From positions 18,861 through 82,860 of the forward strand of contig JAFLUG010000001.1 in assembly GCA_022508885.1 (NCBI GenBank): DNA of 64,000 nucleotides, in the 5' to 3' direction. A program made the translations under genes and the position numbers. Below are positions 1 to 64,000 of the stretch, in pieces. The DNA comes from Oscillospiraceae bacterium (GTDB lineage: Bacteria; Bacillota; Clostridia; Oscillospirales; Ruminococcaceae). The number at the start of each line of letters is the position of its first letter. Positions within the stretch are counted from its first letter, which is position 1. Below the pieces are notes generated by a model. That model did no database searches. It was not told the origin of the DNA and was given only the letters and a program-made list of their open reading frames with translations.

Positions 1-693
1 TAAAGAGCAGTCGCGCTCGCCTAAATGCACAACGTTTCCGAAATTGTCCGCAAGAAGCTGGACCTCAATATGCCGCGGATCTACGACAAATTTCTCGATA
101 TAGAGCCCGCCGTTTCCGAAGCAAGCCTCCGCCTCGGCGCTTGCGGAAAGAAAATTGGTTTCGAGGGCGTTTTTGTTTTCTACAAGTCGTATTCCTCTTC
201 CGCCGCCGCCGGCAGTCGCCTTTACCATAACGGGATATCCGATCTTATCGCACACCTCGTATGCTTCTTCAAGCGTGTTTACAATTCCGTCCGAGCCGGG
301 GATAACGGGCACTCCCGCGTCTATCATTGTCTTTCGTGCGTTTGCCTTGTCGCCCATCTCGTCCATTACCTGCGGGGGAGGGCCTATAAAGGTTATCCCG
401 CACTTTTCGCAAAGCCGCGCGAAATCGGCGTTTTCCGACAGAAAACCGAAGCCCGGATGTATGGCGTTTGCGCCGGTAGCCTCACAGGCGGCGATTATCG
501 CCTTTGTGTTGAGGTAGCTGTCCTTTGACTGCGCGGGGCCGATACAGACCGCCTCGTCCGCTATCTGCGCGTGGAGCGCGAATTTATCCGCGGTAGAATA
601 CACCGCGACGGTTTTTATTCCAAGCTCGCGGCAGGCTCTCATAATGCGAATGGCTATCTCGCCGCGGTTGGCAATAAGTATCTTGTTGAACAT
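1..693 (-). CDS. accC: Acetyl-CoA carboxylase biotin carboxylase subunit (partial, runs off window start)
   Basis: Reverse strand reads [14 protein letters not shown]... from 693 and ...[16 protein letters not shown] at the window edge, typical biotin carboxylase; next to accB/fabZ. Confidence 0.93.
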
Positions 694-733
694 TTTTTAC
701 GCTCCAATTCAATAGTGGACTTTTAGTCTGGAT

Positions 734-1174
734 TTACTCTGTTTTAGGGTCGGAAACAGCAAACGATATCTCGGCGGTAACGACCTTTTTGCCGTTTACC
801 TTGGCTGTTGCTTTGCCAAAGCCTATCGGACCCTTTTTCTCGGTCATTTCCACAGACAGCTCGAGTGTATCACCCGGAAGGACCTGCCCGCGAAAACGCG
901 CCTTGTCTATGCCCGCGAAAAACGCTATCTTTCCCTTGTTTTCAGGCAGCGCCAGCGCGCATACGGCTCCCGCCTGTGCCAGCATTTCTATCATCAATAC
1001 TCCGGGGGTCACGGGCTGTCCGGGAAAATGCCCCTTAAACCAGTATTCGTCGGGTTTGAGATATTTCTTCGCCGTTACTTTCACGCCCGGTTCAAGCTCG
1101 GTTACCTCGTCGATAAGCAAAAACGGGTCGCGGTGGGGGATAATTTCCTTTATCTGTTCTAAATTCAATGTCAT
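734..1174 (-). CDS. fabZ: 3-hydroxyacyl-[ACP] dehydratase FabZ
   Basis: IIPHRDPFLLID...GHFPGQPVTPGVLMIEMLAQAGA hot-dog dehydratase motif. Confidence 0.97.
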   Translation of the reverse strand: MTLNLEQIKEIIPHRDPFLLIDEVTELEPGVKVTAKKYLKPDEYWFKGHFPGQPVTPGVLMIEMLAQAGAVCALALPENKGKIAFFAGIDKARFRGQVLPGDTLELSVEMTEKKGPIGFGKATAKVNGKKVVTAEISFAVSDPKTE

Positions 1175-1175
1175 A

Positions 1176-1694
1176 TTACTCGATCCTCATTATCTTCTGG
1201 TCATACTCTACCGTATCGCCGTTGTTTACATAGATCTCGGCAACTCTTCCCGAAAACTCGCTTGTTACCTCGTTCATAAGCTTCATGCTCTCGATTATGC
1301 ATACAACGTCGCCCTCTTTTACCGTGTCGCCTACGCGTACAAACGGCGGCTTTTCGGGCGCTGGAGAGGTGTAGAAGGTGCCGATTATCTTCGACCTTAT
1401 GATATTTCCCGACTCGTTTTCAACAGCGGGAGCGGCGGGCGTGCCCGCGGCAGGCTGCGAAGCCATCTGCGGAACCTGTCCCATAGACGCCGCGACAGGA
1501 GCTATCGGCATTATCGGTGGCATATGCGGCGGCATACCGCCCTTGTGATGAGGTCTGCCCTCTATGACTATATCCATGTCCTCAGTGCTTATTTTTATTC
1601 TCGAAAGCTCGTTGTCCTTCACTATCTTTGCGAGAGCCTCGACGCATTCTACCGTATCCTGAATCGGAGTCTGCTCTTTATCCTTTAAGCTCAT
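1176..1694 (-). CDS. accB: Acetyl-CoA carboxylase biotin carboxyl carrier protein
   Basis: C-terminal biotinyl domain with ESMKLMNE; Pro/Ala linker. Confidence 0.96.
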   Translation of the reverse strand: MSLKDKEQTPIQDTVECVEALAKIVKDNELSRIKISTEDMDIVIEGRPHHKGGMPPHMPPIMPIAPVAASMGQVPQMASQPAAGTPAAPAVENESGNIIRSKIIGTFYTSPAPEKPPFVRVGDTVKEGDVVCIIESMKLMNEVTSEFSGRVAEIYVNNGDTVEYDQKIMRIE

Positions 1695-1728
1695 ATCATT
1701 TCTCCTTAATTAATATCCATCAAACGAA

Positions 1729-2967
1729 TTATTCCACGGGAACAAGGCATATACAGCCGTTGTGTCCGCCAAAGCCGAGGGAGTTGCTGAGAGCGGCGGT
1801 TATTTTAAGCTCCCGCGCGCCTTCGGTCACATAATCAAGGTCGCATTCGGGATCGGGAACTTTATACCCAAGAGTTTGGTGTATTTTTCCGTGCTTTATC
1901 GAAAGCGCCGTGACAATTGCCTCTACACCGCCCGCGGCGCCCAGAAGATGCCCCGTCATGGACTTTGTTGAGTTTACCGCGATACTTTTCGCGTGATTGC
2001 CGAACGCAAGCTTTATCGCCTTTGTTTCGGTAAGGTCGTTCATATGAGTGGAAGTGCCGTGAGCGTTGATATAGTTTATCTGCTCGGGGGAAATTCCCGC
2101 TTCCGCTACGGCAAGCTCCATTGCCTTTGCTCCGCCCAGGCCGTCGGGATCGGGGCTTGTTTCGTGATAAGCGTCGCAGGTAGAGCCATAGCCGCTTATT
2201 TCGGCGTAGATATTCGCGCCGCGCGCCTTCGCGTGCTCGTATTCTTCAAGAATGAGTATCCCGCAGCCGTCCGCCAGAACAAAACCGCTTCTTTCCGCGT
2301 CAAACGGAACAGACGCGCGGTCTACGTCGGTCGAGCGGGTAATTGCCTTCATATTGTTAAACGCCGCATAGCAGAAGCCGATGTCCGAGTGCTCGGTGCC
2401 GCCGGTCACTGCCGCGTCGAGATAACCGTTCTTTATCGCGCGGAACGCCTCGCCTATCGACTGCGTTCCGGAGGCGCAGGCTGTCGTTACGCAGAAATTG
2501 GAGCCTTTAAAGCCGTTTCTTATCGCAACCGTTCCCGCGGCCATATTTCCTATCATCTTCGTAATTGTGAACACCGAAACTCTGCCGCTGCCCTTTGAAC
2601 GGTACGTCGCCATTTCGTCCTCGGTGGTGTAGATTCCGCCTATTCCGCTTCCGATGATACAGCCGACTCTGAACGGGTCGAGATCCTTGAAATCCGTTCC
2701 CGCGTCTTTAAGCGCCATATCCGCGCAGTAAACGGCGTATTGTGTTATAACGTCGTTTCTGCGGATCTCCTTTTTGTCGAAAAGCGCGGAAGGATCGAAA
2801 TTCTTTACCCTTGCGACAACGTTTTTCTCTTCGGGATTTTCCTCGGGAAACCAAGGCTCAAGCGTAAAACCGTGTTTTCCCGCCAAAAGGTTTTCCCACA
2901 GCTCTTTCGGGGAATTTCCGCAAGGCGAAACACACCCTAATCCCGTTATTACTACTCGTCTGTTCAT
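1729..2967 (-). CDS. fabF: Beta-ketoacyl-ACP synthase II
   Basis: MNRRVVITGLGCVSPCG, TTACASGTQSIGEAF, NAHGTSTHMNDLTE. Confidence 0.97.
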   Translation of the reverse strand: MNRRVVITGLGCVSPCGNSPKELWENLLAGKHGFTLEPWFPEENPEEKNVVARVKNFDPSALFDKKEIRRNDVITQYAVYCADMALKDAGTDFKDLDPFRVGCIIGSGIGGIYTTEDEMATYRSKGSGRVSVFTITKMIGNMAAGTVAIRNGFKGSNFCVTTACASGTQSIGEAFRAIKNGYLDAAVTGGTEHSDIGFCYAAFNNMKAITRSTDVDRASVPFDAERSGFVLADGCGILILEEYEHAKARGANIYAEISGYGSTCDAYHETSPDPDGLGGAKAMELAVAEAGISPEQINYINAHGTSTHMNDLTETKAIKLAFGNHAKSIAVNSTKSMTGHLLGAAGGVEAIVTALSIKHGKIHQTLGYKVPDPECDLDYVTEGARELKITAALSNSLGFGGHNGCICLVPVE

Positions 2968-3020
2968 ATATCCTCCATTGCGCCGATTTCTACTGCTTAC
3001 TGTTTATTGTCAACTGTCAA

Positions 3021-3752
3021 CTACATACTGAGTCCGCCGCTTATCTCGATTATCTGTCCCGTTACATAAGACGAATCATCCGAGCACAAAAACGCGACGA
3101 CGCTTGCTATTTCCTCGGGCTGTCCGTAGCGCTTCATGGCGACCTGCTCTAAAATCGCGTTTTTCTGCTCTTCGGTCAGCTTGTCGGTCATGGGCGTTTG
3201 TATAAATCCGGGAGCTACGGCGTTTACGCGTATCCCGCGCGAGCCAAGCTCTTTTGCGGCGGTTTTTGTCATCGCTATAACAGCGCCCTTAGATGCGGAA
3301 TAATTCATCTGCCCGGGGTTTCCGTAAAGACCCGCGACTGAGGCGAGATTTACTATGCTACCGCTTTTCTGACGGAGCATTACACCCCCGCAGAGCTTTG
3401 TCATGTTGAATACCGACTTCTGATTTATGCGGATAACGGTGTCATAGGTCTCCTCGGTCATTCTGAGAAGCAAACCGTCGCGGGTTATTCCCGCGTTGTT
3501 TACAAGAACGTCTATCGTTCCGAATTCTTCCTTTACCTTTTTTACAAGCTCTTCACACTGAGCATAGTCCGAAACGTCCGCCGCGTAAACGCTTGCCTTT
3601 ACTCCGAGCGCTCTGCATTCCTCAGCGGTCTGCTGACCGGCCTCTTCGTTAAGCTCGTTTACAACAATGTCAAAGCCGTCCTTTGCAAGACGCCTTGCTA
3701 TCGCCGCGCCTATTCCTCTGCCCGAACCCGTGATAATAGCTGTTTTGCTCAT
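3021..3752 (-). CDS. fabG: 3-oxoacyl-[ACP] reductase
   Basis: SDR fold: [24 protein letters not shown]; start at MSKTAIITG preferred (ORF extends to 3767). Confidence 0.95.
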
Positions 3753-3769
3753 ACAATATCCTTTCATTT

Positions 3770-3896
3770 AAATAGAATTTCAAAATTCATCACTTGACAG
3801 CGTTATGCGCGCAGCGCATAACGCTGTCAAGTGAGAACCGGTCAAAATTCTTTCTTCTGAAAAAATTTTGACCTTTTTGAAATTCGCGCTCTATTT
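3770..3896. repeat. Family-1 structured intergenic repeat, copy A (three-way-junction palindrome)
   Basis: Outer arms GAATTTCAAAA/TTTTGAAATTC (3775-3785/3875-3885), 21-bp perfect hairpin 3790-3834, second hairpin 3840-3873; same frame as 46195-46301. Confidence 0.9.
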
Positions 3897-3918
3897 TATG
3901 TGGTTCTAAACCTTATGT

Positions 3919-4917
3919 TTAAGTATCCATTATTATCGAGCCGTATGTAAGTCCCGCGCCGAAGCCGACGAGACACAGCTTCATCCCGCTTTTGAGCCTG
4001 CCGCTTTTGAAAAGCTCGTCAATTCCGACAGGTATACAAGCGCTTGAAACATTTCCCATATATTCAATATTTGTGTAGACCTTGTCCTCGGAAATACCTA
4101 AAAGCTCGGTCGCCTTTGCGATTATACGCAGATTTGCCTGGTGTGGAATCACAAGATCAAGCTCGGAAGGAGATACACCGCTTTGCTTTGATACATGCGT
4201 GACTGCGTCCGCCATTGCGTTTACCGCAAACTTATACACCGCTCTGCCGTCCTGATACAGGCAGTTTTTCTTTGCAAAGGTGTCAAAGCGGTTTTCGTAA
4301 AACTCGTCCTCGCCTTTGTAGAACGGGCAGTTGCTCTGATAATTTACCTTGCAGTAAAGCGCTTCAAACTCATCGCCCTCGGCGCCCATAAACGAACTGA
4401 ACTGCCCGTCGCTTTTCGTGACCACGACAGCCCCCGCCGCGTCTCCGAACAAAATGCAGTTTGCGCGGTCGGTATAGTCCTGCTGGGCGGAAAGCTTTTC
4501 GCTGGCTACGATAAGAATCGTTTTATACTTATCGGTCTCAAGGTATTTCTGCGCGATGTCCATGGCGGTGATAAATCCCGTGCAGGCGCTGTTTACGTCA
4601 AAGCAGGACGCGTTTACCGCGCCTATGCGCTTTTGTATAAGGCAGGACATGGCGGGATAGAAGAAATCGGGAGTGCAGGTCGAAACGATGATAAGATCGA
4701 TCTTTTCGGCTGATATGCCCGCCGACCTCAGAGCGTCCTTCGCGGCTTCCGTGCCCATATAATAATTCGGCTTGTCCACCGACAACTGGCGTTTTTTGAT
4801 ACCGGTGCGCGGAAATATCCACTCGTCTGAGGTATCCAGAATTTCCGAAAATTTGTCATTGTCGGCGACAAAATCGGGAACGAAGCTGCCTGTTCCCAAA
4901 AACTGCATTCCGCTCAT
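3919..4917 (-). CDS. fabH: Beta-ketoacyl-ACP synthase III
   Basis: DEWIFPRTGIKKR, FDVNSACTGFITAMD, VIPHQANLRII, GNVSSACIP. Confidence 0.96.
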   Translation of the reverse strand: MSGMQFLGTGSFVPDFVADNDKFSEILDTSDEWIFPRTGIKKRQLSVDKPNYYMGTEAAKDALRSAGISAEKIDLIIVSTCTPDFFYPAMSCLIQKRIGAVNASCFDVNSACTGFITAMDIAQKYLETDKYKTILIVASEKLSAQQDYTDRANCILFGDAAGAVVVTKSDGQFSSFMGAEGDEFEALYCKVNYQSNCPFYKGEDEFYENRFDTFAKKNCLYQDGRAVYKFAVNAMADAVTHVSKQSGVSPSELDLVIPHQANLRIIAKATELLGISEDKVYTNIEYMGNVSSACIPVGIDELFKSGRLKSGMKLCLVGFGAGLTYGSIIMDT

Positions 4918-5195
4918 AAAAAACTCCTTGATTTTATTTCGAAAATAATGTATAATACTATTTGGTAGTTTGTACCGGATAAAATTTCCTTAAGCGTTAA
5001 AATTCAATATACAATAATTATTATAACCCCTTTTGGATAATTTGTCAAGTAGATGTTGGAAAATAGAGGCGAGGGATTTGGGATTTTTTTCTTGATTGGG
5101 TCGTTTTTTCTCATTTTGCGCCTTTTATGTTTAGTTATCAATAATCTTTCGCCGGCGTCAGCAAACGCGGCGAAAATAATACGGAGGTATAACTT

Positions 5196-6119
5196 ATGAA
5201 AACAGTGTTTTTATTCTCGGGACAGGGTTCTCAATATCCGCAGATGGGGCTGGAGCTTGCGGAAAAGTATTCCGGCTCGGCAAAGATCTTAGAATGCGGT
5301 TCGGACATTATGGGGTTTGATTTAAAGGACAAGCTCGCGAATGCTTCCGCCGAGGAGCTTTCGCAGACGCGCCTTTCACAGCCGGCTATCTTTACCGTTT
5401 CGCTGCTTGCGCTTAATGCCGCGCGTGAAAACGGGATCGACAACTGCGCAGTCGCGGGGCATTCGCTCGGAGAATACGCGGCGATGTACGCGTCGAACGT
5501 TCTTTCGATGGAGGACGCGTTCAAAGCGATAAAGCTGAGAAGCGAGGCAATGGCCAAAGCCGCCGAAAATCAGAAGGGCGCAATGGCGGCGATAATCGGC
5601 TGTACAAACGAGGAGATAGAGCAGGTGATTTCGGGTCTCGGCGGCTTTGCGGCTCCCGCAAATTACAATTCTCCCGTTCAGACGGTAATTGCCGGAGAAG
5701 AGGCGGCTGTCGACGAGGCGATTGCTAAGTTCGGCGAAATGGGCAAGCGCTCGGTAAAGCTCGCGGTTTCGGCGGCGTTCCATACAAAGCTTATGAAGCC
5801 CGCCGCGGACGAGTTTAAAGCAAGCATATCCGGCTTTGTGTTCTCCGCGCCGAATTGCGCGTATTATTCAAATCTCTACGGAACAAAGTTTGATACTCTG
5901 CCCGATATGCCCGATTATCTGGCAAAGCATATCTGTTCGCCGGTGAGATTTGTTGACGAGCTTAACGACATGCAGGCTGACGGAATTGACACATATGTCG
6001 AGCTCGGACCGAACAAAGTCCTTTCGGGGCTTGTGAGAAAAACGCTCAAGGGCGTTACAAACGTAAACATAGAAAACAACGAGACAATGGAAAAGGCGCT
6101 CGCGGCGCTTAAAGGATAA
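5196..6119 (+). CDS. fabD: Malonyl-CoA:ACP transacylase
   Basis: MKTVFLFSGQGSQYPQMG, VAGHSLGEYAA. Confidence 0.97.
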   Translation: MKTVFLFSGQGSQYPQMGLELAEKYSGSAKILECGSDIMGFDLKDKLANASAEELSQTRLSQPAIFTVSLLALNAARENGIDNCAVAGHSLGEYAAMYASNVLSMEDAFKAIKLRSEAMAKAAENQKGAMAAIIGCTNEEIEQVISGLGGFAAPANYNSPVQTVIAGEEAAVDEAIAKFGEMGKRSVKLAVSAAFHTKLMKPAADEFKASISGFVFSAPNCAYYSNLYGTKFDTLPDMPDYLAKHICSPVRFVDELNDMQADGIDTYVELGPNKVLSGLVRKTLKGVTNVNIENNETMEKALAALKG

Positions 6120-6143
6120 TATATTGAAAGGATTTTAGCAGCT

Positions 6144-6974
6144 ATGAGGAAATTCTGTCTTATCGGACACCCGCTGGGTCATTCGCTTTCTCCGCAGATA
6201 CACAGAAGGCTGTTTGAGCTTTCGGGCGTTGAGGCTGAGTATACGCTCAACGACATCGCTCCCGAGGAGCTTTCGCAAAAGTACGGCTTTCTTGACGAGT
6301 TTGAGGGATTTAACGTAACTATCCCGCATAAGATAGCGGTTATCGACTACTGTAAGGAGCTTTCCGAGGGAGCGGCGCGCTATCACTCGGTAAACTGCAT
6401 AAGAGGCAAAGACAAAACGGGCTTTAATACCGACGCTGTCGGCTTTACAAAGTCTATCGAAACGCTCGGCGCAAGTTTAAACTCGCGAGTTACGGTAATA
6501 GGCTGCGGCGGAGTTGGGAGAATGATATGCATAGAGGCTGCGTGTCAGGGCGCGGAGCTTACTGTCGCCGCGCTTGAAAGCGATATTCCTCTCGCGGAGA
6601 AGGTAGTTGAGGAAATAAAACAGATAAACAGCCCGGCAAATGTAAAAATCGAGGTGATAAAAAACGGCGCTCTTGAAAATTCCGACGGAGGCGATCTGCT
6701 GATAAACGCAACGCCCGTGGGGATGTTCCCGAAGATCGAGGGTATGCCGTGCACGGAAGAGGTCGTGCAAGAGTTCGGCGCTGTTTTCGACGTTATCTAC
6801 AACCCCAGGGAAACAAAGCTTTTAGCCGCCGCAAGAAAGCTCGGAAAGAAAGCTATGGGCGGAATGGCGATGCTTGTGCTTCAGGCGGTGGCGGCGCATG
6901 AGATATGGTATGGCGCGAAATTTGAAAAAAGCGACATCGACAGGCTCATCTCGGACATGGAGAATGCGATATGA
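6144..6974 (+). CDS. aroE: Shikimate dehydrogenase
   Basis: LIGHPLGHSLSPQIH, FEGFNVTIPHK, INATPVGMFP. Confidence 0.95.
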   Translation: MRKFCLIGHPLGHSLSPQIHRRLFELSGVEAEYTLNDIAPEELSQKYGFLDEFEGFNVTIPHKIAVIDYCKELSEGAARYHSVNCIRGKDKTGFNTDAVGFTKSIETLGASLNSRVTVIGCGGVGRMICIEAACQGAELTVAALESDIPLAEKVVEEIKQINSPANVKIEVIKNGALENSDGGDLLINATPVGMFPKIEGMPCTEEVVQEFGAVFDVIYNPRETKLLAAARKLGKKAMGGMAMLVLQAVAAHEIWYGAKFEKSDIDRLISDMENAI

Positions 6975-7477
6975 GCGTGTATCTGTGCGGATTTATGGGC
7001 TGCGGAAAAAGCCATATAGGGAGAATGCTCGCGCTGAAGCTTGGAATGAAGCTTGTCGATCTTGACAAGTATATTGTCGAAGCCGAGAAAATGACTATCC
7101 CCGAGATTTTCGAAAAGTTTGGAGAGCCGCATTTCCGGGCTCTTGAGGCGAAATACATCAGGGAGCTTTCGGATGGGTATGTAGTAGCGACGGGCGGCGG
7201 GGCGCTTTTAAACGATGAAACGGCGAAATTCGCGAGAGAAAGCGGGATATCGGTGTATATCAACACCTCGTTTGAGACTTGTTATCTTCGCATAAAGGGC
7301 GACAAAAACCGCCCGCTTGTGATGAAAAACACCCCCGAACAGCTCGAGGAGCTGTACAACACGCGCGCTCCGATATACCGGAAAAACAGCACCTTTATGG
7401 TAAACGGAAACACGCGCGATTATATAATCGCCGAGGAAATAGCAAAGCTCGCGCGGTTTTCGGGACAGGCTGAATGA
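6971..7477 (+). CDS. aroK: Shikimate kinase
   Basis: GFMGCGKSHIGRMLA, DLDKYI, FRALEAKYI, VVATGGGALL; ATGA overlap with aroE. Confidence 0.93.
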   Translation: MSVYLCGFMGCGKSHIGRMLALKLGMKLVDLDKYIVEAEKMTIPEIFEKFGEPHFRALEAKYIRELSDGYVVATGGGALLNDETAKFARESGISVYINTSFETCYLRIKGDKNRPLVMKNTPEQLEELYNTRAPIYRKNSTFMVNGNTRDYIIAEEIAKLARFSGQAE

Positions 7478-7493
7478 TTGACAAGGAATTAAA

Positions 7494-8687
7494 ATGGTAA
7501 TTAAAAATGTGAGAATAATAACAATGACCGGAGAAAACATCGAAAACGGCTTTGTGAGATTTAACGAGGTTTTCACCGAGATAGGCGCAATGAGCGGTTA
7601 TGTAAAGACCGACGAAGAGGAGCTTGACGGGACGGGGAAAACGCTGTATCCGGGTTTTATCGACGCGCACTGTCATCTCGGAATGTGGAACGACGCGCTG
7701 TGCTTTGAGGGCGACGACGGAAACGAGGACACCGACCCGGCTACACCACACCTTCGCGCTATAGACAGCGTAAACGCCATGGACAGGTGTTTTGAGGACG
7801 CGGCTTTAGCAGGAGTTACGACCGTTTGCACGGGCGCGGGAAGCGCAAATCCCATTGGCGGAAGCCTCGCGGTCATAAAGACCTTTGGCTCCAAACGCGT
7901 GGACAAGCTGATATTAAAAAGCCCCGCGGCGATAAAATTCGCGCTCGGCGAAAATCCCAAAAACACTTACAACGACCGCGACGAAGCTCCCGTAACCCGA
8001 ATGGCTACCGCCGCTATCATACGCGAGCAGCTCTCAAAGGCGCTTAGGTATAAAGAGGATATGGACGAGCATCTGCGTACAAAGGGCGCTGACGATGAGG
8101 GCGACGAAGTCTCAAAGCCCGACTTTGACGCGAAATGCGAGGCGCTTATTCCGCTGTTTGACGCGAAAAAACCGCTTAAAGCCCACTTTCACTGTCACAG
8201 AGCGGACGATATTTTCACGGCTGTGCGGATAGCGAAGGAGTTTAAGCTCGACTACGCGCTTATCCACTGCACAGACGGCGGTATCATAGCCGACGAGCTT
8301 TCCGAGGACAAGCCAAAGGTCGTTTTGGGTCCGATCTTCGGCGACAGGGGAAAGCCCGAGCTGAAAAACCACAGCATAACTACCCCCGCTGAAATGCAAA
8401 AATACGGCATAGAATTTGCCATCTGCACCGACCATCCCGAAACGCCGATTCAATATCTTCCGCTTACGGCGGCGCTTGCCGTGCGGGGCGGACTTGACCG
8501 CGAAGAGGCGCTTAAAGCGATAACAGTAAACGCCGCGAGAATTCTCGGCGTTGAAAACAGAGTCGGTAGCGTTGAAACGGGAAAGGACGCGGATCTTGTC
8601 CTGTTTTCGGGCGACCCGCTCGACATAATGCAAACACCCGAGCTGGTATGCGTAAACGGAAAAATCGTCATTAACAAGCTGAGTTAA
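7494..8687 (+). CDS. Amidohydrolase (imidazolonepropionase-like)
   Basis: GTGKTLYPGFIDAHCHLGMW, KAHFHCHRADDI, TDHPETP, GKDADLVLFSGDPLD. Confidence 0.9.
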   Translation: MVIKNVRIITMTGENIENGFVRFNEVFTEIGAMSGYVKTDEEELDGTGKTLYPGFIDAHCHLGMWNDALCFEGDDGNEDTDPATPHLRAIDSVNAMDRCFEDAALAGVTTVCTGAGSANPIGGSLAVIKTFGSKRVDKLILKSPAAIKFALGENPKNTYNDRDEAPVTRMATAAIIREQLSKALRYKEDMDEHLRTKGADDEGDEVSKPDFDAKCEALIPLFDAKKPLKAHFHCHRADDIFTAVRIAKEFKLDYALIHCTDGGIIADELSEDKPKVVLGPIFGDRGKPELKNHSITTPAEMQKYGIEFAICTDHPETPIQYLPLTAALAVRGGLDREEALKAITVNAARILGVENRVGSVETGKDADLVLFSGDPLDIMQTPELVCVNGKIVINKLS

Positions 8688-8698
8688 GGAGAATATTT

Positions 8699-9541
8699 AT
8701 GCGTGAAATTAACGCCGGATTGATTACTGAAGAAATAGCGAGGCTTTGCGTTGAGGCTAATTTACATCTGCCAAGCGGCATGAGAGAATGCATCGAAGCC
8801 GCGAAAGAGCGCGAGGAAAGCGAGCTTTGCAAGAGCGTTCTGGGGGATATCACGGACAATATCGACTGCGCGAAAGAGCTTTGTGTGCCTATCTGTCAGG
8901 ACACGGGAATGGCGGTGGTCTTCGCCGAGATAGGTCAGGACGTCCATATAACGGGCGGCGGCTTTGAAGAAGCAATCAATAAAGGGGTGGCAAGGGGCTA
9001 TGTTGACGGTAAGCTCAGGCTTTCTATCGTTAAAGACCCGCTTATGCGCGAAAACACCAACGACAACACCCCCGCGCTGATACATACCAGAATCGTAAGC
9101 GGCGACAAAATAAAACTGACTGTTGCTCCCAAGGGCTTCGGAAGCGAAAATATGAGCAGGCTGAAAATGTTTACTCCGTCGGCTTCAAAAGAGGATATAA
9201 TAAACTTTGTGATCGAAACGGCGTCTGTCGCGGGAAGCAACCCGTGTCCGCCAATCGTTGTGGGAGTGGGCATAGGAAGCGACTTTGAAGGAGTCGCGCT
9301 GCTTGCGAAAAAAGCGCTTTGCAGAGACCTTGCGCAAAGACATCCCGAGGAGTTCTACGCGGATATGGAGCAAAAAATGCTCGACGGGATAAACCGCCTC
9401 GGGATAGGCGCTCAGGGCTTTGGCGGCCGCATGACCGCGCTTTATGTAAACATTGAAAAAGCGCCCACGCATATCGCGGGCCTGCCAGTGGCGGTAAATA
9501 TCGGCTGTCATGTGACAAGACACGCAAAGACCGTAATTTGA
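8699..9541 (+). CDS. Class I fumarate hydratase alpha subunit (Fe-S)
   Basis: LCVPICQDTGMAVVFAEIGQDVHI, GFGSENMSRLKMFTPSA, NPCPPIVVGVGIG. Confidence 0.9.
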   Translation: MREINAGLITEEIARLCVEANLHLPSGMRECIEAAKEREESELCKSVLGDITDNIDCAKELCVPICQDTGMAVVFAEIGQDVHITGGGFEEAINKGVARGYVDGKLRLSIVKDPLMRENTNDNTPALIHTRIVSGDKIKLTVAPKGFGSENMSRLKMFTPSASKEDIINFVIETASVAGSNPCPPIVVGVGIGSDFEGVALLAKKALCRDLAQRHPEEFYADMEQKMLDGINRLGIGAQGFGGRMTALYVNIEKAPTHIAGLPVAVNIGCHVTRHAKTVI

Positions 9542-9569
9542 TCTTGCTAATTTTTTTAATAAAAAAATC

Positions 9570-9599
9570 TGCAACCTTTTACTCAATTCAACAGTATTA
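9570..9599 (+). promoter_or_regulatory. Candidate ECF sigma autoregulatory promoter
   Basis: TGCAACC (9570-9576), 17 nt, GTATTA (9594-9599) directly upstream of the sigma gene; AAC-type -35 typical of ECF sigma targets. Confidence 0.4.
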
Positions 9600-9627
9600 T
9601 TTATGATAGTGAAAATCGGAGAACACC

Positions 9628-10155
9628 ATGGAAATTTCTCTAAAAACGTCCGAAAGCTTTGACGAGGTCATGCGGCTGTATGTTCCGACCGTATACAGGA
9701 TAGCTTTCGAGCGTCTCGGAAACGCGGCTGACGCGGACGATGTCACACAGGAGGTTTTCGTCCGCTATTTCAAAGCCGACAAGACTTTTGAAAGCGAAGA
9801 ACACAGAAGGTTCTTTCTTATACGCGTAGCGGTAAACTGCGCGAATTCCTTTGCGAAAAGCTCGTGGTTCAAAAACAGGGCGCATACCGACGAGCTTGAA
9901 AATTTTCCCGAGCTTTCGGCGGGAGACACAACGGCGGATAACGCAGAGAAAAACGAGCGCAGCAGAATGGTTCTGGAGGCAGTCTTAAAGCTGCCCGAAA
10001 AGTACCGGACGGCGGTCCATCTGTTTTATTTTGAGGATATGTCTATAGCGCAGATAGCCGAGGTTACGGGACAAAAGGAAACGACGGTAAAATCCCGGCT
10101 TATGAGAGCGCGGGAAAAGCTGAAAAAGCTTTTGAACAGAGATGATTTTGAGTGA
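9628..10155 (+). CDS. RNA polymerase sigma factor, ECF/sigma-70 family
   Basis: ADADDVTQEVFVRYFK region 2; LPEKYRTAVHLFYFEDMSIAQIAEVTGQKETTVKSRLMRAREKLK region 4. Confidence 0.95.
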   Translation: MEISLKTSESFDEVMRLYVPTVYRIAFERLGNAADADDVTQEVFVRYFKADKTFESEEHRRFFLIRVAVNCANSFAKSSWFKNRAHTDELENFPELSAGDTTADNAEKNERSRMVLEAVLKLPEKYRTAVHLFYFEDMSIAQIAEVTGQKETTVKSRLMRAREKLKKLLNRDDFE

Positions 10156-10166
10156 GGAGGGAGACT

Positions 10167-11561
10167 ATGAGTTTCAAAGACGATTATAAATCCGCGTTAG
10201 GCTCGGTGTCTCCCGATACCGATAAGATCATCGCGGAGGTCCACAATAAGCTGAACGAAAACGCGCCGGTAATGATAAGGGCGGAGCGGAAGAAAAAGCC
10301 CGTATGGGCAATAATAGGCTCTGCGGCCGGAGCGGCGGCTTGCGTTGCGATCGCGGTGTTTGTCGCGGTGAGGATAGCGCCGAGCTTTTTGCGGGATAAC
10401 TTATCTGCTAACGGCGTCTCGCCCGAGAATTACAGTATCAATGCTGAGGCAGAAGCCGATGGTACAGCAGGCGTTGCGGGATACGGCAGCGCCGATATAA
10501 GCAACGATAAAGACGAAAACGCAAATAAGAGCGGGATTTCGGAAAGCAGCGCAGTGCTTGAAGATTCCGGCAATTCTTCGCCCGGCTCTGAGTCCAAGAA
10601 CATTGATTTAGGAAACGGACTGACGCTTGTTTCCGGAACATTGCGTGATAGATCCGAGCTCGAGGAGTTTTCTATAGAGCCTTATATCCATTATTATTTT
10701 ACAGACGGATTAGCGGATGAAGATGAAGAATTTCTTGACAGCCTCGGAAATCCCGATATTAAAGTTCTGTATCAAAAGGGTGAAGCTTTGTTTACACTTT
10801 TGACTTCAACGGGGGACGTCATTGCTCCCGGATTTATCTCGAAAGAAAAAGAAGATGACCGACCGCCGGCACGCATAACAATAAGTGACGGCGAAGAGTA
10901 TGCGGGAAGTTACTATGAAACGAGATACACATACGATAGCTTTTGTAATGCATATCTGAGCACGTTTACAGAAGAAGCGGCCAAGGAGCTTTTCAGAGAA
11001 TACGATTTCTTTCTGGATTATAACGACGCATTGCTTTGCAGTGCTGTTGCAGGCGGCGGCAATATATGGACGGGCACCATAGTTGAGGTTCGCCGCGAGT
11101 ATGAGCTTATCTCGGAAAGCGATACCGAAGTTGTGTTCAGAAGAACAGTGTTAAGCCGCGACATGGATTTCAGACCCGCTGCGGAATATATCCCCGAGCT
11201 GCGCGACAAATACGAGATCACATATATTGACTTTAAGTTCGTTTTGACCGAGGACGGCTGGCGTGTCGCGGACATCCCGGCGGAATATGAGGCAGCCGCC
11301 GATAGCATCTCCTCGGGCAGCCGCACATTACTCGAGGTCGGTGCCTCGGATATTTCATCCGCCCGGGAGATACATATAAACGAGTTGAGATATTTAAGCT
11401 CGGGAGAAACGGTGTCGTTTGACGATATCAGCGGAGATATCATGAGAATGTCGGATATTGACGGAAGATGGTTTAATATTGTTTTTGATGATAACAGGGC
11501 GTATGTTTCGGATGAGGAATGGTGGAAAAAAGGGCAGATGATATGCTTTTACCGTGAGTAA
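10167..11561 (+). CDS. Membrane-anchored putative anti-sigma factor / extracytoplasmic regulator
   Basis: Adjacent to the ECF sigma gene; short cytoplasmic N-terminus, one TM (PVWAIIGSAAGAAACVAIAVFVAV), long extracellular region; ATG at 10167 behind an AGGAGG RBS. Confidence 0.65.
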   Translation: MSFKDDYKSALGSVSPDTDKIIAEVHNKLNENAPVMIRAERKKKPVWAIIGSAAGAAACVAIAVFVAVRIAPSFLRDNLSANGVSPENYSINAEAEADGTAGVAGYGSADISNDKDENANKSGISESSAVLEDSGNSSPGSESKNIDLGNGLTLVSGTLRDRSELEEFSIEPYIHYYFTDGLADEDEEFLDSLGNPDIKVLYQKGEALFTLLTSTGDVIAPGFISKEKEDDRPPARITISDGEEYAGSYYETRYTYDSFCNAYLSTFTEEAAKELFREYDFFLDYNDALLCSAVAGGGNIWTGTIVEVRREYELISESDTEVVFRRTVLSRDMDFRPAAEYIPELRDKYEITYIDFKFVLTEDGWRVADIPAEYEAAADSISSGSRTLLEVGASDISSAREIHINELRYLSSGETVSFDDISGDIMRMSDIDGRWFNIVFDDNRAYVSDEEWWKKGQMICFYRE

Positions 11562-11605
11562 GCTATCAAAGAATAACGAACAGCCGTCCTGTTTGATATA
11601 AACGA

Positions 11606-11633
11606 AAAATGCGGGGAGTTCCCCGCATTTTTT
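11606..11633 (+). terminator. Rho-independent terminator
   Basis: AAATGCGGGG-agtt-CCCCGCATTTTTT. Confidence 0.9.
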
Positions 11634-11700
11634 GTTTCGTCACAGAATTTTCTCAAATGCAAATAATTTTGAAAAAATTGTGAAATCGACAAAAAAGCAC

Positions 11701-11729
11701 TTGAAATGTTGAATTTTTTGTGGTATAAT
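11701..11729 (+). promoter_or_regulatory. Sigma-A-type promoter for the GGDEF/EAL-like gene
   Basis: TTGAAA-17 bp-TATAAT. Confidence 0.75.
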
Positions 11730-11835
11730 AACCATGGCGGATAAAATTTTACATAAAAATTTTTTATATTTTTGAAAACTTTTATACATATTGCACATTT
11801 TTACATCAAAATGAGCATTTCAGAGGTGATACTTA

Positions 11836-14361
11836 ATGTCGAAACTTGAGCGTGCTTTGAAATACGGACGCAATTACGCTTTTTCAATGAAATACAAGGC
11901 GGGCTTTCCCGTTGAATTCCTCGGGGGAAAGGACTGCGACCAATCCATGATGAGCAGTATTATACATCCCGACGACTATATGCCCTTCTGTGAGGAAGTA
12001 AACGCTGTTATTGACGGAAGAAGCGACCGCATAAATACCCATTCGCGTCTTGACCTTACCGGCGTATACAGATGGTATTATATATCCGCCGTTCCCGAGC
12101 GTTCAAGTGAAAACTCGACGGAGTTTCTCGGAACGATAAACGATGTGTCGGATTATCTCGAATGCGGCGCGGAGGACGCTGTTCTCGAATGCTTCAAGGT
12201 AAAGCTCAACAAGTCGTTTGAAATGGAAAAAGAGCCGCCGCCTCTGCGTGAGATACTCGGTGAGCAATATCTCGAGCTTATCCAGGAGCCGTTTGCGAGA
12301 GTAAAGGGGCTGTATTCCGCCATTGTTTCGCCGAGCGGAAGCGTTATCGCCTGCGCGGGCGGTCAGTCCAAGAGCCATAATATCAACAAAATGAGCTATC
12401 AGCGCAAAAAGAGCATACGCATAAAGCACAAGACCGCGGCGGAGTGGATAATTGCCGGAGAGAGCCTCGAGGACATTAACGACAACTCTTCGCTTCTGGA
12501 TATTATGGTCCAGACCGTAAGCAGCATCGCAAACTCGTATGTCGTTATCGGCGAGGAGGTTGAAAACCGCCAGAACGCAAATAAGCTGCTCGGAGAAAAT
12601 TTCGAGGATCAGATGCTGATAAACAGCATTTACACAAGCGTACTTAAGTGTAAAACGAGCTCGGAGGCGTTCGGCAGGATAATCCCGCTGGTAAAGGACT
12701 ATTTCGCGCTTGAGCGCATAATCTTCTGTATTGATATAGAAAATCCTCCGAAAATCTACCACTGGGACGAAAAGGGCTCTATAATCCCCGCTGTCGGTGA
12801 TTTTATCACCAACGAGAAGATAAACGAAGAGCTTGACATAAACCCCGTCGTGTGCGTTGATGAAGACGAGGTGCGCGGAACGAAGAGCGAGCGCAACAGA
12901 AGCTGTGCGCTGTCGAGGATATACGACAACGGTGAAGCGCGCGGCGTGTTTATGTTTATCTCGAAAAAATCGGGAAGAACGTGGACTAACCGTGAGAGAA
13001 AGGTCTTAAGAAGCGTCACGCAGATTCTGACGACGCTTATCTACCGTTCTTTTGCCGAAAACAAGCTCGCGTTGTCGCAGGAGCATATGCAAAGGCTCGC
13101 CTTTCGCGACGCCGCGACGGGAATACCTAACAGGACCGCGTTTGAAAACGACTTTGAAAAGCTTGTACAGGAAGAGAAAAGCGGTGCTGTGATAACGTTT
13201 GAAATAGCAAACTACAAGGATATGACAACCTCATACGGTTGTCAGTACACTGACAATATAGTCGGAAGTATTGCTGAGTATCTCGCGGCTATTCCTTCGG
13301 ATAACCCGACAAATGTTTATCTCTTCAAAAGCTACATTATGTTTGCCGTTATCGAAAACGCGGATAAAGACGCGGCTCTTGCCTTTGCGAAAAGAGTTCT
13401 TGAAAAGTTTTCGAAGAAGTGGTATTATGACGATACGGACCATGAGATCGATATGTACGCGAGGGTGAATTTCTTCCCCGATGAGGTGTACACGGCGGAG
13501 GAGTGTGAAAACGTGGTCTCGGAAGCTCTTAGGCTTGAGAAAAACGAAACGGGTCTTGAGTATGTAAGCGTAATTCCGGACATAGAAAACAGGGTCGACG
13601 AGAATATCCGTATAAGGAAGATGCTGAGCGAGGACGCGAAAAACGGCTTTGAAGGGTTTTATTATCTGTATTCGCCCGTTACAGATGCTAAAACAGGGGA
13701 ACCGAAAAGCTGCGAATGCAGACTGTTCTGGAAAAGGGACGGCTTTATCGCGCCCCGTGACAAAATTCTTCCGATAGTCGAGCGTCTCGGACTATTGAGC
13801 GAGCTGTACGAGTTTGAGATAAACAAGATATGCGCGTTTTGCGACAGCATAAGAAAAATGGGGTATCCCGAATTTCGGGTTGGGGTCGAGTATCCGCGTT
13901 TCGCGCTGGATTCGGACGATTTTGTTGTGGCGACAAAAAAGCTTCTCGAAAAATATTCGCTTCCGCCGCGCGCGATAGGCGTTGCAGTTTCCGAAAGCTC
14001 CGGAACGCTCACAAAAAGCAGCGTAAGCCTTAAGCGGCTTTCACAGCTCGGAATAAACATAATCAGCGAGGACAAGGGCAGAAGCATGCTTCCGGAAACG
14101 CTGTTTAAAACGACGTATGTAAACATAGCGAAAATAAGCTCGAAGCGGCTTTTCGGCGACGAGATCTCGTCGGACTATTTAAAGACGATGATCGAAAAGG
14201 CACACCAGAACGGGATGCTGGTATGCGTAAGCGGCGTTGACAGTGACAAGATACGAAAACTCGCGCTGAAGTTCAATGTAGACCTGATTCAAGGAGCCGT
14301 AAACGGTCAGCCTCTTCATTCGGCGGACTTTACCGAAAAGCTGAAGGAGAAAACGGGCTGA
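11836..14361 (+). CDS. PAS/GAF-like sensor with degenerate GGDEF and EAL domains
   Basis: RLAFRDAATGIPNRTAFENDF (GGDEF-domain start), EAL-like C-terminus ending VDLIQGAVNGQPLHSADF; catalytic signatures not conserved. Confidence 0.85.
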   Translation: MSKLERALKYGRNYAFSMKYKAGFPVEFLGGKDCDQSMMSSIIHPDDYMPFCEEVNAVIDGRSDRINTHSRLDLTGVYRWYYISAVPERSSENSTEFLGTINDVSDYLECGAEDAVLECFKVKLNKSFEMEKEPPPLREILGEQYLELIQEPFARVKGLYSAIVSPSGSVIACAGGQSKSHNINKMSYQRKKSIRIKHKTAAEWIIAGESLEDINDNSSLLDIMVQTVSSIANSYVVIGEEVENRQNANKLLGENFEDQMLINSIYTSVLKCKTSSEAFGRIIPLVKDYFALERIIFCIDIENPPKIYHWDEKGSIIPAVGDFITNEKINEELDINPVVCVDEDEVRGTKSERNRSCALSRIYDNGEARGVFMFISKKSGRTWTNRERKVLRSVTQILTTLIYRSFAENKLALSQEHMQRLAFRDAATGIPNRTAFENDFEKLVQEEKSGAVITFEIANYKDMTTSYGCQYTDNIVGSIAEYLAAIPSDNPTNVYLFKSYIMFAVIENADKDAALAFAKRVLEKFSKKWYYDDTDHEIDMYARVNFFPDEVYTAEECENVVSEALRLEKNETGLEYVSVIPDIENRVDENIRIRKMLSEDAKNGFEGFYYLYSPVTDAKTGEPKSCECRLFWKRDGFIAPRDKILPIVERLGLLSELYEFEINKICAFCDSIRKMGYPEFRVGVEYPRFALDSDDFVVATKKLLEKYSLPPRAIGVAVSESSGTLTKSSVSLKRLSQLGINIISEDKGRSMLPETLFKTTYVNIAKISSKRLFGDEISSDYLKTMIEKAHQNGMLVCVSGVDSDKIRKLALKFNVDLIQGAVNGQPLHSADFTEKLKEKTG

Positions 14362-14390
14362 TATTTGACAGTACACGGATTTTTTAACTT

Positions 14391-14426
14391 AAACGCGCTT
14401 TGAGTAATATCGGAGCGCGTTTGATT
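14391..14426 (+). terminator. Rho-independent terminator
   Basis: AAACGCGCT...AGCGCGTTTGATTTT. Confidence 0.75.
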
Positions 14427-14464
14427 TTACGGAAAAATTTTCCGCTGTTTTGTCCAAAAAATAC

Positions 14465-14493
14465 TTGAAAAAATTTTAAAAATGATGTACAAT
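14465..14493 (+). promoter_or_regulatory. Sigma-A-type promoter for pgk
   Basis: TTGAAA-17 bp-TACAAT. Confidence 0.75.
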
Positions 14494-14548
14494 ATATGGT
14501 GTAGTGACAGCAAGCTGTCAAATTCAAAGAACGAAAGGATTTTTCACT

Positions 14549-15769
14549 ATGAGCAAACTTAACAAAAAGAATGTAGAGGATCTTAACGTAAAAGGAAAAA
14601 AGGTGCTGGTGCGCGTTGATTTCAACGTTCCGCTCAAAGAGGGCGTTATTACAAACGACAACCGTATAACCGCGGCTCTTCCCACTATCAATAAGCTTGT
14701 TGAAAACGGCGCGAAGGTCGTTTTGTGTTCTCATCTCGGAAAGCCGAAGAACGGCCCCGAGGCTAAATTCAGCTTAAAGCCCGCGGCTGACAGACTCGCA
14801 GAGCTTGTTAAATGCAAGGTTACGTTCGCTCCCGACGATACTGTTGTGGGAGAAAACGCGAAAAAGGCTGTTGCGGAGATGAACGACGGCGAGATAGTTG
14901 TTCTCGAAAACACACGCTTCCGCGGCGCAGACGAGACAAAGAACGGCGAGAATCTCTCCAAGGAGCTTGCCGATCTCGTAGACGGCGAGATATTTGTTAT
15001 GGACGCGTTTGGTTCTTCTCACAGAGCGCACGCTTCTACCGTGGGCGTTACAAAGTTTGTTAAGGAAACCGCGGTCGGCTATCTTATGAATAAGGAGATA
15101 GAGTTCCTCGGAAACGCCGTAGAAAGTCCTGTTCGTCCTTTCGTTGCTATTCTCGGAGGCGCTAAGGTCTCGGATAAGCTCAATGTTATCTCCAACCTGC
15201 TTGAAAAGTGCGATACTCTTATAATCGGCGGCGGTATGGCTTATACCTTCCTCAAGGCGAAGGGCTTTGAGGTAGGAACCTCGCTCGTTGACGAGGAAAA
15301 GATAGACTACTGCAAGGATATGATCGAAAAGGCGCAGAAAAACGGCAAAAAGCTCCTTCTGCCCGTTGATACTACAATAGCAAAGGCATTCCCCGACCCG
15401 ATCGACGGCGATATCGATGTTCAGGTAGTAGACGCTGACAAGATACCCGCGGATATGATGGGTCTTGATATAGGTCCGAAGACGATGGAGCTTTTCGCGG
15501 CTGAGGCTAAGAACGCAAAGACCGTTGTATGGAACGGACCGATGGGCGTATTTGAAAACCCGACTCTCAAGAAGGGAACCGTCGCTGTATGCGAGGCGCT
15601 CGCTCAGGCTGACGCTACTACTATCATCGGCGGCGGCGACTCCGCTACGGCGGCTATAAACCTTGGCTATGCCGATAAGATGAGCCACATCTCCACCGGC
15701 GGCGGCGCGAGCCTTGAGTATCTCGAAGGCAAGGGCCTGCCCGGAATCGACGCTATTCAGGATAAGTAA
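14549..15769 (+). CDS. pgk: Phosphoglycerate kinase
   Basis: [37 protein letters not shown]. Confidence 0.98.
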
Positions 15770-15780
15770 TTTGATCTGAT

Positions 15781-15809
15781 TGTTTTCCCCTGCTGAGCGG
15801 GGGAAAACA
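15781..15809 (+). terminator. Intercistronic hairpin between pgk and tpiA (terminator/processing hairpin)
   Basis: TGTTTTCCCC-tgctgagcg-GGGGAAAACA. Confidence 0.6.
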
Positions 15810-15833
15810 TACTATTATGAGGAGATATTTAAT

Positions 15834-16607
15834 ATGAATAAATCAACAAGAAAAGCAATAATCGCGGGCAACTGGAAAATGAACAAGACCCGTCCCGAGG
15901 CAAAGGCGCTGCTTGAGGAATTAAAGCCGATGGTTGCGGACATAAAGACGGTCGAGGTGGTTGCGTGCGTGCCGTTTACAAACCTTGAGACCGCGCTTGC
16001 GGCTACTGCCGGCACTAACATCAAGATAGGCGCGGAAAACTGCCACTTTGAAAAGAGCGGCGCGTTTACGGGCGAGATAAGTGCGGATATGCTCGCGGAA
16101 ATGGGCGTTGAGTATGTCGTACTCGGACACTCCGAGCGCAGACAGTATTTCAATGAGACCGACGAGACCGTAAACAAGCGCACCAAGGCGGCTCTTGCGG
16201 CGGGACTCAAGCCGATAGTATGCATAGGCGAACTTTTGTGGGAGCGCGAGTGCAACATAACCGAAGAGGTGATAGCGCGCCAGATAAAGCTTGATCTGTA
16301 CGATATCACGGCTGAGGACGCCAAGAAATGCACGATAGCTTACGAGCCTGTATGGGCGATAGGCACGGGCAAGACCGCCACCGCCGAGCAGGCGGAAGAG
16401 GTCTGCGCGTTTATCAGAGCGCAGCTCGAAAAGAAATATGACAAGGCGACAGCCGAAGCGATAACCATTCAGTACGGCGGCTCGATGAACGCCGCGAACG
16501 CCGAGGAGCTTGTAAAAAAGCCGAACGTAGACGGCGGACTTATCGGCGGCGCTTCGCTCAAGGCGGCTGATTTCACAACGATAATCAAAGCGGCGGAGAA
16601 CAACTGA
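15834..16607 (+). CDS. tpiA: Triosephosphate isomerase
   Basis: IIAGNWKMNKT, VLGHSERRQYF, AYEPVWAIGTGKTA, GGSMNAANA; start at 15834. Confidence 0.98.
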   Translation: MNKSTRKAIIAGNWKMNKTRPEAKALLEELKPMVADIKTVEVVACVPFTNLETALAATAGTNIKIGAENCHFEKSGAFTGEISADMLAEMGVEYVVLGHSERRQYFNETDETVNKRTKAALAAGLKPIVCIGELLWERECNITEEVIARQIKLDLYDITAEDAKKCTIAYEPVWAIGTGKTATAEQAEEVCAFIRAQLEKKYDKATAEAITIQYGGSMNAANAEELVKKPNVDGGLIGGASLKAADFTTIIKAAENN

Positions 16608-17086
16608 TGTCTAAGCGAACACGGATGCTTGACCTGTCGCTGATATTCGGCACAGCTTATCATGCGCTGTTTATCGCGGGGTATTTGCTCCAAAAACCGC
16701 TGTTTGGTTGGTTGATCACCCCGGAAGTGCTGAAGCCGTTCGAGCCTGTATACTGCGTTCCCGTAATAGTTATTCCGGCAGTTTGCGGGATTTGCTTTGC
16801 TTTGTTCGTGCTGTCAATGAGAAAAAACACATCACGGGGGCTGTTTGTCGGCGCGGCGGTGTTTTCGGGCATCGCGTTCATTGCGGAAAGGATAGTGTTT
16901 TCCGTAGTGACAAGCAATGTAATACTCTTAAATAAGCTGTTAGCCGAAAAGGGCGAGCTTGGACCGATCTCGTTCGGGATAAACAGGACTGCGGTCGCGG
17001 CGCTTGATATGTGTCTGCTCCCGCTGTTTGCGGCGGCAATAGTACTGATGTGCTGCGCGGCTTGTGTAAAGAATGAAAATAGTTGA
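16607..17086 (+). CDS. Hypothetical membrane protein (about 4 TM)
   Basis: 159-aa hydrophobic ORF overlapping the tpiA stop (TGATG). Confidence 0.7.
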   Translation: MSKRTRMLDLSLIFGTAYHALFIAGYLLQKPLFGWLITPEVLKPFEPVYCVPVIVIPAVCGICFALFVLSMRKNTSRGLFVGAAVFSGIAFIAERIVFSVVTSNVILLNKLLAEKGELGPISFGINRTAVAALDMCLLPLFAAAIVLMCCAACVKNENS

Positions 17087-17134
17087 CAGCGGACAGTCAT
17101 ACTGTTGATAAAACAATAACTAACGGAGGAAAAA

Positions 17135-17365
17135 ATGATTATTTTAACTCAGGACGGAATGAACATGGTAAACGCCATATCTCTTTCGATAAGAGAGGGG
17201 CAGATAGACGCGGTTACAAGCGACGGAACGCTTTTCAGCAGAGTAGCGAATTATCCCGACAGAAGAATTGCCAAAGCCGCGCTTGAAAACGCGTTCAAGG
17301 CATTTGACGGCGGAGCGAAGGCATTCAGATTTCCGGAATTCAAAGGTCAGGCGAAAAGCGAATAA
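17135..17365 (+). CDS. Small conserved-looking hypothetical protein (76 aa)
   Basis: ORF with GGAGG RBS (taacggaggaaaaa) in the tpiA-gpmI gap. Confidence 0.65.
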   Translation: MIILTQDGMNMVNAISLSIREGQIDAVTSDGTLFSRVANYPDRRIAKAALENAFKAFDGGAKAFRFPEFKGQAKSE

Positions 17366-17402
17366 ATCGGGCTTTTGATGACCATGACCGAGAGGTGTAA
17401 TT

Positions 17403-17615
17403 ATGAGTATAAGGGAAATGGCTTATCACATTATTGATAATCTCACCGATGAACAGCTTAAGGGATTTGTTATGATGTTTGGGCAATCAGACAGCGAGAT
17501 ACCAAACGAAGAGCTTCTGGAAGCTTTTGAGGAAGTGGAAATGATGAAGAAAAATCCCGAAAAATATGTGAGCTACACTAATGCTGAAGAAATGATGAGG
17601 GACATTTTGCGATGA
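17403..17615 (+). CDS. Putative type II antitoxin (RelB/DinJ-like C-terminus)
   Basis: 70-aa acidic ORF ending EEVEMMKKNPEKYVSYTNAEEMMRDILR, overlapping the downstream toxin. Confidence 0.7.
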   Translation: MSIREMAYHIIDNLTDEQLKGFVMMFGQSDSEIPNEELLEAFEEVEMMKKNPEKYVSYTNAEEMMRDILR

Positions 17616-17893
17616 AGTACAGAATCATTCCGTCTTCTAAATTCAAAAAGGGATTGAAGCTCGCTGAAAAACGCGGGCTGGATATTGATAAACTTGCAAA
17701 GGTTGTTAATATGCTTGCAGACGGCATGGTTCTCCCTTCCGAGTATAAAGATCATCAGCTTATCGGGAATTATGCAGGAAAGCGCGAATGTCACATTGAT
17801 TCCGATTGGCTTTTGATTTACGAGTATGAGGATAACGAGCTTATCTTGTATTTGGTAAATACGGGTACTCATAGTGATTTATTCAAAAAATGA
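17612..17893 (+). CDS. Type II toxin, YafQ family (RelE/ParE superfamily)
   Basis: YRIIPSSKFKKGLKLAEKRG...DHQLIGNYAGKRECHIDSDWLLIYEYEDNELILYLVNTGTHSDLF. Confidence 0.9.
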   Translation: MKYRIIPSSKFKKGLKLAEKRGLDIDKLAKVVNMLADGMVLPSEYKDHQLIGNYAGKRECHIDSDWLLIYEYEDNELILYLVNTGTHSDLFKK

Positions 17894-17915
17894 AGAAAGA
17901 AGGTTCGTATAAAAA

Positions 17916-19484
17916 ATGGCAAAACCTGTTTTACTTGTAGTAATGGACGGCGTAGGCTTTTCAAAAACGGGGCTTGGCGACGCTGTGACCGAAGCGAATA
18001 CCCCCACGCTTGACTGGCTTCTGGCAAACTGCCCGAACACCAAGCTCAAGGCTCACGGCTCGGCTGTGGGGCTTCCGAGCGACGACGACATGGGAAACTC
18101 CGAGGTCGGACATAACGCGCTCGGCTGCGGGCAGATATACTCTCAGGGCGCAAAGCTCGTGAATGAGAGCATCGAAAGCGGAAAGATGTACGGCTCGGCG
18201 GCATGGAAGGAACTTGTGAACAACTGCGTTTCAAAAGACTCGACAATGCACTTTATCGGGCTTTTGTCCGACGGAAACGTTCACTCTAACATCTCACATC
18301 TGTTCAGTATGCTGAAAAAGGCGAAGGAGGAGGGCGTTAAAAAGGCGAGAGTACACTGCCTGCTTGACGGACGCGACGTTCCCGCGACTTCCGCGCCCAT
18401 ATACATTGAACAGCTTGAAAAGACGCTCGCCGAGCTTAACGATGGCTCGTTTGACGGAAAGATAGCGAGCGGCGGCGGAAGAATGAAGATAACAATGGAC
18501 AGATATCAGGCCGATTGGGGAATGGTAGAACGCGGCTGGAATACCCACGTAAAGGGCGAGGGAAGACAGTTTGCTTCCGCGCTCGAAGCTGTTGAAACCC
18601 TGAGAAACGAAACGGGAGCTATCGACCAGGATCTGCCGCCGTTTGTAATTGCACAAAACGGCGAGCCTGTCGGAAAGATCGTTGACGGCGACAGCGTGAT
18701 CCTCTACAACTTCCGCGGCGACCGCGCGATAGAGCTGTCCATGGCGTTCGATATGGATGAGTTTACTCATTTCAACCGCGGCAAAAAGCCCGACGTATGC
18801 TACGCGGGTATGCTTCAGTACGACGGAGACCTTAAGCTCCCCGCGAGATATCTCGTAAATCCGCCGGAAATTCATGATACGCTTTCGGAGGTTCTTGTAA
18901 ACGCCAAGCTCAATCAGTACGCCGTTTCCGAAACGCAGAAATACGGTCATGTAACCTATTTCTGGAACGGCAACAGAAGCGGAAAATTCTCTGACGAGCT
19001 TGAGACCTTCAAGGAAATTCCCTCTGATAACGTAAGCTTTGACCAGCGCCCCTGGATGAAGAGCGCGGATATCGTGGACGACCTGATAGAGGCTATAAAG
19101 TCCAAGAAGTACGACTTTTTGCGCTGCAATTTCCCCAACGGCGATATGGTCGGACATACCGGCTCTATGCAGGCGACGATAATCGGCGTGGAGTCGGTGG
19201 ATATCGGGCTTTCGAGACTGATGAAGGTATGCGACGAGTACGGAGTCACAATGCTTATAACCGCCGACCACGGAAACGCCGACGAAATGCTTGAAAAGAA
19301 CAAGAAGGGCGAGGTTGCCGTAAGAACAGCCCACTCTCTCAATCCCGTTCCTTTTATCATTTATGATAAGGACGTAAAGTACACGATAAAGGACGGCGAG
19401 TACGGCCTCGCGAACGTAGCGCCGACAGTCGTAAAGATGTTCGGTCTTACCGCTCCCGCCTGCTGGCTGGAAAGCATGATATGA
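17916..19484 (+). CDS. gpmI: 2,3-bisphosphoglycerate-independent phosphoglycerate mutase
   Basis: VLLVVMDGVGFS, DDDMGNSEVGHNALGCGQIY, DGRDVPATSA, TADHGNADEM. Confidence 0.97.
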   Translation: MAKPVLLVVMDGVGFSKTGLGDAVTEANTPTLDWLLANCPNTKLKAHGSAVGLPSDDDMGNSEVGHNALGCGQIYSQGAKLVNESIESGKMYGSAAWKELVNNCVSKDSTMHFIGLLSDGNVHSNISHLFSMLKKAKEEGVKKARVHCLLDGRDVPATSAPIYIEQLEKTLAELNDGSFDGKIASGGGRMKITMDRYQADWGMVERGWNTHVKGEGRQFASALEAVETLRNETGAIDQDLPPFVIAQNGEPVGKIVDGDSVILYNFRGDRAIELSMAFDMDEFTHFNRGKKPDVCYAGMLQYDGDLKLPARYLVNPPEIHDTLSEVLVNAKLNQYAVSETQKYGHVTYFWNGNRSGKFSDELETFKEIPSDNVSFDQRPWMKSADIVDDLIEAIKSKKYDFLRCNFPNGDMVGHTGSMQATIIGVESVDIGLSRLMKVCDEYGVTMLITADHGNADEMLEKNKKGEVAVRTAHSLNPVPFIIYDKDVKYTIKDGEYGLANVAPTVVKMFGLTAPACWLESMI

Positions 19485-19515
19485 CGGCGTAAAGTACACA
19501 ATAGAATTATAACAA

Positions 19516-19560
19516 AACCGCGCTTGGAATGCTCCGAGCGCGGTTGTTTTATTTTTTAAA
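19516..19560 (+). terminator. Rho-independent terminator
   Basis: AACCGCGCTTGGA-atgc-TCCGAGCGCGGTT followed by T-rich tract. Confidence 0.88.
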
Positions 19561-19572
19561 ATCGGGCGGATA

Positions 19573-20919
19573 TTATCTTCTCTTGCGGCTCATAACTGCT
19601 GCCGCGCCTGCGAGAGTGAAAAGACCTAAAGTGAGCATAATTCCCTCGGCGCCCGTGTCGGGGTTTGCCGTAGTGCCGGAGTTGTTATTGTCAGTTGAGG
19701 TGTCGGCGCTGTTGTCTGTATATGTGTAGTCATCGTCGCCATCAAGGTTTGAAGGGGGATTTGAAATTCGCGTGGCAGACAGGATATATTCACTGAAATG
19801 GTTTGTTTTAAATACTACATAACCGTCAACGATATCGGATGCCAGACGCTTATATCTGCCGTCCGATACGCGGTAAACATATATCGTCGGGTTGCCGTCG
19901 AGCGCCGCGGGAACAGGTATCTTAACGGTAACATTGCCGTTGGGCTGAACCTTTTCGCCGTTTACCGTGAAATTGATTTCGTAGGAAAATCTGCTGTTGT
20001 CGTCAGAGCTGATTGGTTCTACCGAGAACACCGCGCCGTCGGGAAGTACGCCGTCATTGGCAGTAGCGGTAACGCCGTTGGACTCGAACTCGTCGGGCTC
20101 TGCGACATCGGGAGTATCACCGCCTTCTCCTGTGTTATCATCGGGAGTATCACCGGTTTCCCCTGTGTTATCATCGGAAGAACTACCGCCGGCAGAGCTA
20201 CCACCGGAAGAACTACCGGTAGAAGGATCAGCGGGGCGAATATCGGCAGCAATGTCGCCCGGTAACTTCTCAGCAGTAAGTACATACGCAGAAGCGTGGC
20301 TCATACTGAAGGTGATAGTGCCATTCTGATTGGTGAGAGACTTCGTAGCATCTGTAACATCACCTTTATCACTGATATAGTAGAGATACTTGTAGTCCTT
20401 GCTGCCGGCATTGAACTCAAGATCATACTCAAAGCCGAAGTCACCTTTAGCAACGGGCATGATGATGTAAGAACCCTCAGCTATAACATAGTCAATAATT
20501 GTATTGCCAACTATGATCTTGCCATCCTCATCGGTCTTCATGATAGCCGTACCGAAATCGAAAGACTCAGGCATCTTAGCAACCTGTTTAGCGTCGATAG
20601 CTACATTATAGGTCCGAGCTCCGGCTACGCCATTAGGAAAAAGCTTTTTAAGGAATACATCCAGTCCTTGGTCTTTAAGAAGCGTGATGCCGTACTTGTC
20701 GAGCTTAGTATCAGTGTCGAGCTCTATCTCAACAAAATAAAGCTTATCACTTGTAATTGCATCCATGATTTTGCTAATAGCAAGAGTGTCGCCCGCCTTG
20801 GGCTTGATGTCCTCAAGATTAAAAATGTTGCCAATTTCACTTGCGCCTACGGTTGCTATGAAAGAACACATAACAGCAGCCGCCAAAATGCACGCAAAAA
20901 TTTTTCTTATGATTTTCAC
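19573..20919 (-). CDS. Secreted, sortase-anchored surface protein (NPDTG sorting signal)
   Basis: N-terminal signal peptide; Ser/Gly/Asp-rich linker; C-terminal NPDTG + hydrophobic helix + MSRKRR. Confidence 0.88.
   Translation of the reverse strand: MKIIRKIFACILAAAVMCSFIATVGASEIGNIFNLEDIKPKAGDTLAISKIMDAITSDKLYFVEIELDTDTKLDKYGITLLKDQGLDVFLKKLFPNGVAGARTYNVAIDAKQVAKMPESFDFGTAIMKTDEDGKIIVGNTIIDYVIAEGSYIIMPVAKGDFGFEYDLEFNAGSKDYKYLYYISDKGDVTDATKSLTNQNGTITFSMSHASAYVLTAEKLPGDIAADIRPADPSTGSSSGGSSAGGSSSDDNTGETGDTPDDNTGEGGDTPDVAEPDEFESNGVTATANDGVLPDGAVFSVEPISSDDNSRFSYEINFTVNGEKVQPNGNVTVKIPVPAALDGNPTIYVYRVSDGRYKRLASDIVDGYVVFKTNHFSEYILSATRISNPPSNLDGDDDYTYTDNSADTSTDNNNSGTTANPDTGAEGIMLTLGLFTLAGAAAVMSRKRR
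20109..20174. repeat. 33-bp x2 tandem repeat inside the surface-protein linker
   Basis: cgggagtatcaccg(c/g)(c/t)tt(c/-)tcctgtgttatcat-like unit repeated at 20109 and 20142. Confidence 0.8.
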
Positions 20920-21101
20920 TTGAAAAAATCCTCCTTGATATTGCGGGATATTGCACCCGTTTTTTTTCTATTCGGAGATTTCCGAACAGTACGGACATAT
21001 TATAGCACATATTTTTCAAAAAGTCAACTATTTTAATACTAAAAATACAAAAATGGTAATATTATTTCAAGGTAAACTGAATTTAGAATAGAGGTGCGAT
21101 T

Positions 21102-21398
21102 ATGGTTGATTTCGGAACAACGCTTAAGGAACTTCGTCAGCGCGCCGGCTTAACACAAAAACAGCTTGCGGAAAGGCTGTGGGTATCCAAAGCAACAGTA
21201 AGCTATTATGAGCAGTCTCTGCGCTATCCTTCGCCGGAGATTCTGGTAAAGATATCGGGAGTGTTTCATGTTTCAACGGATTATCTGCTCGGATTAAAGG
21301 AGAAAAAGCAAACGCTTGACGTTACAGACCTTCCCGATGAGGATATCGAGTTTCTGAAAAACGCAATTGAACTTCTGCGAAAGAAAAATAATAAGTGA
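21102..21398 (+). CDS. XRE-family helix-turn-helix regulator
   Basis: LKELRQRAGLTQKQLAERLWVSKATVSYYEQSLRYPSPEILVKIS. Confidence 0.94.
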   Translation: MVDFGTTLKELRQRAGLTQKQLAERLWVSKATVSYYEQSLRYPSPEILVKISGVFHVSTDYLLGLKEKKQTLDVTDLPDEDIEFLKNAIELLRKKNNK

Positions 21399-21423
21399 AC
21401 ATCTCAGTTTTAATATGTATGTG

Positions 21424-21447
21424 ACCTCCGATAGCGGAGGTTTTTTG
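21424..21447 (+). terminator. Rho-independent terminator
   Basis: ACCTCCG-atag-CGGAGGTTTTTT. Confidence 0.88.
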
Positions 21448-21557
21448 TTATGAAAATATCGAGTGCCGTTTGCTGTCAGCTCTCGTGGCGTGGTTAAAAT
21501 GCATAAAAAACGGTTAAAATATTGTGTTCAATTTGTGCAGTTATTTTTCAAAAACAC

Positions 21558-21586
21558 TTGACAAACGCTGAAAATTGTGTTAAATT
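21558..21586 (+). promoter_or_regulatory. Sigma-A promoter of the hrcA-grpE-dnaK-dnaJ cluster
   Basis: TTGACA-17 bp-TAAATT just upstream of CIRCE. Confidence 0.8.
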
Positions 21587-21590
21587 ATAT

Positions 21591-21617
21591 TTAGCACTCG
21601 AAGTGCAAGAGTGCTAA
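21591..21617. promoter_or_regulatory. CIRCE operator (HrcA binding site)
   Basis: Perfect TTAGCACTC-N9-GAGTGCTAA upstream of hrcA. Confidence 0.98.
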
Positions 21618-21648
21618 AAGGCGTTAAAAACAATAGGGAGTGGTTTGA

Positions 21649-22707
21649 GTGGAGCAGCGCGGAATGAAAATTCTTGCGGCGATAATAGACGAGTATATCC
21701 GCACCGGCGAGCCTGTCGGTTCTAAAACGCTCGCGGAAATGCCCGGGATAGGCGTAAGCTCCGCCACTATCCGAAACACAATGGCAGCGCTCGAGCAGGA
21801 GGGTTATCTTGACCACCCGCATACCTCGGCCGGCAGAGTTCCGACCTTTAAGGGCTTCAGGTATTATATCGACAACCTTATGAGTCCCGAGCCGCTGAGC
21901 GTTGAAAAGATCTCGCAGATCGACAGACTGCTTGAGGACGGCGGTCTTACAGACGAGGCTATCGTGGAAAACGCCGGTACGGCTCTCGCGGAAATAACCA
22001 AGTGCGCGGCTATATCCACAAACCACGCGGCAAAGTTTTCGGTAATCTCAAAGGTAGACGTTATACCGACGGGCAGGAGAATGTATGTACTGCTTATGAT
22101 AACGTCAAACGGCGCTATCAAGAATAAGGTCTGCCGAATGGAGTTTGACCTCACAAACGAGCAGATGCAGAGCGTTACAAGCTTTTTAAACGAGCATCTT
22201 TGCGGAGTAAACGTCGAGAACATGTCAGAGGAATATGTAAACGGCGTTGTCGCGGCTATGAGCAGTTATATGCTCTCGCTGTCGCCGCTTATCCGTGCGG
22301 TTTATGAGCTCAGCGAGGAAATGATGAGGGACAGCGTAAATGTCCGCGGAGAAGCAAATCTCCTCGCGTGTCGGGATTTCGAGGCGGACGACGTTATGAA
22401 ATTCCTCGAGAAAAAGGGCGAGCTTACGGAATTCCTCGACGACGCGTTTTCGGGAATAAACGTAAAGTTCGGCGAGGAAAACGGCACGTTTGCAATTTCA
22501 AACTCAACGGTCGTAAGTACCAATTACTATAAGGACGGAAAGAAAGCGGGCACGCTCGGTATCATAGGACCGATGAGGATAGATTATCGCAAAATAATCC
22601 CGTATATCGAATATCTCAGCAGAAAGGTATCGACAATGCTCTCCGAAAGCGGGGGTATCGAGATAGAGAACACTATAGAAAGCAAAGGAGATGACACCGA
22701 TGAATGA
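21649..22707 (+). CDS. hrcA: Heat-inducible transcription repressor HrcA
   Basis: VGSKTLAEMPGIGVSSATIRNTMAALEQEGYLDHPHTSAGRVPT; downstream of CIRCE; GTG start. Confidence 0.97.
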   Translation: MEQRGMKILAAIIDEYIRTGEPVGSKTLAEMPGIGVSSATIRNTMAALEQEGYLDHPHTSAGRVPTFKGFRYYIDNLMSPEPLSVEKISQIDRLLEDGGLTDEAIVENAGTALAEITKCAAISTNHAAKFSVISKVDVIPTGRRMYVLLMITSNGAIKNKVCRMEFDLTNEQMQSVTSFLNEHLCGVNVENMSEEYVNGVVAAMSSYMLSLSPLIRAVYELSEEMMRDSVNVRGEANLLACRDFEADDVMKFLEKKGELTEFLDDAFSGINVKFGEENGTFAISNSTVVSTNYYKDGKKAGTLGIIGPMRIDYRKIIPYIEYLSRKVSTMLSESGGIEIENTIESKGDDTDE

Positions 22708-23239
22708 TGAAGAAATATCCGCGGTAAACAATGAGGATATTGAAAATGAAGAAGCGGAGGTCACGGTAGAAAAAGCTTCGGAAGAAAACGAAAACGCCGC
22801 AGAAGCCGAGGATAAAACCGCCGAAGAGCTTAAAGCGGTAAAAGACCAGTTGCTTCGTACAATGGCGGAATACGACAATTTCCGAAAGCGCTCTCAGCGT
22901 GAAAAGGAGGCTTTGAGAGCCGAGATAGTAACAAACGTTACTTCTCAGTTTCTGCCGGTCATGGATAATCTCGAAAGAGCGCTCGCGGCGGAATGCTCCG
23001 ACGAGAATTATAAAAACGGCGTAAAGATGATCTGCGACAGCTTTAACGAAACGCTGAAAAACCTCGGCGTTGAGGAAATAAAGAGCGACGGAGAGATGTT
23101 TTCCCCAAGCTTTCACCAGGCGGTTCAGAAGGTTCCGGGCGGCGATGCTGAAAGCGGAACGATAGTTCAGACCTTTGCGAAGGGCTATAAGATCGGAGAT
23201 AAGGTAATAAGATTTGCCGTAGTTGCCGTAGCGGAATGA
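22700..23239 (+). CDS. grpE: Nucleotide exchange factor GrpE
   Basis: AEYDNFRKRSQREKE, PVMDNLERAL, GYKIGDKVIRFAVVAVAE. Confidence 0.96.
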   Translation: MNDEEISAVNNEDIENEEAEVTVEKASEENENAAEAEDKTAEELKAVKDQLLRTMAEYDNFRKRSQREKEALRAEIVTNVTSQFLPVMDNLERALAAECSDENYKNGVKMICDSFNETLKNLGVEEIKSDGEMFSPSFHQAVQKVPGGDAESGTIVQTFAKGYKIGDKVIRFAVVAVAE

Positions 23240-23295
23240 CCGCGAAAACTACCAATCAAAAACAAAAAATCAAATTGAAAAGGAGATAAATTATT

Positions 23296-25125
23296 ATGAG
23301 CAAGATTATAGGAATTGACCTTGGAACAACAAACAGCTGCGTATCGGTCATCGAGGGCGGCGAGCCTGTTGTTATCACAAACTCGGAGGGAAGCAGGACC
23401 ACCCCGTCCGTAGTAGCTTTTACAAAGGACGGCGAAAGGCTTGTGGGTCAGCTTGCCAAAAACCAGGCTGTACAGAATCCCGACAAGACCGTAATTTCCA
23501 TCAAGCGTCACATGGGAAGCGACCATAAGGTAGACATCGACGGCAAGAAGTACACCCCGCAGGAAATTTCCGCGATGATACTGCAGAAGCTTAAAAGAGA
23601 CGCTGAGGCTTATCTTGGTGAGACTGTGACCGACGCGGTAATTACCGTTCCGGCATACTTTACGGACAGCCAGCGTCAGGCTACAAAAGACGCTGGACAG
23701 ATAGCGGGACTTAACGTTCAGCGTATCATAAACGAGCCTACGGCGGCGGCGCTCGCTTACGGCGTGGATAAGGAAGAGGATCAGAACATCGTGGTATACG
23801 ACCTCGGCGGAGGTACGTTTGATGTGTCGGTCATCAATATCGGCGACGGCGTTCAGGAGGTTCTTGCTACTGCGGGAAACAACCGCCTCGGCGGCGACGA
23901 TTTCGACCAGCGCATTATCAATTTCCTCAAAGATGAGTTCAAGAAGTCTGACGGAATTGACCTTTCGAGCGACAAGTTTGCTATGCAGAGACTTAAGGAC
24001 GAGGCTGAAAAGGCTAAAATAGCTCTTTCAAACTCCACTTCCGTAAACATCTCCATTCCGTATATCACTGCCGACGCGAACGGTCCAAAGCACCTGAATG
24101 TCACTCTTTCGAGACCGAAATTCAACGAGCTTACGGCCGACCTTGTTGAAATGACCATGGGTCCGCTCAAGCAGGCGATCGCGGACAGCGGACTTGAGAA
24201 GAGCGAGATACACAAGATACTGCTCGTGGGCGGTTCTACGAGAATCCCCGCAGTACAGGATACCGTAAAGAACTTCCTCGGCAAAGAGCCGTTTAAGGGC
24301 ATAAACCCCGACGAGTGCGTTGCTATCGGCGCTTCTATTCAGGGCGGCGTTCTCAATAAAGAGGTTCAGGGCATAGTCCTGCTCGACGTTACTCCGCTTT
24401 CGCTCGGTATTGAGACCGCGGGCGGCGTATGCACCAAGATGATAGAGCGCAACACCACCATTCCCTGCAAGGAGACCAAGACCTTTACCACCTACGACGA
24501 CAACCAGCCGTCTGTTGATATAAACGTTCTTCAGGGCGAGCGCGAAATGGCGAGAGACAACAAGTCCATCGGAAACTTCCGTCTTGACGGAATCGCTCCC
24601 GCGCCGCGCGGAATCCCGCAGATCGAGGTTACGTTCGATATCGACGCAAACGGCATCGTAAACGTTTCCGCAAAGGATAAGGGTACAGGCAAGGAGCAGC
24701 ACATCTCCATAACCGCCTCCACAAACATGAGCAAGGAAGATATCGACAAGGCGGTAAAAGAGGCCGAGGCGTTCGCGGCAGAGGACAAAAAGCGCCGCGA
24801 GGAGGCGGATATCCGCAACGAGGCGGACTCTATGGTTTACCAGATAAAGAAGTCCATGACCGATTTCGGCGATAAGGTAAGCGCCGAGGACAAGGAAAAG
24901 GTAGAGCCGAAGATCACCGCGCTTGAGGAAGCTCTCAAGGGAACCGATTCCGAGGCTATCAAAAAAGCGAAGGAAGAGCTTCAGACGGCGTTCTATGAAG
25001 TAGCGCAGAAAATTTATCAGGCAAGCGCTCCCGAGGGCGGCGCGCAGGATTTCCAAGGCGCGCAGGACGCAAGCGGCGGAAGTGACGACGACGGCGCTGT
25101 TGACGTGGAGTACACCGAAAAGTAA
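23296..25125 (+). CDS. dnaK: Chaperone DnaK
   Basis: [36 protein letters not shown]. Confidence 0.99.
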
Positions 25126-25134
25126 TTGAATGGC

Positions 25135-25170
25135 AATACGCCGAATAGTGCGCTGTTCGGCGTATTTTCC
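25135..25170 (+). terminator. Hairpin/terminator after dnaK
   Basis: AATACGCCGAA...TTCGGCGTATTTT. Confidence 0.7.
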
Positions 25171-25191
25171 CGTATACAGAGGACGTAATTT

Positions 25192-26247
25192 ATGAACGAA
25201 AATCAGAAGGATATCGCGCAAAAGGCGCTTTGCGGGTGGCTGTCCAAGCAGGAGCAGATGGGCGGAAAGCCGCCGAAGAAGATAGAGTTCGCGTTTGCGC
25301 TGAAAGACGATCAAAACAACGACAGGATATTTTTCGTGTTCAAATTCAAAAAGAGCGCCGTGGGAAAGTATCTCATCGGAATAGCGGGCGGCTTTGAGAA
25401 CGAGGAAAGCCAAGAATGCGGCTTGGTTTTCAGCGGATTTGACGAATTTCCCGACGACCGTGACGCGGCAGTTGAGCTTGCATTCAGGATGATCGATTTT
25501 ATCGTACAATTTGAAGCGAGAAAAAAATTGCAGACTGCTTTCGAGCGTAACCTAAAGTACATCGGCAGCAAGGAGATAGACGCAAAGAAGCTGGCGCGGC
25601 AGTTTGTAAAAACAAATACGCGCTTTTTCCTCACTGTAGGGCAGGTCGATATCCCAAGCGGACGGGTGGTCGTGGCAGACCCGCTGTGCTATATGTTCGG
25701 AGAACACGTAATAGCTCCAGTGCTTAAGCGAGAAATCCCGAAGGGAACTTATCCCGCCGAGGTCGCGCTGTTCCGCAATCCGCTTGCGGGTATACGAATG
25801 TGTACGGCTCGGCTGAGGATAAAGGACAGCGAAGCGGTTCGTTATGAGCTTGCGGAAAGCGAGGATGAAACCGCGGCGGCAAAGTTAAAGGACGGCGTTA
25901 TGCACGGATTTCCCGTGGACGCGGGAATGATGTGTTTTTGCGACAGTGAGGGCGCGAAGGCTTATGGAGCGTTTCTCGGCAAATGGCATAAGGAAAATCC
26001 CGGAAAAAACCATTATGACGACTATTTTGCGGCGTTCTTTGCCGAAAGCGGTAAAAAGCTTCCGCAGTTTCAGCGCGAGGGCGGAGATTTTATCGAATGG
26101 ACAAATCCCGATACAAACGAGCGTCTGGCAATGATCGCTTCGGGTTTTGGCGACGGGTTTTATCAGAGCTTCTGGGGTTTTGACGGCAAGGGCGAAATTT
26201 GCGAACTGATCGTTCCTATGGTAGACCCCGATATATTTGAGGAGTAA
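25192..26247 (+). CDS. DUF4241-like protein
   Basis: [17 protein letters not shown]...[14 protein letters not shown]...[20 protein letters not shown] recalls DUF4241 (from memory, not searched). Confidence 0.75.
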
Positions 26248-26249
26248 AA

Positions 26250-27398
26250 ATGGAAAAACGTGACTATTACGAGGTGCTTGGACTGCAAAAGGACGCTTCT
26301 GACGCGGATATCAAAAAGGCGTACAGAAAGCTCGCCAAGCAGTACCACCCCGACTTAAATCCCGATAATCCCGAGGCGGAGGAAAAATTCAAGGAAATAA
26401 ACGAGGCAAATCAGGTCCTTTCAGACCCCGAAAAACGCGCGAAATACGACCGGTTCGGGCACGCGGGAATTGACTCGAGCTACGGCGGCGGAGCAAACTT
26501 TACGGGCGGCTTTGACGGAATTGATCTGGGTGATATTTTCGCGGATATTTTCGGCGGTTTCGGAGGCGGCGGTTTTTCAAGCCGCGCGTCGAGCGGAAGT
26601 TCCGCAAAGAGAGGCTCGGATATCGCGGTTACGCTTGAGATAAGCTTTATGGAAGCCTGTAAGGGCGTTTCAAAGGACGTAAAAGTAAGCTGTCTTGAAG
26701 AGTGTCCCGAATGCAAGGGCTCGGGCGCTGCCCCGGGAAGCGCGGTAAACACCTGCCCCGACTGTAAGGGCAGAGGCGTCGTGACCGTTCAGCAGCGCAG
26801 TATGTTCGGTATGATGCAGACCCAAAGACCCTGTACAAAGTGCGGCGGCAAGGGTAAGATAATCGAAAAGCCGTGTACAAAGTGCGTGGGCTCGGGCAGG
26901 ACTACACAGACAAAGATCATTTCCGTAAAAGTGCCTGCGGGTGTAGACAACGGCATTACGCTGAGCGTCCGCGGAAAGGGCAGCGCCGGAGTAAACGGCG
27001 GCGCGAGCGGTGACCTTAAGGTAAGAATTTCCGTAAAGAGCGACCCCGTATTCAAGCGAGACGAGGACGATATCCTGATAGAATTTCCTATCACCTATAT
27101 GCAGGCGGTCTGCGGAGCGGAGATCGAGGTGCCGACCATTGACGGAATGGTAAGCTATAAGGTGCCTGCCGGAACACAGCCGGGGCAGGTGTTCAGGCTG
27201 CGCGGAAAGGGAGTTCAGCGTCTCCAGAGAAACGAGGGCGACAGAGGCGACCAGCTTGTGAAAATGGTCGTTGAAGTGCCGAAAAATCTGAATAAAAAGC
27301 AAAAGGACGCGCTTATAGCGTTTGATGAGACCCTTGATGATAAAAACTACGAAAAGCGAAAGGGCTTTTTCGACAGGATCAAAGATATGTTCAGGTAG
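26250..27398 (+). CDS. dnaJ: Chaperone DnaJ
   Basis: J domain with HPD; CxxCxGxG-type zinc-finger repeats. Confidence 0.98.
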
Positions 27399-27432
27399 TT
27401 GTTAGTTATTAGAAATTAATTATAAAGAAGTG

Positions 27433-27460
27433 ACGCGCTCGGAGACCCGAGCGCGTTATT
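27433..27460. terminator. Bidirectional terminator between dnaJ and murD
   Basis: ACGCGCTCGG-agac-CCGAGCGCGT between convergent genes. Confidence 0.8.
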
Positions 27461-27478
27461 GTTGTTTACAGTATGCTG

Positions 27479-28786
27479 TCAGTTGTTGATTTGATTTACA
27501 AGCTCTTTGAAATGCCTTCCTCTTTCCTCAAAGTTCTTGTAAAACCCGTAGCTTGCGGCGGCGGGGGAAAGAACGACGCGTTTTTTGGCGACGGTTGAAG
27601 CGATATTGGCAGCCTCTTCCATATTTTCCGCTGACACAACATTCACAGCCTTGTTTGTAATGAGCTTCGCTATGCGCGCGCTCGTATCGGGAAGAAGGAT
27701 AACATTCGCGACTTCGCCGCGGTTTAAAAACTCTCCCAGAATGTCGTATGAAATACCTCTGTCCATTCCTCCGAGAATAAGACAGTCGACGCTGTCAAAC
27801 GCCTTTACCGCCGCGATAGCCGCTTCGGGAACGGTGCTTATGCTGTCGTTTATATACTCAACGCCGTTTATTGCCGCGACTCTTTCAAGTCTGTGCTCGA
27901 GCGCCGTGAAGCCCGAAAGGGAAGAAAGGCATTTCTCCGGGTCCGCGCCCGCCTTTACCGCCGCGGCAAGCGCAACGGCGATATTGTATACATTGTGCTT
28001 TCCGCAAAGCGATGTGTGTATTTTTTCGGCGGGAATAACGCTGCCCAAAATTGAAATAAACTTTCCGTCCGTTGTTATATCCGCGTTGTCATCAAGCGCG
28101 GCTGTTACGATCTCCGCGCCCGTTTCAAGCGGCAACAGATCGCTGTTTACAATTGCAGTACCGCCCTTTTGCTGAAACCGCGCGATATTTCTCTTGGCGT
28201 TTGCGTAAGCGTTGAAATCAACATAGTGATCGAGATGCTCGGGGAAAATGTTAAGCAAAACCGATATATCGGGAGAATGACTTACAAACTCAAGCTGATG
28301 ACAGCTCATCTCTAAAACCGCCACGGTATCGCCGTTCATTTCTTCAAGCCTTTTCAGCGGCGGAACGCCGATGTTTCCGATAAGCATTGAATTTATGCCG
28401 TTTGCTTGCAAAAAATGATAAACAAGAGAAGACGTAGTTGATTTTCCCTTTGTTCCCGTAATTCCTATTATTTTGCAGGGGTGAAGCCTTAACAACAGCT
28501 CTGTCTGAGTGAGTATCTTAGCCTTTGCGGCGCTGTCGAGGCTGTCTTTGATGATAACTCCCGGCGACTGTAAAATGAGGTCGTATTCCGCGCATTTTTC
28601 GAGATAGCCTTCTCCCGAAATTACCGTTACATTCGGTATTTCAAGCTCATTCATATCAGCAACCGCAATTTCACCGCACACATCAAGCGCCTGCAAGATC
28701 TCGAGCCAGCTTTTCCCCTCGCGCCCGAAGCCGAGTATAACTGCTCTCTTGCCGTTAAAGACAGGTTTCAGCTCTTCATAATTCAT
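27479..28786 (-). CDS. murD: UDP-N-acetylmuramoylalanine-D-glutamate ligase (or MurD2-type L-Glu ligase)
   Basis: Mur ligase: IIGITGTKGKSTTSSLVYHFL, NIFPEHLDHYVDF, EHRLERVAAINGVEYINDSISTVPEAA. Confidence 0.93.
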   Translation of the reverse strand: MNYEELKPVFNGKRAVILGFGREGKSWLEILQALDVCGEIAVADMNELEIPNVTVISGEGYLEKCAEYDLILQSPGVIIKDSLDSAAKAKILTQTELLLRLHPCKIIGITGTKGKSTTSSLVYHFLQANGINSMLIGNIGVPPLKRLEEMNGDTVAVLEMSCHQLEFVSHSPDISVLLNIFPEHLDHYVDFNAYANAKRNIARFQQKGGTAIVNSDLLPLETGAEIVTAALDDNADITTDGKFISILGSVIPAEKIHTSLCGKHNVYNIAVALAAAVKAGADPEKCLSSLSGFTALEHRLERVAAINGVEYINDSISTVPEAAIAAVKAFDSVDCLILGGMDRGISYDILGEFLNRGEVANVILLPDTSARIAKLITNKAVNVVSAENMEEAANIASTVAKKRVVLSPAAASYGFYKNFEERGRHFKELVNQINN

Positions 28787-30102
28787 TTCGCAAGCCCCTT
28801 TACAAGCTTTATAATTTTATCGGGAACATAATTGTTATTATCGAAAAATGTCGTTAAATCAACGGGCTGATAATTCGGAAAATGTTCTTCAAACCGTTTT
28901 AAAAGCGTAGGAGGGCTGTTTCTGCGCCGTTCGAGCGCTTTTTTCAGCGACAGCCTCACCTCGTTTTTTGTTCCGACGCATTCAAACGGCTTATCTTCGC
29001 CGTCGAGCATAAGCCCGTCGAGCATTTCGGCAAGCCCGGCTTTTTCCAGCAAATTCTCCCCGAAAATTTTTATCAGCGTTTCGTCGTCAAGAAACGCCGA
29101 AAGCAGTATATACACATACAGACACTTTGCGCAGTTACAGCACCACACGTCCGTTTTTCCCCCAAGATTACAGCTCTGAAAAACGGAAAAATACCGCGGG
29201 TGTTTTACAAACGCCCGCGCTATCTGCCACTCTGAAAGAGGACGCAGCAGGCTGAAATACTCCGGGCATTCTCCGAAGGACTCCGCGCAGTATTCTCGGA
29301 AATCTTTTTCAAATTCTGTGGATTTACTGTATTGGTGATTTATTTCTTTACCCTCGACATAGCTTTCGTTCGCGCTGCTTTCGTTTGAGAGCGCGATATA
29401 GCGCACATTGAGCATTATCCCGTGTAACAGCGCGGAAAACGCCACCACCGCCGAAAACGGCGTGTGGCCGTTCAAATAGCCGCGCGCGTTAAGCTCCAAG
29501 AGAGTTTTGTCAATCGTTCTTTTCGGGCAGACCGCCTTTTCTTGTGCGATTTCCGCCGCCTCGACACAGCCCGTGGTCGCCTTTCGCGGGTTTATGATGT
29601 AAGGAGTTATGTCCTCGCCCGCCTGTCTGAGCAGTTCAAGCGTTACCACGCTGTCCTTTCCGCCGCCTACGGGAACAAGAGTACCTTTCAGGTTTGCGTG
29701 AATTTCGGGAAGCGGCTCGGGTTCGGGAGCGATTATTGTCATAAAGCTGTCAAAGTCCGCGTCGATGTTGTTGCGGTAGAAAAACTCGCCCAGACCGTTG
29801 AAGTACAGCTTTTTCCACCAGCTCTTCTGCCGGTCGGAAAGCCCGCCGCACCTTATCTCAACCGTCGGACAGCACGCGCATTTCCAGTATGAAACAAGCT
29901 CCGCCATACCGAGCGAAAACGCCGCGGCTTCAAGCTGTTTACAGGAAAAATGCCCGTACATATAGTTTCGGTCAAACTCCCATTTGGGATAGAAATGAAA
30001 TTCGTCTATCTGAAAATGAAACGTAAGGCTTTGCTCTTTAAGCTCATAGCTGTGATAAATAAAAAGAGGGTGTTCTTTCCGGAGCTGTTCGTAAGTAAGC
30101 AT
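28783..30102 (-). CDS. murL: UDP-N-acetyl-alpha-D-muramoyl-L-alanyl-L-glutamate epimerase (MurL-like)
   Basis: LVPVGGGKDSVVTLELL, ALSNESSANESYVEGKEINHQYSKSTEFEKDF, YFSLLRPLSEWQIARAF, WCCNCAKCLYVYILLSAFL; overlaps murD by 4 nt. Confidence 0.85.
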   Translation of the reverse strand: MLTYEQLRKEHPLFIYHSYELKEQSLTFHFQIDEFHFYPKWEFDRNYMYGHFSCKQLEAAAFSLGMAELVSYWKCACCPTVEIRCGGLSDRQKSWWKKLYFNGLGEFFYRNNIDADFDSFMTIIAPEPEPLPEIHANLKGTLVPVGGGKDSVVTLELLRQAGEDITPYIINPRKATTGCVEAAEIAQEKAVCPKRTIDKTLLELNARGYLNGHTPFSAVVAFSALLHGIMLNVRYIALSNESSANESYVEGKEINHQYSKSTEFEKDFREYCAESFGECPEYFSLLRPLSEWQIARAFVKHPRYFSVFQSCNLGGKTDVWCCNCAKCLYVYILLSAFLDDETLIKIFGENLLEKAGLAEMLDGLMLDGEDKPFECVGTKNEVRLSLKKALERRRNSPPTLLKRFEEHFPNYQPVDLTTFFDNNNYVPDKIIKLVKGLAK

Positions 30103-30113
30103 GTATTACCTCG

Positions 30114-31268
30114 TTAATCAACAATGATGGGTTTAGCGGTAAAATCGTATCCGCAGGGGCGCGGATCTTCAAACGCAAGAGAATAGATATCGCCGAGCCT
30201 TGCCTCAAAGACCGCCTGCCTGTGGGCGGCGGAAGAAGTCTGAGAGATCGCCTTGAGCGAGGTGTCTATCGGTATTTTGCACTTTGCGGCGGATAAAACC
30301 TCCCTGCCTCTATCGTTCATTCCAAGCACATGGATATAGGCGGGCGGAGCTGAGGATATCTGCTTTGTTATTCCCAAAAACGCACACAGAACGGCGCGGC
30401 GCACCCTTGCAAGCGTAACGCTTTTGTTTTTCGCCGCAAAATACAGCTCTTCAAGCGACTTTGCCGTGCGCGAGGCTTTGTAAAGTCTGTTTCCGAGACC
30501 GTTTACACAGTCGTATATCTGCTCGAAGCTGTCCGGAGAAAGAATGCGTAGTTTGGCTAAAACCGCGCGCTCAAGCCGCATAATATCCGCTGTCGGCGCG
30601 TTGGCTACAGGCGCAAACGCGGAATAGTCTTCGCCGTCGCGTATTTTTCGGCGTATAGCCGACGCGCTGGAAAATTCCCCTAAAGCCGCGCTTTCGTCAT
30701 CGTGCGGAACAGTGCGCGTGACTGTAAACGGCGTTATTCTGCTTCCGATATCATCAAGGGCGCTGAGATATTCGATGGCGAGGGTGTTGTTGGGGCTTTG
30801 GATGACTTCGCTGACGTCCTCTGTGTAGTATTCGCGAAGAGCCGCCTGCAAAGCGGCGGGATAGCTTTTTCCGCGCTGTATCTGCTCGTCAAATTTCGCC
30901 GAATGGATACAGTATTCTATCGCCGCCGAGGCTTCTTTAAGCGGCGGAATATCCCCGCTTTCACTGCCGAAGGACAGCATATCCACACAGCCCAGCGCCG
31001 AAATTATGCTTACAGCTCCCCTCGCGAATCCCTCGGCGGACATAAGCGAATACCTCGACGGAAGCTCTATCACCAGGTCCGCGCCGTTATCGACAGCGGT
31101 TTTAGCGCGGACATATTTGTCGAAAACAGCAAGGTCTCCGCGCTGAACGAAATTTCCGCTCATTATGCTTATGATATGCGTAGCTCCCGCTTTTCTTGTC
31201 TGTTCGATATGATATCTGTGTCCGTTGTGAAACGGATTGTATTCCGCAATGATTGCCGCTGTTTTCAT
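30114..31268 (-). CDS. tmcAL: tRNA(Met) cytidine acetate ligase TmcAL (YlbM family)
   Basis: MKTAAIIAEYNPFHNGHRYHIEQTRKAGATHIISIMSGNFVQRG. Confidence 0.95.
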   Translation of the reverse strand: MKTAAIIAEYNPFHNGHRYHIEQTRKAGATHIISIMSGNFVQRGDLAVFDKYVRAKTAVDNGADLVIELPSRYSLMSAEGFARGAVSIISALGCVDMLSFGSESGDIPPLKEASAAIEYCIHSAKFDEQIQRGKSYPAALQAALREYYTEDVSEVIQSPNNTLAIEYLSALDDIGSRITPFTVTRTVPHDDESAALGEFSSASAIRRKIRDGEDYSAFAPVANAPTADIMRLERAVLAKLRILSPDSFEQIYDCVNGLGNRLYKASRTAKSLEELYFAAKNKSVTLARVRRAVLCAFLGITKQISSAPPAYIHVLGMNDRGREVLSAAKCKIPIDTSLKAISQTSSAAHRQAVFEARLGDIYSLAFEDPRPCGYDFTAKPIIVD

Positions 31269-31360
31269 TATATTTCCCCTTTCGCAGATTTGCTAATTAT
31301 ATTCTACTTATATTTTACAACATTTGTTAAATAAAATCAATAAAAATTTTCAAAAAGCAC

Positions 31361-31389
31361 TTGATTTTTTTGGCAAAATGTTTTAAAAT
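31361..31389 (+). promoter_or_regulatory. Sigma-A-type promoter for ackA
   Basis: TTGATT-17 bp-TAAAAT. Confidence 0.65.
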
Positions 31390-31437
31390 AAGAGTGGCTT
31401 ATTATGTATCTAATTCTATGAAAGGATTTTTAGGACA

Positions 31438-32640
31438 ATGAAGATTTTGGTAATCAATGCGGGCAGCTCTTCGCTTAAATATCAGCTTCTTGATATGGAC
31501 AACGAGAGCGTGATCGCAAAGGGAAACTGCGACAGAATAGGCATAGGCGGTCACATCAAGCACTCGACCTTTGACGGCAGAGAGGTCGATACAGACTGCG
31601 ATTTCCCGACTCATACCGAGGCTTTTGAAAAGCTGGTAGATGTTCTGACTAAGGGCGACGCGGCAGTTATCAGCTCTATGGATGAAGTAAACGCAGTAGG
31701 ACACCGCGTGGTGCACGGAGGCGAGGTCTACAACAAGACTATTCTCGTAACCGACGAGGTGATAAAGCAGATAGAGGACCTGAAGGACCTTGCTCCTATA
31801 CACAATCCCCCGAATGCTACGGCTATCAGAGCCTGCAAAAAGGTTTTCCCCGCGAGCACACCGCAGGTTGCCGTATTCGACACGGCGTTTCATCAGACAA
31901 TGCCCGAAAAGGCATATATGTTCGGTCTGCCGTATGAGTGCTATGAAAAGTACGGCATAAGAAAGTACGGCTTCCACGGAACCTCTCACCGCTTTGTTTC
32001 TCAGGCGCTTGCCGACGCGATGGGCAAGGACTTAAAGGACCTTAAGATCGTTTCCTGCCATCTCGGAAACGGCTCGTCGATAACGGCGGTAGAGGGCGGA
32101 AAGTCGATAGACACGACAATGGGCTTTACTCCCCTTGACGGCGTTATAATGGGAACGCGCTCGGGCTGCGTGGACGCTTCGGCGGTTACCTTCATTCAGA
32201 ATAAAATGGGACTTTCGCCCAACGAAACAAGCGATCTGCTCAATAAAAAGTCGGGCTTCCTCGGAGTTTCCGGAGTATCGAGCGACGCGCGCGACCTCGG
32301 CGCTGCCGCGGCGGACGGCAACAAGAGAGCAAAGCTCGCGCTCGAGATGCTGCGGTATGAGATAAAGAAGTACATCGGCTCTTACGCGGCAGTCATGAAC
32401 GGACTTGACGCGGTCCTGTTCACAGGCGGAATAGGCGAGAACTCCGACGATCTGCGCGAGGACGTTTGCTCCAACATGGAATACCTTGGCATAAAGATCG
32501 ACAAGTCCGTAAACAAGGGACTTCGCGGAAAGCTTGCTAAAATATCCGCTCCCGACAGCAAGGTCGAGGTATGGGTAGTTCCCACCAACGAGGAACTTCT
32601 CATCGCACGCGACACAAAGGCGCTTGTTGAGGGAAAATAA
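31438..32640 (+). CDS. ackA: Acetate kinase
   Basis: MKILVINAGSSSLKYQL, FDTAFHQTMP, YGFHGTSHRFV, HLGNGSS. Confidence 0.98.
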   Translation: MKILVINAGSSSLKYQLLDMDNESVIAKGNCDRIGIGGHIKHSTFDGREVDTDCDFPTHTEAFEKLVDVLTKGDAAVISSMDEVNAVGHRVVHGGEVYNKTILVTDEVIKQIEDLKDLAPIHNPPNATAIRACKKVFPASTPQVAVFDTAFHQTMPEKAYMFGLPYECYEKYGIRKYGFHGTSHRFVSQALADAMGKDLKDLKIVSCHLGNGSSITAVEGGKSIDTTMGFTPLDGVIMGTRSGCVDASAVTFIQNKMGLSPNETSDLLNKKSGFLGVSGVSSDARDLGAAAADGNKRAKLALEMLRYEIKKYIGSYAAVMNGLDAVLFTGGIGENSDDLREDVCSNMEYLGIKIDKSVNKGLRGKLAKISAPDSKVEVWVVPTNEELLIARDTKALVEGK

Positions 32641-32668
32641 TTCGGCTGACAGCAATGAATAAAAATCA

Positions 32669-32700
32669 AACGCGCTCGGAATTTTCCGGGCGCGTTGTTT
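32669..32700. terminator. Terminator between convergent ackA and lipoprotein gene
   Basis: AACGCGCTCGGAA-tt-TTCCGGGCGCGTTGTTTTT. Confidence 0.85.
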
Positions 32701-32736
32701 TTGGTATTAACGAAACATACTTCTCTGTAAATAGGA

Positions 32737-33240
32737 TCAGCCTACTTCAAGCTTTTTCTCTATTTCCTCTAACCTATCCATCAGAGCATCCTGGATCTGA
32801 TTGTAGTATGCTTCTTCCTCTGCCGTCATAGCGGCATATTCCTCTTCTTGCGGGTAGCTGTTTGTGAGCCATTCAATACCCTGTTCGTTGATGCTCGTCT
32901 TAAACTCGTTGACCTCTTTCTCAAAAGCGGCATAATCGGTCATACCGCCGGCTATGAAGTCGTCTACCATTTTAGAATAAACATTCAGGTAATTTTCGGT
33001 GATCCACGAGTCATATCCGTCCAAAAGCTCTTTCATAACAGGACGTATACCCTCTGTTGTACCGGTGCTGTCCGTACTGTCAGAGCTTGTGCCGGTGTCG
33101 CTGCCGGTGGTATCGGAGCTGCTGTTTTCCGTAACAGAGCTGTTTTTGCTGCTGTTGGTGTCATCGGATTTCTCCTCGGAGCATCCTGCCATTGACAGCG
33201 CCACTATTGACGCCAGAATGATTGCTGTAAACTTTTTCAT
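32737..33240 (-). CDS. Secreted lipoprotein with Ser/Thr/Asp linker and C-terminal acidic domain
   Basis: Signal peptide with LSMAGC lipobox, low-complexity linker. Confidence 0.8.
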   Translation of the reverse strand: MKKFTAIILASIVALSMAGCSEEKSDDTNSSKNSSVTENSSSDTTGSDTGTSSDSTDSTGTTEGIRPVMKELLDGYDSWITENYLNVYSKMVDDFIAGGMTDYAAFEKEVNEFKTSINEQGIEWLTNSYPQEEEYAAMTAEEEAYYNQIQDALMDRLEEIEKKLEVG

Positions 33241-33429
33241 AAATAAGCCTCCAAAAAATTTGATTTACTTTTCGATTATAATCACCTTTTTATTTTTTGT
33301 CAAGCCTTTATCTATGAAATTATACGATTAAACAAATATTGTTGGAAATGTAGAATATTTTTGTTACAACTGATTTTAAGTTTTAAACACAGAATAAGTT
33401 GTGTGTTGTTAAATATTTGCCGTGTGCTG

Positions 33430-34224
33430 TCAGAACCATCCGTTTACCGCGTTGTAAAAGAGCGTATCCTGATTTACGACAGTAAAATCATAAGTCTTGC
33501 CCTTATAGGTTATAACAAGCTTGTCGCAGCCCTCAAAGACGGTGTTTGAGATCTTTTTGAGGCTGTCGGGCAGGGTCGCTTTTTCAAGCGCGGAGCAGTT
33601 GTAAAACGCGTTGCGGTCGATCTCGGTCACTCCCTCGGGGATCACAATTTCGGTAAGAGCCGTACACTTGTAAAACGTATGCTTATCAATATAAGTAACG
33701 GTCGAGGGGAGCGTCACGCTCTTGAGCGCGGGACATTCCGTAAACGCGCCGTTGCCGATTGTTGTTACGCTGTCGGGAATAACAACGCTTGTAAGTGTAT
33801 CGCATTTCTGAAAGGCATATTCGTCAATGCCGACAATCTTATAGCCCTGTATAGTGGACGGTATAACAAGGTCTCCGCCCGCTCCCTTATACTTATAGAT
33901 AACCGCTCCGCCCTCTGCCGACATAAGCTGATAATCCTTGTCGGACGTGCCGTTGTTGGAAGCTTCCGAGGAATTGCTCTCGGAATTACCCGAATTGTCG
34001 GAGCTTACTTCACTCGAATTATCCGTGCTGTTCTCGCTGTCCGAAGAGCTTTCGGGAACGCTTGTGTCATCGGGCTTTGATGTATCATCGGGTTTTGAGC
34101 TGCTTGTTGAAGATGACGAGTTTGACGGCTTGTCCGCCGAATCGTTGTTTTCGCTATTGCACGCGGTAAGCGTAAGCATTGCCGCGCAAAGCAGAATTGC
34201 CGAGAGTTTTTTCATTTTGTTCAT
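33430..34224 (-). CDS. Lipoprotein with BspA-like leucine-rich repeats (LRR_5)
   Basis: Lipobox LTAC; repeats such as YAFQKCDTLTSVVIPDSVTTIGNGAFTECPALKSVTLPSTVTYIDKHTFYKCTALTEIVIP. Confidence 0.9.
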   Translation of the reverse strand: MNKMKKLSAILLCAAMLTLTACNSENNDSADKPSNSSSSTSSSKPDDTSKPDDTSVPESSSDSENSTDNSSEVSSDNSGNSESNSSEASNNGTSDKDYQLMSAEGGAVIYKYKGAGGDLVIPSTIQGYKIVGIDEYAFQKCDTLTSVVIPDSVTTIGNGAFTECPALKSVTLPSTVTYIDKHTFYKCTALTEIVIPEGVTEIDRNAFYNCSALEKATLPDSLKKISNTVFEGCDKLVITYKGKTYDFTVVNQDTLFYNAVNGWF

Positions 34225-34435
34225 TGTCTTTGTCCTTCCTTTTTGCCGCTTATAATTAAACGGCTAAACATTTAGTTTTTACAGACAATTGTTATCTGTA
34301 CAATCTATTATAGTCGCAAATCAAATAGCTGTCAATAATAAAAGCGTAAATTCGTCGATTTAAATAAATGAAATGTAATGTACATAGCGAAAACTAACAG
34401 ATATGTCATTATAATGACAAAAAGGAAGTGGCGAG

Positions 34436-34657
34436 ATGACATATTATGAAAATCTTCGGGTCATACGCGAGGACAGAGGACTTACACAGAAGCAGATAGC
34501 CGAGGTTCTTGAAACTACCCAGCAGTATTATTCCGACTACGAAAACGGCAAGCGGGAGATACCCATACGCGTGTATATAAAGCTGTCTCGTTATTACGGC
34601 GTAAGCATAGACTATCTCGCGGGAGAGACCGATATATCAGAGCCCTCCGCTGAATGA
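34436..34657 (+). CDS. XRE-family helix-turn-helix regulator
   Basis: LRVIREDRGLTQKQIAEVLETTQQYYSDYENGKREIPIRVYIKLSRYYGVSIDYLAG. Confidence 0.93.
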   Translation: MTYYENLRVIREDRGLTQKQIAEVLETTQQYYSDYENGKREIPIRVYIKLSRYYGVSIDYLAGETDISEPSAE

Positions 34658-34704
34658 GCAAAAACAGGCGCGGCATAACGGCGATTTACGATAATCTATA
34701 AAGT

Positions 34705-34735
34705 ACGGCAGGCACAGTCCTGCTGTTTTTGTTGA
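34705..34735 (+). terminator. Rho-independent terminator
   Basis: ACGGCAGG-cacagt-CCTGCTGTTTTTG. Confidence 0.75.
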
Positions 34736-34793
34736 TTAGTTAAATTGCTAAAAAAAACTTTGTAAAAATCGGAAAATATCTATAAATATTATA

Positions 34794-34822
34794 TTGCAGG
34801 ACGGAGAAAATAATGGTATAAT
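34794..34822 (+). promoter_or_regulatory. Sigma-A-type promoter for the mreB cluster
   Basis: TTGCAG-17 bp-TATAAT. Confidence 0.65.
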
Positions 34823-34879
34823 ATAAGTTGGCAGTTTATGCCTGAATTTATAGATACATTATTCGGAGGAATACAACTA

Positions 34880-35899
34880 ATGTTTGGAATCAACAAGGAT
34901 ATCGGAATTGATCTGGGAACGGCAAACACGCTTGTTTATATGAGAGGAAAGGGTATTATTATCCGCGAGCCGTCGGTTGTCGCTGTCGATAAAAAGGCTA
35001 ATCAGGTGAGATACGTCGGTCAGGAGGCGAAAGAGGTAATAGGAAGGACCCCCGGCTCTATCATTGCCGTAAGACCGCTTAAGGACGGAGTTATAGCGGA
35101 TTTTGACATGACCTCTATCATGCTCGGCCAGTTTATAAAAAAGGCGCTTAAGGGCAGAGGCAGAGCGAGAGTTATTATCTGCATCCCCTCGGGAGTAACC
35201 GAGGTAGAGCGCAGAGCCGTTAGAGAAGCCGCGCAGCAGGCGGGCGCCAAGCGCGTTTCGATCATTGAGGAGCCTATGGCGGCGGCTATCGGCGCGGGAC
35301 TTCCCGTGGCTGAACCCGTGGGCAGCATGATCGTCGATATCGGCGGCGGCACAAGCGAGGTAGCTATCATATCTCTCGGCGGAATAGTTGCCGCGCGCTC
35401 GGTGAGAGTTGCGGGAGACGAGTTCGATTCGGCGATAATCAACTATATCAAAAAGAAATATAATCTTCTCATCGGTGAAAGAACAGCCGAAAACATCAAG
35501 ACAGGCATCGGCTCCGCGGCGAGAATAAGCGAGACAGAGCCTGTTATGGATATCCGCGGAAGAAATCTTCTGAACGGACTTCCCGAAAACATAACGATAA
35601 AGAGCGAGGAAGTAAGAGAAGCGCTTTATGAGCCGCTTTCAAGAGTAATAGAGGCTATCAAGACGACGCTTGAAAAATGCCCGCCCGAGCTTGCGGCGGA
35701 TATCATCGAAAGCGGGATCATGCTTGCGGGAGGCGGCGCGCTTTTAAAGGGTCTCGATAAGCTTATCCACGATGAAACGGGAATGCCGGTAAAGATAGCC
35801 GAAAGACCGCTTGACTGCGTAGCGGACGGCACGGGAAAGGTCCTCGAGAATATTGATAAGCTTGAGGACGTATTGTCCGAAGATGAAACTATTTATTGA
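34880..35899 (+). CDS. mreB: Rod shape-determining protein MreB
   Basis: [25 protein letters not shown]; start at 34880. Confidence 0.97.
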
Positions 35900-35951
35900 T
35901 CTCATCCGATAACGATAATTGATATATTGATATATTGAAAAATAATGAGCT

Positions 35952-36815
35952 ATGAAAGAATTTTTCCACAGCGTAAAATTTAAGATCCTTATTTGTCTGG
36001 GCGCGCTTCTTTTGGGGCTTATGGCGTATGCGGCGGTTACCCTCGGAACGGAAACTCCGCCCGAGCAGATCGTCGGAACGCTTCTTTATCCGTTTACCTC
36101 CGCGGCAAACGCCGTAGCGGACGGCGTGTCGGGATTTATTGACACGATGGTAAACGCAAACTCATATAAAGCGGAAAACGAGGAGCTTAAAGCCCAGCTT
36201 ACCGAGCTTTACAAAAAGACAAAGGATTATGATACGATCGCCGATGAAAACGATCAGCTGAGGGAGATGCTCGGACTTAAAGAAAAAAATCCCGATTTCA
36301 TTTTCTCCGAAAGCTGCAACGTTACTTCCAGAGTCCCGAATGACATTTACGGAGGTTTTACTGTCGGAAGCGGAAAATCGAGCGGGCTATCGCTTTATGA
36401 CCCGGTTGTTACTTCGGTGGGGCTTGCCGGGAGAGTTACGTCTATTGCGGAATATTACGCGAGAGTTGAGACCATAATCAGTCCGAATGTAAATGTGGGC
36501 GTGTATTCAATACGCTCAAGGGTGACAGGCGTTATTGAAAACACTATTGAAAGCGCCCAGGACGGAATGTGTATTATGGGCGGTATTCTCAAGGACGCAG
36601 ATATAGCTGTGGGAGATGTGGTTTTTACCTCGGGTAAAAGCGGGCTGTACCCCGACGACCTTATGGTCGGAACAGTGGTTGAGATAATTGACGACGCGAA
36701 CGGTCTTTCCAAGCACGCTGTTGTAAAGCCCGCGGTGGATGTTTTTAGCGTAACCTCGGTATTTGTAATTACTGATTTTGACGGAAAGGGTGTACCCTTC
36801 GAGATTGAAGAATAA
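35952..36815 (+). CDS. mreC: Rod shape-determining protein MreC
   Basis: N-terminal TM, coiled coil, DPVVTSVGLAGRVTSI...VGVYSIRSRVTGV; follows mreB. Confidence 0.94.
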   Translation: MKEFFHSVKFKILICLGALLLGLMAYAAVTLGTETPPEQIVGTLLYPFTSAANAVADGVSGFIDTMVNANSYKAENEELKAQLTELYKKTKDYDTIADENDQLREMLGLKEKNPDFIFSESCNVTSRVPNDIYGGFTVGSGKSSGLSLYDPVVTSVGLAGRVTSIAEYYARVETIISPNVNVGVYSIRSRVTGVIENTIESAQDGMCIMGGILKDADIAVGDVVFTSGKSGLYPDDLMVGTVVEIIDDANGLSKHAVVKPAVDVFSVTSVFVITDFDGKGVPFEIEE

Positions 36816-36816
36816 G

Positions 36817-37419
36817 ATGAAAAATTCTCTCGGAAGCAGGGCGCGCTCGCGCAGGGCAATGCTGAGAGTTATTCTGCGGTGGACGATTTATGCCGCGATC
36901 ATGATCTTGTTTTATCTGTTTTCCTGCAATCCGCTTATAAGGGGTTTTTGTCCGCTTTTGCTTATCCCGCTGGCGACAGCGGTCGCGATGTTTGAGGGAG
37001 ATCTTGCCGCGGGTATTTTCGGAATGCTCTGCGGACTGCTTATGGATATGGCAAACGGAAGCTCGCTGGCGGGTTTTTACGCATTATGGCTTTTATTTGC
37101 GTGTCCGGCGATCTCGCTGTTTTCGCGTTTTTTACTTAAAGTAAACTTTGTCTCGCATTTCGTGATAAACGCGGGTGTTGCGCTGGTGATAGCTGTTCTG
37201 GATATGCTGTTTTTGCACTGGGTATGGGAAGGAACGCAAAGCGTGGTATCCTTTGTGAGAGTGGTTTTGCCGTCTTATTTCGGGTCGGTTTTGTTTTCCA
37301 TCCCTATTTATTTTTTGATTTCACTTGTGGTATCAAAGCTCAGTCCCAGCGACCGCAGAAAGCTCGGTTCTTCTGCCCGCGGTGCGGATGATTCGGAGGA
37401 AAAAGAGAACGGCGGCTGA
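36817..37419 (+). CDS. mreD: Rod shape-determining protein MreD
   Basis: About 5-TM protein following mreC. Confidence 0.85.
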   Translation: MKNSLGSRARSRRAMLRVILRWTIYAAIMILFYLFSCNPLIRGFCPLLLIPLATAVAMFEGDLAAGIFGMLCGLLMDMANGSSLAGFYALWLLFACPAISLFSRFLLKVNFVSHFVINAGVALVIAVLDMLFLHWVWEGTQSVVSFVRVVLPSYFGSVLFSIPIYFLISLVVSKLSPSDRRKLGSSARGADDSEEKENGG

Positions 37420-37469
37420 TATGTTGTTTTTGTTTTGAGACAGCGCGTGTTTTGTATTGGGTGATCATT

Positions 37470-39557
37470 ATGTCAAAGGTTTCATATATAATAAGGACAA
37501 TGATTTTAGTGGTGATGGTGGTGGTGCTATCGTTTATGTGCGGCCTCAGGCTTATGCAGACGCAGATCGTAGACGGCGAAAAGTATCTCGAAATGACCAA
37601 GACCACATATTCCGCCGAGCAGGACGTAGAAGCGACAAGGGGAATGATCGTTGACAGCAGCGGAAAAGTCTTTAACACAAATAAGATCGTATATTCCGTG
37701 AATTTTCAGTATTCGCTTCTGAAAGAGGGAACCGAAAACGAGATAATTTACCGAGTACTTAAGGTGCTGATGAAAAACGGCGAGGAATGGAACGAAAGCC
37801 TGCCGATAAACAAAACACAGCCCTATAACTTTATGGGCGGAAAAGACAGCGCAGTGGCAAAGCTCAAGAAAACGCTTAAGATCGCCGAATATGCCTCCGC
37901 GGAGGACTGTATGTACTGGCTGTATGAAAAATACGGCATAAGCGATAAATACGATGAGGAAATGAGAAGGCTTATCGCGGGCGTCCGTTATGAGATGACG
38001 ATAAAGGATTTTTCCAACAAAAACAAGTTTGTTCTTATCTCGGACATAAAGGACGATACGTTTCACGAGCTTAAGGAGCTTTCGACAATGCTCAGCGGCG
38101 TTGACATAACCGGAAGCTGGGAGCGCGTTTATCTGAACAGCGAGCTTGCGGCGCACTACAGAGGAACTGTCGGGGCTATCTCGGCGGATCAGTATAACGA
38201 GCTTAAGGCAGAGGGCTATACTCTCAACGACATAATAGGCGTAAGCGGGATAGAGTCTGCTCTTGAAAGCACGCTTCGCGGAACGCGCGGGGTGCGCACC
38301 ATAACCTACGGCTCGGACGGAATGATGATCTCCGATGAGATAACTCAGGAGCCCGTCCCGGGTAATTCCGTGATGCTGACTATTGACGCGGAGTTTCAGC
38401 AGCTTGTTCAGGACGCGCTCAATTATCATATTCAGTGGCTCAAGGGCGACCACTGCAGAAAGTATGCCACTGCCTATCTTGGCTCGAACTATCTCAGAGA
38501 GGACTGCGAAGCGGGGGCTGTTGTGGTGCTCGATGTCAAGACAGGCGGAGTGCTTGCAATGGCAAGCTATCCGAATTATGACATAAACGATTATGTGAAT
38601 AATTACGCGGAGGTAATGAACAGGGAGTTTTCGCCTGTATTCAACCGCGCGCTTAACGGGACCTACCGTCCCGGCTCTACCTTTAAGACCATAACCTCGG
38701 CGGCGGGGCTTATGGAGAGTAAGATAACCACCACAAGCACGATACACTGCGCTCATAATTATATGTATTACGCGCCCGGTTTTGTGCCTACCTGCCTCGG
38801 CTCGCACGGAAGCATTGACGTAAGGGACGCTCTTATGTATTCCTGCAACATTTTCTATTATGAGACCGCGCGCAGGCTTGGAATAGATACGCTCGCGGCT
38901 TGGGCGGCAAGGTTCGGGATCGGCACCGATTTAGGCTTTGAGCTTTCGATGAAGACAGGGCAGATGTCGTCGCTCGAGGTTTATGATGAAATGGGTCTTG
39001 AGTGGCACGCGGGAGATATCGTTCAGGCGGGTATAGGGCAGTGTGAAACGCTCGTTACGCCGCTTCATCTTGCCGTTCAGGCGATGACCTTAGCCAATAA
39101 GGGCGTAAGATATACTCCGCATATCGTGAAATCGGTTTACAATTACGATTTTTCGCAGAAGCTGTATGACAAAGAGGCTGTTGTGGCTGATGATATGTCA
39201 ATACTGCCGAATATGACGGAATATATGAACGCCATACGCGACGGAATGAAGCGTGTCGCTAACCGCGACGGATATTATCCCATTCCCAATAAGGGATATG
39301 TAAACGTGTATGACTATGTGGGCGTAGGAGTGAGCAACGTCGCGATAAAAACGGGCTCGCCCCAGGTTTCGGAGAATGTTTTCAATGGAGCGATAGTCGG
39401 CTTTTATCCCGCGGAAAATCCCGAGATCGCCATAGGAATACTGCTTGAAGAAGGCGAGCTTGCGAAGTACATGGTCGCTAATCTCATAAAGGCTTATACA
39501 ACAGGCTCTATCTCAACCAATTATGATGAAAACGGAGTGCCTATCAGCCCGGTCTGA
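37470..39557 (+). CDS. Penicillin-binding protein 2 class transpeptidase
   Basis: PBP dimer domain plus transpeptidase: YRPGSTFKTITSAAG, YSCNIFYYETARRLG, IKTGSPQ. Confidence 0.95.
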   Translation: MSKVSYIIRTMILVVMVVVLSFMCGLRLMQTQIVDGEKYLEMTKTTYSAEQDVEATRGMIVDSSGKVFNTNKIVYSVNFQYSLLKEGTENEIIYRVLKVLMKNGEEWNESLPINKTQPYNFMGGKDSAVAKLKKTLKIAEYASAEDCMYWLYEKYGISDKYDEEMRRLIAGVRYEMTIKDFSNKNKFVLISDIKDDTFHELKELSTMLSGVDITGSWERVYLNSELAAHYRGTVGAISADQYNELKAEGYTLNDIIGVSGIESALESTLRGTRGVRTITYGSDGMMISDEITQEPVPGNSVMLTIDAEFQQLVQDALNYHIQWLKGDHCRKYATAYLGSNYLREDCEAGAVVVLDVKTGGVLAMASYPNYDINDYVNNYAEVMNREFSPVFNRALNGTYRPGSTFKTITSAAGLMESKITTTSTIHCAHNYMYYAPGFVPTCLGSHGSIDVRDALMYSCNIFYYETARRLGIDTLAAWAARFGIGTDLGFELSMKTGQMSSLEVYDEMGLEWHAGDIVQAGIGQCETLVTPLHLAVQAMTLANKGVRYTPHIVKSVYNYDFSQKLYDKEAVVADDMSILPNMTEYMNAIRDGMKRVANRDGYYPIPNKGYVNVYDYVGVGVSNVAIKTGSPQVSENVFNGAIVGFYPAENPEIAIGILLEEGELAKYMVANLIKAYTTGSISTNYDENGVPISPV

Positions 39558-39769
39558 ATATATTGTTTGTAAAAAATTGCATAAAAGCTGTTGTGTAAAA
39601 TCACTAAAAATACTTTGAAAAAGTAACGAAATTCACGAAATTTATCATAAAATGAAAAAAACTCTTTTCATATCTATCTTTTTGTGGTAAAATCAAAGTA
39701 GTGTATAGATGATAATCCTAATCGGCATTTTTTGTTTGATGTCTGTCTGACGTCGGAGAGGGGAAAAAT

Positions 39770-40507
39770 ATGTCACAGATTATTGCGGTTACTGCCGGAA
39801 AGGGCGGAACGGGAAAATCAACTACATCTGCCAATGTCGCGACGGGTCTTGCTACGCTCGGTCATAAGACTCTGCTCGTAGAGCTTGACTTTGGTCTGCG
39901 CTGTCTTGATATCATGCTTGGTATCAAAGATAAGGTAAAGCACGATATCGGAGAATATCTCGAGGGGAAGATCGATATTCTCACGGCGACGACTATGGTA
40001 GAGCGTGTTCCAAATCTGTCGCTTGTGTGCGCTACGAGAAACCCGTTTATTGATATAAACGCACAGAAGATCATGGCGGTTTGTGAGGAAATGCGCGAAC
40101 ATTTTGAGTATATTATCATCGACACGGCGGGTGTGGGGAGCTCGGTTTTCAGCGTGATCAAGGCAGCGGATCTTATTCTCATGGTTACTACGCCGGATAC
40201 TGTCTGTGTCCGCGACGGCGCGATTCTGTCGGACTTTTTGTATGTTAAAAACTGTATAAATCAAAGGCTTATTATAAACAAGGTAAGCCCGAGGTTTAAA
40301 GAAGAAGATATCCTCTATGACCTTGACGAGGTCATGGACAGCGTGGGGATCCCGCTTATCGGCGTTGTTCCCGAGGATGTAAACATAAAGATATGCGGCG
40401 CGAAGGGCGAGGCGCTTCCGACATCATGCGGAGGCTATAAGGCTTATTCTGCTATCGCAAAGCGCATAGACGGACAGGATGTTCCTCTTACAATAAGCAT
40501 TGATTAA
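39770..40507 (+). CDS. MinD/ParA-family ATPase
   Basis: Deviant Walker A AVTAGKGGTGKSTTSANVATGLA; VELDFGLRCLDIMLG; after mreBCD-pbp2. Confidence 0.9.
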   Translation: MSQIIAVTAGKGGTGKSTTSANVATGLATLGHKTLLVELDFGLRCLDIMLGIKDKVKHDIGEYLEGKIDILTATTMVERVPNLSLVCATRNPFIDINAQKIMAVCEEMREHFEYIIIDTAGVGSSVFSVIKAADLILMVTTPDTVCVRDGAILSDFLYVKNCINQRLIINKVSPRFKEEDILYDLDEVMDSVGIPLIGVVPEDVNIKICGAKGEALPTSCGGYKAYSAIAKRIDGQDVPLTISID

Positions 40508-40629
40508 GGCTTACGATAAAACCCCATCTTCTTTGTAAGTCTGTGGCGGACTCCGGAAAGCCGCGCGTGCGGCAGGTTACTCGGCATTTTACAGAGCAAT
40601 TCGGATAGGAGTTTTGGTAAAAACAGGAG

Positions 40630-41034
40630 GTGTCGGTTTTGAATGTGGCATTGATAGCTCATGACGCAAAAAAAGAACTTATGGTGCAGTTTTGCATAGC
40701 ATACTGCGGAATCTTAAGCAGATATAATATTTGCGCCACAGGTACTACCGGAAAGCTTGTGGGGGAGGCTACGGGTCTTCAGATACAGCGTTTTCTCAGC
40801 GGTTCTCAGGGCGGCGACCAGCAGATCGCTTCGGCTATCAGCTGTAACGAGGTCGATTTGCTTATATTCTTCCGCGATCCCCTTACTATGAAGTCTCACG
40901 AGCCGAACGACATAAACATTCTTCGGTTGTGTGATGTGCATAATATCCCGGTTGCGACCAACATAGCTACCGCGGAGGCTCTCATACACGCGCTTGAAAA
41001 CGGCGATCTGGACTGGCGCGAGTACATGAGATAA
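40630..41034 (+). CDS. mgsA: Methylglyoxal synthase
   Basis: VALIAHDAKKELM, ATGTTGKLV, GSQGGDQQIASAI, LIFFRDPL, IPVATNIATAEALI. Confidence 0.95.
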   Translation: MSVLNVALIAHDAKKELMVQFCIAYCGILSRYNICATGTTGKLVGEATGLQIQRFLSGSQGGDQQIASAISCNEVDLLIFFRDPLTMKSHEPNDINILRLCDVHNIPVATNIATAEALIHALENGDLDWREYMR

Positions 41035-41052
41035 GCTTGGTTTTGGAAATTG

Positions 41053-41080
41053 AAGCGCGTCGTTCGGCGCGCTTTTCTTA
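41053..41080 (+). terminator. Hairpin/terminator between mgsA and MATE gene
   Basis: AAGCGCG-tcgttcgg-CGCGCTTTTCTT. Confidence 0.65.
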
Positions 41081-41099
41081 TGGATTGGATTTTCAGATA

Positions 41100-42488
41100 A
41101 TGAAAAAGACAGAGAATTATAGTTTAAAAAATGTATTTGGCAGGGCTATGGCAATAGCCGTGCCGATGATGATACAAAACGGCATTACAAACGCCGTGGG
41201 GCTTGTGGACAATGTAATGGTCGGAAGTCTCGGCTCGGAAGCGATAACAGCGGTCTCGATAGTCGGACAGCTTATTTTCGTGTTTAATCTCGGGATATTC
41301 GGTGGACTTTCGGGACCGGCGATATACGGCGCGCAGTATTTCGGTCAGAAAAATATTGAAGGTTTTCGCGATACAGTAAGGATAAAACACTGGATAGGTC
41401 TTGCGGTGCTTTTGGCGGGTCTGGCGGCGTTTATCTTCGGCGGCGGGTTTCTTATAAACCTTTATCTTAAAGGCGAGAGCGAGGAGATCGACCCCGAGCT
41501 TACAATGCGGATAGCAAAGCAGTATCTCGGCATTATGCTATGGGGACTGCCGCCGTTTGTAATAACGCAGATCTTCGCGGGAAGCCTCAGAGAGACAGGC
41601 TCGGCGGTAAAGCCTATGATAGCGGGAGTCGTTTCGGTCGTTGTTGACATTGTCGGAAACTGGCTGCTTATCTACGGAAACTTAAACTTTCCGAAAATGG
41701 AGGCGCGCGGCGCGGCGCTTGCGACAGTTATCGCTCGTTTTGCGGAGCTTATTGTTCTGATAATATTGATGTACTCGAAAAAGAAGAAACACGAGTTTTT
41801 AAGCGGCTTGTACAAAAGGCTGACAATTCCCCGCGAAACAGCCGGAAAGCTTATTGGGAAAAGTCTGCCGATATTCTTCAACGAGTTTTTGTGGGCAGCC
41901 GGAATAGCGATACTTACACAGATATATTCGCAAAAGGGTATTGAGATAGTCGCGGGACTGAATATCTCAAACGCGCTTTGCAATCTTCTTAACGTTGTAT
42001 TTGTGGCTCTCGGCAGCGCGGTGGGGATAATCGTGGGTCAGGCGCTCGGCGCGTCGGAGTATCTGAGAGCGAAAAAGGAAGCCTTTGCGCTTATGTGGTT
42101 TACCGGTGGAATAAGCGCGCTTTTGACGGTAATTCTTATCGCGTTTTCGGAGGTATTTCCAAACGCCTATGAAACCTCGGAGGCGGTAAAAAACTACGCG
42201 TCAGAATTTATAGTCGTAACGGCACTGTTTTTCCCAGTCCAGGGCTTTTTAAACGCGCTTTATTTTACACTCAGAAGCGGCGGAAAGACGCTTGTCACTT
42301 TTCTTTTCGACAGCGTTTATTCCTGGGTCGTGGGAGTGCCGGTTGCGGCGGCATTATGCGCGTTTACCGATATTCCCGTGCTTTATGTTTACGCGATAGT
42401 TCAGGCGTTGGACTTAGTTAAGGTGGCAATAGGCTGTATATTGATAAACAAAGGTGTATGGGTAAGCAATATAGTGGAAAAGCAGTGA
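41100..42488 (+). CDS. MATE family efflux transporter
   Basis: 12-TM protein with AVPMMIQNGITNAVGLVDNVMVGSLG; start at 41100. Confidence 0.93.
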   Translation: MKKTENYSLKNVFGRAMAIAVPMMIQNGITNAVGLVDNVMVGSLGSEAITAVSIVGQLIFVFNLGIFGGLSGPAIYGAQYFGQKNIEGFRDTVRIKHWIGLAVLLAGLAAFIFGGGFLINLYLKGESEEIDPELTMRIAKQYLGIMLWGLPPFVITQIFAGSLRETGSAVKPMIAGVVSVVVDIVGNWLLIYGNLNFPKMEARGAALATVIARFAELIVLIILMYSKKKKHEFLSGLYKRLTIPRETAGKLIGKSLPIFFNEFLWAAGIAILTQIYSQKGIEIVAGLNISNALCNLLNVVFVALGSAVGIIVGQALGASEYLRAKKEAFALMWFTGGISALLTVILIAFSEVFPNAYETSEAVKNYASEFIVVTALFFPVQGFLNALYFTLRSGGKTLVTFLFDSVYSWVVGVPVAAALCAFTDIPVLYVYAIVQALDLVKVAIGCILINKGVWVSNIVEKQ

Positions 42489-42498
42489 TGGAGAAAAT

Positions 42499-43248
42499 AT
42501 GCTTGTAACATATGACGGTATTGTAATCTCGCGGCGTACAGTCGGCGAAAGCGGCGTTTTTATCGACATTCTCACAGATGATCAGGGTATCATTGAAGCC
42601 GCGGCTCACGGGGCTAATAAGATCAACAGCAATCTTCTGGCGTCGTCGGCATTGTTTTCCTACGCCACCTTTTGCCTCAGCAAGTCTAAGCTGAGGTATA
42701 CCGTAAACTCCGCAAAGCCGAAGTTCAGCTTTCACGAGATAGGTCAGGATATCGAAAAGCTTGCGCTCGCGTCGTATTTCGCACAGGCGGTGAAATTCTG
42801 CACGCCTTCCGAGCAGCCCCAGGACAGTATAGTAAGGTTTTTCGCGATAGCGCTGTATGAGATAATGAGCGGACGTCCGCTCAACTTTGTAAAGGCGGCG
42901 TTTGAGCTGAGATACAGCGCGGAGCTTGGCTTTGCGCCGAATTTAGTTGCGTGTGATAACTGCGGAAGCTATGAGTGCGAACAGGGAATGTATTTCCTTC
43001 CGAACGGAGCAAGGCTTATCTGCGCTGACTGTTTTAACAAGGACTACGGCGGCGAATACGAGCTTTTAGACGACGGTACGCTTTCGGCGATGAGAAACAT
43101 AATTTTTTCTCAGCTTGATAGATGCTTTAAATTCAATGTTTCGGCAAATGCCGGAAAACAGCTTTCGAGAATATGTGAAAAGCACTTTCTGAACAGCGCC
43201 GAAAGAAGCTTTCCCGCGCTGAATTATTACAAGAGTCTGTATTTGTGA
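42499..43248 (+). CDS. recO: DNA repair protein RecO
   Basis: YDGIVISRRTVGESGVFIDILTDDQGIIEAAAHGANK; CxxC zinc motif. Confidence 0.92.
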   Translation: MLVTYDGIVISRRTVGESGVFIDILTDDQGIIEAAAHGANKINSNLLASSALFSYATFCLSKSKLRYTVNSAKPKFSFHEIGQDIEKLALASYFAQAVKFCTPSEQPQDSIVRFFAIALYEIMSGRPLNFVKAAFELRYSAELGFAPNLVACDNCGSYECEQGMYFLPNGARLICADCFNKDYGGEYELLDDGTLSAMRNIIFSQLDRCFKFNVSANAGKQLSRICEKHFLNSAERSFPALNYYKSLYL

Positions 43249-43275
43249 TTTTTTGCGTAAAATACGCAAAAAAAC

Positions 43276-43304
43276 TTGACAAAAAGAAAAAATGATGTTA
43301 CAAT
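43276..43304 (+). promoter_or_regulatory. Consensus sigma-A promoter for the DUF1508 gene
   Basis: TTGACA-17 bp-TACAAT. Confidence 0.85.
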
Positions 43305-43350
43305 AAAATTACAAGAAAACGGCAAAATTTTTTGAAAGGAATGATTTAAA

Positions 43351-43731
43351 ATGGGCAAGTTTGAAATCAAAAAGACCAAAAACGGCGGTTTTATGTTCAA
43401 TCTCAAGGCAGGAAACGGCGAGATCATCGCTACAAGCGAGACCTACAATTCGCTTGACGCCTGCAAAAACGGAATTAACAGCGTAGCGACAAACGCACCC
43501 GAGGCTCCGATAGAGGATCAGACCGTTGAAGGGTACGCCACCGAAAAGAACCCTAAGTTCGAGATATATGTGGACAAAAAGGGAGAATTCCGTTTCCGTC
43601 TTAAGGCTAAAAACGGTCAGATAATCGCGACGGGCGAGGGCTATAAGGCAAAGGCCGGCTGTAAAAACGGAATTGAAAGCATCAAGAAAAACGCTGTTGA
43701 CGCAAAGGTCGTTGAGGTTGAGGACAAATAA
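43351..43731 (+). CDS. YegP-like protein with two tandem DUF1508 domains
   Basis: KFEIKKTKNGGFMFNLKAGNGEIIATSETY...KFEIYVDKKGEFRFRLKAKNGQIIATGEGY. Confidence 0.95.
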   Translation: MGKFEIKKTKNGGFMFNLKAGNGEIIATSETYNSLDACKNGINSVATNAPEAPIEDQTVEGYATEKNPKFEIYVDKKGEFRFRLKAKNGQIIATGEGYKAKAGCKNGIESIKKNAVDAKVVEVEDK

Positions 43732-43761
43732 CGTTCTATAGTAAACGGCAACAAAATAATC

Positions 43762-43792
43762 AAAACGCGCTCGGTTTTCCGAGCGCGTTTTT
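43762..43792. terminator. Bidirectional terminator
   Basis: AAAACGCGCTCGG-tttt-CCGAGCGCGTTTTT between convergent genes. Confidence 0.92.
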
Positions 43793-43799
43793 ACGTTAT

Positions 43800-46175
43800 T
43801 TATTTCAATTCGACTACTGTAACTCCCGCTTCGCCCTCGCCGTACTCACCGAGACGAAAGCTTTTTACGGCGGGGTTTCGGCGCAGGGCGGTATGAACAG
43901 CGGCTCGTAGAGCGCCCGTACCCTTTCCGTGAATAATAACTATCTGCGAAAGCCCCGACATAAGCGCGCCTGCGATAAAGCGCTCTACCTCGATAACGCC
44001 CTCGTCGCCCATTCTGCCGCGGATATCGAGTTCCATACCGCCGCGGCGGGTCATGTTGGACGAAGCGACCTTTTTAACTTTTCCGGCAGGCTGAGTCTGA
44101 ACGGGCTTTTTTTCTATCAGCCTGAGATTATTCGCGTTTGTTTTGACCTTCATAGAGCCTGTCTGAACATAGCAAACGCCGTTTATATTCGGAACAGTGA
44201 TAAGCGTGCCCTCTCTGTTTGTATCGAAAAGCTTTACCGTGTCGCCCTGTTTAAACGGGCGCGGCGGGATATATTTCTCCTCGCGGCGTTCTATAACGGG
44301 ATTAGCCTCGTCCTGCATTTTGTTGAGCGCGGAGTTTGCGCGGGACTTCGCGTCGGAAATTCCCTTTCGAAGAGCCTCTTTGTCCTTGATTTTTTTCAGC
44401 TCTTCAAGCTCGTTCAATAAAATATTCGACTGCGCGCGCGTCTGCTCTACAATGCTCAAGGCGCGCTGTCGTGCGTTTTCAAGCTCCTTTTCCTTCTGCG
44501 CCTCAAGCTCGGAGAGCTTTTGCTTAAGCTCGCTTTCGGTCATTTTTGCGTTTCGCTCGGACAGCTCCATGCTTGCCCTTAATTCCTCAAGCTCCTTTCG
44601 CGACTGCTCGAGCTTGTCAATGACCTCCTCAAACCGCTTATTTTCCGAGGTAACGAGATTTTCCGCGCGGTTTATCACATTTTTCGGCATACCGAGGCGC
44701 TGTGAAATGGCAAACGCGTTTGACTTTCCCGGAACGCCCACAATCAGCCTGTAAGTGGGCTTCAGGGTTTCCACGTCAAACTCGCAGCTTGCGTTTTCAA
44801 CGCCCTCCGTGTCAAGCGCGAACATCTTTACTTCCTGATAGTGAGTTGTCGCAAGCACCTTAGAGCCGCGGTCATTAAGCTCGGTGAGAATTGAAACTGC
44901 GAGCGCCGCTCCCTCTACGGGGTCGGTGCCGCTTCCCAATTCGTCGATAAGAACAAGCGATCTCTCGGTAGCGTTGTTTATAATTCCCACAACATTCGTC
45001 ATATGCGAAGAGAAGGTAGAAAGGCTTTGCTCGATGCTCTGCTCGTCGCCGATATCGACAAATATCCTGTCGAAAACGCCTATCACGCTTCCGTCGCCCG
45101 CGGGTATCATAAGTCCGCACGCCGCCATAAGCGAAAGCAGTCCTACGGTCTTTATCGAAACGGTTTTTCCGCCCGTGTTGGGGCCTGTTATGATAAGACA
45201 TCCGTATTTCTCGCCTATTTCGACCGAGATAGGAACAGCCGTATCGCGGTCAAGCAAAGGGTGACGCGCGCGGTTTAATATTACTTTCGGTTTGTCAACT
45301 ATTTCGGGAGTGACCGCCTTCATTTTCGCTCCGAGATTTGCTTTGGCGAAATGCAGCTCGAGTATCTGAGAGAGCCTGAAGTTTTCGGAGACAGCGTCGG
45401 CGTTTGTTCCTATTTCCTCGGATATTTCGCGCGTTATACGCTCGATCTCAGCCTGCTCGCGGTTTTTCAGAATGCGTATTTCGTTGTTTGCTTCTACCAC
45501 GCTCATCGGTTCGATAAAGAACGTCTGACCCGTTGCTGAGGTGTCGTGGACAAGTCCGGGAACGTCGTTCTTATGCTCCGATTTTACCGGAACGACATAC
45601 CGCCCGTCGCGCATGGTTACTACCGCGTCCTGCAAATATCCGCGCTGGGTCTTGTTTTTCAGCATTCCGTCGAGCTGTTCGCGTATCTGCTGACCCTGAC
45701 GGGTTATTCTTTTGCGTATCGACGCAAGCTCCGCGCTTGCGGTGTCTGCCATTTCCTCTTCGGAAAGTATACTGTCGGAGATGCGCTTTTCAAGCGCTTT
45801 TATCGGCGTAAGTCCGCAGAAATATTCCGACAGTGAGCAGTCGGTGTTTTCGCACTGCGAAAACCAATCGCACAGCATCTGCGTTTCTCTCAGCACCGCC
45901 GCCGTATCCATAAGCTCCTTAAAGCTGAGCATACTGCCCGCCGAGGCGCGTTTGAGCGCGTCGGAGATCTCGGGGACCTTGCGAAATCTCGGCGTGCCGA
46001 ATTTAGCCGACAGCGTAAACGCGTCGTCGGTTTTCCGCAGCTCGTTTTTTATGTCGTCAAACTCTCTGAGCGGCGACAGTTTAAGCGCCTTTTGACGGGC
46101 GTAGTCGCTTACGGTCTCATCTGCTAAAAGCTCTAAGATTTTGTCAAGCTCTAATTTTTTGTAGTATTTGTTCAT
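43800..46175 (-). CDS. mutS2: Endonuclease MutS2
   Basis: ITGPNTGGKTVSIKTVGL, LIDELGSGTDPVEGAALA, Smr domain ELDIRGRMGDEGVIEVERFI...IHGKGTGALR. Confidence 0.98.
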   Translation of the reverse strand: MNKYYKKLELDKILELLADETVSDYARQKALKLSPLREFDDIKNELRKTDDAFTLSAKFGTPRFRKVPEISDALKRASAGSMLSFKELMDTAAVLRETQMLCDWFSQCENTDCSLSEYFCGLTPIKALEKRISDSILSEEEMADTASAELASIRKRITRQGQQIREQLDGMLKNKTQRGYLQDAVVTMRDGRYVVPVKSEHKNDVPGLVHDTSATGQTFFIEPMSVVEANNEIRILKNREQAEIERITREISEEIGTNADAVSENFRLSQILELHFAKANLGAKMKAVTPEIVDKPKVILNRARHPLLDRDTAVPISVEIGEKYGCLIITGPNTGGKTVSIKTVGLLSLMAACGLMIPAGDGSVIGVFDRIFVDIGDEQSIEQSLSTFSSHMTNVVGIINNATERSLVLIDELGSGTDPVEGAALAVSILTELNDRGSKVLATTHYQEVKMFALDTEGVENASCEFDVETLKPTYRLIVGVPGKSNAFAISQRLGMPKNVINRAENLVTSENKRFEEVIDKLEQSRKELEELRASMELSERNAKMTESELKQKLSELEAQKEKELENARQRALSIVEQTRAQSNILLNELEELKKIKDKEALRKGISDAKSRANSALNKMQDEANPVIERREEKYIPPRPFKQGDTVKLFDTNREGTLITVPNINGVCYVQTGSMKVKTNANNLRLIEKKPVQTQPAGKVKKVASSNMTRRGGMELDIRGRMGDEGVIEVERFIAGALMSGLSQIVIIHGKGTGALRAAVHTALRRNPAVKSFRLGEYGEGEAGVTVVELK

Positions 46176-46194
46176 AATTTCCTCTTATTTTAAT

Positions 46195-46301
46195 TTGAAT
46201 TTCAAAATTCATGACTTGGCGTCAGCTTAGCTGACGCCAAGTCAGAACCGCAGAAATTTTTTCTTGTGAAAAAATTCCTGCTTTTTGAAATTCGCGCTCA
46301 A
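46195..46301. repeat. Family-1 structured intergenic repeat, copy B (three-way-junction palindrome)
   Basis: Outer arms GAATTTCAAAA/TTTTGAAATTC (46197-46207/46283-46293), 15-bp perfect hairpin 46212-46244, hairpin 46250-46281. Confidence 0.9.
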
Positions 46302-46448
46302 CCGATATGCGGCTATTTTTAGGCAATGCCGCAGGGTTGCCTTAAGTACTATATTCAATTATAAATCCAAACGCCGTTTTTGTCAAGCATAATACCGCTC
46401 ATTCCGCAAAGAATAAACAAAACAATATTCTTTACGGGGGCAAAACCA

Positions 46449-47432
46449 ATGGGAAAAGAACAGATCGCGTTTTTTGACGCAAAGCCGTACGACCGCGAGT
46501 GGTTTGATAAATATAACACAGATTACGAGATAATTTACTATGAGGGCAGGCTTAAGCCCAGAAACGCAAAGCTTGCGGAAGGCTGTAAGGCTGTATGCGC
46601 GTTTGTAAACGATGAAATAAACGCTAAAACTATCGAGATTTTATCGGTGCATAATGTCGAGGTGATATTACTGCGCTGTGCCGGATACAATAATGTCGCA
46701 ATTGAGGAAGCTAAAAAGCGCGGGATTAAAGTGCTGCGCGTTCCTGATTATTCGCCCTACGCCGTAGCCGAACACACGATGGGGCTTATTCTCGCGCTCA
46801 ACAGAAAGATACCGCGCGCGTATATCCGCACCCGCGATTTTAATTTCAGTCTTACGGGGCTTACGGGCTTTGACCTTCACGGAAAAACCGCGGGAGTTAT
46901 CGGCACGGGAAAGATCGGCAGGGTCTTTATCGATATCTGCAAGGGCTTTGGGATGGAAATAATAGCGTTTGACCCGAAGCCCGCGGACATCGGCGGCGTG
47001 AGATATGTTTCCAAGGAGGAGCTTTTTAAGCGCTCGGATATTATTTCACTGCACTGTCCGCTTACTAAGGAAACGAATTATATGATAAATGACGAGGCGC
47101 TGAAGCTGATGAAGAAAAACGCGCTTATTGTAAATACCTCGCGCGGACGGCTTATCGACACCGAGGCATTGCTTATCGCGCTTAATGAAAAGAGGATAGG
47201 CGGCGCGGCGCTTGACGTTTACGAGGAGGAAAGCGGGCTGTTTTTCGAGGATAATTCGGACAGGATAGTAACGGACGAGGTAATTTCGCTTCTCGTTTCA
47301 CGTCCGAATGTAATTATAACATCGCATCAGGCGTTTCTGACAGAAGAAGCTCTTTCTAACATCGCGCAGATAACGCTTAAAAATTTTGACGATTTTCTTG
47401 CGGGAAACCCGCTTGAAAACGAAGTTAAATGA
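46449..47432 (+). CDS. D-2-hydroxyacid (D-lactate) dehydrogenase
   Basis: GLTGFDLHGKTAGVIGTGKIGRVFIDICKGFGM, ISLHCPLTKETNYMI, NTSRGRLIDTEAL; start at 46449. Confidence 0.93.
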   Translation: MGKEQIAFFDAKPYDREWFDKYNTDYEIIYYEGRLKPRNAKLAEGCKAVCAFVNDEINAKTIEILSVHNVEVILLRCAGYNNVAIEEAKKRGIKVLRVPDYSPYAVAEHTMGLILALNRKIPRAYIRTRDFNFSLTGLTGFDLHGKTAGVIGTGKIGRVFIDICKGFGMEIIAFDPKPADIGGVRYVSKEELFKRSDIISLHCPLTKETNYMINDEALKLMKKNALIVNTSRGRLIDTEALLIALNEKRIGGAALDVYEEESGLFFEDNSDRIVTDEVISLLVSRPNVIITSHQAFLTEEALSNIAQITLKNFDDFLAGNPLENEVK

Positions 47433-47494
47433 AGATATAGCTGACATAAAAGCTTCAAAACAACAAACGCTCGCAAAAAGGTTTTGATCAGCGT

Positions 47495-47536
47495 CAATGG
47501 AACCCCTTTTCTGAAAGGGGTTCCATTGTTTGTTCT
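47495..47536 (+). terminator. Strong 15-bp hairpin, terminator-like
   Basis: CAATGGAACCCCTTT-tctg-AAAGGGGTTCCATTG then TTTGTTCT. Confidence 0.75.
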
Positions 47537-47597
47537 AAACTTAATTTCCTCCGAATAAGATTTAACAAATCGGACGAGTAAAAAGGAGGAAACAAAA

Positions 47598-48440
47598 ATG
47601 ATAACAGCTATGAAAATACCGCTTGCGTCGATCTCGAAGATCCGCATAGAAAAACCGCTTTCAAGCGTTGCGGAGATTCGGCTGCGCTCGGGCAGACCGG
47701 CGGTTTGCGTCGAAATATCGGGGAATATGACGGTATGCAGCGAGCCGTTTTCCGCTCGGGAAATTTCTGACGTTTTCGCGGAGATATGCGGATATTCCGT
47801 GTATTCTTACGAAAACGACATTGCTCGCGGATTTGTCACGATAAACGGCGGTCACCGCGTGGGGATTTGCGGAACGTGCGTTTATAAAAACGGAAAGATC
47901 GAGACTATACGGGATATTTCGGGACTTAATATCCGCGTAGCTCACGAGGTAAAGGGTTGCGCGAACGGACTTGTGGATATGCTGTTTTCGGACAAGCCGC
48001 GCTCACTTTTGCTGGGAGGAGTTCCAATGTCCGGCAAAACAACCGTTCTCAGAGACCTCGCGCGAAGACTTTCTGAGAGATTTCGCGTAGCCGTTATCGA
48101 CTCGCGCGGCGAGATATCCGCGACGATCAAAGGCACTCCGTCGTTTGACGTTGGTCTTAACACCGATGTTTTGTGCGGCTGTGACAAAACGGACGGAATA
48201 CTTATGGCTCTGCGGACTTTAAGCCCCGAAATAATAATCTGCGACGAGATAGGCGATGACGAAAGAGCAATAGAACAGTGCGCCTTTTGCGGAGCAAAGA
48301 TCATTGCCTCGGCGCACGCGGGCGATTTCGCGGAGCTTTCAAAGCGTCCCTCAACACAGGCTGTACTGCCGTATTTTGACGCCGCGGCAATAGTAAAAAA
48401 CCGCGGCACTATATCCGAAATACACGTTTTACGAGAGTAA
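47598..48440 (+). CDS. spoIIIAA: Stage III sporulation protein AA
   Basis: AEIRLRSGRPAVC, GHRVGICGT, LLLGGVPMSGKTTVLRDLARRLS (Walker A), first gene of spoIIIA. Confidence 0.95.
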   Translation: MITAMKIPLASISKIRIEKPLSSVAEIRLRSGRPAVCVEISGNMTVCSEPFSAREISDVFAEICGYSVYSYENDIARGFVTINGGHRVGICGTCVYKNGKIETIRDISGLNIRVAHEVKGCANGLVDMLFSDKPRSLLLGGVPMSGKTTVLRDLARRLSERFRVAVIDSRGEISATIKGTPSFDVGLNTDVLCGCDKTDGILMALRTLSPEIIICDEIGDDERAIEQCAFCGAKIIASAHAGDFAELSKRPSTQAVLPYFDAAAIVKNRGTISEIHVLRE

Positions 48441-48444
48441 TATT

Positions 48445-48921
48445 ATGAGAATAATTCTTGCGATATCTGCGTTTTTTATCTGCGCGTTTATCGGTTTTCA
48501 GAAAAGCCTCGGTCTTAAAAAACGCGCGGATTTTCTTGATGAAATTTCGGTCATGCTGGGTAATTTTCAAGCCGAGATAAAATTCGGAACTCCCGAATTG
48601 TCCGAGCTTATCTCAAGGGAGAGCGGAAGCTTCGCGAGGCTTGTTCAAAAGCATTTTTCCGAGCTTTCCGATATAAAAGCCGCGTGGGAAAAGGCTTGTG
48701 ACCAATTACCGGAAAACGCCGAGGAAACCGCGCTTTTGCGTGAGCTTTTAAACGCTGTTTCCAAAACAAACAGCGACGGCGCGGTAATGGCGCTTTCGCT
48801 GTATTCCGAAAAGTTTTCGCGGCTTTACAGGCAGGCTTATGACGAATTCGCTCAGAAGGGCAGGGCTTTAAGACAGATAGGCGCGCTTTGCGGCGCGGCC
48901 GCCGCGATATTGATAATCTGA
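48445..48921 (+). CDS. spoIIIAB: Stage III sporulation protein AB
   Basis: Position in operon; GFQKSLGLKKRADFLDEISVMLGNFQAEIKFGTPELSELI. Confidence 0.93.
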   Translation: MRIILAISAFFICAFIGFQKSLGLKKRADFLDEISVMLGNFQAEIKFGTPELSELISRESGSFARLVQKHFSELSDIKAAWEKACDQLPENAEETALLRELLNAVSKTNSDGAVMALSLYSEKFSRLYRQAYDEFAQKGRALRQIGALCGAAAAILII

Positions 48922-48950
48922 TCGGACATTATTACATAGAGGAATGAAAT

Positions 48951-49148
48951 ATGGAAATTGGTTTGTTGTTCAGAATAGCCGCGGTTGGGATAATCGTGGC
49001 TGTGCTGAATTTGATCCTGAAAAAGACCGACCATGACGAACAGGCGGTCATGCTTACCGTCGCGGGGATAATAATAGTGCTTCTCATGCTTATTCCCGAA
49101 ATAGAGGAGCTGTTTAATACAATACAGGACGTTTTCGGATTGTGGTGA
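48951..49148 (+). CDS. spoIIIAC: Stage III sporulation protein AC
   Basis: 65 aa, 2 TM, GIIVAVLNLILKKTDHDEQAVMLTVAGII. Confidence 0.95.
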   Translation: MEIGLLFRIAAVGIIVAVLNLILKKTDHDEQAVMLTVAGIIIVLLMLIPEIEELFNTIQDVFGLW

Positions 49149-49222
49149 CAGACTGCCGATAAACCCTCATTTGTGCCGTCACGACGGCGATTCCTGACAT
49201 CTGAGGGCTTTTAGACAGTCTG
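49148..49222. repeat. Family-2 structured repeat, copy A
   Basis: CAGACTG...CAGTCTG outer arms, CCCTCA...TGAGGG inner arms, GCCGTC-ac-GACGGC core; shared with 60061-60167. Confidence 0.88.
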
Positions 49223-49241
49223 AAATGCAGGTTGGTACAAT

Positions 49242-49628
49242 ATGGAAATTTTACAGCTATGCGGCGTTGGTATCTTATCCGCGGTCATCTGCCTGATACT
49301 GCGGAAATTCAGCAGCGAGGCGGCGTTTTTTGTAAGCATTGCTTCGGCGGTGATTATTTTCGCGATGGTCATCTCAATGCTCGTTCCGACAATAAACGCC
49401 GTAAAAAGCCTTTCCGAGCAGGCGGGGATAGACCTCGAGCTTGTGGGGGTCTTGCTTAAGGCGCTCGCGGTGTGTTATATAACCGCGCTTTGCTCTGAGA
49501 TAGCAAAGGACGCGGGAGAGGGCTCTGCGGCGGTAAAGATAGAGCTTGGCGGAAGAGCTGCGATAGCGGCTGTTTCTCTGCCGGTATTTGTAAACCTCGC
49601 CAAGCTGGTCACGGGGCTTATCAGATAG
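49242..49628 (+). CDS. spoIIIAD: Stage III sporulation protein AD
   Basis: 128-aa membrane protein in spoIIIA order. Confidence 0.93.
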   Translation: MEILQLCGVGILSAVICLILRKFSSEAAFFVSIASAVIIFAMVISMLVPTINAVKSLSEQAGIDLELVGVLLKALAVCYITALCSEIAKDAGEGSAAVKIELGGRAAIAAVSLPVFVNLAKLVTGLIR

Positions 49629-49665
49629 TCCGGCCGGCGGGACAAGCCGCAGACAAAGATAATAT

Positions 49666-50799
49666 ATGGCAGTAAAAAACAACGGGTACAGTCAAATGAA
49701 AAAGATACTTATGATTTTTCTGCTGATGCTGTTCAGCGCGGTTTTATGCGCGGACGCTTACGCGGAAAGCGCGGATTATGCCGATCATATCGACGGTGAA
49801 ATATACGGCTCGATAACGGACGAAGCGCAGGATTTTCTTGATGAAAACGGAATTACTCCCGACAATAACGGCGCGGCGGGGCTGACGTTTACGGGAGTTC
49901 TGAAAAGCGTGTGGGATATGCTTGCGGAAAAGGCGATACAGCCGCTTAAGGTTCTGGGCGCGCTTTGCGGAGCTGTTTTACTCTGCGCGCTCGCAAACAG
50001 CGTTGCCCCGGACAATACTCTTAAAGGAGTTTTATCGGCGGTCGGGGCTCTGTGCGGAGCGGGGATATGCGCGTCGGCTATCGTCGGAGTGATCGACGAA
50101 GCGCTTGGAGTGTTAAGCGCTTCGGCAAATTTTATGCTTGTGTTTATTCCGTCGTTTGCGGGTATCGCCGCGGCGCTCGGTTATATCGGCACTGCTTCGG
50201 CGGTAAATTCCGCGGTAATAGCCGCCTCACAGCTTTTTTCGCAGATATGCGTAAATTTGCTTGCTCCGCTTTGCAGTACGATATTGGGGTTTTCGATAGC
50301 GGGCGCGGTACACCCCGAGTTGAAAATCGAAAAGGCCGGAGAGGTAATAAAAAAGTTTACGGTGTGGAGCTTGTCGCTTATCATGACCGTGTTTATGGGG
50401 GTTTTATCCGTACAGACGGCAGTTGTTTCATCGTCGGACGGAACGGCTATAAAGGCGGCGAAATTTCTTGTATCGCAGGGCGTTCCTTTCGTCGGCGGAA
50501 CGATCTCCGACGCCGTAGGTACAGTCGGAAGCGGGCTTGAGATACTGAAATCAGGGGTAGGAACCTATGGAATAGTCGCCGCCGCTGCTATGATCCTTCC
50601 GATGATATTAACGCTTGTCTGTTATCTTGCGGTGTTTTCAGCCGCACAGGCCGCAGCGGAAATGTTTGACTTAAAGCCGCTTGCTACGCTTGCGAAAAGC
50701 TGCGCGCAGATAATGTCGATAATACTTGCGGTATGCGCGTGCTTTTTGCTGTTAAACTTTATCTCAGTCACGCTGCTTTTGTCTATGACAAAACAGTGA
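49666..50799 (+). CDS. spoIIIAE: Stage III sporulation protein AE
   Basis: Polytopic protein in spoIIIA order; start could be 49696. Confidence 0.94.
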   Translation: MAVKNNGYSQMKKILMIFLLMLFSAVLCADAYAESADYADHIDGEIYGSITDEAQDFLDENGITPDNNGAAGLTFTGVLKSVWDMLAEKAIQPLKVLGALCGAVLLCALANSVAPDNTLKGVLSAVGALCGAGICASAIVGVIDEALGVLSASANFMLVFIPSFAGIAAALGYIGTASAVNSAVIAASQLFSQICVNLLAPLCSTILGFSIAGAVHPELKIEKAGEVIKKFTVWSLSLIMTVFMGVLSVQTAVVSSSDGTAIKAAKFLVSQGVPFVGGTISDAVGTVGSGLEILKSGVGTYGIVAAAAMILPMILTLVCYLAVFSAAQAAAEMFDLKPLATLAKSCAQIMSIILAVCACFLLLNFISVTLLLSMTKQ

Positions 50800-50812
50800 A
50801 AAGGAAGGTAAA

Positions 50813-51280
50813 ATGCAGACTCTTTCAACGATATGTATAGCGGCGATAGCCGCGGCAATGTTTAAGATCCTTGTTCCCGAAAATAAATTTTCAAAGCAGA
50901 TCTCACTGCTTACAGCGGGAGTTTTCCTGCTTGTCGGGATAACCGCGTTTTCCGGCACGAAGCTCGATCTTGATATATCCGCGTTTGAGGAAGAAGCCGA
51001 GGGTAAGATCAACGACTTTTCCAGCGAGGTAAACGAGAGCCTGAGGGACGAGATATGTGAGAAAATGGAAGAAAAAGTAAGATATCTGCTTATGCAAAGC
51101 GAAATTTATCCCGAACAAATTCACGTTATTGTTAATATTTCAGGATTGTACGGCATAGATATTACTGAAATAAGGATAGTCCTTGAAGAGGGTGAGGCGG
51201 AGGAAACGGCAAAAACAGCCGAATCTCTTCTTAAAAACGAGCTTTCGGAGAATATAAAAATAACGGTTTTGACAAGGTGA
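50813..51280 (+). CDS. spoIIIAF: Stage III sporulation protein AF
   Basis: Two N-terminal TM segments plus soluble domain, operon position. Confidence 0.9.
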   Translation: MQTLSTICIAAIAAAMFKILVPENKFSKQISLLTAGVFLLVGITAFSGTKLDLDISAFEEEAEGKINDFSSEVNESLRDEICEKMEEKVRYLLMQSEIYPEQIHVIVNISGLYGIDITEIRIVLEEGEAEETAKTAESLLKNELSENIKITVLTR

Positions 51281-51285
51281 GGAAT

Positions 51286-51801
51286 ATGACGGCTTTCAGC
51301 GAACGTGTAAAATTGCTTCTTTCAAACGAAAAGGCAAGGAAGATCATCATAGTATTAGGGCTTGGGATAATGCTTCTGATCTTGTTGAGCAGCTTTTTCG
51401 GCGGCAGTACGAAAAACAACAGCTATTCTGCGGCGGAAAACTACGCGGTAGACTGTGCCGAGCTTGAGCGGCAGCTCGAAGAACGCCTGCGCGGGCTTAT
51501 TCTGCAAATCGACGGGGTAGGAAAAGTAAGCGTAATGATAACGATAGACATGACCGAGCGCGTTGTTTACGAAAAGAACAGCAGATCCGAAAACAACGAA
51601 CAAAAGCATTCGGAGGAAACGGAGGTGGTTCTCGCGGGAAGCGCTAAAGAGCCGCTTGAGGTCGGTAAAATAATGCCCGTTGTAAGAAGCGCCGCGGTCG
51701 TCTGTGAAGGCGCGGCAGATCCCGTTATCCGCGAGCGCGTCGCGAATATTGCCTCAAAGGCGCTTAATATAGGCATTTCCAAGGTCTATGTAGCATATTA
51801 G
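51286..51801 (+). CDS. spoIIIAG: Stage III sporulation protein AG
   Basis: TM + GVGKVSVMITIDMTERVVYEKN, VAGSAKEPLEVGKIMP-type AG domain; start uncertain (51277/51286). Confidence 0.92.
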   Translation: MTAFSERVKLLLSNEKARKIIIVLGLGIMLLILLSSFFGGSTKNNSYSAAENYAVDCAELERQLEERLRGLILQIDGVGKVSVMITIDMTERVVYEKNSRSENNEQKHSEETEVVLAGSAKEPLEVGKIMPVVRSAAVVCEGAADPVIRERVANIASKALNIGISKVYVAY

Positions 51802-51843
51802 AGCCTGTTATCCGTGCTTTTCGGGTAATATAAACAGACTCTA
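51799..51843 (+). other. Long hairpin in the spoIIIAG-spoIIIAH gap
   Basis: TAGAGcCTGTT...AACAGaCTCTA with inner TTATCCG/CGGGTAA pairing. Confidence 0.55.
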
Positions 51844-51869
51844 TTAAAATTAACTAAAGGAGATTATTT

Positions 51870-52409
51870 ATGAAATTCAAAAGAATCAACCTGATCATCG
51901 GGAAAAAACAGATCGCCATTGCTTCGCTTACAGTACTCTTAGGCGCGGCGGTCGCGGTAAATTTCATCGTTCAGAGCGGAAAAAAGAACATCGAACCTAC
52001 AGAAGAGGTCGGCGGAAACTACGGCGATGTTGAATATGTAGCTGATTATACCGCAAACTCCGACGCGTATTTTGCAAGCGCGAGGCTCGAAAAACAGCAG
52101 GCCCGTGACGAGGCGGCGCAGGTTCTGGCTGTTATGTATCAGGGCGGAGATATGACGCAGGATGAGCTGTTTACGACCAAAGCAAACGCTCAGAATCTGA
52201 GTCAGATAATAGCAAGCGAAAACGCAGTAGAAACAATGCTTAAGGCGCAGGGCTTTGAGGACGCTATCTGCTACATAACCGCAAACGGCGCGAACATAAT
52301 CGTAAAAACCGACGGTCTTGACGCGGCGGGAGCGGCTAAAATCAAATCCGCGCTGTTGTCAGAAGTCGAGGTAAGCGCGGATAAGATAACTATTGTAGAG
52401 GTTAAATGA
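51870..52409 (+). CDS. spoIIIAH: Stage III sporulation protein AH
   Basis: TM + long helix DAYFASARLEKQQARDEAAQVL and EscJ/YscJ-like domain. Confidence 0.94.
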   Translation: MKFKRINLIIGKKQIAIASLTVLLGAAVAVNFIVQSGKKNIEPTEEVGGNYGDVEYVADYTANSDAYFASARLEKQQARDEAAQVLAVMYQGGDMTQDELFTTKANAQNLSQIIASENAVETMLKAQGFEDAICYITANGANIIVKTDGLDAAGAAKIKSALLSEVEVSADKITIVEVK

Positions 52410-52468
52410 AAAAGAGCGTATACGCCTGCATTGGGAAACGGTCTGCACAGATAATTTTACAGCAAAGG

Positions 52469-52507
52469 TCTGCGGGAGAATTTTTCGGTTCTCCCGCAGT
52501 TTCTTTT
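52469..52507 (+). terminator. Terminator of the spoIIIA operon
   Basis: TCTGCGGGAGAA-tttttcgg-TTCTCCCGCAGTTTCTTTT. Confidence 0.85.
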
Positions 52508-52627
52508 GGCGGCGTATGATTCAGGTCTGTTCGTTTTTTATCCCGAACATCAGCCTTAACAGACCTGTAAACATTTTCGGACTTTTTACAACAACAACCT
52601 TCAAAACAAACAGCTCCTCTCACAGCC

Positions 52628-52813
52628 TCAGCAATGCTTCAGCAAAAATATTCCCAAAACAATAAGCAGTAACGCGATAATAAACAGCATGACTTTAAAC
52701 GAAAACAGCGAAATACATAAAACCGCTCCGACAAATGCCGCCGCCGCAAGAATAATCGCCGGTTTTCCTCCGTTTTTTCGTCTTCGCCTTTTCGGACAGC
52801 GCATACCGTTCAC
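52628..52813 (-). CDS. Small hydrophobic protein (61 aa), basic N-terminus plus two TM
   Basis: ORF MNGMRCPKRRRRKNGGKPAIILAAAAFVGAVLCISLFSFKVMLFIIALLLIVLGIFLLKHC with AGGTG upstream on the minus strand. Confidence 0.55.
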   Translation of the reverse strand: MNGMRCPKRRRRKNGGKPAIILAAAAFVGAVLCISLFSFKVMLFIIALLLIVLGIFLLKHC

Positions 52814-52940
52814 CTCGCTTTCACTTCATAATATTCCGCAGAATTTTTTTTGTTACATCTACGCGTCATATCTCAGAAGGTCTGTGTTATTCAAGTTTAA
52901 AAAAGTTATTCATTTTTTTGAAAATATGAGAAAAAAATAC

Positions 52941-52969
52941 TTGTTAAATAAGTGCAATTGTGATATAAT
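52941..52969 (+). promoter_or_regulatory. Sigma-A promoter for asp23-like/nusB cluster
   Basis: TTGTTA-17 bp-TATAAT. Confidence 0.75.
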
Positions 52970-53019
52970 ATAAATTGGATATTTATTCAAACGGTATTGG
53001 GATAATTCGGAGGGAATTT

Positions 53020-53397
53020 ATGGAAAGAACCGGTAAGAACACAGCAGGAAGCATAAAGGTTTCAGAAAACGTGATAGTAAAGATCGCGAAAACAGCCGCG
53101 CTGGAGATAGACGGCGTAAGCTTCGCGCAGAATGACGCGGACGCGGCGATAGCAAGGCTTACGGGAAAGATTCCGGTAAGAGCTAAGACATTCGGCGAAA
53201 CGGCGGCGATAAAGCTTGATATTTTTATAGACGAGGGCGTAAACGCCGTAAAAGCCGCCGAGGCTGTTCAGAAGAGCGTTAAAAGCGCCGTTCAGAATAT
53301 GACTGGCTTTACGGTGACAAAGGTCGATGTTAAGGTTGCGGGAGTGAGCTTTAAAGACGGCGAGAATAACGCTGAGGTGAAAGATGGAGAAGCTTAA
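53020..53397 (+). CDS. Asp23/Gls24 (YqhY-like) family protein
   Basis: GSIKVSENVIVKIAKTAALEIDGVSFAQ...VDVKVAGVSF; precedes nusB. Confidence 0.93.
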   Translation: MERTGKNTAGSIKVSENVIVKIAKTAALEIDGVSFAQNDADAAIARLTGKIPVRAKTFGETAAIKLDIFIDEGVNAVKAAEAVQKSVKSAVQNMTGFTVTKVDVKVAGVSFKDGENNAEVKDGEA

Positions 53398-53803
53398 GAG
53401 AAGCGACGTCCGCGAGGGCGCGTTTCTGATTTTATATCAGACGCTTTTCGGGACGACTCCCGAGGAAATTGACGAGCTTAATACACAGGCGTTTGACCTC
53501 GCTAAAAACGAGCAGACGGACGAGCTTGTGCGCGGGGTTTTAGAGCACGACGAGGAACTTCTGCAAATAATTTCGAAGTATTCGAAAACGCGCTCTGTTT
53601 CGCGAATAGCGAAGGTGAATATCGTTATACTTAAGATCGCCGTTTATGAGATGAAATATTGCGAGAAAGTTCCGAATGCCGCGGCAATAAACGAGGCGAT
53701 AGAGCTTTCAAAGAAATATTCTCTGAAATCAGACAGCTCGTTTATAAACGGAATTTTAAATTCGTACATGCATGAGTCAGAGGGAAAAAATGCAGAACAG
53801 TAA
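53384..53803 (+). CDS. nusB: Transcription antitermination factor NusB
   Basis: REGAFLILYQTLF, PNAAAINEAIELSKKYSLKSDSSFINGILNS. Confidence 0.95.
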   Translation: MEKLKRSDVREGAFLILYQTLFGTTPEEIDELNTQAFDLAKNEQTDELVRGVLEHDEELLQIISKYSKTRSVSRIAKVNIVILKIAVYEMKYCEKVPNAAAINEAIELSKKYSLKSDSSFINGILNSYMHESEGKNAEQ

Positions 53804-54992
53804 GACGTTTGTCGTTACCCCGTCAAACGTAAACGGGCTGATATCAAGGCTGCTCAGACAGGACGCGAGACTGTTGAACCTTTCAGTCAGAGGGGAAATA
53901 ACAAACCTTAAGATCGCCTCTTCGGGGCATTGTTATTTCAGCCTTTCGGACGGCGTGTCAAAGCTGAGCGCGGCGATATGGCGAAATAATTTCGAGAGGC
54001 TTAAAATAAAGCTTGAAGAGGGCTTGAGCGTGATCTGCCACGGAAGCATCTCCGTTTACGAGCCCGGCGGAACATACAGCCTTTCCTGTGTGGATGTTGA
54101 GGTCGAGGGAGAGGGAGAGCAGTCTGCGGCGCTGGACGAGCTTGTGAAAAAGCTGAAGGCGGAGGGAGTCTTTGACCGCAAAAGACCGCTGCCCGAGTTT
54201 CCGGGAACGATAGCGGTAGTTACCTCGCCTACGGGCGCGGTCGTGCATGATATTGAAAAGACGCTTAAAAACCGCTTTCCTTGTGTGAAAATGCTGGTTA
54301 TCCCTGCCGTTGTACAGGGAGAGGACGCTCCGGACTCGATCGTTTACGGAATCGAATACGCTCAGAAGACCGACGCTGACGTAATTATATTCGGGCGCGG
54401 CGGCGGCGCGTCAGAGGATCTCAGCGCGTTCAATTCGGAAAAGGTCGCCCGGGCGGTTTTCGCGAGCAGGATACCTACAATAAGCGCGGTAGGTCACGAA
54501 ATCGACATAACAATTGCCGACCTTGCCGCGGACAAAACTGTCGCTACTCCTACGGCCGCGGCTGTGGCGGCTGTGCCGGACAAAGAAGAACTTAAGCTTC
54601 GGCTGAAGTCGCTCAGGTCCGCGCTTTCGGACAGGGTTGACGCGAAAATTACACAAAAGCAAAACAGGCTCAGCATGGTAAAGATTCGCGCGAATGAGCT
54701 TTTGAAACGTTGCTATAAAGAAAAGCATATAGGGCTTTACCATTCGGTACAGAGCATAAAGCGGCTTATGGAAAGGAAAATCGAGTTAGCCGAAGCCGAG
54801 CTTTTGAAGAACAGAGAGCTTATCTCCGCGCTTGATCCGCTTTCAATACTCAAACGAGGTTATTCGACGGTGAGGCTCGGAGAAAAAACGATAACGGACG
54901 CCAACGGGCTTAAAGCGGGAGATACGGTTGAGATACGCTTTGGCAGCGGAAGCGCAATGGCAGAGATAAAGGAAGTAAAAAATGGAGTTTAA
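53790..54992 (+). CDS. xseA: Exodeoxyribonuclease VII large subunit
   Basis: VRGEITNLKIASSGHCYFSLSD, FGRGGGASEDLSAFN, AVGHEIDITIADLAAD; start at 53790. Confidence 0.97.
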   Translation: MQNSKTFVVTPSNVNGLISRLLRQDARLLNLSVRGEITNLKIASSGHCYFSLSDGVSKLSAAIWRNNFERLKIKLEEGLSVICHGSISVYEPGGTYSLSCVDVEVEGEGEQSAALDELVKKLKAEGVFDRKRPLPEFPGTIAVVTSPTGAVVHDIEKTLKNRFPCVKMLVIPAVVQGEDAPDSIVYGIEYAQKTDADVIIFGRGGGASEDLSAFNSEKVARAVFASRIPTISAVGHEIDITIADLAADKTVATPTAAAVAAVPDKEELKLRLKSLRSALSDRVDAKITQKQNRLSMVKIRANELLKRCYKEKHIGLYHSVQSIKRLMERKIELAEAELLKNRELISALDPLSILKRGYSTVRLGEKTITDANGLKAGDTVEIRFGSGSAMAEIKEVKNGV

Positions 54993-55176
54993 TTTTGAAA
55001 AGGCTATGGGCAGGCTTACGGAGATTTCCGAGCTGATGGCTGAAGATGATCTACCGCTCGATGAATGTATGGCGCTTTATAACGAGGCGGCCGAGCTGGC
55101 GGGAAAATGCGAGATCTATCTTGAACAAGCCAAGTTTGTGGTGGAGCAGACGGAAATGAAGGCAAGCGCGCAATGA
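54982..55176 (+). CDS. xseB: Exodeoxyribonuclease VII small subunit
   Basis: 64-aa coiled-coil ORF overlapping xseA end: FEKAMGRLTEISELMAEDDLPLDECMALYNEAAEL. Confidence 0.94.
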   Translation: MEFNFEKAMGRLTEISELMAEDDLPLDECMALYNEAAELAGKCEIYLEQAKFVVEQTEMKASAQ

Positions 55177-56060
55177 ACGTAAAAGAACAGCTTGAAGAAT
55201 ACGCGCAGATGACCGAGGAGGCGCTCGAAAGGTATATTCCGAGCACAGACTGTCTGCAAAAGTCCGTTATAGAGGCGGCGCGCTACAGTTTGTCCGCGGG
55301 CGGAAAGCGTATAAGACCCGCGCTTGTCATGGAGTTCTGCAGGGTCTGCGGCGGTGAGCCTGAAACGGCTCTGCCGGTTGCGTGCGCTATCGAGATGATG
55401 CATACGTTTTCACTTATACACGACGACCTTCCGTGTATGGACAACGACGACCTGCGCCGCGGAAAGCCTTCCTGTCATAAGGCTTTCGGAGAGGCTACGG
55501 CGCTTCTCGCGGGGGACGCGCTGGCTATAATGCCGTTTGAGATAATAGCAAAAGCGGGGCTTAAGAAAACAATTTCCGAAAACGCCGCGCTTAAAATTTC
55601 CGTTATGCTCGGAGAGCTCGCGGGCTTTGGCGGAATGATAGGTGGACAGACTATCGATCTTGAAAACGAACACAAACAGCCGCCCGTGGCGGAAATTCTC
55701 GAAATGTACAGAATGAAAACGGGCGCGCTGCTTGAGTTTTGCTGTAAGGCGGGGTGCGTAGCGGCAGACGCGGGAGCAAAAGAACAGCTTGCCGCCGGAA
55801 GCTTCGGACAGCGCTTAGGTCTTGCCTTTCAGATCACGGACGATATTCTCGACATAACATCCGATGAAAAGACTTTAGGAAAGCCGATAGGAAGCGACCG
55901 CGAAAATGAAAAGTATACCTATGTTTCCGCCGTCGGTCTTGACAAGGCAAAAGAGCGCGTAAATACACTGACGGCTCAGGCAAAGGAAATGCTTTCGGAC
56001 TTTTCGGATACGGAATTTCTGTCGGAACTTGCGGATATGCTTTCAAAAAGAAATAATTAG
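55173..56060 (+). CDS. ispA: Farnesyl/geranyl diphosphate synthase
   Basis: GGKRIRPAL, LIHDDLPCMDNDDLRRGKPSCHK, FQITDDILDI. Confidence 0.96.
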   Translation: MNVKEQLEEYAQMTEEALERYIPSTDCLQKSVIEAARYSLSAGGKRIRPALVMEFCRVCGGEPETALPVACAIEMMHTFSLIHDDLPCMDNDDLRRGKPSCHKAFGEATALLAGDALAIMPFEIIAKAGLKKTISENAALKISVMLGELAGFGGMIGGQTIDLENEHKQPPVAEILEMYRMKTGALLEFCCKAGCVAADAGAKEQLAAGSFGQRLGLAFQITDDILDITSDEKTLGKPIGSDRENEKYTYVSAVGLDKAKERVNTLTAQAKEMLSDFSDTEFLSELADMLSKRNN

Positions 56061-56076
56061 GACAGGGGGTAAAAAG

Positions 56077-56571
56077 ATGCTGAAAATTCTTATGATAAAC
56101 CCCATTATTTCCGTAGGACTGATCTCATGGCTTGCGGCGCAGATACTTAAAACCATACATTATTCGGTAAAATACAAAACGTTTAATCCCGAGCGCATTA
56201 CGGGCGCGGGAGGAATGCCCTCGTCGCATTCGTCGCTGGTCGTGTCTGTTATGATATACACGCTGAGATTAAAGGGCTTTGAAAGCTCGGAATTCGCGTT
56301 TGCCGTGCTGCTTGCCGGAATAGTTATCTACGACGCTATGAGCGTGAGATATAACGCGGGACTTCACGCAAAGGAGCTTAACAAGCTGAGAAGAATAGTA
56401 GACGAGCTTGACGATGAGATAACCGCCCTCAGCGGAATCGACGAGGACTCGGATATCGACGAGATAGTAAACCAAAAGGATCTTAAGGAGTTTCTCGGAC
56501 ACACTCCGATAGAGGTCCTTGCGGGTTCGCTTCTGGGAATAATAATATCTATGGCTTTTCCGCTTCCGTGA
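56077..56571 (+). CDS. Divergent PAP2 family protein (YuiD/DUF212)
   Basis: GGMPSSHSSLVVSV...YDAMSVRYNAGLHAKELN. Confidence 0.94.
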   Translation: MLKILMINPIISVGLISWLAAQILKTIHYSVKYKTFNPERITGAGGMPSSHSSLVVSVMIYTLRLKGFESSEFAFAVLLAGIVIYDAMSVRYNAGLHAKELNKLRRIVDELDDEITALSGIDEDSDIDEIVNQKDLKEFLGHTPIEVLAGSLLGIIISMAFPLP

Positions 56572-56605
56572 CCACACTTTTCAAAAAACATTTCGGGAGG
56601 ATAAC

Positions 56606-58471
56606 GTGTATCTTTCAGACGACATAAATCACGACAAGATCTCTAAAATGACCGTTTCACAGCTCAAACAGCTATGCAGGGAACTGCGAGGCTGTATCCT
56701 GCATACTACAATGAAAAACGGCGGGCACCTTTCCTCAAACCTTGGCACGGTGGAGCTGACTGTTGCTTTGCACAGTGTGTTTGACGTATACGGCGGAGAT
56801 AAGATACTCTGGGACGTAGGACATCAATCCTATGCCCATAAGCTTCTTACAGGAAGATATTCGCGCTTTGAGTCCCTTAGAAAAAAGGACGGGCTTTCGG
56901 GCTTTCAAAGGCACTCGGAAAGCGACGCGGACGCGTTTGTTTCGGGACACAGCAGTACCTCGGTGTCTGCCGCTTACGGAATTTCCGAGGCTATGCGGCA
57001 TAAAGGCGAAAGCGGCGCTGTGGCGGCGGTTGTCGGAGACGGCGCGCTTACGGGCGGAATGGTTTACGAAGCGCTCAATAACGCGGGAAAGACCGCGTCA
57101 AATCTTACATTGGTGCTTAATGACAACGCCATGTCCATAAGCAAGAACAAAGGGGCGCTCGCGCGGTATCTCGCTCATATACGTTCTACAAAAAAGTATT
57201 ACAGAGCAAAGGAGCACGTTAAAACTGCTCTTTCAGCCATTCCTGTCGTAGGAAAGCCGATAGAGGAAATGATCACGGACGTAAAGCGGCTTCTAAAGCA
57301 ATCGCTTTACGACAGCAGCAACCTGTTTGAAAATCTCGGCTTTACCTATATCGGTCCTGTAAACGGGCATGACCTTGAGGATCTTATAGAGGCGCTTTCC
57401 GTCGCGAAATACGTAAACCGTCCATGTATCGTACACGTTTTCACCAAAAAGGGAAAGGGCTTTAAACCCGCCGAGGAAAACCCGGGAAAATATCACGCGA
57501 TAAGCAAAGGCGGAGCCGCGGTCGAGTACAATTCGGACGAGTTTTTTGCTCCGAGGACATATTCCGAGGCGTTTGGGCAGGAGCTTGCGAGAATAGGTAA
57601 AAACGACAGGCGGATTTGCGCTATCACCGCGGCGATGAAATACGCTGTGGGGCTTAATTATTTCAAAGACTTCTTTCCCGCGCGGTTTTATGACGCGGGA
57701 ATTGCCGAACAGCACAGTGTGACCTTTGCGGCGGGACTTTCCGCGGGCGGGATGCTGCCGGTATTCGCGGTATATTCCACGTTTTTGCAGCGCGGCTTTG
57801 ACCAGATACTGCACGACTGCGCAATTGAAAATACGCATATCACGCTTGCTATAGACAGGGCGGGGTTTGTCGGAGAGGACGGCGAAACGCATCAGGGAAT
57901 TTTCGATGTTCCGATGCTGAGATCGATACCAAATACGACAATTTTCGCTCCCGCGTCTTTTGATGAGTTTCGCGGATGTCTCAGAAGTGCAATCTACGAC
58001 ACTGAGGGAGTCGCGGCGGTACGTTATCCGAAGGGCGGCGAGTTTACGAAAACGGAAATTTCCGAGAGTGGCAGACAAGCGTTACAGCCGGCCGGAGATT
58101 ATTTCTATTCAGGAAAAAACAGCGCTGTGCTTGCGGTTACTTACGGCAGAATTTCACTTAACTGCGCTGTTGCGTGTGAAAAATCCAAGGCGGATCTTCT
58201 GCGGCTTGTAAGGATAAATCCTCTGCCGGACGGAGTCATAGAAATTGCGGGGAAATACGACAGGGTCGTGTTTTTCGAGGAAGGCTCAAAAAGCGGCGGA
58301 GTCGGCGAAAATCTCGCCGTAAAGCTTATGGACGCAGAATGTAATACAAAGGTCGAAATTGTCGCGGTAAGCGGAGAGTTTGTTCCCGCGGCGACGGTAG
58401 AAGAGCAGTTTGAGATGTACGGCTTATCGGAAAGCCGGATGACCGAAAAGCTGCGTAATAACGCGTATTGA
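56606..58471 (+). CDS. dxs: 1-deoxy-D-xylulose-5-phosphate synthase
   Basis: GGHLSSNLGTVELTVALH, WDVGHQSYAHKLLTGR, VVGDGALTGGM, GIAEQHSVTFAAGL. Confidence 0.97.
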   Translation: MYLSDDINHDKISKMTVSQLKQLCRELRGCILHTTMKNGGHLSSNLGTVELTVALHSVFDVYGGDKILWDVGHQSYAHKLLTGRYSRFESLRKKDGLSGFQRHSESDADAFVSGHSSTSVSAAYGISEAMRHKGESGAVAAVVGDGALTGGMVYEALNNAGKTASNLTLVLNDNAMSISKNKGALARYLAHIRSTKKYYRAKEHVKTALSAIPVVGKPIEEMITDVKRLLKQSLYDSSNLFENLGFTYIGPVNGHDLEDLIEALSVAKYVNRPCIVHVFTKKGKGFKPAEENPGKYHAISKGGAAVEYNSDEFFAPRTYSEAFGQELARIGKNDRRICAITAAMKYAVGLNYFKDFFPARFYDAGIAEQHSVTFAAGLSAGGMLPVFAVYSTFLQRGFDQILHDCAIENTHITLAIDRAGFVGEDGETHQGIFDVPMLRSIPNTTIFAPASFDEFRGCLRSAIYDTEGVAAVRYPKGGEFTKTEISESGRQALQPAGDYFYSGKNSAVLAVTYGRISLNCAVACEKSKADLLRLVRINPLPDGVIEIAGKYDRVVFFEEGSKSGGVGENLAVKLMDAECNTKVEIVAVSGEFVPAATVEEQFEMYGLSESRMTEKLRNNAY

Positions 58472-58487
58472 AACAAAGGAATTAGAT

Positions 58488-59216
58488 ATGCGGCTTGACG
58501 TATATTTGGCAGAGCGCGGATTTTGCGCGAGCAGAACCGCCGCCGCTCGTCTTATAGAAGCGGGCGGGGCTTCGGTAAACGGAAAAACAGCGAAAAAGCC
58601 CTCACTTTCGGTAAGCGAAGATGATGAGATTTCAGTTATTGAGGAAAAACAGCTTAAATATGTCGGGCGCGGAGGGCTTAAGCTCGAGCGCGCGATAGAG
58701 GTGTTTAGAATTGGTTTAAGCGGTAAGATCTGCATTGATGTGGGTGCTTCCACGGGCGGCTTTACTGACTGTATGCTGCAAAACGGAGCGGAAAGGGTCT
58801 ACGCGGTAGATGTCGGAACAGCCCAGCTTGCCGAAAAGCTGAAAAATGACCCGCGGGTCATTTCACTCGAGCAGACCGATGTCCGTGAGTTTTCGCTTGA
58901 ACAGCCAGCGGATTTTATTGGCGCGGACACGTCTTTTATCTCGCAAAAGCTGATTTTGCCGCATATTTTCCGTCTGCTGAAAAACGGCGGAGAGGCGGTC
59001 GTGCTGATAAAGCCGCAGTTTGAGGTAGGCAAGAAAAGCCTGCTTACAAAAAAAGGCATAGTGCGTGATGAAGGGTTGAGGCTTAAAATTGTTGAAGAGG
59101 TCAAGGCGTTTGCAAAGCAGTGCGGATTTGAGTGCATCGGCTGTGAGACTTCACCTATAAAGGGCGGAGACGGGAATATCGAATATCTTCTTGGACTGAG
59201 AAAGGACAAAATATGA
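58488..59216 (+). CDS. tlyA: TlyA family rRNA (cytidine-2'-O)-methyltransferase
   Basis: S4 domain + RrmJ-like: YVGRGGLKLERAIEVF, DVGASTGGFTDCMLQNGA. Confidence 0.95.
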   Translation: MRLDVYLAERGFCASRTAAARLIEAGGASVNGKTAKKPSLSVSEDDEISVIEEKQLKYVGRGGLKLERAIEVFRIGLSGKICIDVGASTGGFTDCMLQNGAERVYAVDVGTAQLAEKLKNDPRVISLEQTDVREFSLEQPADFIGADTSFISQKLILPHIFRLLKNGGEAVVLIKPQFEVGKKSLLTKKGIVRDEGLRLKIVEEVKAFAKQCGFECIGCETSPIKGGDGNIEYLLGLRKDKI

Positions 59217-60061
59217 AGGTTTTAATTGTATTCAATCAGGGAAAAACGGGAGCTGCGACGCAGTCGCACAAGATCGCCCAGTTTCTGATAGCCGAGGGTA
59301 TCACACCCTGCATTTTCGGTGAGAACACTCTTTTCGCCGAAAAGGTCGGCGCGGAGGTGGTAGAGTCGCCCGAAGGCTGCGATTATATGATAACGGTCGG
59401 CGGCGACGGTACAATACTGCGCTGGGGAAAGGTCGCGGCTGAGTACGGTATCCCGCTGCTCGGAGTGAATTTCGGCAGGCTCGGTTTTATGGCTACGGTA
59501 GAGTCGGAGGATATCTGGAAAATTCCCGATATTTTAAAGGCGAATCTCACAGTAACGCCGCGAATGATGCTTGACTGCAAGCTTATCCGCGACGGCGAGG
59601 TCATCTTCTCGGAAAAGGTTTTAAACGATGTCACTATTTCCCGAAGCAGCCGCTCGAGACTTCCCGAGTATGTTATAAACTGCGGCGAGAGCGAGGTTAC
59701 GCGCGTGAGAGCCGACGGAGTTATTTTAAGCTCGCCCACAGGTTCTACGGCTTATTCCCTTGCGGCAGGAGGACCGATAATCTCTCCCGATATGGAGTGC
59801 ATTGAGTTTACGGCGCTTTGTCCGCATACTCTCTTTAACCGCACTATGATCTTTTCCACGAAGAAAAAGGTTACGGCGCGGGTTTGCCACTACGGCGACA
59901 GCACAGCGACGATCTCCGCGGACGGGGGCGCGGCAGTGCCGTTTTTCGAGGGCGACGTCCTTCAGCTTACCCGTGCGGAAAAAGACCTGCTATTGATAGA
60001 AACGGGCGAGGGCTTCTACGGGGTTATTCACAACAAGTTATTAACGCCGATAAAGGATTAA
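59213..60061 (+). CDS. nadK: NAD kinase
   Basis: VGGDGTILRWGK, GVNFGRLGFMA, SSPTGSTAYSLAAGGPI. Confidence 0.97.
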   Translation: MKVLIVFNQGKTGAATQSHKIAQFLIAEGITPCIFGENTLFAEKVGAEVVESPEGCDYMITVGGDGTILRWGKVAAEYGIPLLGVNFGRLGFMATVESEDIWKIPDILKANLTVTPRMMLDCKLIRDGEVIFSEKVLNDVTISRSSRSRLPEYVINCGESEVTRVRADGVILSSPTGSTAYSLAAGGPIISPDMECIEFTALCPHTLFNRTMIFSTKKKVTARVCHYGDSTATISADGGAAVPFFEGDVLQLTRAEKDLLLIETGEGFYGVIHNKLLTPIKD

Positions 60062-60167
60062 CAGACTGCCAATAAACCCTCATCTGCTTTGTCAGCCTCA
60101 CCACGGCAACCATTAAGGTTAGCCGTGGTAAGGCTTCCTAACATCTGAGGGCTTCTTGACAGTCTGT
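60061..60167. repeat. Family-2 structured repeat, copy B
   Basis: ACAGACTG...CAGTCTGT outer arms, CCCTCA...TGAGGG inner arms, core GCCTcACCACGGC.../...GCCGTGGTaAGGC. Confidence 0.9.
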
Positions 60168-60209
60168 AAGTATACAATTGAATTGAATAGTGGTTAACAG
60201 GGAGCGAAT

Positions 60210-60656
60210 ATGAAAAAGAAAGCGCGCCAGCTTCTGATAATGGAGATAATTTCGCAAAACGAAGTAGAAACGCAGAATCAGCTTATGGAGCTTTTGCGCG
60301 AGCGCGGCGTTGAGACCGCGCAGGCGACACTGTCGCGGGATATCGCGGAGCTGCGTATTGAAAAGTGTATGTCCGAAAGCGGAGTTTCGCGCTATTTTTC
60401 GGGAATTTCACAGGACGAGCTTACGTACAGCGAGATTTTTGCTCAGTCGGTCGTGTCGGTGGATTACGCGTCGAATATTGTCGTTATGAAATGTCACGCG
60501 GGAATGGCTAACGCGGCGTGTAAGGTAGTGGACGAGCGGAAGATAGGCTCGGTCATGGGAACGATAGCGGGCGACGACACGGTTTTTATCCTCACAAGGA
60601 CCGAAAATCACGCGAAGGCGCTGTCGATTCAGCTTGCGAGAATGATGCACAGATAG
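60210..60656 (+). CDS. argR: Arginine repressor
   Basis: RQLLIMEIISQNEVETQNQLMELLRERGVETAQATLSRDIAELRIEK; C-terminal GTIAGDDTVFIL. Confidence 0.95.
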   Translation: MKKKARQLLIMEIISQNEVETQNQLMELLRERGVETAQATLSRDIAELRIEKCMSESGVSRYFSGISQDELTYSEIFAQSVVSVDYASNIVVMKCHAGMANAACKVVDERKIGSVMGTIAGDDTVFILTRTENHAKALSIQLARMMHR

Positions 60657-60671
60657 TGTTTTGGAGCAGTA

Positions 60672-60914
60672 ATGGAATCTAAGATACTGTTGAATAATAT
60701 TGACAAACTTCATACAACTGAAATGGGCATTGAAAGAATTAAGAAAAATCTTAATTTAGGCGAGTGTGATGTTGTTGAATATTGTAAAAATATAGTTTCT
60801 GATAAAAACTGCAGGATTTACAGGCAAGGCAAGAATTGGTATTGTGAAACAGACAATATAAGAATAACCATCAATTCATACAGCTACACAATCATAACGG
60901 CGCATAAAGTTTGA
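60672..60914 (+). CDS. DUF3781-like small protein
   Basis: 80-aa ORF LHTTEMGIERIKKNLNLGECDVVEYCKN...ITINSYSYTIITAHKV recalls DUF3781 (from memory). Confidence 0.75.
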   Translation: MESKILLNNIDKLHTTEMGIERIKKNLNLGECDVVEYCKNIVSDKNCRIYRQGKNWYCETDNIRITINSYSYTIITAHKV

Positions 60915-60978
60915 TGGATTATTGTTTTCTCAGGCACGTTTTTACAAATAATTTGTTTTCACCCAAACAAATAATTAA

Positions 60979-61035
60979 AAGTCTTTGGAAGGGGGTTCGG
61001 GGGAAACCTTTCTTCAGAAAGGTTTCCCCCGAGAA
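60979..61035 (+). repeat. Family-3 REP-like hairpin repeat, copy 1
   Basis: aagtctttggaagggggttCGGGGGAAACCTTTCT-tc-AGAAAGGTTTCCCCCGagaac. Confidence 0.88.
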
Positions 61036-61057
61036 CAATCAACGAGGAGCGTTAAAA

Positions 61058-62704
61058 ATGCTAAGAGAACTGTCAATTGAAAATCTTGCGGTCATCGAGC
61101 GCGGAAACGCTCGGTTCTGCGGCAGTTTTAACGTTTTTACGGGTGAAACGGGCGCGGGAAAAAGCGTGCTTATCGGCGGGATAAACGCGATATTGGGTCA
61201 GCGCGTAAGCCGAGATATCGTCCGCGCGGGAGCGCAGAAGGCAGTTGTAACGGCGCTTTTTGACGAGCTTTCCGAGGCGGCTTGCGAAAAGCTTTCCGAA
61301 TTGGGTTTTGAGCCGTGTGAAGAAATCGTTCTTTCACGCGAGATATTCGCCGACGGAAAAAGCTCCGCGCATATAAACGGCAGGACGGCGACAGCCGCCA
61401 TGCTCAAAGAGCTTGGAAGTATGCTTATCGACATTCACGGTCAGCACGACAACCGCATACTTATGTCAAACGAAAATCAGTTGAATATCCTTGACAGACA
61501 CGCGGGACTGACCGATAAAATAAACGAATACCGCGAGCTTTACCGTGAGTTTTCCAAAACCTCGCGCGAGCTGAAAAAGCTGACCGAAGACAACGAAATG
61601 CGCGAGTTTAAGATCGCGAAGCTTAACGCAGCGATCTCCGAGCTTGAGCCGCTGGAGCTTACCAAAGGGGGCGGGGAGATTCTTGAACAAAAGCTCGAAA
61701 AAGCGCGAAACGGCGCGAAAATAATTAACGCGCTGAAAAAGGCGTACTCCGCGCTGTCGTCCGAGGAGGGCATGGCTGCGATCGAGATGCTGAGGGACTC
61801 GATGAACTTTCTCGACAGCATTTCCGACCTCGAGCCGAAAACAGCCGGGCTTGCTTCGCGTATCGCTTCGGTCGTGAGCGAGGCGGACGATATTTCCGCG
61901 GAAATATACTCGATAAGCGATGCTTATGCGGAAAACAACGAGGCGGAGCTTTCGGACAAGATGTCGCTGCTTAAAACGGCGATGCGCAAATACAACAGGA
62001 CAGCCGACGAACTCTGCGATTATCTTGAGGAATGCAAAAACGAGCTTGACTTAATTGCGAACGCCGACGAACGCGCCGCCGAGCTTGATGAGAAAAAGCA
62101 TACCCTCGCAAAACAGGTAAAAGCCGCCGCCGCAGAAATTTCCGAGCTGAGAAAAGCCGCTGCCGAAAGGTTTTCCGAGGAAATAAAGCGCGAGCTTACT
62201 TTTCTCGATATGCCGGGTGTGAGAATAATTTTCGCGGTAAATCCCGACAAAATTTCGATAAGCGGAATGGATCTTGTCGAGCTTATGATAAGCGCCAACG
62301 AGGGCGAGGAGCTTAAACCCCTGAACAAGATCGCCTCGGGCGGAGAATTATCAAGAATAATGCTGGCGATAAAGTGCGTTCTTGCGAAAAGCGACGATAT
62401 GCCCACGCTGATTTTTGACGAGATAGACACTGGCATAAGCGGACGCGCCGCTCAGAAAGTGGGGATAAAGCTGAAAGAGCTTTCGCAGTCGCGGCAGGTA
62501 ATGTGCGTTACGCATTTAGCGCAGATAGCCGCTAAGAGCGAATGTCACCTCGCGCTTGAAAAAAGCGTCGAAAACGGCAGAACATTCACGAAAATAACCG
62601 AGCTTGACTATGACGGCAGAGTCCGTGAGCTTGCGCGGATAATCGACGGAAGCGAAAAAAATTCCGCAAGCCTAAAGGCCGCGGAAGAAATGCTATCAAC
62701 GTAA
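61058..62704 (+). CDS. recN: DNA repair protein RecN
   Basis: MLRELSIENLAVIE...GETGAGKSVLIGGINAILG, IDIHGQHDN, IASGGELSRIMLAIK, LIFDEIDTGISGRAA; the ORF extension to 60911 reads through the repeat. Confidence 0.97.
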   Translation: MLRELSIENLAVIERGNARFCGSFNVFTGETGAGKSVLIGGINAILGQRVSRDIVRAGAQKAVVTALFDELSEAACEKLSELGFEPCEEIVLSREIFADGKSSAHINGRTATAAMLKELGSMLIDIHGQHDNRILMSNENQLNILDRHAGLTDKINEYRELYREFSKTSRELKKLTEDNEMREFKIAKLNAAISELEPLELTKGGGEILEQKLEKARNGAKIINALKKAYSALSSEEGMAAIEMLRDSMNFLDSISDLEPKTAGLASRIASVVSEADDISAEIYSISDAYAENNEAELSDKMSLLKTAMRKYNRTADELCDYLEECKNELDLIANADERAAELDEKKHTLAKQVKAAAAEISELRKAAAERFSEEIKRELTFLDMPGVRIIFAVNPDKISISGMDLVELMISANEGEELKPLNKIASGGELSRIMLAIKCVLAKSDDMPTLIFDEIDTGISGRAAQKVGIKLKELSQSRQVMCVTHLAQIAAKSECHLALEKSVENGRTFTKITELDYDGRVRELARIIDGSEKNSASLKAAEEMLST

Positions 62705-62710
62705 GATTTT

Positions 62711-62766
62711 TTGAGGGGAAACTTTCTGTAGAAAGTTTCCCCTCAAACTCCCCTTCAAAGACTTTT
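62711..62766 (-). repeat. Family-3 REP-like hairpin repeat, copy 2 (inverted)
   Basis: TTGAGGGGAAACTTTC-tgta-GAAAGTTTCCCCTCAA + actccccttcaaagactttt. Confidence 0.88.
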
Positions 62767-62807
62767 AATACTGCCGCTAAGCGGCGGGTCGCGTTTGGGA
62801 ACAAAAG

Positions 62808-63917
62808 TTATCGATCTCCGAGTTGTTCTGTTTGTTTATTATATTCCTCAACATACTCTTTGAGCCACGGAGAAGAATCTTCGGCTTCACCCCGATATCC
62901 CACAGCAAGCACCTTGTCTCCGCGAATTATGACCCCAATGCCATGCTCCGGTTCATAGTCGGGCTCTCCGCCTATCGTATAAGCGGGTTCGTCTCCGTAG
63001 GGCTTGAAAATTGAAATAGAATCAAAATGCGAGCAGGAAACGATATCGCTGCTGTCATTTGTCTCGTCCAATAACAGCATCCAATCGGGAAACGCATCAT
63101 TTATTGTATTGCATAACTTTTGCCGCATTTTCGGCGAAAACGACAGGAAGTGTTCTATGCACCGTTTAGCATATTCCTCGGGAACGTCTTTGGATTTCCG
63201 TACAGTAATATCCGCGTTCAGCCAATCACAGTGGATAATACCTAATTCTTCACCATCATCATCAGCGAATTCAAATGCAATGGTATGTTCCTTATATGCG
63301 GCGTCGATCAGCTTTTCAATTTCATGATAGATATCCCATGAAAATTCGACGCAGTAATCATAGCTTCCGAACCTATGAATAACAGAAAGGTAATCTCTCA
63401 AATAAGAATCGATCGGAGGTTCAAGCTCAAAATACAGATGCATAAAATCGTTCAGCTCGGGAGGAATATTATCAGAACTCAGACAATTGTCTACATCGTC
63501 AAAAAGCAGTGACGGTGTGCAGGCTTCAGAAATAATCTCCGTTTCATATTTCTGTGCCATTTCTTCATCGTTAAATACAAAAAAGTGATGCTTTACAAGC
63601 CACGCGATAAAGTATAAAATCCAATTTTCCGTATAGTCGTCGATCTTATCTCTGTCTTCGTGCGACAGTTCTTCAATTTTTTTATTATGTATCCTGCAGT
63701 ATTCAAGTGTAGTCTCATCATAATTATTCTTGGTTTTTGCATACACATATTTTTTCGGACTGTAATGCGTCATCTTTTCTTTTGCCGCCTTGTCAAGCTT
63801 AGACGTATGCCAATGCATAAGCACAAGTACTAATATAAACACAGCAAAAATTAAAAATACTATTCCACCAATAATAAATATTTTCTGCATTTTACACCTC
63901 TCAGACGTTTTTTCCAT
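62808..63917 (-). CDS. Hypothetical protein with N-terminal TM
   Basis: 369-aa ORF, one TM (IFIIGGIVFLIFAVFILVLVLMHW), soluble C-terminal region; no family recognised with confidence. Confidence 0.75.
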   Translation of the reverse strand: MEKTSERCKMQKIFIIGGIVFLIFAVFILVLVLMHWHTSKLDKAAKEKMTHYSPKKYVYAKTKNNYDETTLEYCRIHNKKIEELSHEDRDKIDDYTENWILYFIAWLVKHHFFVFNDEEMAQKYETEIISEACTPSLLFDDVDNCLSSDNIPPELNDFMHLYFELEPPIDSYLRDYLSVIHRFGSYDYCVEFSWDIYHEIEKLIDAAYKEHTIAFEFADDDGEELGIIHCDWLNADITVRKSKDVPEEYAKRCIEHFLSFSPKMRQKLCNTINDAFPDWMLLLDETNDSSDIVSCSHFDSISIFKPYGDEPAYTIGGEPDYEPEHGIGVIIRGDKVLAVGYRGEAEDSSPWLKEYVEEYNKQTEQLGDR

Positions 63918-63953
63918 TATACACCTAATTGAATAAATAATGCAAGCGGTATT

Positions 63954-64000
63954 AAAAAGTTTTGGAAGGGGTTCAAGGGGAAACCTTTTTCAAAAGGTTT
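63954..64000 (+). repeat. Family-3 REP-like hairpin repeat, copy 3 (cut by window end)
   Basis: aaaagttttggaaggggttcaaGGGGAAACCTTTTtcaAAAGGTTT|. Confidence 0.8.

Follow-up and report, generated by a model that had tools for sequence, protein, structure and literature searches.

A genus-restricted, MITE-like three-way-junction repeat as the probable 5' leader of mutS2 and other genes in an Oscillospiraceae bacterium

The repeat that lies ahead of mutS2 in the Oscillospiraceae draft genome G000, here called copy B, is probably a member of a genus-restricted, MITE-like family of interspersed repeats whose copies are retained as structured RNA leaders 5' of the genes they precede, a reading to which we assign a probability of about 60%. 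The family is present in many copies, its structure is conserved, its copies have a preferred orientation and spacing before genes, its distribution is patchy and it is absent at orthologous sites. Copy B was analysed within a 64-kb stretch of this genome (the window), and its features are listed in Table 1.

Table 1. Coordinates of copy B, its neighbourhood and copy A in the window
Feature	Position	Strand	Description	Basis
mutS2	43800..46175	(-)	MutS_V + Smr; gene led by copy B	domain matches
Spacer and Shine-Dalgarno	46181..46196	(-)	AT-rich spacer AAATTAAAATAA and GAGG	flank consensus in four species
Element copy B	46197..46293	(-)	core GAATTTC...GAAATTC, ~97 nt three-way junction	BLAST and covariance-model matches, fold z -10.8
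P1 3' arm (sense strand)	46197..46207	(-)	TTTTGAAATTC	consensus structure and pair counts
P2	46212..46244	(-)	GC-rich hairpin, 15 bp perfect	TGACTTGGCGTCAGC-TTA-GCTGACGCCAAGTCA
P3	46250..46281	(-)	AT-rich hairpin, first in sense strand	one G.U pair
P1 5' arm (sense strand)	46283..46293	(-)	GAATTTCAAAA	consensus structure and pair counts
Left flank	46294..46322	(-)	degenerate copy of upstream unit (consensus about CAACGTTAT..GAGCG)	flank consensus; weak at copy B
Small extra hairpin	46322..46341	(-)	GGCAA...TTGCC, between promoter and element	absent from G012
Sigma-70 type promoter	46358..46386	(-)	TTGACA-17-TATAAT	12/12; would transcribe element as mutS2 leader
Copy A	3775..3885	(-)	leads short-chain dehydrogenase-like gene	repeat families D9 and D10

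On its sense strand copy B runs in the order P1, P3, CGGTTC, P2, P1, AT-rich spacer, Shine-Dalgarno sequence and start codon. When read on the plus strand, P1 consists of GAATTTCAAAA (46197-46207) and TTTTGAAATTC (46283-46293), an 11-bp perfect inverted repeat whose innermost pair covaries between A-U and U-A among copies. The original prediction was correct on the sequence and coordinates of the perfect 15-bp P2 hairpin. For P3 its coordinates (arms 46250-46263 and 46268-46281) and TTGT loop stand, while the A/C mismatch that it placed there becomes a G.U pair when the minus strand is read. A 125-nt stretch folds on the minus strand at -55.4 kcal/mol (z = -10.8), with 0 of 200 shuffles as good, and the plus strand of the same stretch folds more weakly (-51.3 kcal/mol, z = -9.35). 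The structure of copy B is real and far beyond chance.

The order of signals on the minus strand is a perfect sigma-70 promoter (46386-46358), copy B and then mutS2, whose ATG at 46175 lies 21 nt after P1 with the ribosome-binding site in between. The spacer AAATTAAAATAA is conserved at the right edge of the repeat family, and GAGGAAATTATG is also found in the relative G012. Copy B had been assigned to a divergent promoter region; it does lie between divergent genes, but "mutS2 5' leader" is the more fitting description, since the mutS2 start is 21 nt away and that of the plus-strand gene about 155 nt away. Copy A, the only other copy in the window, has the same orientation and stands 22 nt ahead of the ATG (3752) of a minus-strand short-chain dehydrogenase-like gene. 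The contrast in context claimed between the two copies therefore disappears, since each copy immediately precedes the ribosome-binding site of its own minus-strand gene (22 versus 21 nt before the ATG).

About 30 full or contig-end copies were found in the 2.28 Mb draft genome G000 by BLAST and with a covariance model derived from 14 G000 copies; many contigs end in a copy, as expected of repeats in draft assemblies. The aligned set comprises 134 copies from six species (G000, G022, G032 and G027, with single copies from G012 and G023), arranged in alignment A2 (G000, G022 and one G012 copy) and alignment A3 (G032, G027 and one G023 copy). In these alignments, which were fitted to the covariance model and are hence biased towards it, 97.6% (A2) and 97.9% (A3) of cells are paired, with both-side changes in 23/40 and 32/40 pairs, respectively. 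Compensatory changes affect 9/14 (A2) and 14/14 (A3) pairs of P3, and 11/15 and 13/15 pairs of P2. Cells changed on both sides number 298 in A2 and 371 in A3, against shuffle means of 84 and 99; the pairing values were never matched by shuffles and were lost when partners were slid by one column. The first alignment, A1, made with MAFFT from 14 G000 copies, already contained 15/40 compensated pairs. Our results clearly show that the three-way junction covaries massively across copies, and the earlier proposal of a repeat family in which the frame is constant and the self-complementary stems vary was right. A search of the window against Rfam gave 0 matches above the gathering threshold, the low-threshold matches being far under the cut-off.

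The copies are also oriented with respect to genes. Of 118 testable copies, 67 have a Shine-Dalgarno sequence with a start codon 8-40 nt past their sense-side end, and none of 114 has one past the opposite end; the rate at random positions is 2.2% (p about 1e-20, an optimistic value because the copies are related by descent, in genomes that are drafts). Start codons most often lie 22-24 nt from P1, and nearly half of the testable copies do not stand directly before a start codon by this criterion. Downstream genes are diverse and, judged by their encoded N-terminal sequences, look unrelated; four of them have the element close to their start in G000 as well as in G022, the stems being different. 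Most copies have a further repeat unit (about CAACGTTAT..GAGCG) upstream of them, which in some species forms arrays. In G032, copies L199-L238 have tandem ~35-nt units (..AAGATCAACGTTATAAACACGCAGCAAAGGCTCTTACGCC..) directly 5' of the element.

Within the genus, copies per genome amount to 61 in G022, 59 in G032, 53 in G027, 39 in G030, 31 in G000, 13 in G017, 6 in G025 and 0-3 in the others. In a sample of 249 genomes covering 126 genera of the family, with the best 15 candidates per genome scored, so that single copies could be missed, the element was found in G000 alone. The closest relative, G012, has a mutS2 protein 98% identical to that of G000, yet its genome holds 2 copies. At the G012 mutS2 locus (L274) the same sigma-70 promoter is followed by a TfoX_N-domain gene and then by mutS2 with the same GAGGAAATT ATG. 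In G000 (46176-46350 compared with L274) the TfoX-like gene is missing from this locus and the element stands between promoter and Shine-Dalgarno site instead; the best match to the TfoX-like protein elsewhere in G000 is 34% identical. An assembly chimera at copy B is unlikely, since both flanks are neighbours on a single G012 contig (C74). Inheritance of copy B from the genus ancestor is not supported either: 2 of 29 mutS2 upstream regions (G000 and G032) carry the element, with differing stems.

The element was likewise not detected at 19 G012 loci that match the flanks of G000 copies, which supports the expectation that relatives would lack it at the same place; several of these loci hold another repeat (AGGCTGTCGAGAAGCCC...). 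A clean insertion with target duplication, for which the original prediction had advised looking, was not seen: the element-free sites in G012, G022 and G065 show a replaced intergenic stretch with no recognisable duplicated target. The native Shine-Dalgarno sequence is retained at some sites (mutS2; L024, GGAGAATTGTGATG), where the element ends right before it, and elsewhere this sequence differs too. One of the 19 G012 loci (L261, contig C46) shows a possible right-end relic, GAAATTCAAATCAAAACAAGGAG, ahead of a gene that in G000 is preceded by a full copy (L018). A different palindromic repeat family (ACAGACTGCC..AAACCCTCA..TGAGGGCTT..GACAGTCTG) occurs in the window at 49148-49225 and 60061-60169, and copies that look related to this ACAGACTGCC..GACAGTCTG family take up G012 intergenic sites that in G000 hold the element, those at mutL and thyA among others.

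With terminal inverted repeats (P1), a ~97-nt core below 200 bp and no coding capacity, the element resembles a MITE; a target site duplication, a further MITE trait, was not recognisable at the sites compared. Y1 transposases (PF01797) number none in G022, G032 and G027, one IS200-like copy in G000 and one partial copy in G030; reverse transcriptases (PF00078) none in G000, G022, G032 and G030 and one in G027; IS110 transposases (PF02371) none in G000, G022, G032 and G027 and one in G030. As the presence of these genes does not track copy number, a REP/RAYT, group II intron or retron-borne, or IS110/bridge-RNA origin was rejected. An IS200-like Y1 transposase gene is found about 0.3 kb away from one truncated element copy (L026, G000 contig C133).

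A sister family, F, with the ends GAAATTTCAAAA/TTTTGAAATTTC, has 31 such ends per strand in G000, a genome that contains no evident IS-sized pair of TTTTGAAATTTC ends. Among 11 extracted copies of family F, a Shine-Dalgarno sequence with start codon lies beyond the sense end in 4 and beyond the other end in 0. The layout of this family is three-way-junction-like (e.g., L287, L290, L295 and L312; about 31 G000 copies), and it has the right edge TTTAAATAA and the upstream unit in common with the element.

These observations are also what a purely selfish interspersed repeat might produce, one in which a transposase acting in trans recognises P1 and the position before Shine-Dalgarno sites reflects target choice or the survival of harmless insertions, with no host benefit. 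The patchy, burst-like copy numbers, the 11-bp terminal inverted repeat, the orthologous sites free of the element in a close relative and the other repeat families at the same intergenic sites in that relative all point in this direction. However, pairing is strongly maintained in all three helices, including P2, which is far from the termini, and predicted folding favours the sense strand. We consider this explanation possible but doubtful.

With regard to the level at which the structure acts, the better predicted fold belongs to the sense rather than the antisense strand in 105 of 132 copies (Wilcoxon p 7e-6 for A2 and 1e-8 for A3, with copies that are not independent). Apart from the outermost pair of P1 and a single special position in P2, G.U pairs exceed A.C mispairs, 51 versus 26; counted once per species, column and type, the figures are 35 versus 23 (p = 0.15). 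At the special P2 position (A2 column 187, A3 column 78), G.U occurs in 31 copies and A.C in 34, which is strand-neutral. This last balance, as if both strands counted alike, would suit a DNA-level hairpin, cruciform or single-stranded, recognised by a protein as REP elements are or by a hairpin-recognising transposase, with pairing kept for the DNA form. Against it stand the excess of G.U elsewhere, the strand bias in predicted folding and the lack of Y1/RAYT transposases in the element-rich genomes G022, G032 and G027, and we regard it as improbable. An RNA-level role is favoured over a DNA-level one, although not proven, given the strand-biased predicted folding and the G.U excess on the one hand and the p value of 0.15 and the equal wobbles at the P2 position on the other.

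A transcription terminator or attenuator of the downstream gene is less probable still: a pattern scan flags P2 plus TGAATTTTGA as terminator-like on the minus strand, but the T-rich stretch is the conserved P1 3' arm and not a clean U-run, copy B lies between the mutS2 promoter and ribosome-binding site, and other copies precede many unrelated genes. Termination is unlikely as the main function because the element is placed between promoter and Shine-Dalgarno site; we agree in this regard with the earlier view that a simple terminator is unlikely. A riboswitch does not fit either, the stems varying freely, few unpaired bases being conserved and the downstream proteins looking unrelated.

No description of this repeat family was found in the open-licence literature. 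In Streptococcus pneumoniae, BOX, RUP and SPRITE repeats are reported to be enriched between convergent genes, and BOX modules to alter downstream expression (PMC3049150). Our element is like them a small modular interspersed repeat with extensive secondary structure, probable co-transcription with genes and mobile-like spread, and differs in sequence, in fold and in that many copies stand in sense a short and nearly constant distance ahead of the Shine-Dalgarno site. The ERIC/IRU (PMC2229807) and Correia NEMIS/CREE (PMC2649163) repeats are likewise MITE-like, and their RNA form affects the stability or processing of host messages, an effect that is orientation-dependent for ERIC (PMC2229807); the present element differs in that no target duplication was seen, in its three-way junction with freely varying stems and in a placement linked to the ribosome-binding site. 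It also resembles the description of bcr1 of the Bacillus cereus group, a group-specific repeat of about 150 bp in a Firmicutes group with mobile-element traits and conserved secondary structure (PMC2267715); placement near the Shine-Dalgarno site is not among the bcr1 traits described there. REP/REPIN sequences with RAYT (PMC3116915), including the GTAG/CGTC-tagged REPs (PMC3733652), are intergenic palindromic repeats too, often in mosaic arrays, and differ in their association with a Y1/RAYT transposase, which the element-rich G022, G032 and G027 lack.

The findings presented here allow us to outline how the favoured structured leader RNA may work. Transcription of copy B would start at the upstream sigma-70 promoter on the minus strand, and the leader would fold as a three-way junction with P1 as the closing helix, an AT-rich P3 and a GC-rich P2; a short AT-rich spacer, left unpaired, would connect the junction with the Shine-Dalgarno site. 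The effect would likely be general rather than ligand-specific: a compact leader may shield or process the message while leaving the ribosome-binding site open, and so influence mRNA stability or translation. The spread of the family would depend on a trans-acting process. More tentatively, the upstream repeat unit, the three-way junction and the AT-rich spacer might together constitute a mobile 5'-leader cassette that takes the place of the older leader or intergenic region of unrelated genes as far as their Shine-Dalgarno site and brings dozens of genes per species under common post-transcriptional control, its stems turning over fast with pairing kept.

Interspersed structured repeats as such are common in bacteria. 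A family confined to certain species of a single genus and placed in sense at a near-fixed distance before Shine-Dalgarno sites would amount to a natural experiment in the rewiring of 5' leaders across a genome; since close relatives hold about 30 versus 2 copies, the expression of the same genes could be compared with and without the element.
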